From: Pagrus major
Lineage: Eukaryota; Chordata; Actinopteri; Spariformes; Sparidae
Length of the DNA: 64,000 bases
Assembly: GCF_040436345.1 (NCBI RefSeq)
Contig: NC_133223.1
Span: forward strand, 5,023,847 to 5,087,846
Direction of reading: 5' to 3'
The notes beneath the pieces are model-generated. The model ran no database searches. It was not told the DNA's origin and worked only from the letters and a program-made list of their open reading frames with translations. Position numbers and translations under genes: made by a program. Of this stretch, positions 1 through 64,000 are shown one piece after another (positions within the stretch are counted from its first letter, which is position 1; each line of letters begins with the position of its first letter).

Positions 1-396
1 GGGTGCGACTGCTTCCTGCAAAGCAAACAGCTACAGAGCATTTATGCTAGGGTGCAAGTTAGCCATGGTTGTGTGTTTGAGGATCATCCTACGAACCTCA
101 TTCGCCAAAACCCCTATTTGATTACTAAAGCAACAATGGTCATCACACGGAGCTCCGAAATGTACAGTAAACCCCACAGTCGTATTAGTTGACGTTACTC
201 CAGGAACTAGACGGAGCAAAAGCTAACGTTAGCTAGCTGGCCATTTCCAGGTCAGGCCCTTCCTATATGTTGTCTGCGAGCAAGTTGTCGACAAAAGACG
301 TGGAGACAAACCACACCACTAAAATGAGACGGCATTCCTTAGTCGTTGGGTCTTGTTTACAGTAATGTTCACGTATTCCTGCTGCGTGAAACGCAC
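1..396 (-). other. mob4: Start of mob4 intron 1 (partial)
   Basis: This is the intron that follows mob4 coding exon 1, read right to left. It opens with a GTGCGT donor (complement of 391-396). I looked for the next expected mob4 coding segment (beginning DFYNWPDESF in vertebrates) and did not find it, so intron 1 continues beyond the left edge. No other gene or recognisable repeat is visible here. Confidence 0.75.
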
Positions 397-456
397 CTTT
401 GCCTTGGTTCCAGGCCGATTCCTCCTGAGAACTGCAGTACCCTCCGCCATGACCAT
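397..456 (-). CDS. mob4: MOB family member 4 (phocein), coding exon 1 only
   Basis: The complement of 456-397 reads MVMAEGTAVLRRNRPGTKAK, the start of vertebrate MOB4/phocein as I know it, and is followed directly by a GTGCGT splice donor. The exon is 60 nt and ends in phase 0. MOB4 is a small zinc-binding Mob-fold protein that joins striatins and PP2A in the STRIPAK complex. It acts in the cytoplasm on kinase regulation and vesicle traffic. The rest of the protein (about 225 residues in family members) lies to the left of the window. There are two in-frame ATGs, at 456 and 450; the first is chosen because vertebrate orthologues start MVMAEG. The gene is on the same strand as hspe1 and downstream of it, as in mammals, where HSPE1-MOB4 readthrough transcripts are known. 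Confidence 0.9.
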
Positions 457-1764
457 CTCGACAGAATACCCGGATGTTCGTCAGCGGCTGTGTTGTAGCG
501 GCAGACTCGGATGTGATGTGAACACGGAGCGGCACACTCAAATGTTACATGACACCAGGAGTGGTGAAGTGTGACTATGTTTACACGTTACTAACTGTAC
601 TTAACTGCACATTTCAGGCACTTCTACTTTACTGTAACATTTCCATTCAAACTAATGTGTAATTACGGTTTTCAACTCGACACCCTGGCACCCTGGCACT
701 ACCGTTCCTAGTTACACAGACATGAGGGAAAACTGGAGAGATTAAGAAATACAACATGTTTGGGGAAAATAGGAAAAAGACAAATGACAAACGTGCCAAG
801 AAACATCACAAGTAGTAAAACTAAGGAGATGAAATATAAAATGAGCTAGTCGAAGATAAATAGAAGTGTGAATTATTTAATTGACTGGTAACAAGAGAAA
901 CAATAAAAAGATTATTTCTTTCTAGTTAAAAAAAATAAATAAAAAACTATATTTCTTCTTCAGTCCATTGAAAAATAAATATTATATTTCTGACTCACAC
1001 TTGTACTACATTAAATTTGACAGAGAAATATTGTACTTTTTACTCGGACACGTCATCTGTCTTACAGCTATGTATCAGTTACACTGTGGATAAAGCCTTT
1101 ACATATAAAACACTAACAATTTATACAACATGATGCATTGTTATAGCTTAAACTACACAATAGTCAAGGCTGGACAGGGCTGCCAACAGAGACAAGCAAG
1201 CACCAGACCCTCAGGGGCCCAAAAGTCCAAGGTCCACTATTTATCAATTGATTTCTGGTGATTTATTTCAGACTTGCCAGAAAATTTGCACTACGTATGT
1301 AAGTACAATATTAACTCACAAGGGTCCTGTATTATTACCTTGTCTTGTGCGCTGATGGTGCATATTCCTAAAAAACTGACTGACAAACAATTCACCTGAG
1401 GCAGTTGACGTTATTACAGCAGGAGCACTTATTAATCTGAGAATGAAGCACCTAGGTTTACTCTATTGTGTGCACTGCATCTAAAGGGAACAGGGAGGCA
1501 ACCGGTACATACACAGGGCACAGATAGTAGTTGTTGGATAGGTCACAAAATGTGATATCAATATACTGAGAATATAGTTCAAGTCATTTTTTTAAATGAC
1601 AATGGTCAAATGATATCAAGTGGTTCTTGTTCTTGGCAAGTCATGTTCATTTCTGTTTGCAGACTCTACTGTATGTGGCCAATGTCTGAATATTTCTCTT
1701 AAGTATACTGAATATCAACTACTGACCACTTTCAGGAAATGTATGAAATCCATAGACAAAAAGA
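457..1764. other. mob4 5' flank and mob4-hspe1 spacer
   Basis: The first ~100-150 bases above 456 should hold the mob4 5' UTR and promoter; no TATA box is visible. The rest is AT-rich and noncoding. The stretch around 955-1110 (TTGTACTACA, TTGTACTTTTTACTC, CTGTCTTACAGCT) resembles a degraded copy of a common fish dispersed repeat, seen again near 23665-23900 and 25925-26110. No open reading frame here looks genuine. Confidence 0.5.
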
Positions 1765-1783
1765 CAACAATCAACAGTTCACC

Positions 1784-1789
1784 TTTATT
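1784..1789 (-). terminator. hspe1: hspe1 poly(A) signal
   Basis: TTTATT on the plus strand gives AATAAA on the minus strand, about 150 nt past the hspe1 stop codon at 1937-1939. That spacing fits a short 3' UTR, with cleavage expected near 1765. Inferred from motif and position only. Confidence 0.6.
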
Positions 1790-1936
1790 ATTTTAACAAA
1801 ATGCAATTAGAATTATTTACATTTGCAATAACATAGAAAAAAGAAAAACAGACATGAAAGAAGCAACTTAATTTCTTCTCTCCAGGGATAACAGGGACTT
1901 GACATGTTTTACAGCAACTAAAATAAAAATGAAGAC

Positions 1937-4583
1937 TCATTCGACGTATTTTCCAAGGATATCTCCATCACGGAACAGGAAGTAGTCCTGAAGGTTAGAG
2001 TAAGAAAACAAATTAGCCAAGGGAGGCACAAAGGAAATAACACTTAACCTATTCAATTGAAAAGACTTGAATTGAAAATTTACTGCACCTTGTTCTCCAG
2101 GGTGACTTTAGTTCCACCATACTCTGGTAGGAGTACCTTCTCTCCAACATTCACACTGACTTTCTGCAAGTTCCCTTTCTAGAGAAAACAGCAGACCAAA
2201 CATTACCCATGATTTCTCACAGCCAAATAACTATAAAAGCCAACACAGCTCCTAGAAAATATGCTTTACAAGGAGGCCGAGAAAAGGTTATCACCTGATT
2301 GACAGAGCCAGGTCCCACTGCCACTACTGTCGCCTGCAGCACTTTGCCTTGAGACTTCTCTGGCAGCATGATGCCGCCCTTTGTTACAGTCTCTGCTGTG
2401 AGGCGCTCCACCAGCACACGGTCAAACAAGGGGAGGAATTTTCTGAAGGCCTGCAAGTGACCACAAAGACAGAAAATTAGCAAATAGTATCAATAACTAT
2501 CAAACAATATTTTAATTTTGTCACACCATCAATAAAGTTTTGACATTTTCTGTTAGAACCCCATAGTACCACAAGGGGGCTGTCTTGGGTCATAGACAAG
2601 GTTTGTGTTGCATAAACCCCAAAGACAGTGGACCCCCCCACCCCCCACCCACTGAGTTGGTTTTGCAACATCTGCAAGCACACACTGTGATAAGATAGAA
2701 TCTCTAACCAAGCTGATAGTGGTCGGTTAGAAATATTTTTAATACACAAAGATATTCAGGTTGAAATACAGGAGTGATTAATCTGCAATTGTGGCTGCTC
2801 TGTAGGGAAAGGGGGATGGGAAGTTGAGAGGGGGAGGGGAAGCACAGGTTAGGGCTACAGAGATCTTAAGTGAGGACTGTGTCTCAACCATAAATGAGCT
2901 GCTCCTTCACAGAGGCTGCCTTTGTGAAGTCAATTATTGCAAAACCCAGTGTAATGAATGTCATCATTTCTTTATTATATCTTATATTTCAGGCAGTGTG
3001 AAGTTCAAGTTACAACCAGCAGATGAATGCGGGAGGACAGCAGCTTTAGAAGATTTAAAACACCAGCTGCCAACAGTCTGATAACAGCAGATGTATGCGT
3101 GACCTTGGGTGAAGGTTGTTTGGGAGAGAGGAGGAGGGAGTTAAGGTTGGGAGAAGGACAGGTCCCAGTTTGTTGACTGATCAGATTAAGGAAATGACCA
3201 AAGGTGGGTTGGTTAGTTACTCATTGTTTAACTAAAGCACTGCTCATGAAATACGTTGATGATAAAGAGGCATCTTGGAATTTTGGGTAAAACACTGAGC
3301 TATGATAACAGCCTTGACTGGTGATGAAATATCCTGCAGGTTTTCATCATGTCAAGATAACACTCAAGGCCTGTTTGTTCAGTTTTCCAGAAGGTTCTCT
3401 CTGTAGTACTTTACAGAGTGGTAGGGGTACAAGTTGCATAAGATGGTTATGATTAACCTCACTTTTTCCAACTATCAGCTGCAAAGACTGTTATTATACT
3501 ATGGTGTTTTTAATATTTTGCCCAGCCCATTTCAATCAATTAGGGTTAACACATCTCAGTATTACAGCAATACAGATCAACAGCACTACAAACTACAGCC
3601 TGCACAATGACCACTGAGTTGTTATAAGCTTCATAAAGGCCAGGATTTATTGCAGGGCTGTTTTTGGTAGTTTTAGGTAGATACACATGAAAAGCTTGCA
3701 GCTTTTGGGCCCTGTATCTTATCCATTTACAATTTTGGTATTATATTCATACCATTTGTTTTTCTAGTACTACTTAGTGCTGCTAGAGTCAACATTCTTC
3801 ACAGCATGTCAGCAGATAAACAGTCATAACACAAACAGGTTACTATCACATACTACTTCTGCTACTATGTTAACAGGGTTGCGCTCTGATTGGACATTGG
3901 CTGTACGCTGATAGGTCATGAGGTCACAGCCTACGTACCGGAAGCCGGATATGATTTAAACGCGTATTTAATTCATACTTTTTCATTGAGCAAGGGCATG
4001 CATTGTGCAATATGACAGATGAATCCGACCAACCGAAGCCAATTTAAGATAATCGCACCACACTTGTCTGAATACTGATCAATGTGCCCACATACACGTT
4101 AATCAGCCACATGTGACTGCTGCACTTATGAATGCCAGGGTCAGATTCTCATAAGGTATGCGATTCATTTCTTAACACATCTATCGGATCCCAGATGATC
4201 ATACGATGATAGAAAAACCAACTCATCTTACTGAGTGTGCAGAAATATGTGTTAGCTAACACTGAGTATGTAGCTGCACCTGCAAGTTTAACGATAGAGA
4301 ATAGATACAAATAAAACCCGTCTGTCTTCTCCTCTAGTGTTTTCCACAATGTATCATGACGTAAACATGAATGTATTTAGCAAATGTCCCCTTTCCCACT
4401 CAGCTTCTCAGCGGCTTGACCTTGTGACTCGATGTTAAAGGTAGCTAACATAACATTAACTGCTAACGATAATTTAGCAGCCATATGAAGCCTGGTCAAA
4501 TATGTGGTCGGTCCGCTGGCTGTCTATCTGACTCTGTAGTTTAGTAAGTAATGGTGACAGTTTTGGACGAAGTGTCTTACCAT
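1937..4583 (-). CDS. hspe1: 10 kDa heat shock protein, mitochondrial (Hsp10/Cpn10)
   Basis: Four coding exons on the minus strand: 4583-4581 (the ATG alone, donor GTAAGA), 2450-2295 (52 codons), 2178-2089 (30 codons) and 1987-1937 (16 codons plus TGA). All junctions are phase 0 with AG acceptors, giving 99 residues, the usual size. Exon 2 begins AFRKFLPLFDRVLVER. The mobile loop that docks on Hsp60 is residues ~20-33, with the hydrophobic GGIMLPE at its tip. Exon 3 holds KVLLPEYGGTKV, and the C-terminus ends DGDILGKYVE. Hsp10 caps the Hsp60 ring in the mitochondrial matrix and closes the folding chamber. It has no cleaved presequence. An initiator codon alone in exon 1 is the known vertebrate HSPE1 structure. 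The gene is head to head with hspd1 and presumably shares its promoter. Confidence 0.96.
3886..3950. promoter_or_regulatory. Compact factor-binding cluster in hspe1 intron 1
   Basis: Within about 65 bp of otherwise AT-rich intron lie two inverted CCAAT boxes (ATTGG at 3889-3893 and 3896-3900), a perfect nuclear-receptor direct repeat AGGTCA-tg-AGGTCA (DR2 type, 3913-3926) and an ETS-like ACCGGAAG near 3937. Such clusters are typical of promoters or enhancers. Which gene it serves, or whether it drives an unseen transcript, cannot be told from sequence. Confidence 0.4.
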
Positions 4584-4666
4584 TTCTTGATGTCTGAGAG
4601 TCGGCGTGGAACTGCACCCCGGTTTTTTCGTGAGCGTGGATCTGACACACTGAAGGGGAATCACTC

Positions 4667-4672
4667 CACGTG
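4667..4672. promoter_or_regulatory. E-box CACGTG
   Basis: A perfect CACGTG palindrome (USF/MYC/TFE class) sits about 25 bp from the NRF1 palindrome, immediately upstream of or inside the hspe1 5' UTR. Motif match only. Confidence 0.4.
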
Positions 4673-4693
4673 AGGAAATATCCAGAAGGATTT

Positions 4694-4705
4694 TGCGCAT
4701 GCGCA
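4694..4705. promoter_or_regulatory. NRF1 site
   Basis: TGCGCATGCGCA is a perfect 12-bp palindrome and a full match to the nuclear respiratory factor 1 consensus (YGCGCAYGCGCR). NRF1 drives many nuclear genes for mitochondrial proteins, which fits a chaperonin promoter. It lies about 110 bp upstream of the hspe1 start codon. Confidence 0.65.
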
Positions 4706-4745
4706 CTACCTGACCTGAACTTGAAGGCCGATTCGTTGCCTAACA

Positions 4746-4753
4746 GAAAATTC
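4746..4753. promoter_or_regulatory. Partial heat-shock element
   Basis: GAA-aa-TTC gives two inverted heat-shock units in correct spacing; the third position reads GTA instead of GAA. It could act as a weaker HSF1 site next to the perfect element at 4942. Confidence 0.35.
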
Positions 4754-4890
4754 TAGTACATCAAATGCAAAGAGTAAAACAATTAATGTACATTTATACA
4801 GATTGTTTAATGAAACGAACCTATGTGGGTGATTTCTAAACTGTATTCTGGTTATTTCTCTGACATTCACACATTTAAAGTAGGAGCAAT

Positions 4891-4900
4891 ATTGCACAAT
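4891..4900. promoter_or_regulatory. C/EBP-like palindrome (possible mtUPR element)
   Basis: ATTGCACAAT differs by one base from the ideal C/EBP palindrome ATTGCGCAAT. Mammalian HSPD1/HSPE1 promoters are reported to carry a CHOP-C/EBP-beta site for the mitochondrial unfolded protein response. A site at the equivalent place is notable, but function here is inferred. Confidence 0.4.
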
Positions 4901-4927
4901 GTCAACTTTGACCTTTATTTTTTTCCT

Positions 4928-4932
4928 CCAAT
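4928..4932 (+). promoter_or_regulatory. CCAAT box
   Basis: CCAAT (NF-Y type) lies ten bases before the perfect heat-shock element, a common arrangement in heat-shock promoters. Confidence 0.4.
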
Positions 4933-4941
4933 GGCACACGC

Positions 4942-4954
4942 GAAAATTCTAGAA
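4942..4954. promoter_or_regulatory. Heat-shock element, perfect three-unit
   Basis: GAAAATTCTAGAA is GAA-nn-TTC-nn-GAA, three HSF1 pentamers in exact alternation. It sits roughly midway between hspe1 exon 1 and hspd1 exon 1, so one HSF1 trimer could induce both genes. This is the clearest regulatory motif in the window. Confidence 0.7.
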
Positions 4955-5199
4955 TAGGCTGCCCTGGAACGAGCACTGACATGTATTGTGAATAAAACAT
5001 CCTTAATGGTGAAGTGTACACATAACTTACGGTATAATATTATAAAAACCTTTACTGTGGTTTAGTCCGCGAGCTCGTTTCTTTAGAAAGAAAGTCATAT
5101 AAGACAAATATATAAGCATTATGATATTATTCAGAGTCCGGGGCGTGCCGGTGAAATACCCGGATGTGATGGGCCATGTGCAGTCCTCTCTCGGCAGCT

Positions 5200-5295
5200 T
5201 ATTTGCTCTACACCGCTGTCCTTACTTCCAGTCGTTATATCATTCCGTCTTGCAGACGAGCACCTTGTAGCCGCCACAAGCTTTTTACCTCACAA
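5200..5295 (+). other. hspd1: hspd1 noncoding exon 1 (5' UTR)
   Basis: The sequence ends CACAA followed by a strong GTAAGT donor at 5296. The next acceptor, TTCCCACAG at 6671-6679, precedes the hspd1 ATG by two bases. Vertebrate HSPD1 has a noncoding first exon spliced just before the start codon, so this fits. The 5' boundary is approximate and no TATA box is well placed. Confidence 0.6.
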
Positions 5296-6681
5296 GTAAG
5301 TGCTGACATTTTATAAAGTCTTCAAAGCTACATAGTACATATTCCATACTGTATACTTTTGACGAACGCTAGCCCTCGATGTCAGATTTTGTCCTGGCTT
5401 AGGTGTAACACTCGGCGCAACACTTCTCAGCAATGCTAGCTTTAATTACTCCTTGCTAACAGATTTCTCTTTTAGCTGCAAGGACACGCATGCTAAAATG
5501 TCACCACAGACTATCGCTAGCTGCCGAACCCTCTCTGTAAGCTACCATCTTGTCTTAGACGGATATTGAGTTATTTTATTTAATCAGGAATGTCGCGTCT
5601 CGTGTCCGACTGGTGAAACCTTTGCTTATGGAAGTCATACCCGAGTAGAGTGCTGTGGACAGCCTGAATGGCACACAGGAAGAGACCCATTACTAAGAAT
5701 TGTCGCCAGTCATACAATTATTGTGCAATTCTTGACGAGAGAGTCGCTGACAGTGTGATGGTCATTCATTAGGCTGAGCAGGGATGGTGAGGCAGTTCCG
5801 CACATGCTTTTACAATTTGACCTTGTGACGCACGACCTGAGGAGCACACGTGGGGTAACCAGGAACTGGTTTGGGGATACACTAAATAATCCTGTCACGA
5901 TCAAGGCCAGTATAAACACTAACCGGATTAGAAATGAAGATCAGCGTTTTCCAGATAGATAAAAATGGTGTTGAATGACTAGACACGATTTGCAAGCATA
6001 TCGAAGCTAAAAAACAGTTAACAGCTAACAGCAGGCAGCTTCTTTTTATTATTAATATATGGGGTTCGACAGTACGATTTAAAAAAAAAAAAGTGTAATC
6101 CTTTTAAGACTTTTATTAAGCAAAAATGCTAAAATAAATAAATAATAACTGACAGACTAAACGTTAATTAACACACTTGAAGGTAGTTGGATGTTTTGTC
6201 AGATTTCTTGTAAACATTTTTTATCACATGGATTTGGCATAATGCTGGTGTGGTGGTGTGAGCTTTGCTGTGATGTGTTTATGGTTATATTGTACCTTTT
6301 TGTATAAGGTGACTTGGAGAACTCTTGGAGAAAAATATTTGACCATCCAATGAGTGGAGGTTCATTCATTCACTGGTGGCACATCATAGCACTAGTGACC
6401 ACTAGGGGCACAGTTAACCTTTGTAACATAATCCGTCCTCTTGTGATAGTTGGGGGAGGGATGGATGGCTTTGGAGAATAATTATTTAGGTGTACTTTAG
6501 CCCCACTCATCACAGGAACCACACACCTATTTTCAATGTGTAAAATATTCTTCTGACATTCTTGCCCTTTCAAAAAGCTACACAATCATTTTCATTTGGA
6601 ACACCTTTGGTTCATGGCAGTGGTCATTAATGGTCTCAGACATGTTGCATAATTTTCCCTCTGTTTTTTCTTCCCACAGAG

Positions 6682-11469
<4,788 letters not shown>

Positions 11470-12096
11470 GCCAATCCTCCTGACTCGCTGTACAGACTAA
11501 GAGGCAGAGTGGTGCTGAGGGTGGCTGAGGAACAAAAGATAATCCTCCACGAACTGGCACCCACCTCAACCACACTTTGCCCATACAGACTGACTAACCG
11601 GCCATGAGTATGTTGGAGCTGCAAACAGTTGATGACCCCCACTACTTTACATGATTCTGCCTCCTGCCCCTTTGGCTGGGTGTCTGGAGGAGCCAGCCTC
11701 GCCCGACTCTGTCCTCCTCTGTCCCATTCACCCAGTCTGCTCAAAAAACTGAGGCCATCAATATCAGTTACTACATCAGAATTCTCCTCAGCTATCAACA
11801 TCGGCACAAAACTCAGTCCATCATATAAAATACCAGACAGAAAGAAAACTGCTTATACAGGAGAGACCATTCCATCTCTGTAAGAGGTAGTAAGTGATTA
11901 AAGTGGTCAAAGAAGAAACTAATATAGTATACACATTTATAATGCTCTGGTACCACAGAGAGAGAACGAGAAAAGATGCCTTGCCAGGATTGTGTCACTG
12001 TCCTTTTATTTTTGTCATGTTAATTTTCGTTTTGTTTTTTATATCTGCCATGTTTCTTTCTCAGCTAATATTATGTAGGTTAAAGTCTGTCATTTA

Positions 12097-12102
12097 ATTA
12101 AA
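12097..12102 (+). terminator. hspd1: Candidate proximal hspd1 poly(A) signal
   Basis: ATTAAA lies about 630 nt past the hspd1 stop. A second candidate, the canonical AATAAA at 12775-12780, would give a 1.3 kb 3' UTR. Sequence alone does not decide between them. Confidence 0.35.
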
Positions 12103-12204
12103 CAAATTATTTCTCACAGAGCTTGAGCATTTTCTGTGACTTTGTCCTTGAAATAATGACATGACATTGTATGTCTGCTGATGTCACATGCTCCCTTGTA
12201 CATG

Positions 12205-12262
12205 ACCACAGTTGGATGAGTGCCTAAATTACCAGAGTCTGAGTATCAGCAGGGGCCTGTTT
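12205..12262. repeat. Dispersed repeat, copy 2, past hspd1 stop
   Basis: GAGTGCCTAAATTACCAGAG and the following TCTGAGTATCA repeat the core found in hspd1 intron 9 near 10207, in the same orientation, differing by about one base over 30. If the 12775 poly(A) signal is used, this copy is part of the hspd1 3' UTR. Confidence 0.5.
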
Positions 12263-12774
12263 AAAACAATGTACAATTGAATTAATGTTTACTGAGGTGT
12301 GTGGAGCTTTTAAGTCTTGGAGTCATTTTCATGCATGCAGCATTGTGAGTTTTTCTCTGACCAGCAGCCTTTAGGTTACTGACCTTCATAGCTGAATATT
12401 GATTGCACAGTATACAGTAAGGCTGATGGTATGTAAGAGCAGAGGAGTGGGGCAGGGTCGTGAGGTAGGGTTCAAGTTACAAACTAGTTTGGACCGTTCA
12501 AGGTCTCAGCTACAAAGTCTAAATGTGATAACCTGTGGTGTCTGTGATGTTAAACATTGACCTTCATACACTCTGCTTTAAGTGCGAGTCACAAATGGCT
12601 GCAAAAGGAAAGTAACTACATAAAGTTTATTACTTACAGAGAACACACAGTCGGTGGTGTTTCTTTTCCAGGACATTATTCCTTTGTAAAATGGCAAATA
12701 GCAGCGATCATTCGACTTTTGTTTTGTACAATGTAGACATGATTAATGGTGATTGTTTTGTGTTTTTTTTATTT

Positions 12775-12780
12775 AATAAA
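12775..12780 (+). terminator. hspd1: Candidate distal hspd1 poly(A) signal
   Basis: Canonical AATAAA in an AT-rich setting, followed within 25 bases by a T/G-rich stretch. Alternative to ATTAAA at 12097. Confidence 0.35.
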
Positions 12781-13343
12781 TTCAATTGTTTAGATGTGTC
12801 AGTTACTCAAGTTCTTTAATACTTGTTCATTAGCTGAGGTCTAAAGTTCAACCTTGGAAACCGTGTTAAGATGACGATCACACCACAAGTTCTGTTCAGT
12901 AACTGTCCTGGAGCTTTCAATCATATGATCATCACTGATAATTTGACCAGAGTCCATTGAGTTAAGACATTTAGATTTCTATTTTTCTCAGCAGTCTAAT
13001 TTAAAAGTTGAGGTTCAATTCATCTTAAACAGCAGCTGATTAAACAATCTCACATTACATGACTTTCATCAGCAGACTCCAACTGCTGATGATCATTTTA
13101 GTCTTTAAAATGTTCTGTAAAAAATACACATGTAGAGTTTCTACAATCACATAACAGCAGGGCAGCTCCATCTGTCAACAAAGACCATGAGATATAATCT
13201 CTGAACAGCTGCTGAGTGGAGTGTTTGGTTTGATTCTTATGTCTCAGTGGTGTAATGAAGGCTGGGGGGCTTTATGTTCAACTGCACCTGCCCAGGTTCA
13301 TCATGGGTTCTTTAAATCTGTGAGAAAAATCTGGAAATCTATT

Positions 13344-14457
13344 AAAGGAACAGCTCACCCCCCCAAAAGAAAGAGTCATTATCTACTCAGCCCCATGCCA
13401 ATGGAAATTTGGATGAAGTTTCATAGTCCACAAAACATTTTTGGAACTTCACAGTAAAATGGTGTTGCAGCATTCTCCTAAACTGAAGTAGATGGGGACT
13501 TGATTTAAAATGGGAGAAAAAAAATAACTGAAAACAAAAATAAAATGGCTTCATACAGCTCGTCAGGTGTAATCCAACTCTACGGAAGCCCAAGGATTCC
13601 AGATGATTTGGAAAAAAGTAGTAATTGGCTGTGAATGCTAAAAGGCGTTTCTTATATAATCGTGCTAAAAGTTATTACCAAAACTCATCAGATAGCAGTG
13701 TGGTATCCTCTACATTAGCCAATTTAGAGCAAAATGATTACATGTTCTGAAACACAAGATGTATTTATTTAGACGTTTTATAATTTAATAGACAGTTCTG
13801 ACAATGTCAGACAGGGTGTACAAAAGGAGAGAAAGAGAGAGGACCGACTTAGTGAGGAGTGTGGTATATTTATGACTATAGACAGGTTGATGGCAGAATG
13901 GCTGGTGTTCTTAGGTCTGTTCCATGTCCTCTTTCCTCTGTGAGGTCAGAGGTCATTGGGTCTGTGTCTCCTTGTACTCCAACACAGGCACAGAGACCCG
14001 TGATATAACAGCATCATAATGTATATATAAGAATTTGGTTTCTTCTTATATTTGCATGTTCGGTCCACTCCATCTTTTTTCCAACAAACAGGTGAGTTTG
14101 AGTGGAGGTGCTCTCCTCAGCAGGATGATTTGTTCTGTTCTCTATCTGAATAACCCTCCAGTACACATCGTCAATTGAATGTTCATCTAAAAGACAGACA
14201 GCAGGCTGACAATCTTCGGGGGGAGCTTGAGATGGAAATCCAGCTTAAGAAACTCCTTGACAAACAATACCAGGAGCTGCAGGAGACACAGATACGCAGC
14301 CAGGAGAAGTTCAATGCTGACCTCCAGGTGGAGACACACAAGATCAAGAACTTGAGAAGATCTGTGTTTCACAGTTTGTGGTATACGAGACTCAGCCACA
14401 GCATGGGGCTGAGTAGATAATGAATTAACTTTCATTTTTGGAGTAACTCTTTCTTTA
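13344..14457. mobile_element. Inverted-repeat DNA element, ~1.1 kb, with foreign interior
   Basis: Both ends carry the same terminal sequence in opposite orientation. A 22-base segment at 13376-13397 (core CTACTCAGCCCCATG) is exactly complementary to 14402-14423, and the outer 30 bases also match imperfectly (AAAGGAACAGCTCACC against TGGAGTAACTCTTTCTTT). The left part to about 13500 (GTCCACAAAACATTTTTGG, GTTGCAGCATTCTCCTAAAC) matches the smaller element at 52294-52584. The interior from about 13600 to 14370 does not, and includes a coding-like segment. No transposase is seen, so it is nonautonomous. Confidence 0.7.
14175..14366 (+). other. Coding-like coiled-coil fragment inside the DNA element
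   Basis: One frame reads through a charged, heptad-like stretch (DNLRGELEMEIQLKKLLDK, then QYQELQETQIRSQEKFNADL) unlike random AT-rich noncoding sequence, before running into the element's right terminal repeat. I do not recognise the parent gene. It could be an exon fragment captured by the transposon, a degraded element ORF, or chance. There is no clear start or splice frame, so it is not called a gene. Confidence 0.35.
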
Positions 14458-16104
14458 AAAAAAAGACCTGCATTCTGTTGAAAATATAATTAATTTGTTT
14501 CCCATTATTAACCTGTAATTAAAACAAGCTTTCCAGTGACCTGTGTTCCTCTGGATATTTCCCTAACTATAACATTAAATGCAGGTCAGAGGAAAAAGAA
14601 TACTGCAAAGCCTAAAGAGTTCAGGTTAAACTTTGCCCTTTGCCAGCAGTGACATTTTCAAACCTTATGACCGACTGTTCAATTGCAGCCATGCTTCACA
14701 CTGCTGGTAGTCTATTCTTACCACTCACATGATGACCCTATTTCTGTCAAGTCAACTGGGGCCATGAACCACTCTGTACAAGTGTTGAGAAATACACCCA
14801 GAAACAAAAAACACATCAGTTTTTTTTTTTAGAAAAAATAGTTTTATAAACCATGCAGTTGGTACATCTTTCTGAAGTCATTCAACACAAACACCATTTA
14901 CACAAGTTCTTTCCCCATCCCATCAAACAGACACATTTCTCTTTAAAAGCAGTGTTTAAGTCTCTTATGTGATCTTCAAACCAATATTTACACTTAAAAA
15001 CTAAGTAATAAATATGATAAAATGAGTATAATGTTTAAAAATAAAGATAATATGTTGCCAGTAGGCCTAGAGGCACTCTGTGAGCGGTGTGGGTTGGACA
15101 GGTGGAATCGTGAAGGTTTCAGGGCAGCAGATAGCTCACTGAAACAGCGTCTGACTGACAGGACAGGTCAAGGTGTGTGACCTGGCCTCTGACTTGACAG
15201 ACAGTTTGGGCCCTTTTATTGACAGCGGGTATAAATGCTTTCTTAGCTGCATTTAAAAATAAGAATTACACTGCTGATATTGCACACTTCGCTGCATAAT
15301 TTAGCTACTCGTATGTCCAGTGTAGCTCCCTTAATAATGACGAGAGCATAGCATGTGTCATTAAAGAAAAAAAAGACAATTTCCCCTACTTATAATAAAG
15401 CAAAATAAAAGTCAACACCCTGTGTTGGTGTGTATTCCTGATAGCTTACAGTACATTTAGTACATCTGTGTGCTGTCATATTTATACATCGTCTGTGACT
15501 GACAATCAGAACCACAGTGTCTAACCTGCCTCTGCCCTTTATTTTTAGAATATACAGTATATGGTTGTGTGTGGAGTTGAAACTTACTATAGGGCAGAGT
15601 GACTGTGCATTAGCCACACAGCACTGACTTGATTTTGCTTGGACTTGTGGAGTTTGTTTACATGAATTCAGACATTTATTTTTTTCAGTTGCTGTGTGCG
15701 TTCAAGTCATCATCAAGGTCTTAATACTATCTGGATCCAGGGCTTTGTAAGTATTGCTGTAAATATCTTCACATTATCTGAACCTAACAAAAGAATTGTT
15801 GACCTCTAACCTCTGCCTTCCTGGAATGAGCAGCATCAGTAACATGATCCATTAGTAGTGACCCATCTCAACTGTAACCGCCTACTTTCTACATACTGAA
15901 ACTTTCAAAAAATGCTTTAGTTTTCATTTCCATTGTGCGTAAAGAACCCCAAGGGTTAGAAAATGTTTCATAATAAATGAACTACTGTCATTAGCATTCT
16001 GCACTGCTATAACCAGTCTTTTTGCTCTCTTGAAACAACTGTTGGCAATGTAGTTTCAAAGTGCTGTTGAGTCATGGAAACCAATACCCAGCTCTTTCAG
16101 AGCT

Positions 16105-16282
16105 GCAATTATTAGTCCAAAATCGATCAATTAGTCGATCAACAGAACTTTAATTTTCAAGCAAAATGACAAACTGGTTCCAGCTTGTCAAGTGTGGCGA
16201 TCAGTTGTTTCCCTTCTATCACATATAACAATAACTTAATCTGCAAGTGAATCAGTGATGACAATAATTGTTGCAGCCCTAC
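16105..16282. mobile_element. Small MITE-like element, degraded
   Basis: It begins GCTGCAATTATTAGTCCAAA with AATCGATCAATTAGTCGATC, and ends GACAATAATTGTTGCAGCCC. The ends are inverted copies (GCTGCAATTATT against AATAATTGTTGCAGC). The same end type bounds the larger copy at 55566-55880. It resembles a family of short nonautonomous elements that is very common in percomorph fishes. Confidence 0.55.
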
Positions 16283-16882
16283 ACGCTTCCCAACACTGAT
16301 GTTGCTGAGAAAGGAGTGTGTAGCAAGCAGAACTTGAAGGTATTTGGAAAACACACTATCTACGAAAAGTTTTCTACAGGCGTCACTTTTTGTTGATCAC
16401 TTTCCAACTAATCACACCTGAGTCACTGAACACTCATATAATCCTTTTCCACTGAGCTCCTGACAGAGGAAGCGTGTTGCTTCCTTGAGATTACAGATGG
16501 AACTGTACATGTAATGAGGTTGACCTGGGACAAGCAATTAACAGGCTGAGACTTAAAGCTTCTGCACGGCTCATTGCCATCACTGACCATATAGCTTAGC
16601 TTGAAATCACATTGCTTTTCAACCCTAAATTTGCACAGAAACACACTCATGTGCAGTGCTTTAATAATTATACTATGAAGAAAGGAACTTAATATCAACA
16701 TTATCCAAGCTGACTGCAATGCAAGATTAAGTCTTCGATCTTTATCTCCACACTTCAACATCTATTAGATTCACCCAAGCCTCTGCACATAGCTGCTAAC
16801 GGCAGTAGGTGTCTCCAAAAACACTCCCTACTCTCCTACAACTTCAGAAGTGTCATCTGCCTTGTTTTGTTTGTATTCCAAC

Positions 16883-17188
16883 TAGTGTTGTCAAAAATAT
16901 CGATATACTGATACATATCGATTCTGAGTAGTTGAAAGGGTTTCAAGACTCAGTTCGCGCAGTATCGATATCTTGACACACGCACCACTGCAGTGCCGAC
17001 ATAGCCTCGCCTCCTCCAGAAGTAAAATAACTTTGATGCATAAGTCTTGTTATATTTATCCTTCAATAAAAATCTAAATTTTCCCTCAATGTTAAATCAA
17101 ATCTTCCCCATTGGGACATGGCATCAAATGTTGATATTTTTCAAGGTATTGTATCGAGGTTAGAAATTCCGGTTTTATGACAACACTG
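16883..17188. mobile_element. MITE, about 306 bp, hAT-like ends
   Basis: Left end TAGTGTTGTCA and right end TGACAACACTG are inverted repeats. The interior has ATCGATA-rich palindromes near each end. The flanking octamers (attccaac and gtcccaac) agree at six of eight bases, which would fit an old 8-bp target duplication of the hAT type. There is no transposase. Confidence 0.6.
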
Positions 17189-17956
17189 GTCCCAACACAG
17201 GTGATCTGTAACATATGCTGAGAAAATCATCCTGAGATCTGTGTCACTGAAGAGTGCCCCCCCACAAAGCAGGAATCAATCATATACTGTATTCAAAGCG
17301 ATTTCAGCTTCACAGAACGGAGACAACAGTGTCCCAGTGTCTCCAGTGTGAGCCTTTTTAAACACACACACAAGTCACCATGAACTGAGAAATGGCTAAA
17401 CTACTTGAGAGCAGAATAGGAGGGAATTGGCTCTGCATTTGTGATGAAGACATGTACTGGTACAGTGTCTTCTAACAGCAGCTTGTTAATTAAAGTTTGT
17501 TTCAGTGGTATTGCCAGTGGTAGCAAAATGGTGGTTAGAGCAGTGTAGCTGACTATTGAGTGTAGCTAATATTTAAAGATGTGATGACATATTTAATTGA
17601 CCAATCATGACCAACAGCACTGCAAGGCCATAGTTTAACTTCTATGGAAACACTCACATAACTTGTGAATTCAGGTTCACAACCAGGCACAGACTGAAGT
17701 TCTGATAATGGAAATGAATTGAAAACATGTCCACATGTGTTTAGCACCAAGGTGATAATGAGCTAGTGGATCCACATCAGTTCTAAAGATGAGATTGTTT
17801 AGAATAAACTTGGTCATAGCTGTGAGAAAGGCACTGCAGTTTTCAGTTAGAACACAGGTAGTCTTCTCTTTCTCTCTACACTCCTCTCTCTTTTTTCTCT
17901 CTGGCTTTGGGCTTTGCGTCTGTCAGTGTATCTGTGTTTGTGCAGCAGAGTAGACA

Positions 17957-20900
17957 CTACGTGTGGTGAACCTCATGGAACATGAGCTCGCGAGGGATGA
18001 CCGTCTCTGCACCGTACACCTTGGAGGCACGACGCTCAAACGCAGACACCATCTGCTTCACCACCTCATCAAAGAAGACGTGAGCTAGCTGGGAGTGGAG
18101 GAGGGACCGGAACTCGAAGGAGATCTGAGGAGGGGAGGGTGAAGTTAGCAGCTGCATTTCATACTGTATGTGTATATGTCAGCGGTCTGTCTGTGTGTCT
18201 CTGAAAGTTTCAAACTGATCCAGTGAGAAATGTGACATGCCAGCCTCTGACACATGAAAGAACCAACACATTTTCTCAGACAGAGTGAAAGTTCAACCGC
18301 AGTTTCTTTGAGAACTGCCACAGTTACTTACAGCAAAGTCCACGGTGCAGGTACGAGGATAGCCGGGAATGCCAGGGCTGAAACGCCAGACCGTCTCCAA
18401 GTGGTTGAACAGTTTTGCCTCTGAACAGGACGCCTGCCCAACAACATATACACATTATTTACAATTGGTTTGCTGCAAAGCACAACTCGCTGATTTTCTG
18501 ATCTAACAGTAGTTACTTGTATAGATTAAATGCTAACACCTTATCAGCATGTATAACCCTTTAAAACCCTGGTGGAGATATAAGAGTCCCCAAAGATACT
18601 GAAGCTGACTGTAAACATCATATTGCTTCAATGGAATGCTGGGACATGCTCCTGCAGGACATGTGTGAATACAGTGTGGAATAAGATTTTATGACTTTAA
18701 GGCTCCTTAAGAGACAATTAAAGGGGAAATTGGACAGTAATGGGCAGAGCAAAACAACTAACCACACACAACAAAGCGTAGCTGCAAAGGTGTTCCTGAT
18801 AATGACCCTGTATATTCATTATATATTGCATATATTTATATATATTTACTCAGCAAAGGGTAAATGTTGCCAAGTTTTACTGAACTGCCGATATCCTAAG
18901 TTACTAAATCAGATTTTAAAAACTGGCTCCGTGGTCTGTGAAATGAATGCAAATGTAAAAATCTCAATGCTGACCTGTCTCTTATCAGACTCATGCAGGA
19001 GCCACTCGTAGGAACACGTTCATTCTCAAGTGGCACATGCAAGGGATACATGGCAATAACTGATTTTCTCACACTCTGAATTGAAATGACTTTACAAACT
19101 AAACTTACAAGTGGTCCATACCTGTCTTATGAGTCAGTCGTATAAAGATAACACACTTGGCTTACTTAAGAATTATAATGTCTTATGGCTGATTTAAAGA
19201 TGTACGAAGACAATACGCAGAGCATACACTGTAGCCTGAGCAAGTGGCCAACAGCGTGGTGGGGTTCAATGCCACTGTGTTGCATTCCTTCGTGTAGTTC
19301 AAACAATGGCGACTGAAACTGAGCAAATCATGTTGAAGGTAGAGCTAAGAAATGTTAAACAGTTACATTTTACTGAAATTACTGCACGCAGAAAAGAGAG
19401 CAGATGCCAGAGGACATGGTGTGTACCACCTTTGAACCTATTGAAGTAGGAGGGTGCATTTTCTGTGCTCATCCAGCCACTGAGACACATGGATCTGGAG
19501 ATGTATGCGATGCTAACAAGCAGACCAATCACATTTGTTGTGGTCTACGTTGCTCCAACATGTAGTTACATTTAAACCTACAGCATAGATTCAACATGTA
19601 AGTATAAACCGGCCTCTGATCTAAGTGAAAGTCAAATATGAAACTGAAGTTCATTTATTTACTTTGATTATTTTATTTTCATTGACATATTTCAGCGCAG
19701 CAGCTTGTATATTTCAGTAGCTGTTAACTGACTTCTCGCACTCTGCACTCAGCTGCTTCTGTGTCTGTATGCAGGTCTCTGTCCACTATGATCCTCTGTT
19801 ATGACAACTGACGGTGCAACTTACTTCCTTCAGGCTAGAATATTATCCAGTCTAATATCTCCATGACTGTCAATGTTGAAACCTCTTCCTTGTGCTAATC
19901 AACACATGGCAATCTTAAGACAGGAACAAATGATATAGGACAGATTTGTACACAAAAAATAGTGAGAGAAGTTTAGGACAAGAATACAAAAGGGTTCTTG
20001 CACGAGGCCCATTGTGTTTAGTAAACATGGGCTGGGAGGAAGTACCTTACCTTGACCAGGTGGGGGCGTACTGCCGTGATAAGGGAGGTGTAGTTCTCCA
20101 CCACAGGTGGAAAGCCCACAGTTAGTTTGGCCTTGCAGAATCCAGCTCGTTTAAACACCACATCAGACTTCTTGCACCAGGGTACAAAGTGGCGGTAGTC
20201 TTCCACCCCAGCCACCACTTCATAGATCTCCTGCATGGAATACCTGAAGAGTCACGGATGGAGAGCAAAGAGCCATGAGCTCCCAGTGTGCAAATACGTC
20301 CATGCAGAGCTGCACGTCAGGAAGTAAATGAAGGTCAGAAATTGTGACGTAACACTAAATACTAAATAAGACTGGCACGGTACAAGACTCCTGACCCACT
20401 TCAGTCTGAACTAGGTCAATGAGGAATGGAGAGAAGGGAAGAGAGAGAAGGAAGGAAGAGACAGGGAGGCAAAAAGAGTGCAAGATAAGAGTAATGTAGA
20501 AGACAAAATCAAGGCACAATGTAGTGAATGAAAGATAGATGGAGATAATATTCCACACGACTGTTACATAACTGCACCACTGTAGCTGCTGCCACCTGCC
20601 TGCGTCTATTTATACAAGCAGATTTAGTGATTATGACCTCTCTGTGGAACACAGGAGGACATTTAGTGCGTCATACAGAAACACACATGTGGAGCCTCAA
20701 ATAGCACACCAGTGTTCAAAACAATTATTCAGTCGTGATATTATGATTTATTTATTTCAAATGATTTAATAAGGTTTTATATTATTACAATTATATATAC
20801 TTTATGTTGTTTTCTGTGATTATGCGTCATACATTTTTATCATCAACGTAACAAGGACGTTTTGAGCTCCAACTACACCTAAAAAATGGGATGAGTATGT

Positions 20901-23759
20901 CTCAAGACATGCCAAGGGAAGAAACAAAGGCCTGTAGTTAAGATAGAACAAGTTTCAAAATACTAGACCACAAGTGAGAGCAGACTTGAGTGACCCACCC
21001 AATGATACGTCTCTCTGAGTACTCCTTCTTCTTGGAGAAGGAATCAGCGAGGTTGAAGAAGCTGCGGGCAGGCAGCACGACGCCATGCCCTGGCATGGCT
21101 GCACCCAGCAGGGGAGGTACACGGGTCATCAGGATCCCACATGACGACAGGTATCTGATCACAAAATAAACAATAATGACATGGTTCTGGTTCATTTGGT
21201 TCTTCAGATGTTCTGGAATATTAGTTTGACTATTTATAATTTCACTGAAAAGTAAAATGTTTTCTTTTTTCTAGCCTGAGACAAATCTTTAACCTTGTTC
21301 ATAACAGACCTAAGTGGGACAGGAACTCTCTTGACAACACTGATTAATTTCTCATCATCTACATCAACATAACGCCTGGTCCTAATTAGTCCATAATACC
21401 TGTAAATCAAGAATAGAGTAACAAGCTGCAACATAAGCCTTTATTCCTGGAGAACAGGATACTCCGCATGGAAGGATTCTTGCAACACCTGCCAAGCATT
21501 TGTCATTCAAGCAAAATGGGTCACCGGCATAAAGGTGGTAAGTCGAAATGGAACAAAGTCAAGGGCACCAACTTAACTGCTAGCTTTGGAGACCTAAGCA
21601 TACTACACAGCCTTTCAATGATCATTTCTGCTTCATGTGTGACAAGCAGGGGGAGAGAGAGGGAATGACATGCAGCGAATGACTCGGGCTGGAATCAAAA
21701 TCCGGGCCGCTTCAGTTAGGACTTACGTGTGCTACGTGCTCTACGAACTGAGCTACCAGTGCACTTTTCAACCTTGTATTGTGACTGCCTGTCTGCATTT
21801 TTATACATGGTCTTTCTGCGTGGCTTTGGGAGAAGCTGCAGAATTACGTTAATGATGAGGTTTCGACTGCAAACAACCAGGTCAGACAGGGAGAATTCCA
21901 TTAATGCTGGAGAAATGGGTTCCAACAGCTGACAGTTTTTCTCACAGACTCAAACTGCTTGTTCCTGATGTCCAACTGGCAACCTCCATCTTTCTTACTT
22001 TCTGATATACAGATAGTACAGAAATCAATGCTCTGGCAAGAACGATTAATATTAATGTCTCGATATTCGATCCCATGACATCTGTTGAGCTGATATATAA
22101 TGTCAATTAGTTCAAGATGAAATAAGTAAAATTATTCCCCCAATGTTCAAGCCCAGAAAATTCCACAAGTTTACTCAAGCTAATGGTGCATTTTAAGTTT
22201 GTGTCATGTCAAAAAGATTTTCATCAGCAATGGTGGTTGTTTAATGGTGTGTTCACCACCAGGGAGGTGCGTTTGACCACAGGATCATTTGAGTTTATTT
22301 GCGTTACTTGTGCAAGTTTTCATTCAGTTCAGACAGCCAGATTACTTTACTGTAAATTAGCATTAAGCTAGAAACACTGCACACTACCAGGGTGTGCGTA
22401 TCCATGTGTTGAGTTCAGGTCACTCATCAAAATATGTAACAAATGTCTCGTCGTTTTTAAGACATTTTAAAGGAGAAATGTTACATGTTATATCTTTAAC
22501 CTGTGCTTGGCAATCATCACTTTTTTCATTACTTTCTAGTCAATTTCACCATTAATCAAAAATAATCAACTGATCTTGTTATCTGAATAATTATAGGTTG
22601 CAGTTTTATTTCCCTTTGTTCTCCACTGCTGCTTTGCTGATCAGCAGCCAGCAGGATCATGGCAAAAGCCCTGAGTCTGCTGTGACAACACGGCTGAGGA
22701 TTAATCTGGACAGGTAAAAGCTAGCTTGTAGCCTCCATAGATACCATGAACATATAACTAACAGGTCATCTTACTGTTGCTATCTGCAGCCTGCAGGGTC
22801 ACAGTGACTGACTACCACTGAGGAATATGTCCGATGGTTTGATTTGTCCATTGTGCCTGGCTGACACCCACAGCACCTGTGGCACTCTGTTCCACAATGT
22901 TCCTGGCACTGGATGGTTTGGAAGCACAACACAGTTCCCAGGGCATATGTTTAGCTTTAACTACCCATTATGTCACTACTTAATGTGATGTGAATATTTA
23001 TGTCATCATCAGCTTAAACCCATGAAACGTATTCCGTGCTTCTCATGACATGCTGCTTCAGATTCCTGGTCCATTACTAGCCCTCTGGTCACTTTAAAGA
23101 GAGCCCATTCACTACTACCTGAAATGTGACACTGCAGACACATGGCACTGACCTCAAACTGCTAGGTCCATGCATGTGTATGGGTGCAGATATAGAGAGT
23201 TATGGTTCAGAAATTGGACTTCAAAGCAAAGGAGGAGGACAGTGTGCAAATCCAAGTCCGAAAGGACAAAAAACAGAGTATGATGGATCAAGAGGTCATT
23301 TGCACACTGAAAACTGCAAGCTCTCCAAAGTTTAATAAGGCTTTGAAGAAACTGTTGGTAAAACATTGCCAAATAAAAATTAGGGGAGCAGATTCCCTTT
23401 CTTTTTCCTGAGAAACTCTATTAAGGAATGTGCCATCTTCCAAAACACTGTGTCAGAGGCTAACTTGAACTTTAACTGTGTTGCCTGCTGGTCTTATCTT
23501 ACCTAGCACCTGTCAGTGGGCATAAAAACCCTTTTCCTCTGTAGAATCTAAAACCCAGATAAAAATGGATTTCCAGAGATGTTGCAAAACACTATACTAT
23601 TGCAGCAGCTGTTCTCCTGACACATTGCTATATCCATAACAAATTATGTTGGTGAAGCTGCAGTAGTGGAATGTAGATTTGTACATTTACTTGAGCAGAG
23701 TATATTTTTGAGATGCTTTCAATTTACTGTACCTGGTATTTCCATTATGCTCGTTATAT

Positions 23760-23817
<58 letters not shown>

Positions 23818-24655
23818 TATAGATATAGATAGATAGATAGATAGATAGAGAGATAGATAGATAAATATTGTACATTTAACTCCACTACATTTATCTGACA
23901 GGTATAGTTTGTGATAACTTTGCAAAAACTTTGTAAAAAATTAAGATATTAATAATATTTTCAGTTTATAAAACATTATGCATAATAATAGATTCATCGA
24001 CCTTACAGCATTTAAATAGGTTGCAAAGATATCTCAGTCTTGATCGACTACAATTGAAATGCTGCTTAAATGTTAAGGTTGTGAACATTTTGATGACAAC
24101 ACATCTGTGTTTTCACCTCTACACGTCTGAAAGCAGGCCTTTCACTCACTGGGACTATAACTACATAGTTCTATACATTCTGTACAGTCTGATCTCTGTC
24201 TGATTACCCCCTACCTCCACCATAGTTACAGGCTGTTGTCATTACTGTGAGTTGTAGCTGGACTGTATTAGTCAGATGTTAGACTCCAATTGAAACACGC
24301 CCAGGTGACAAATACGATGTTTGAGGGATCCGAGGAGATGGAACAATGTCAACAACAGACCATAGCATTTCTGGCAGGCTTAAAAAACCAAGCAAGGCAC
24401 ACGAGGAGTTAAGTTCGTAAATGTTGCTCCTTCAAACTAATGTTTACCACTAAACACAACGATATCTATCTTTTACATGTGTTACTGTCTGGTGCGTCTT
24501 CACCTAAACTTTCCGGGTTCGGTGGAGAACAGATTAAGAAAAGATTAAAAACTGTACCTGACGTTGTTCCTGGTCTGTATTTCCCGGCTCGCTGTGGAAG
24601 GTAACTGTTTCAGGCACTCTGCTACTTGTCTCAGGCTCCGGCTACCTCTCGCCAT
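17957..24655 (-). CDS. coq10b: Coenzyme Q-binding protein COQ10 homolog B
   Basis: Five coding exons on the minus strand: 24655-24558, 21154-20999, 20243-20051, 18433-18332 and 18124-17957 (TAG). From this ATG the product is 238 residues, the human length. An in-frame upstream ATG at 24727 would add 24 residues, but the downstream one has the stronger context (GACGATGG). The first ~65 residues are basic and variable, as expected of a mitochondrial targeting region. After that come [50 protein letters not shown] and [20 protein letters not shown], the START/polyketide-cyclase fold of COQ10. COQ10 binds coenzyme Q in the inner mitochondrial membrane and is needed for efficient respiration. All junctions are GT-AG and in phase. 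The gene is head to head with sf3b1, about 2.1 kb away. Confidence 0.95.
21600..21767 (-). mobile_element. tRNA-derived SINE fragment in coq10b intron 1
   Basis: On the minus strand it starts with a tRNA-like head. A box TAGCTCAGTTCG is the complement of 21744-21755 and a weak B box GGATTTTGATTCC the complement of 21691-21703, followed by CTGCATGTCATTCCCTCTCT. This head-plus-tail combination is a common fish SINE. It is not a functional tRNA because the B box is degraded and no cloverleaf closes. Confidence 0.6.
23665..23900. repeat. Dispersed fish repeat interrupted by a microsatellite
   Basis: Segments such as TTTACTTGAGCAGAGTATAT, GTATTTCCATTATG and CTCCACTACATTTATCTGAC belong to a very common fish dispersed repeat. 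A related copy lies at 25925-26110. A (TG)(TA)(GATA) microsatellite has expanded inside it. It sits in coq10b intron 1. Confidence 0.5.
23761..23864. repeat. Compound microsatellite (GT)n(AT)n(GATA)n
   Basis: About six GT units run into about 22 AT units and then GATA/TAGA tetramers. Likely highly variable in length. Confidence 0.95.
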
Positions 24656-24955
24656 CGTCCCTTCTTTGATGGATTTCTTCACTCGCCTGTTAATACCAAG
24701 TTGACAGGCATCAGTGCCCACAGACATGTCCCGCCCCCAACGTCACGCACTCTCTGAATGTCGGCCAAGCATTGGAGGAGCGCTACCAGCTGAGAGTTCT
24801 CATTGGCCGGTCTCGTGGTTCGTCAGTCGAAATTACTGACGTCTCTGGCTTGCGCGTGCTTGTACGCGTACTCGCAGGAATGTCACGAGATGTTGGCTCA
24901 GGTTTCACTGTCGTCCTGTAATCGAGTACACACAAGTTCAGAGCACCTTAAGGTT

Positions 24956-24960
<5 letters not shown>

Positions 24961-25028
<68 letters not shown>
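24961..25028. repeat. (CA)34 microsatellite
   Basis: Uninterrupted CA repeat about 230 bp upstream of the coq10b start-codon exon. Confidence 0.97.
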
Positions 25029-25031
<3 letters not shown>

Positions 25032-25924
25032 CATTAACCTTAAAGGTTGCAGACACCTTTATAGCAGTTACTTTATGCTCCATAATTACAGGCCTATAGA
25101 AAAAGATTGTAGTCTCACAGAAATGAATCCTACCTTTATAAAGGTTCAAATTAAATGCTCAGTTGTTCTGTAAAGTGTTTCATGGAAGTGCTGATACAAC
25201 TGTGTGATCATTTTGGAGGCTGCAGTTTGTGGTGCTGTTGAATTCTGTTGTGTTTCACTGCCAGATGTTTCTATTATTTTGCCCTACTCATTTATATCAT
25301 TGAGGGGAGGCTAAATAACAGAAGGGAACTGAATGAAAGTGAATCCAAGTTAACAAAAAATATATAAACGATCATAAATACACATCAAACCACGTCTGTA
25401 TATTGAGTAACATTTTATTAATAGAATTCTTACACTGCAGTGACATGCATTGTTGCAGTACCTGTGCCACAACCCTGTATACACAGTAACAATCAGACCT
25501 GTAGATATAGATTATATAGTATTTTATTGTCTAGCTCCCTCCTTTATACAAAAGCTATATGTTTGTGTTTGTGTTTGGTTATATTTGTTTAGCTTGTTCT
25601 CTTTGTTTATCTGCTGAGAAGCTGAGATAAATACCTTAACAAAGTTGATTCTCAAAGTTGATTCTGTATTACTGGGTGTTCTGATGCTTATAATTGCTCT
25701 GATTATTTATTTTATATAATATATATACATTTATTTTAAGCATTCTTTTCACTGAATTTAAAAAAATACCCTGAAAAAACAAAAACTGTATCATTAAGTC
25801 TGTCTGAGGACTGTGTAAAAGTAACTCTAATAATGGTTGTGTTACTACACAAGTAGTAGTAGTAGTAGTGGTAGGCTAGTAGTTTTTGTATTACATTGTA
25901 TAAATGCATCAACAAATACAAATA

Positions 25925-26110
25925 AATACAGTGGCAGAAAGTACTAAGCTACATTCACTGAAGTATTCTTATTATAAGTACAGAACATCAGTGACCTATA
26001 AGTAAAATGTTGAGGAACTTGGGGTTTATTTGAGTTTTTCTATTTTATATTTCTACTCCACTAGACCTTCACTGTATTGGCAAGTATTGGTATTGTAGTT
26101 TTTACACCAC
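25925..26110. repeat. Dispersed fish repeat
   Basis: CAGTGGCAGAAAGTACTAAG, CTACATTCACTGAAGTATTC and ATTTCTACTCCACTAGACCT match, in degraded form, the same common fish repeat seen at 23665-23900. Confidence 0.5.
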
Positions 26111-26839
26111 TAAATGTATCTGGCATCTTTGGTTATTATTTGATTCAGTTGAATTCAAAACTTTATTGCAGACTCAGGGTCCAGATAAAAGACAAGACAT
26201 TCAATAGAATAAATGACATACAAACTCACAATAAAAGATCATAATTTAAAAGTGATATACATTAGTGTCTTACAAAAACACATTGTACCAATGTCTCCAT
26301 CACTGGGACTGGTAGCGTGTAGTGCCAAACCTTATGTTTGATAAAACCAGGAATATTTCTTTTTCAGACACATGAAGGTGATTCACACATAAGATTTCTT
26401 AAAACAGCTTTGAAAGGACTGACTGCAACAACAAACAGTACACTTGTACTATTCCATCTAGCTCTCTTAATTAATATTCTCAAGGCATTAAATACAAAAT
26501 AGGTAACCTTGCTATAAAAAGTGATGCATTGTTATGTGTGATGGATCGATTTACTCAATATAAAGTAGGCTGAGTTGAAATCGGCTCCGTGTGGACCAGC
26601 TGTCTTAAAATGTATTTTTCTATCACATGAATCCGTTAATAATAACAATGACGACACTTTGTGCCTTTTGCCAATAATGTGTTTCAATATATTGACTTAA
26701 GAAGTAGAGTATTTCTACCCTGTGGTATACTTCTACCACTGAACCAACATGCTGAACCGATTCTTGATTAGCTGATCGTCACTCAGAATCGTTAACTAGT
26801 AACATATGTAAACTGATCTGAGACCAGCGACAGACAGAT

Positions 26840-26896
26840 AGACGGAAGTGTGGATTAGCACGCTTCCGGTTTCAGAGTCGAACAACCATCACCAAA
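26840..26896 (+). promoter_or_regulatory. sf3b1: sf3b1 proximal promoter / 5' UTR with ETS sites
   Basis: CTTCCGG at 26863-26869 (complement CCGGAAG) and CGGAAG near 26843 are ETS-family motifs, typical of TATA-less housekeeping promoters. They sit 30-55 bp before the ATG. The transcription start is not determined. Confidence 0.45.
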
Positions 26897-29800
26897 ATGG
26901 CGAAGATCGCCAAAACGCACGAAGGTAAATTACTTTTAAAAAATACTAAATAACTTCTATTACAGATTACCTTTACGAATATTATATGTCATGAAATGTT
27001 GTAGTAGATGTTGCAATGGATAGAGGACATGCAAATAGACGAATTCATCGTTTAAAACGTGAAAAGCAAGCGGGCCACATACGACGCAACGCGGACAGCT
27101 TAGATAATGGCGCTGGTTGCTAGCTTTTTAGCTTGCTAGCTAGCTAGCTAGCTAACTTCACCGCACACATTTATTTGTGCTTTTTTTTGGATGTATGTGC
27201 AACTTCGCCACCAGGCGCATCGACGTGCTCTAATATCCTCTAATTGCATGCTTTATTGTATAACTATCTGTATTTAATCAATATGTACAGCTATTTAAAC
27301 GCCTACATGGTTCTCATTCGGCTAACCCAGTTAGCTCTAGCCTGATTTAACAACACTGGTCGACCACACGTTGCACATACGTACAGTGTTAAGTGAAGCT
27401 ATTTGTGTCACAAAGCCGCCATGCAATCCGTTACGCACTGTTACCTCTGTATCATGTAAGTCATTAACAGTAGTCGCCTAATGTAGTTTTTTTTTTTTTT
27501 TTTGCCGTGGAGTCAAAAGTTTTGGTTATTGTGCAGTTTCTTATCCTCCCACTCGTTTGTTGATTCCCCTTTAGATATCGAGGCCCAGATCCTGGAGATC
27601 CAGGGGATGAAGGCCACCCTGCTGGAGGAAGGAGAGCAGGGAGTGGGCCTTGACTCCACTGGCTTTTATGACCAGGAGATCTATGGAGGCAGCGACAGTC
27701 GCTTTGCTGGATATGTCACTTCCATTGCTGCCAATGAACAGGAGGATGTAAGTATTTACCAACCCAGGACATATTTGAATTGTTTTTTCACCACCCCTCT
27801 ATCCCATGTGTTTACAGTGTGTTGATTAGTAAACTGCAGATCGTCATTTCTTTCATCCTGTCACAATTCCACAGTGTCTCTGGAGCTTGACTGCTCCCTT
27901 TTGCTTGTTGCATATGAGCTAGGAGAGTCTTGCCGTCTTGGTGAGATTTGACTAGACTCCTTTTTCTCTTTCTTTCCTCAGGATGATGAAGATGATTCAT
28001 CAACAAGCTTGTTGGGTCCAAAGAAGCCAGGGTACCACGCACCAGTGGCAATACTCAATGCCATTCCTCAGTCAGACGAGCAAGTATGTGGACATTTATG
28101 GTGTCACAAATCTTTAAAAAGAAAAGTTTAGAATAATTGTTCCTCAGAGGAGCTCTCAAAGGGCCCTTATGTGATTGATTTTGAAATACACTCACACTCT
28201 TTACCCCATCTTCCTTTTGCAGTATGACCCGTTTGCAGAGCATCGTCCACAGAAGATCGCAGAGCGGGAAGATGAATACAAAGCCCGGCGCAGACAGATG
28301 ATCATCTCTCCAGAGCGTCTCGACCCTTTTGCAGACGGTAAATTTAGCTATTTTTTGTCTTCATTACACCTTTCCCATTCCCTCCCCCTTTTCACGGTTC
28401 ACTTTTTTGTGACCCCCATGACAACAATGGTTTCACACCCATGGTTTTGCTGTTCAACCCTTCGATCACAACGCAATAACTTGCTTCCCAGACTTGATGC
28501 CTTCCCTGTGGTCAATCCTTTGTGGTCCAAGAACATTTTGTCATTGTACTTTTTCTTCCTAATATATGATCTGCATTTGTATCCAACTTTGCAACACATG
28601 TCGGTGTGGGCTAATAGTTTACCTTCAGGTTATTGTTTTGGAAAAATATTACTGTCATGATTTTATGGTGCAAAAGTGAAAGTTTTATTCTGGTGTGTGC
28701 TATTCAATAAAGCTAAATCCAATGTAGGGTTACCATGCTTTTCAGTGGGGAGGTGGTTAGGTGTTTAATGTTCAAAGGGGTAGTTCACCTAACAAACATG
28801 GGTCGCAGATGGGTTGTGTGTGAGTCGAAGGGTTAACAATCCTATGTGAGCTTCAGCGTAGATTATGATGGGAAAGTGCAGTGTCTTCTTGTCATAGCAT
28901 ATGAGGATGAGAGATGTAATTTCGAGGCTTGGCTGTGGTGTAATTCACCTGCCTATGAACTGTTATGCTAGGCTGAGCTCAGCAACTGAAGACAAACGAT
29001 AATCCGGACGCTCATAGACAGAGTTGTAGAAGCCAAAGGCAGGCAGTGGAGAGAAATATGCTGGGTCACTTTGGCATAGTCGACCCAAACTCATTTAAGT
29101 TATTTCAGGGTTATATAAGAACATTAAAAACCATAAACTGAATTTGTCATCCAGGTCTCATTCGTCTTTCAAATTTCTCTTTGTCTGGGCTGTAATTTAA
29201 ATGTCAACTTAATAGATAGGTCCTTTTGAGTTTATATAGCTTATCAAGAATTATATATTTTGCAAGACTTCTTAGCTGTGCCTGGAAATGGCATTTTAAG
29301 TGCAGAAACATGTAAGAGCTTGAGTGTTGTATGGAAAAACACAAGCAATAATTGTGAGCCAGCTATATAACTTTCTATCTATTGTTATTGTATCTTCACT
29401 CCCCTGACAACGTGATCTTAAATGGCCTGAGTCTTAAAGGTTTGGTCTAGGTAGGGCGTATCTGAAGCCTGCATGTAGCGAGAGCTCTTTGTACAAAGTT
29501 GTTGTGTAAATATATTTTTATTTTACAACTCTCTCTGTAAAATAGAAATATGTTATCAAGAAAATTGTGTACCACAATACCACAGGCCCATACTAACTGT
29601 CCTTAATTTCTCTCCTACAGCAGTACTGCTTTGCCAGTCCTGTACTGCACTCTGTTAAGAGTGCAGCAACTCATCCTGTGTAGGTTTTGGGGAACACAGA
29701 GAACTATGCACTTGTCAGTTTGGTCAGGGTCCACTGGCTGCTTGTTTGGGGCCTTTGAGGGGAATCAGATGCAGCCCAGCTACAACAAACTTCAACCCCC

Positions 29801-32800
29801 AAGAGCCTCTTAAGTTTCTTTTTTATTTGGCTTAGCGATTTCCAACAAATTTAGATACGATTCTCCCTCCAGACGTAGTGGAAAATCACTGCCCAAATAT
29901 TTGACTTACCTCAGGCTCATGTTATCAGATACCTTTGTCCTGAAAGGGAAGTTAAGATCTTAATGTATGATGATTGAATAATAACCGTTGCTGTTATTAA
30001 TCAGTTTGGCTCTGGCATGTCGTATTATCATACTACTTACACATGGGCTAGATTTATAATTTTTTTTTTGCCTAATTTTTTATTTAAATGCCAGTGTAGA
30101 TACTCATATTTTTATACTTTAGTAATGCCATTCCTAGATGTAGCCTCAAAATCTTGCCTTCATTTTTATATGCTAGTATAAGTGATTAGGGGAATCTGGG
30201 CCACAGGGTCTCATATGAATTTTTTCTAGTTTTGTGGTTATGCCCCAAGAAGATGCTTTGTTTTTTGAGTGCCGTAAATCAATGCAACACAGGTGGTATA
30301 CTGTTGTGTGTGAGTTCAAACCCTTTTCCAAAGTGTTACTAATGGTAAAGAGAAATTTTCTAGGCTTCTTTTCTGCCGGTTGAAGTCTGACTGCAGAAGA
30401 CCCTTGGCACTGAAAGTGTACGTATTCTGAAGAGCACAGCCCAGGACCCCTGCATCAGTGATGGCTATGACTTCTTAATCCACTTAAAGAAAACACCACA
30501 ACCTCAGCTCTTCTCTCTATGTATCTGCTTGTTTTTCATTAGAATGCTATGACCGTATGTAAGAGAGACCAATGTATATTTGTATGTAATTAATAGGACT
30601 TTGTTTTGTGAATCAGCTGTTTATAAAAACAGGAATGTAAGTTAATCTGTTGGTAAAGAGAGTCAGACTTAGCTGACTATGTTTGTGCTTGCTGTGTTTG
30701 TAATAACTCAGGTCCCTAGAGTGTATACTGATGAGTGTCCTATGTTCTTGTTGGTGCTCTTTCGCGCAGGGGGCAAAACGCCGGACCCCAAGCTGCAAGT
30801 CAGGTCGTACGTGGACGTCATGTTGGAGCAGAACCTGTCCAAAGAGGAGGTAAGCAGCTACTCAGTGTTTTCTTTGACATGGACTGCAAACCATTTCAGA
30901 CAAAGTTGTCAATGAGTTCTGTGCTTTTTATTTTTTTTCCTTCAATACAGTCATGTAGTTTAACCTGATGTTTGTGCATATCTGTATTTAGAGAGAGATT
31001 CGTCTGCAGCTGGCAGAGAAGGCCAAATCAGGGGACCTGAAAGCTGTCAACGGGTCAGCTGCCTCTCAAGCTGCCACAAAACGTAAGCGTCGCTGGGACC
31101 AGACAGCTGACCAAACCCCTTCTAATGCTACACCCAAAAAGATGTCCAGCTGGGACCAGGCTGACTCGTCTGCTGAGGTGAGCCACTCAAGGTTTAGCCA
31201 GCTAACTTTAAGGTTCAAGTGATTTAAGTGACTTACAGTGGGTACAAATGTTGTGGTCAATTGCCAGTCAGTACTCAATATAATGTAAGTTGGTAATATG
31301 AGGAAATCCAGTCATGTAGGGCAACTATTTTGAAGTTGTAGATTGTCCGACTCGTGGTTAATCTAATTTTCTTTGCCTTTTTCTTTAGCAAACTCCAGGA
31401 CACACTCCTGCACACACACCATCGAACAGCCGATGGGATGAAACCCCTGGCCGCCCTAAAGGGAGTGAGACCCCAGGAGCCACCCCCAGCACCCGCATGT
31501 GGGACCCCACTCCGAGTCACACACCTGCTGGTGCTGCCACTCCTGGCAGAGACACACCTGGCCACGCAACACCCGGCCATGGTGGAGCCACAGGAAGTGT
31601 ACGCAAGAACCGCTGGGACGAAACCCCAAAGACAGAAAGGGAAACCCCGGGGCACGGGAGTGGCTGGGCTGAAACACCTCGGACAGACAGAGGAGATGAA
31701 TCGGTGGGTGAGACTCCAACCCCAGGGGCCAGTAAGAGGAAGTCTCGATGGGACGAAACCCCTGCCAGTCAGATGGGATCCTCCACGCCACTACTTACCC
31801 CAGGAAAGACTCCCATAGGAACACCAGCTATGAACATGGCTACCCCAACACCAGGTACATAAAACTTCACTTTTTGTTGCATTGTATGTTCCTTCTAACA
31901 TCTGTGTTTTGCACCTTTTATTTCTTGTTCATTACTATGTTACTTTTAGTGTCAGGCGTCTTTGTGTTCCATCTTCTCAGTTTGTTTTTAGGGAAAAGGA
32001 ATTGTATTAGCAGAAGCTAATGGATTTCCAAACAACCACATATGAGTCACATGGATCTCCAAGCCCTGTGATGGTTTCACTTTGTTTTTAATTGGTTTCC
32101 TCTTCTTTTTTCTTCAGGTCACCTGATGAGCATGACTCCAGAGCAGCTGCAGGCCTGGAGGTGGGAGAGGGAAATTGATGAGAGGAACCGGCCTCTAACA
32201 GACGAGGAGCTTGATGCCATGTTCCCAGAGGGATACAAGGTTATTGCATTTAATTATCTGGTGACAACCGCAAGAGTAAACGTTATTTTATATTAATCAC
32301 AGTACTGACAGTTAATTTTTCTTCTCCACAGGTCTTGCCTCCACCAGCAGGCTATGTGCCGATCCGTACTCCAGCCCGTAAGCTGTCAGCCACTCCCACC
32401 CCTATTGGAGGCATGACAGGCTTCCACATGCAGGCAGAGGACCGCACAACAAAACAGATGAATGACCAGCCTTCAGGCAACCTCCCCTTTCTCAAACCTG
32501 ATGACATCCAGTATTTTGACAAACTGCTGGTGAGCATTTAATGTTTGCGCACAACATACGTAAAACTGTAAAATCAACAGTTGAATTTTTGTTCTGTCTG
32601 AAATTCAAAATGTGTTGATGATTAGCTCTGTATGTTTGTGTTAGGTGGAGGTGGATGAGTCCACACTGAGTCCTGAGGAGCAGAAAGAAAGGAAGATCAT
32701 GAAGCTGCTACTGAAGATTAAAAATGGAACACCACCAATGAGGAAGGTTGGTTACAGTTATTAACTTACTTTCAATCATCCTAAACTATGTTTTCCACTA

Positions 32801-35800
32801 TCCCTCTTTAAAACATCATTTAAGTCCCAGAATTTCCTGTTCTCCTAGAGCGCCTGTTGCCCCTTTTGTTCTCATGTTACAAATCTACCAAGGAGGCTTG
32901 TAATCACATAAAGCACAAAAAATACTGATTGCAAGATCAACACCCAGCACTGAGCCTGTATGTGGCTACAGTGTGAATATTTGCTTGCTAAAGAATCTTC
33001 TCTCTGAGAAACTGCTGCTTTCAGTAGAGGTCGGAGTGAAACGATCATGATCTGCCGGGAGCAGCAGACACAAGTCATCAGATCTGTTGAGGCTGTCTCA
33101 ATCGATGTGATTTCAACCATTGTCTAACTGACTGATCCTCTTCTCTCTCTTGTCTTAGGCCGCTCTGCGTCAGATTACAGATAAGGCTCGTGAATTTGGA
33201 GCTGGCCCCCTGTTCAACCAGATCCTGCCATTACTCATGTCACCCACCCTGGAAGACCAGGAGCGCCACCTTCTGGTTAAAGTGATTGACCGTATTCTTT
33301 ACAAACTGGATGACCTGGTTCGACCATACGTACACAAGGTAGGCTGAGTGTGAGAGCTGTGCGCTTCTTTAAGTGGATTGTGATTTTAGGAACTAACTTA
33401 CTGTCCTTTCTGTGTCCAGATCCTGGTGGTGATTGAGCCCCTACTGATTGATGAAGACTACTACGCCAGAGTAGAAGGCAGAGAAATCATCTCTAACTTG
33501 GCAAAGGTAATGTGGCAAAAGAAATTTCACACACACGTTGCTTCCTGCGAACCATTCTCGCCTTTTTGACCAGTCCATGGTCAGATCAGGGCTAGCCGTT
33601 CGCTAGATTGAAACCAACATGAGAGCTAGCATACCTGCCATTTATGGCTTGTGTGTTCTCAACCTGCACCCGTTGGTTACAATCAGATATTCCATTGACA
33701 GAATTTTGTTAGATTTGCTTTGATAGATATTCATCATTGCCACCATGGTGACTGGAAAAAAGAGTCGGTCTCAATATTCAATTCGATTCAAACTTTTTAT
33801 TTAAGCCACAAAAGTAATTTTCCCTTGTTTGCAGTGATGTTGGCGTTAAAGAAATTCACACGAACTATGTGAAAACTGCATGCACATGAGATGAAACATG
33901 TAGTTGTTATAAACAGCAGCTGTCCTGTTGGTCCGTTCCCTTTTTATACTGGTGCACCTGAACCAGGTTTAACAGACAGTATAATCTGAATGAAAACAAG
34001 TACACATTCTTTCTTGGGTGTAAGTGTGCCCTGCTGACTGGTGTTGTAAAGGGTTGTCTGTTTTTGATGCATCTTTATTCTGATTTTAGTTGAACTAAGA
34101 AACATGAATTTTTCATTTTAATTGCTACTTCATATGGGCAACATGCTCCCAAACATCATGCCATCACACCAAACAATACCAATGCACATTGAAGTTTATT
34201 TTTAACACATTCCATTCAGAAAGCTGTTTTTTGTGGTTTGTGATGACTGTCTCTGAATGACTGACTGGTCAGTAAGTGTCTTGTTTTGTGGCAATGACTA
34301 ATTTGACATTTGTCTTCTTCCTCTTTGTCCCAGGCTGCTGGTTTGGCTACAATGATCTCAACAATGCGACCTGATATTGACAACATGGACGAGTATGTCA
34401 GAAACACCACAGCCCGTGCTTTTGCCGTGGTGGCCTCTGCTCTTGGTATTCCTTCTCTCCTGCCCTTCCTCAAAGCTGTGTGTAAAAGCAAGAAGTCATG
34501 GCAGGCCCGGCACACAGGCATCAAGATCGTGCAGCAGATTGCCATCCTTATGGGCTGTGCCATTCTGCCTCACCTTCGCAGTTTGGTAGAGATCATTGAA
34601 CACGGTCAGTCATGTCACATGTAAAAGTTTTAACAGGTCCTAGTAGCTTAAATAACATAAACATAAATATGCCACAGTTTATTTGAAATGAATCTTTGAT
34701 AAAGATTCTCAGAGCATTTGCTATTTCTATACAGCTAAGCTATTCAGAACTGTATTGTTTTATTTGTTGTCCTTGTTGTCAGCTATATTTTTACTATTTT
34801 TACTATTTTGTATTTCTAATTTTAAAGTATTCACTCTTGACAATAATTCTTTAATTTTGGGCCTGAAACAAAGTGAAACCTGCACATACAGTTCATATTT
34901 TTTTTGATAAACACTGTCATAATTACTGGACTGAAATGTGTTGAAGCTCTGACTGTTTGACTGTGATGTCACAGGTCTGGTGGATGAGCAGCAGAAGGTG
35001 AGGACCATCAGTGCCCTGGCTATAGCTGCCCTTGCTGAAGCTGCTACACCCTATGGTATTGAATCCTTTGACTCCGTCCTCAAGCCGCTGTGGAAGGGTA
35101 TCAGACAGCACAGAGGAAAGGTAAGATTTCAGTTTTAAAAAAACAAAAAGGTACTTTGCCAAGTTTTTGAGGAAAGAACAAACTATTTGTTGCAAGATCA
35201 ACACCCAGCACTAAGCCTCCATGTGGCTACAGTGTGAATATTTGCTTGCTATAAAGTCTCCTTGGAGGGGCTGCTGCTGTCAGTAGAGGTCAGATTAAAG
35301 ACCAATAATACTCTGCTGGGAGCATCAGACAAACACATTTATTCCTCAGCTCTCTGAACCACAATCTTTGGGCCAAGTTTGCATTCACAATATATTTCTT
35401 GCCTTTTGTCACCAGGGTCTGGCTGCTTTCCTTAAAGCTATTGGTTACCTGATCCCGCTGATGGATGCCGAGTATGCTAACTACTACACCAGAGAGGTGA
35501 TGCTGATCCTCATCAGAGAGTTCCAGTCCCCTGATGAGGAGATGAAAAAGATTGTACTCAAGGTAAGGGATGGGAAGAATAACTTAATATCCTTCAATCT
35601 TAGCTAACTTCCTGCGACTCATTCTCGCCTGTTCAACCACCACATGGTTTCATCAGGGCTAGTAGTTCGCTACATGAACACCAACATGAGAATTAGCAGA
35701 GCTGGCACCCATGTCCTCTCTGTTCTCACCCTGCACCCGTTGGTTACACTTAAAAACAATGCTCTCTGTCTGAACTCTGATATTCGAGGACTGGAGACAA

Positions 35801-38800
35801 TGTTGATGTCGTCTGTCACAATTTTCCATCTCTGACCTGCACTTGTATTTTATCTCATAGGTGGTGAAACAGTGTTGTGGCACTGATGGTGTGGAGGCCA
35901 ACTACATTAAGACTGAGATCCTGCCCCCCTTCTTCAAGCACTTCTGGCAACACAGGATGGCTTTGGACAGGCGCAACTACAGACAGGTAAGCAAACACAC
36001 AGAAGTTCACATTCAGCTTATTAAAGAGACTTCAAGCTTATGCACATATCCCACCTATGTTTTTGAACGGTCTTTTCCTCCAACAGTTGGTGGACACCAC
36101 AGTGGAGTTGGCCAACAAAGTGGGAGCAGCAGAGATCATTTCCCGCATCGTGGATGACCTGAAAGATGAGGCCGAGCAGTACAGAAAGATGGTGATGGAG
36201 ACTATTGAAAAAATTATGGGCAACCTGGGTGCAGCTGACATTGACCACAAGCTGGAGGAGCAGTTGATCGACGGCATCCTGTATGCCTTCCAGGAACAGA
36301 CAACAGAGGTAAAGGGGATCACGCTCATCGGCTTGATTAAGAGCTGTTAAAAAATCTATTGTGTACAGTTTACTATGTCAAGATTTTCCAGGACAGGAAG
36401 AACCCTCTTTACAGAATGTTTTTCTCTTGTTGATTTAATCCCTTCTCCTTTTTCTTCAGGACTCTGTGATGCTGAATGGTTTCGGCACTGTGGTGAATGC
36501 CCTCGGGAAGCGTGTCAAACCCTACCTGCCTCAGATCTGTGGTACAGTGCTGTGGCGTCTGAACAACAAGTCAGCTAAAGTCCGTCAGCAGGCTGCTGAC
36601 CTGATCTCCCGTACAGCTGTGGTTATGAAGACTTGCCAGGAGGTACATTATGAAGACGTGTGCAAACACAGATTCAAAGGCCCAACTGTATATCTTATTT
36701 TAGAAACTAATGCATGTTCTCCTTGTCCATCACTGCAGGAAAAGCTGATGGGTCACTTGGGTGTGGTGCTGTATGAGTACCTGGGAGAGGAATATCCTGA
36801 GGTTCTGGGTAGCATCCTGGGAGCACTCAAAGCCATTGTTAATGTTATTGGTAAGTGTCCTTCACCTTCATCAACAATGATTGCATTTTGAATGATTAAG
36901 GCATTTCCTGGCCAGTCATTCAGATTTCTGGATTTAGAAAAGTAAACATCTGGATAGTTATTGGATAATGTTCTTTTCATTGCAGGTATGCACAAGATGA
37001 CTCCACCAATCAAAGACCTGCTTCCTCGTTTGACTCCCATCCTGAAGAACAGACATGAGAAAGTGCAGGAGAACTGCATTGATCTGGTGGGCAGGATTGC
37101 AGACAGGTCAGTAGAATCAAATTTTAGATTGAAGTTATATTTATCTGATTGTAGTGTCTGTAAGACTTGTGCAGTGAGCAGCACCAGGCCTTATCCTAAC
37201 ACCTTGTTTATTTTAGGGGCGCTGAATATGTGTCGGCCAGGGAATGGATGAGGATTTGTTTTGAACTGCTGGAGCTGCTCAAAGCTCACAAGAAAGCCAT
37301 CCGCAGAGCTACTGTCAACACGTTTGGTTATATCGCCAAAGCCATTGGGTGAGTGCTGCCTTCAGAAACATTGAGGAGGTCTTCATTAATACCAAATGTT
37401 TTTGTATTTATGTTGATTGAATCATCTCTATTCAGGGTATCTGCAGCTCTTATAAGCATTGCATTTTTCTTTCCTTAAAACAAAGGCCTTGCAATGGAAA
37501 AAATTTTTCTTCTTGCTACCTTTAGGCAGTAATGTTAGTCACAAAATGTTTTTGTATCTGACTCCGGGCTGTCAGTAGTCTGAGCATCATTAATGCTGTG
37601 GGTAGCTACAGAAACAAGGACACTTCATCTCCTAATGGACAAGTTAATTTTAGCAAAAACTTCAATGAATAGAGATTTTTAATTGATTAATCCATTGTCC
37701 TCAGGTTGCAGTCATTAAATTAATTATATCATTTGGAATCATTGTTTTATACTGATAGAAAGTACTGGGATAGTGTGATGCAGTTTAGAAAAAGAAACAA
37801 ATCTAGGCCATATTGTCCACATTGGTTTTCCATCACACCCTCATACTTTGTATGACCATGAAAAGGTAATCAGATTGTATTCCATATGCTTTTAAAAGTT
37901 TTAAATATAACTCGGGGAACCCTGCAGAACCCCTGTGATTATTATTTGAAATATTCACCATATGATAAATGAAACCATTGCCTGTTTCTCTGCTAATGTC
38001 ATCTGAACTAATACTTTGCCCGTCTCCCTCCTTCCCTTTAGTCCCCATGATGTGTTGGCCACTCTTCTCAATAACCTGAAAGTCCAGGAGCGTCAGAACA
38101 GAGTCTGCACAACTGTGGCCATTGCCATTGTTGCTGAGACCTGTTCACCATTCACAGTGCTGCCTGCGCTCATGAACGAATACCGCGTGCCTGAGCTCAA
38201 TGTGCAGAACGGCGTACTCAAGTCCCTCTCTTTCCTGTTTGAGTACATTGGAGAGATGGGCAAAGACTACATCTACGCTGTCACACCGCTGCTGGAGGAC
38301 GCACTCATGGACAGGTGAGTTTCTCTGTCTTCTACTGTATACTAATCTTGACAAAGGGATGTTGTAAAAACACAGAATTCCTGAACTTTGCACCTTTTGG
38401 TGATAGCTCACTTAAGTAAACATGGAGCTACTGGTTTATAATTTCCAGTTTATTTATACCAATAACTGTGGAGCCTTGACCCTGTACTTCTGTCATCCTG
38501 CAGAGACTTGGTCCACAGACAGACTGCCAGTGCGGTGGTCCAGCACATGTCTCTGGGCGTCTACGGTTTTGGCTGTGAAGACTCTCTCAACCACTTGCTC
38601 AACTATGTGTGGCCCAATGTCTTTGAGACATCGCCTCATGTAATTCAGGCTGTCATGGGCGCCCTGGAGGGGCTGAGGGTTGCCATCGGGCCCTGCCGCA
38701 TGCTGCAGTACTGTTTACAGGTAAGAACAACCAGGGCCATTCACCTCGATCGACTGTCCGATACTGCTGAATTACTCATTGCTAGTTTATCATGTTATAA

Positions 38801-39221
38801 TTGCAAACAAAGTCCAATTTATACAAGGAAAAGGGAAATTACAGTTAATTGACAAAGAAGTGCATCATTTAACAAAAGGAGGTAACAACTCTGAAAAGGA
38901 AAAATGGCTATGGCTTCATAATATTGTTGATTTATCACTGAGCAAGATGCAACTGCAGTGGGCTGTACTTTAACAATTCAATTAAAGGTGTTGACTGAAT
39001 AAAGATCAGAGAGAAAAGGTCACTGTACTAAACCTGTATTATTGAATTTCTTGTCTCCTTAGGGTTTGTTCCATCCAGCCAGGAAGGTGAGAGACGTCTA
39101 CTGGAAGATTTACAACTCCATCTACATTGGCTCACAAGATGCCCTCATCGCCCACTACCCACAAGTGTACAATGACGAGAAAAACATGTACGTCCGCTAT
39201 GAGCTGGACTATGTCTTGTAA
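26897..39221 (+). CDS. sf3b1: Splicing factor 3B subunit 1 (SF3b155)
   Basis: 24 coding exons: 26897-26924, 27575-27747, 27982-28083, 28223-28337, 30770-30849, 30992-31177, 31389-31854, 32118-32239, 32332-32529, 32645-32746, 33159-33338, 33420-33506, 34334-34604, 34975-35120, 35416-35562, 35861-35986, 36087-36308, 36460-36642, 36739-36850, 36986-37106, 37217-37348, 38042-38314, 38504-38720 and 39063-39221 (TAA). The total is 3948 nt, 1315 residues (human 1304), with every phase closing. The N-terminal third (exons 6-7) has the Trp motifs that bind U2AF-homology domains (RRWDQT, SSWDQ, SRWDETP, RMWDPTP, NRWDETP, SGWAETP) amid TP repeats and a KRKRR basic signal. From about exon 10 onward it is the HEAT-repeat superhelix, nearly identical to human. 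SF3B1 is the U2 snRNP subunit that clamps the branch-point helix. Residues mutated in human cancers are wild type, including the Lys-700 equivalent (AAG at 34995-34997). The ATG context is AAAATGG. Confidence 0.98.
27131..27154. repeat. (GCTA)n microsatellite in sf3b1 intron 1
   Basis: Five to six tandem GCTA units, also a run of overlapping NheI-type GCTAGC palindromes. Confidence 0.8.
28338..30769 (+). other. sf3b1: sf3b1 intron 4 (2.4 kb)
   Basis: The longest sf3b1 intron, between GACG/GTAAAT and TTTCGCGCAG/GGGG. It is mostly unique AT-rich sequence. GGGGTAGTTCACCTAACAAA near 28770 looks like the end of a common fish fold-back element. I see no further gene or structured RNA in it. Confidence 0.5.
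32929..33073 (+). ncRNA. H/ACA snoRNA candidate A1 (sf3b1 intron 10)
   Basis: The 145 nt fold into two hairpins. Hairpin 1 is closed by GCAAG (32931-32935) with CTTGC (32984-32988), with inner pairs CACTG/CAGTG and AGCC/GGCT. An H box AAAGAA (32990-32995, fits ANANNA) follows. Hairpin 2 is closed by CTGCTGCT (33012-33019) and AGCAGCAG (33060-33067), and ACA follows at once (33068-33070), three bases before the inferred 3' end. This is the H/ACA box architecture for pseudouridine-guiding RNAs, which in vertebrates are released from introns of highly expressed genes. A second copy is in intron 14. I cannot name the snoRNA or its target. Confidence 0.65.
33541..33684 (+). ncRNA. H/ACA snoRNA candidate B1 (sf3b1 intron 12)
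   Basis: Hairpin 1 is closed by GCGAAC (33547-33552) with GTTCGC (33598-33603) and topped by TGACCA-gtcca-TGGTCA (33667-base numbering corrected: 33567-33583). The hinge reads AGATTG then AAACCA (the latter fits ANANNA). Hairpin 2 is closed by CCAAC (33614-33618) and GTTGG (33672-33676), with an ACA box at 33679-33681 three bases before the inferred end. A related copy with a compensatory change is in intron 15. Name and target unknown. Confidence 0.65.
35190..35334 (+). ncRNA. H/ACA snoRNA candidate A2 (sf3b1 intron 14)
   Basis: Second copy of family A, same orientation as A1. Hairpin 1 keeps GCAAG (35192-35196) with CTTGC (35245-35249). The hinge reads ATAAAG (one base off ANANNA). Hairpin 2 keeps CTGCTGCT (35271-35278) against AGCATCAG (35321-35328, one mismatch), followed by ACA at 35329-35331. 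Loops have diverged while stems and box are kept. Slightly weaker than A1, so A2 may be a decaying paralogue. Confidence 0.55.
35608..35751 (+). ncRNA. H/ACA snoRNA candidate B2 (sf3b1 intron 15)
   Basis: Second copy of family B. Hairpin 1 is closed by GCGACT (35614-35619) with AGTTCGC (35664-35670, one bulge), apical stem AACCA/TGGTT. Compared with B1 (GACCA/TGGTC) both sides of one pair have changed, G-C to A-T. The H box ACATGA (35672-35677) fits ANANNA exactly. Hairpin 2 is closed by CCAAC (35681-35685) and GTTGG (35739-35743), with ACA at 35746-35748. Confidence 0.65.
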
Positions 39222-39672
39222 ATACAAATTAATGTCTCCTCTGCTTTTCTCCTGCCTCAATTCTCACTTTCCATTGTCGTCTCTATTTTGGTCTAGCACT
39301 GAGCTAGTTTTTAATTAGCAACTGTTGGTCTTTTCCAGGGTTAAACAATCCCCTCACAGGCACATTTGGCCTCTTAATGCCACCTATTTACCCTGAATTG
39401 AAAATGAGCATGATTTTGGGAGAAATAAAAGAAGGAACATTGTAGAGTCTGTATGTATTTTTTAATTTACCTTTTGAGTGTTTCCTGTAAGGAACGACTG
39501 GGGTCAGATGAACCTTGCCTGAAGAATGCAGAGCAGTCATTACAATGTTTTAAATATTTGGATTATGTTTTGTTTGTGTGTATTGATAGGCCTCTGTACC
39601 GGCTGCTCCCTTTACACACCGTCGACTCGATTCACACCTTTGTTCTTACTAGATTGTTGCTTTATTTAATCA

Positions 39673-39678
39673 AATAAA
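39673..39678 (+). terminator. sf3b1: sf3b1 poly(A) signal
   Basis: AATAAA about 450 nt past the stop codon, followed by a TG/T-rich stretch (AATGTTTGTTTAT). An earlier AATAAA at 39424-39429 is an alternative. Confidence 0.55.
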
Positions 39679-41615
39679 ATGTTTGTTTATAAAACTCCAT
39701 TTCTGTGTCAGTGAGGTTTCTTTTGTCTTCATTCCATGTAAACTACATGCTGGAATTAGACATCTATACAGATGGTTATGGTAGCTTTAAGAGAATTTAT
39801 CATATAAAGGGGAGCGGATATCTAAACCTATTTAAACATAATCCAAAAAATTTTGAACATTATGAAATGTTATTTTAATACATGTAACATTTTGTTAACA
39901 TCTAAAGCTGAAGTCATTAATAGATATAGAAAATGTTTAAAAACCCTACTGCTTTAAATGGCTTTGATGTTTTATTCTTAAATCAATAATGGATATGTGG
40001 CATGTCAAACCTTATTTCAGACTAATTAATTTTCATACTTCATGTACTTCAATGGAAACTGGACTTTAGAAAAGTATTTGAAGCATTCAAAAATGTCTGG
40101 CAGTGTTGTCAACTATGCCAGAAAGAAATGTAGCAACAAGCACCATTACAGCGTTGCCCGTGTCAATATTTAGTCATTAGATATAACACAGGACGGATGA
40201 GAGAGAAATAAATTAAATAAGAACAAAGTGTACTTCTACCAGCTTCTCGAATGGAAGTATTAGCATTGACTGAAAGCATTTTTCACTATTTTCTGACCAT
40301 CTACCAAATGATTAATCCAGAAAATAATAATCAGAACAGAAGTAGTAATTGTTAGTTGCAGTTCTGAACATCACAGAACTCATGATGGTTTCTTGACCAG
40401 GTTTTGGACTTAAGAAAAGAAGCCTGTGATCAACTTGAATCTTGCTACAACAATCACATGGCAAAGAAGACACACTCCAAACCAACAATTTTAATCATTC
40501 AGATGTAGTCAAGCAGTCAGTTCTCTGATCACTCTTGCTGCTATGCCTGCTGCCATGCTCTACTGCTGCCACTGTCTACTACCACTACTTTTTATTCAGT
40601 ATATATATTTTTAAAACCCCACCTCCACCCTGACACCCCCACAGTTAGTTTACCTTCCCTTATGGGGAACATTATTGTCACTCCCTGTTATGCCGAGCTT
40701 GGTGCTCCCTGGTTGGGAGTCATAAGTCAGGATCTAGATGCCAAATATCAACGCTTTACAGCTTACACATTCACATAATGATCCATTCTACATGAGTCAG
40801 CTGAATGAAGCTTTATTGTGTCCAAGTACCTTTCAATTTCTTCCTACTACAACCATGACAGTATGTTAGACACAGGGGTAAAAAAACGTAGACATCCTCA
40901 TCTTGCCTTTAAAGTTGTAAGATTCTAGGTGAATTGTTGGGCTTAATTAGTGACATTTAGGAGGGTTAGGCACCAGGATCACAACACACCTAGTTTCCTT
41001 ATCATTCTGCAGAGACACAACAACCAGATAAAGCAGCGAGAGCATGGGGGGTTGGCTGTCCTGGTGGCCTTGTTTAGGATGAACTCATTCCTCACATTAT
41101 ATGGGTGAACTAAGTCTGACATAATGGAGGCAGTACAGACTATGAGCTACTATTGCTTCTGTTAGCGTGCAGTCTCCTTTTGAACTTCATGGCCTTGCAA
41201 AAAAATTCACATCAACATCCAAAATTTAAACTCTGCTTTCTTGTGCTTTTTAATCTTTAAGTGTGGAAGCATTATGAGTGTTGTGAAAGAGTGAGCTGAT
41301 GTAATGGGCTGAGAAATGCTCCATGTCTGTCTACTCCATCTGAATGTCCTTGAGTGCCACCCCTCCATTATCGATAATGAATACATTTTGAATTTATTTG
41401 CACTAATAAAAAAAAGCAGATACATCAAACCCTTCTACACACGTGTTCACACATGCATGACCGCTCATAGACACACAATGGAAAAAAACCTCCCCCACTC
41501 TTCCTCCCTACCGTTCACTTCACCACTGCTGCCGAGCCACGCTCATGTGCTTTGACCCAGATTTCCCTGGCAGACTCTGGGTCTGCTGATCTGAGGAGGA
41601 AGGCACTAAGTCGTG

Positions 41616-41618
<3 letters not shown>

Positions 41619-41698
<80 letters not shown>
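41619..41698. repeat. (GT)40 microsatellite
   Basis: Uninterrupted GT/TG run of about 80 bases. Confidence 0.97.
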
Positions 41699-41699
<1 letters not shown>

Positions 41700-41759
41700 C
41701 TGTAGCAGAGGGATATTCCTTGAAAACCAGAGTCAGAGTTGTGTAAACATGTGCATTGT

Positions 41760-42260
41760 ATAACCTAGATTCCAAAAAGGTTGGGAGTAAAGCATAAATG
41801 AAACCAGAATGCAATCACTTATAAATGAATTGTGTTTACTGACGATGGTTTAACCAAGTATACCTGAGCTCATGTAGTAATATCCTTTATACAACCGTGT
41901 TGCACAAAGTGGTGAATGTCGCCCCATCCTTGCTTGTGAACCACAGAGCCTTTTGATGATTCCCCCTGTCATACCCAATCATGATCCTATCACCTCTTAC
42001 AGATGAACCTCTTTACCCGTGGAATGTTCCAAACAGGTGTTTCAGGAGCATCCCACAACTTTCCCTGACTTTTGTTGCCCAACCTGCTTGAAACTTGTTG
42101 CTCCCATCAATTTCAGAATACGAATATATTTAAAATCAATGATGTATATGAGGTGAAACATTAAATAATTGTCTTTGTACTGTTTTCAATGTCAAAAGGG
42201 ATCAGCATATTATCACATTCTGTTTTAATTATGTTTCAACCCAGCTTTTTTGGACTTTAG
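41760..42260. mobile_element. Nonautonomous DNA element, ~500 bp
   Basis: The left end GATTCCAAAAAGGTTGGGAG and right end CCAGCTTTTTTGGACT are inverted relatives. This terminal sequence (TTCCAAAAAAGTTGGG) is a hallmark of an abundant fish nonautonomous element. The interior (TCCCACAACTTTCCCTGACT, TTTGTTGCCCAACC) has no transposase. Confidence 0.55.
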
Positions 42261-42334
42261 CTGTTGTACTAAAGATGCTTGTGGGAGAAGTTTGCCTTCA
42301 GAGATTGAGGGGTATTTATCATGTAATTATCATG

Positions 42335-42870
42335 TGATGCTTGTGGCTCTGTGAGGCTGTACTCATTGTGAATGTCAGCATGCTAACATGCTCACAATGA
42401 AAATTCTACAATTTAGCTTATTGGCATGCCACCATGTGTTGCTCAGAACATGAAGGACGGCAGAAGTTGGTCGATGCGCTATTGATTTAGCAGGTATTTG
42501 TTAGTAAATCGTACCTTTAACCTGATTTAACCTGGGATCATCAGAGTTACTACAGCTCATCCTGAGGGAAACATGCATGTCTGAGCCACATTTCATGGCA
42601 ATCTGTCCAGTAGTTGTCGGGACATTTTACTAAAAAGCACAACAAATCTGAACCCCATCGTGGTGCTAATGGAAAAGTCAAGGAATCCCTGGAGTCATTA
42701 GGATACATCATCAGAGTGCCATGAATGTCTTTGTGCCAATCAATGTTGTAAATTTTGTTCATAGGATAAGTGGGAGCTACTGGTGGTGCGAGAAGAAGTC
42801 ATCATCACCAAAGTCAGTAAAATACATCCGCTGTGGGACCATGATCTTGACTAAAGTTAATCCATCCAAA
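42335..42870. repeat. Dispersed percomorph repeat
   Basis: Phrases such as AATGTCAGCATGCTAACATG, CATCCTGAGGGAAACATGCA, TTTCATGGCAATCTGTCCAG, AGTAGTTGTCGGGACATTTT and GGTGCTAATGGAAAAGTCAA are characteristic of one abundant percomorph repeat. The copy is degraded and has no reading frame. I do not know its formal family name. Confidence 0.5.
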
Positions 42871-43386
42871 TAGTTATTAGGAAATTTCATACTAGACTGA
42901 TGTGATGGAGGGGTCGATCAACAGAACTGGAAAGTTTTGATGTTGTTATCTTCCAGACATGGAACAATAATGACTCTCTTCAGTTTCCTTCCCTTATAAC
43001 CTTTGGAATGCGTCTCCATGAACACGGTGAACCATGAAAAATGCATGGTGGTGTCTCTGCTGCTGCTGCTCTGTGTGTGTTTGAGTCAACAGTGGGAGGT
43101 AACCTGGCAAGCTACATCTCCCTGGTTTGTTACCTGCCCCCAGGGACAGATGACTGTGATTAGAAATGTTTCCACAGGGAAACATTGCGTACATAAAGGG
43201 ACATCAGCAGTCATGAAGTAGGATAGTAGATGATGGCAAACTGTAATTTCCAGTCAATGATCATTATCAAAGCAACAAACTTTCAAAGGCTTTCATTTTA
43301 CCTCTTTTTTCTTAAAGGACTATTCTTATGATTTAGCACATTTTAAACTATTGGCTCAAAATCACATTAAAACATTTTTCAGTCTT

Positions 43387-43420
43387 TCCATCCATCCATC
43401 CATCCATCCATCCATCCATC
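43387..43420. repeat. (TCCA)n / (GATG)n tail of the LINE
   Basis: About eight tandem tetramers forming the 3' tail of the minus-strand LINE copy. Confidence 0.85.
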
Positions 43421-44706
43421 CTCTTCCACTTATCTGGGGTCGAATCGCAGTGGCAGCAGGCTAAGCATGGTATTCCAGACATCCCTCTCGCTCACAATGT
43501 TTTCCATCTCCTCCTGGGGGGTTCCCAGGCCAGATGAGATATATAATGCATCCATCCAGTTCTGTGTCAACCCTGAGGTCTCCTAGGAGGATGTGCACAG
43601 AAGCGTCCTCATCAGATGCCCAAACCACCTCAGCTGGCTCCCTTCAGCGTAAAGCAGAAAAGGCTCTACACTGACCTCCCCCCAGATGGCCAAGTTCCTT
43701 ACCCTATCTCTAAGGCTGAGCGCAGCCACCCTACATTGGACACTGACTGTGGCAGCTTGTATCTTATTCTTTCGGTCACTACCCACAGCTCATGACCATC
43801 AGTGTATATTCAGCGTATATTGACTGGCAAATCCAAACCTTTGCCACCGCATCAATCTGTCTGTTCAACTCACGCTCTGTTTTCACGTTGTGAAAAAGAA
43901 GATACTTGGACTTCTTCACTTGAGGTAGCAATTCACCCCCAGCCACTTCACAATCGGCTGCTTCAGTGCATGCTGGAGGTTGCGGTATGATGAATACAAC
44001 AGCACCATGTCATCTGCATAAAGCAGAGATACAATTCTGAGGTTCCAAACCGGAACCTCTCCTCTCCCCATCTGCGCCTTGAAATTGTGCCCATGAATGT
44101 CACAAACAGGACTGGAAACAAGGGGAAACCTTTGCCGAGTTCAACACCCACTGAAAACTTGTTTAACTTTGTGCTGAGAATAAGGACACAGCTCTTACTT
44201 TAATTCTACAAGATGACATGTAGCAACAACCCGGGTACCAAATACTTCCGCAGTATACCCCACAAGGTCCCTTGGTGGACATGGTTGAAAGTCTTTCTCC
44301 AAGTCTAAGAAACACATGTAGACTTAATGGTTCTCCCATGAGCCCCTTAGAAATCCCGGAAGAGTAAAGAGCTGATCCACTGTTCTATGGCCAAGATGGA
44401 GTCCGCATTGCTCCTCCTGGATCGAGGCTTAACAATAGGTCTAAGCCTCCTTCCCAACACCCTGGAGTAAACTCTTGTCGGGAGGCTGAGCAGTCTGATC
44501 CCCCGATAATTGCAGCACGTCGTCAGGTCCCCCTTTTTGAAAATGTGGACCACCAACCCAGTCTGCCACTCCGCTGGTACTGCCCTCGATGTCCATGTGA
44601 CACTGAAGAGGTCAGTCAACAAGGTCAGCCTGGCAATTTCTAGAGCCTTCAGCATTGCAGGGTGCCTTGCCACCAAGGAAGTTCTGGACTACTTCACCGA
44701 CCTCTG
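43387..44706 (-). mobile_element. Degraded Rex3-like (RTE clade) LINE
   Basis: Reading the minus strand from 44706, fragments of a non-LTR reverse transcriptase appear in order. First EWQTGLVVHIFKKGD, then NYRGIRLLSLPTRVYSRVL (44347-44676), then a degraded PVLFVTFMGTISRR block (43963-44151), then SLRDRVRNLAIWG and SQLRWFGHLMR (43583-43786). The 3' end is a run of GATG/TGGA tetramers, the known tail of teleost Rex3. Frameshifts and stops split the frame, and everything 5' of about 44706 is missing, so the copy is 5'-truncated and dead. Confidence 0.8.
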
Positions 44707-45296
44707 CCAGTTATATGTCAAGTATGAATTGTCAAGTTTAACTGTTAAGCCAAAAGAAGACCTAAATGTTCTCAGAATAATGGAAATTTTGAACATTGAT
44801 AGTTCTGTAACAAGTGGGCAAACTCCGCCAACTGATGTAAACCATGTGATACAGGTAAAAGATCTGGGAGAAGCGGGTAAGTGCACCTTGAGTTTTTTAG
44901 TCAACTGTTGTTTCAAAGGCCAAGAACTTCTCATCGTTTTAACCAACATGGAAAGTGCTCAGAAGAAGGGGAAGTTTGAACATCTATTCCTTGACCACTG
45001 AGAAAACTTCATCTGCTAACGATATGACATTGTCAAAAAAATTAAAACGTAAATAAGTTTACCTTGACCTCACATTGTTTTGGTCAACAATGTGAATATG
45101 CTACTCAAAAAATAACAGACTAAGCCTTTAAGGGGCTAAAACATGCAAACACTGGTATGACCCTATAAATAGACCTAATCCAGTTGCTCCAACTACTCTT
45201 TGACTCTTCCAGTACAACAAGCCCTCATGTTTTGGTCAGTCATAGCAAAAATGGTTATCCTGAGACAGTGGAATTAGTTTCTCCTCCTTGCTCGAC

Positions 45297-45800
45297 ATGA
45301 TTTTCATGTAATAACGTAGTAATGACTACTGAGTTCTCATGTAATAATGTAGTAATGACCACTGAGTACTCATGTAATAAAGCAGTAATGACTACTGAGC
45401 GGCTGTAGCTCAGTGGGTAGAGCAGGTAACTAGCGATCAGGAGGTTGCTGGTTCGAATCCCGGCTCCCCTGGGCGGAACTGAGCTACATGTCGAAGTATC
45501 CTTGAGCAAGATACTGAACCTCAAAATTGCTCCTGATGTGCAGATGGCACCTTAAGTGGCAGCCTCTGCCATCAGAAAGGGATGAGCTGGCTACTCATCC
45601 AGGGGTGTACCCTGGCCTTCGCCCATAGAGTAACTGGGAATTGGCTCCAGTAACCCCCGCAACCCCCCGAAAGGGGGATAAGAGGGGGCAACATCCCCGC
45701 AACTCTCACGGAAAAAGCGGCAGATACTGAGTACTCATGTAATAATGTAGTAATGACTACCGAGTACTCATGTAATAATGTAATAATGACTACTGAGTAC
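45297..45800. repeat. ~34-bp minisatellite, split by a SINE
   Basis: The unit is roughly CATGTAATAATGTAGTAATG followed by ACTACTGAGTACT. Three copies lie left of the SINE (45307-45399) and about two right of it (45725-45800). Apart from the SINE the two halves are in the same register. Confidence 0.8.
45400..45724 (+). mobile_element. tRNA-derived SINE with LINE-like tail
   Basis: The 5' head has RNA polymerase III A box TAGCTCAGTGGG (45406-45417) and B box GGTTCGAATCC (45450-45460), then CTGAGCTACATGTCGAAGTA and TCCTTGAGCAAGATACTGAA. The 3' part (GGGGTGTACCCTGGCCTTCG, CCCATAGAGTAACTGGGAAT) is the L2-type tail shared by many fish SINEs. A 7-bp target duplication TACTGAG flanks it (45393-45399 and 45725-45731). 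Boxes are intact, so the copy is fairly young. It is not a tRNA gene: the head does not close an acceptor stem. Confidence 0.85.
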
Positions 45801-46129
45801 TGGTTGTACGTGAACATGTGTTGTGGCTGGTGCGATCCCTTTACAAGATGGTCTCTATCTGAACATATTAACTGTCTCATGTCTGAGTTGGCAGTTTGTT
45901 TTATTTTGTCATACTCTGTCTTCTTGCTCATTTGTTTGTTTGTGTGTGTTATGACAAAAAAAATCCTAAATAAAATATAGGCTATAAAACAGACCTAATC
46001 CTCACATAACCTACAGTGCACTAGTCTGTTAGTGTGGTGTGTAACATGATTTTTTAAAGCATGGGCATCAGTTGCACTCCATTACATCTGTGTGCCTATT
46101 CATTTTTCATGCACCATGTTTCATTACTG

Positions 46130-46734
46130 TCGGACGCGCCGTTGGGTCCCTGTGTTTCCAGAGGATGGCAGCAGCGAGGGGGTGCTGCTTGTTGTTGATG
46201 CTGAGGAAGCTTCTCCTCCACTTCTGCATCTGAGAGGAGGAGAGACAGGCATCAACTTCCTGTGCGATCTCTGTTCAGCTGAGTTCAGCCTGGCTGCCTC
46301 TCCGGGAGGCTCGTAGCTCTGCAGACCGGGGAGGAGGGAGGCTTCTGTGTGTGGTGTATGGCTCTGAGAGACGCCTGGGACCTCCGTGCAGCAGCAGCAG
46401 CCATAAATGTGGATTGTTTACCCCGGTGGGTCGAGCCGTTCCTGCTTCCCCGCCTCCCCGCGACTCCGAGCGGCCGCCTCGGCTCAGCAGCGTCCCCGCA
46501 GATAGCGTCAGTGGAGCGGGGCTGATGGCCGTGGTGCTCGCCCCGGCCTTCATCATCATCCGCCTGTGCGTCTGCTAGAGCTACAAGAAGCCGCGCTGCT
46601 ACATCTAGTCGCCTCAAGTCCCGCGGGAAGACCGGAGAAAGGAGGGGAGGAGCGGCGTTTGGGGCTCAGCATCGCACCGTGCATGGTGCTGCGGTGTCGG
46701 AGGGAGTGGATGAGCAGCCGGAGCTGACCCAGAG
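46130..46734 (+). promoter_or_regulatory. ankrd44: GC-rich ankrd44 promoter and 5' UTR
   Basis: Local base composition jumps from AT-rich to strongly GC- and CpG-rich (CCCCGCCTCCCCGCGACTCC, GAGCGGCCGCCTCGGCTCAG), ending at the ankrd44 ATG. This is the pattern of a CpG-island promoter. Several upstream ATGs open short frames, e.g. at 46351 and 46684, which if transcribed would be uORFs. The start site is not determined. Confidence 0.6.
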
Positions 46735-63963
<17,229 letters not shown>

Positions 63964-64000
63964 GTCAGGACACACAGAGACACACAGACACACAGACACA

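Follow-up and report, generated by a model that had tools for sequence, protein, structure and literature searches.

Four introns of sf3b1 in the fish Pagrus major very probably carry H/ACA guide RNAs, two of them relatives of SNORA72 and two belonging to an uncatalogued family. We hold with considerable confidence that the introns of sf3b1 host two kinds of H/ACA guide RNA, which we call family A and family B and which both occur as two diverged copies. A preliminary description had proposed that H/ACA snoRNAs were copied from intron to intron within this one host gene, and this remains the best reading of the data. An Rfam match and guide arms for U55 of 5.8S rRNA connect family B with a known family, and family A has the same anatomy. 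The stretch of DNA that we analysed, hereafter the window, is 64,000 nucleotides long and corresponds to C9:5023847-5087846 of a 786-Mb assembly in 25 contigs.

Four elements in alternating order along sf3b1

The four elements are each about 142-145 nt long, with one element per intron, and they follow one another along sf3b1 in the order A-B-A-B (Table 1). All four (4/4) share the strand of the host's coding sequence. In DNA searches of the whole genome, A1 and A2 were 81% identical (E 1.2e-29) and B1 and B2 79% identical (E 1.0e-25). Global alignment within the families gave scores of 199 for A and 184 for B, compared with means of 39 and 38 and maxima of 58 and 59 for 200 shuffles each. The sequence confirms the alternation of two repeat families in sf3b1. 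We also asked whether A and B might be distantly related to one another and rejected this, with scores of 34 for A1-B1 and 29 for A2-B2, both within those of the shuffles.

Table 1. Candidate H/ACA elements in sf3b1 introns, in window positions
Element	Positions	Strand	Intron	Parts
A1 (family A, copy 1)	32929..33073	+	5' of SF3B1 residue 514	5' hairpin; right guide strand from 32975; H box AAAGAA 32990 (15 nt on); small hinge hairpin; 3' hairpin; ACA 33068
B1 (family B, copy 1; SNORA72-like H/ACA RNA)	33543..33684	+	before residue 603	left guide ATTCTCG 33554; right guide GCTAGC 33591; H-box-like AGATTG 33605; ACA 33679
A2 (family A, copy 2)	35190..35334	+	between residues 741 and 742	right guide strand from 35236; H-box-like ATAAAG 35251; ACA 35329
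B2 (family B, copy 2)	35610..35751	+	after residue 790	left guide ATTCTCG 35621; right guide GCTAGT 35658; H box ACATGA 35672; ACA 35746

The repeats lie in introns as first described, but the intron numbers given then (10, 12, 14 and 15) need correction. By the numbering of the human exons, with K666 in exon 14 and K700 in exon 15, the introns would be 11, 13, 15 and 16; these numbers are carried over from human.

Genome-wide DNA searches with A1 and A2 as queries detected family A at two places, and a search with B1 detected family B at two places as well. All of these places are in sf3b1, and at this sensitivity the counts are lower bounds. Within the window, models built from each pair gave no third copy of A or B, the next matches having E 3 and 0.38. 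Many unrelated genomic copies had been named beforehand as the sign of a transposon. The two places detected per family (again as lower bounds), all of them in sf3b1, argue against one.

We compared four exons with SF3B1, leaving out the exon at 33420-33506. They encode successive and different parts of the protein, namely residues 514-573, 603-692, 694-741 and 742-790 of PDB 5ife. Between positions 31000 and 38000, the only direct repeats of at least 25 nt were A, B and one 34-nt pair resembling splice sites. Since the SF3B1 parts differ and the direct repeats are limited to these, the exons are not duplicated in 31000-38000. This agrees with the original view that the coding exons are single-copy and that the gene underwent no segmental duplication. 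A transposon or a segmental duplication is thus disfavoured by the two places per family genome-wide and by the lack of repeated exons in 31000-38000.

Upstream of sf3b1, we observed an exon of the Cpn60/HSP60 type (window 6963-7397, plus strand, with PF00118 on 6996-7349). Since human SF3B1 and HSPD1 also adjoin each other, the local gene order may be old.

Fold, boxes and retained base pairs

Minimum free energy folding predicted the expected two hairpins in all four copies, and the consensus folds of A and B have the same form. The fold z-scores were -3.77 for A1, -2.00 for A2, -5.25 for B1 and -1.44 for B2. The B2 fold is weak and not significantly stable, as 24 of 200 shuffles folded equally well. 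In the consensus fold of A, the hinge contains an extra small hairpin and the 3' pocket is nearly closed.

An ACA triplet is present in 4/4 copies at the point where homology stops. From three bases past the ACA, identity in both families falls to 2-4 of 10, the random level being 2.6 of 10. The ACA of an H/ACA snoRNA usually lies three bases before the 3' end, as had been described for these copies; the ends given here were set three bases past the ACA by convention. At the 5' edge, the A copies agree at 6 of the first ten upstream bases and at 0-2 of 10 over the next thirty. The 5' edge of family B is not sharp, with the introns agreeing at 4-5 of 10 for about 40 nt upstream.

H/ACA guide pockets are located about 14-16 nt upstream of the H box or the ACA. 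The distance from the right strand of the 5' pocket to the H box is 15 nt in A1 and A2 and 14 nt in B1 and B2. The H box motif is given as ANANNA in PMC10234308. The hinge had been said to resemble an H box, and two of the four copies (A1 and B2) carry the exact motif, while A2 and B1 deviate by one mismatch, a G at the sixth place.

We imposed the fold of one copy on the other and compared the outcome with 1000 simulations that scattered the same substitutions. When the B1 fold was imposed on B2, 39 of 48 pairs were kept and 9 broken (31.9 kept in the simulations, p 0.003), and four pairs were kept by changes on both sides (0.9 simulated, p 0.012). In the opposite direction 36 of 40 pairs were kept and 4 broken, a level reached by 0 of 1000 simulations (29.0 on average), again with four two-sided kept changes (p 0.007). 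Consensus folding of B gives 36 pairs, four changed on both sides and none broken, although this procedure favours such two-sided changes by construction. For family A, the A1 fold imposed on A2 gave no significant effect (35 of 44 pairs, 33.9 simulated, p 0.37), and the A2 fold imposed on A1 kept 37 of 41 pairs (p 0.012). In fold stability, both A copies surpass the mutants simulated from their counterpart (p 0.027 in one direction, 0 of 300 in the other), and one of the 34 pairs in the A consensus fold is changed on both sides.

The divergence is unevenly distributed in both families. In family B, 7 of 82 core positions changed compared with 23 of 59 in the variable regions (p 1.9e-5, an optimistic value because the regions were drawn after the alignment had been seen). 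In family A, 3 of 61 positions changed in the 5' hairpin compared with 20 of 79 in the rest (Fisher p 0.0011, optimistic in the same way to a lesser degree), and the 5' pocket strands of A1 and A2 are identical letter for letter. The statement that stems were kept while loops diverged is well supported in B; in A it holds partially, the conservation being in the 5' hairpin.

Family B and U55 of 5.8S rRNA

At the gathering threshold, Rfam gave 0 matches over the whole window. At permissive settings, a search of 4227 families over 3.4 kb matched B1 to RF00139 (SNORA72) along all 132 positions (39.3 bits, E 6.4e-4) and B2 along its whole length (24.9 bits, E 0.78). The Rfam check that had been suggested for the segments gave SNORA72 as the best match of B1, with B2 also fitting at these settings. 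Neither copy reaches the RF00139 gathering score of 43 bits, and for this reason we name both SNORA72-like and do not assign them as SNORA72. B1 is the best RF00139 match of the genome (E 0.035). The second place (C8, 28 bits, E 9.3) was put down to chance, as tblastn found no rpl30 in its 3.1-kb locus and the B model had no match there.

Guide complementarity was read against an assumed 5.8S sequence, taken from outside the Pagrus major genome. The 5' pocket of B1 pairs with this 5.8S over 6+7 nt at exactly U55 without a mismatch, and that of B2 pairs over 6+7 nt with one G-U. The targets searched were assumed sequences of 18S, 28S core, 5.8S, U1, U2, U4, U5 and U6, and an LSU rRNA piece (L011). 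Among these rRNAs and snRNAs, 5.8S U55 was the top-ranked site for both copies in two scoring schemes. In the first scheme, B1 scored 14.9 at U55, beyond all 30 shuffled target sets (maximum 14.2), and B2 scored 13.9, over the 95% point of 13.4 but below the shuffled maximum of 14.3. In the second scheme, with 200 shuffles, the scores were 13.0 and 12.4, the 95% points 10.5 and 10.9 and the maxima 13.4 and 13.2 for B1 and B2, respectively. Both guide arms, in order and 25-50 nt apart with G-U allowed, occur at three places on both strands of the 64 kb, which are B1, B2 and one other (36059/36107).

Two patterns found no intact 5.8S in the assembly. The sole 5.8S-like place found (C3:20134555-20134698, minus strand, L007:1501-1644) is degenerate and lacks the stretch with the U55 site. 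A scan of genome contigs for rRNA gave 5 contigs, from which the LSU piece L011 was used as a target; of six scans of viral contigs one gave a hit, 2 contigs with 18S pieces, which were left out of the target set. Fourteen short LSU rRNA fragments, 74-97% identical to the L011 query, are scattered in the assembly, and 7 of the 14 cluster in a narrow stretch of this query at about 945-1052. The contigs L010 (431-4315, QGON01000020.1), L012 and L014 belong to one MAG, filed under a tubeworm (Escarpia laminata) bacterial endosymbiont, and at one end all three carry a 28S motif conserved in eukaryotes. L010 also encodes a reverse transcriptase domain (PF00078) in an ORF of 1294 aa and looks like a host non-LTR element inserted in rDNA and left in the bacterial bin.

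In chicken, U72 (GGgACA1) targets 5.8S-55 through its 5' pocket with 7+5 nt and has 28S-3342 as a second target (PMC2653536, Table 2). Family B shares with SNORA72 (U72; RF00139) the 5' guide AUUCUCG of the model, the full-length alignment and the ACA tail, and the published target U55 of 5.8S fits it. The full-length model match together with the common guide suggests that the two are homologous. Family B differs in its score below the gathering level, in its host, which is sf3b1 and not RPL30, and in having two copies in one host. Its right guide arm is GCUAGC or GCUAGU, whereas the SNORA72 model has GCUAAA, and the arm of family B matches the assumed 5.8S site over a greater length.

The same chicken source places U72 in intron 3 of RPL30 and a second isoform in an EST intron (PMC2653536). 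We located rpl30 of Pagrus major at C3:5443841-5447764 with the exons for residues 6-102. No SNORA72 was found in this region at E up to 10 or with the model built from B. The simplest reading of these sequences is that the SNORA72 function would be supplied from sf3b1 in this fish.

By analogy with the H/ACA family, we expect the following course of expression, processing, binding and modification. The sf3b1 pre-mRNA would be transcribed and spliced, and the debranched introns would be trimmed to an H/ACA core with dyskerin, NOP10, NHP2 and GAR1. The RNAs would then act in trans. The 5' pocket of B would take up 5.8S rRNA, with GCUAGC pairing with the right arm and CGAGAAU with the left arm, and dyskerin would convert U55 to pseudouridine under the guidance of B, as in the published function of U72/SNORA72.

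The duplicates could also be decaying snoRNA pseudogenes, with one working copy and one relic in each family, but we regard this as unlikely. B2 has a poor fold (z -1.44, with A2 at -2.0), reaches just 24.9 bits against SNORA72 and breaks 9 of the 48 pairs of the B1 fold, yet it retains both U55 guide arms, an exact H box and the ACA. The off-consensus H boxes are found in A2 and B1, and the signs of decay point to differing B copies. Four two-sided compensated pairs are common to B1 and B2, and the letter-identical 5' pocket strands of A1 and A2 also speak against a relic.

Family A and the meaning of the arrangement

Family A has no relative among the Rfam matches: whether the whole 3.4 kb or the single copies were searched, no H/ACA family appeared over A, only weak unrelated matches. 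No canonical target of A scored above chance in the assumed 18S, 28S core, 5.8S, U1, U2 and U4-U6, and the best target score of the 5' pocket was 7.8 with a null median of 9.0. The top site of the A1 3' hairpin (in a 28S piece, 12.4 with a null 95% point of 13.4) was dropped, as it is not common to A2. In both copies, the right strand of the 5' pocket contains a perfect 12-nt complement to AGCAAAUAUUCA of an assumed human 28S sequence, and the same 12 letters also occur in the real eukaryotic LSU contig L011, near 1815. This pairing places no U for pseudouridylation. Shuffling the 22-nt right strand never gave this length (0 of 500), shuffling the whole RNA gave it in 12 of 300 cases, and we treat the pairing as a suggestive lead only. 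Family A is probably a second guide that would work through its unchanged 5' pocket.

Alternatively, A may not be an H/ACA RNA but some other element conserved in the introns, for instance one that regulates splicing or acts by pairing and so controls the dose of sf3b1. This would fit the lack of an Rfam family and of a canonical target above chance, as well as the nearly closed 3' pocket and the extra small hinge hairpin. We find it quite unlikely, however, given the two hairpins, the H box 15 nt past the right pocket strand (a perfect motif in A1, a single deviation in A2), the ACA beside the homology end in both copies and the strand shared with the host and with B. snR30/U17 binds pre-rRNA for folding or processing. 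It is conceivable, and in our opinion improbable, that A represents a fish family of H/ACA RNAs not described before, whose role is non-canonical in this way, perhaps binding pre-rRNA for its folding or processing, while B supplies pseudouridine 55 of 5.8S from the same transcript. That A and B are pieces of some other repeat (a SINE or mobile element) with an H/ACA-like fold by chance is hardly credible: the sequence was indeed copied between introns without the intervening exons, but two places per family were found in 786 Mb (lower bounds), B matches RF00139 and the homology ends right after the ACA tail.

Returning to four H/ACA elements in one host, the most likely origin of the copies is a duplication in cis, within the gene, that took in hardly more than the RNA gene. 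In chicken, copying between introns of one host is reported to have produced almost all snoRNA paralogs, although about 90% of the H/ACA snoRNAs are single-copy (PMC2653536). Changes of snoRNA host have likewise been described as ongoing mobility (PMC3511168), so the process itself is not new. The cis-duplicated chicken paralogs of PMC2653536, for example three copies in introns 6, 7 and 10 of PABPC4, also occupy different introns of one host. In contrast, sf3b1 carries two unrelated families interleaved A-B-A-B, its product is a U2 snRNP protein, and the organism is a fish. Family A resembles the ten orphan GGoACA RNAs of the same source (PMC2653536) in having the anatomy without an rRNA or snRNA target found. 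It differs from them in lacking a detected Rfam relative and in being duplicated.

Neither family has a site above the nulls in the assumed sequences of U1, U2, U4, U5 and U6, and a functional link of A or B to the U2 snRNP has no support, as there is no above-chance site in this U2. Among the matches listed, the titles and abstract openings of open-licence papers announce no snoRNAs in SF3B1 introns, and "sf3b1" has 0 occurrences in the main texts of PMC2653536, PMC3349704, PMC10234308 and PMC3511168.

These results suggest that chicken and this fish carry the guide for one 5.8S modification in different hosts (rpl30 and sf3b1, respectively), and that the SNORA72-like guide escapes annotation at the Rfam threshold. 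Family A adds a duplicated orphan H/ACA candidate. A core splicing factor as the host would tie the supply of guide RNAs to the expression of the splicing machinery.
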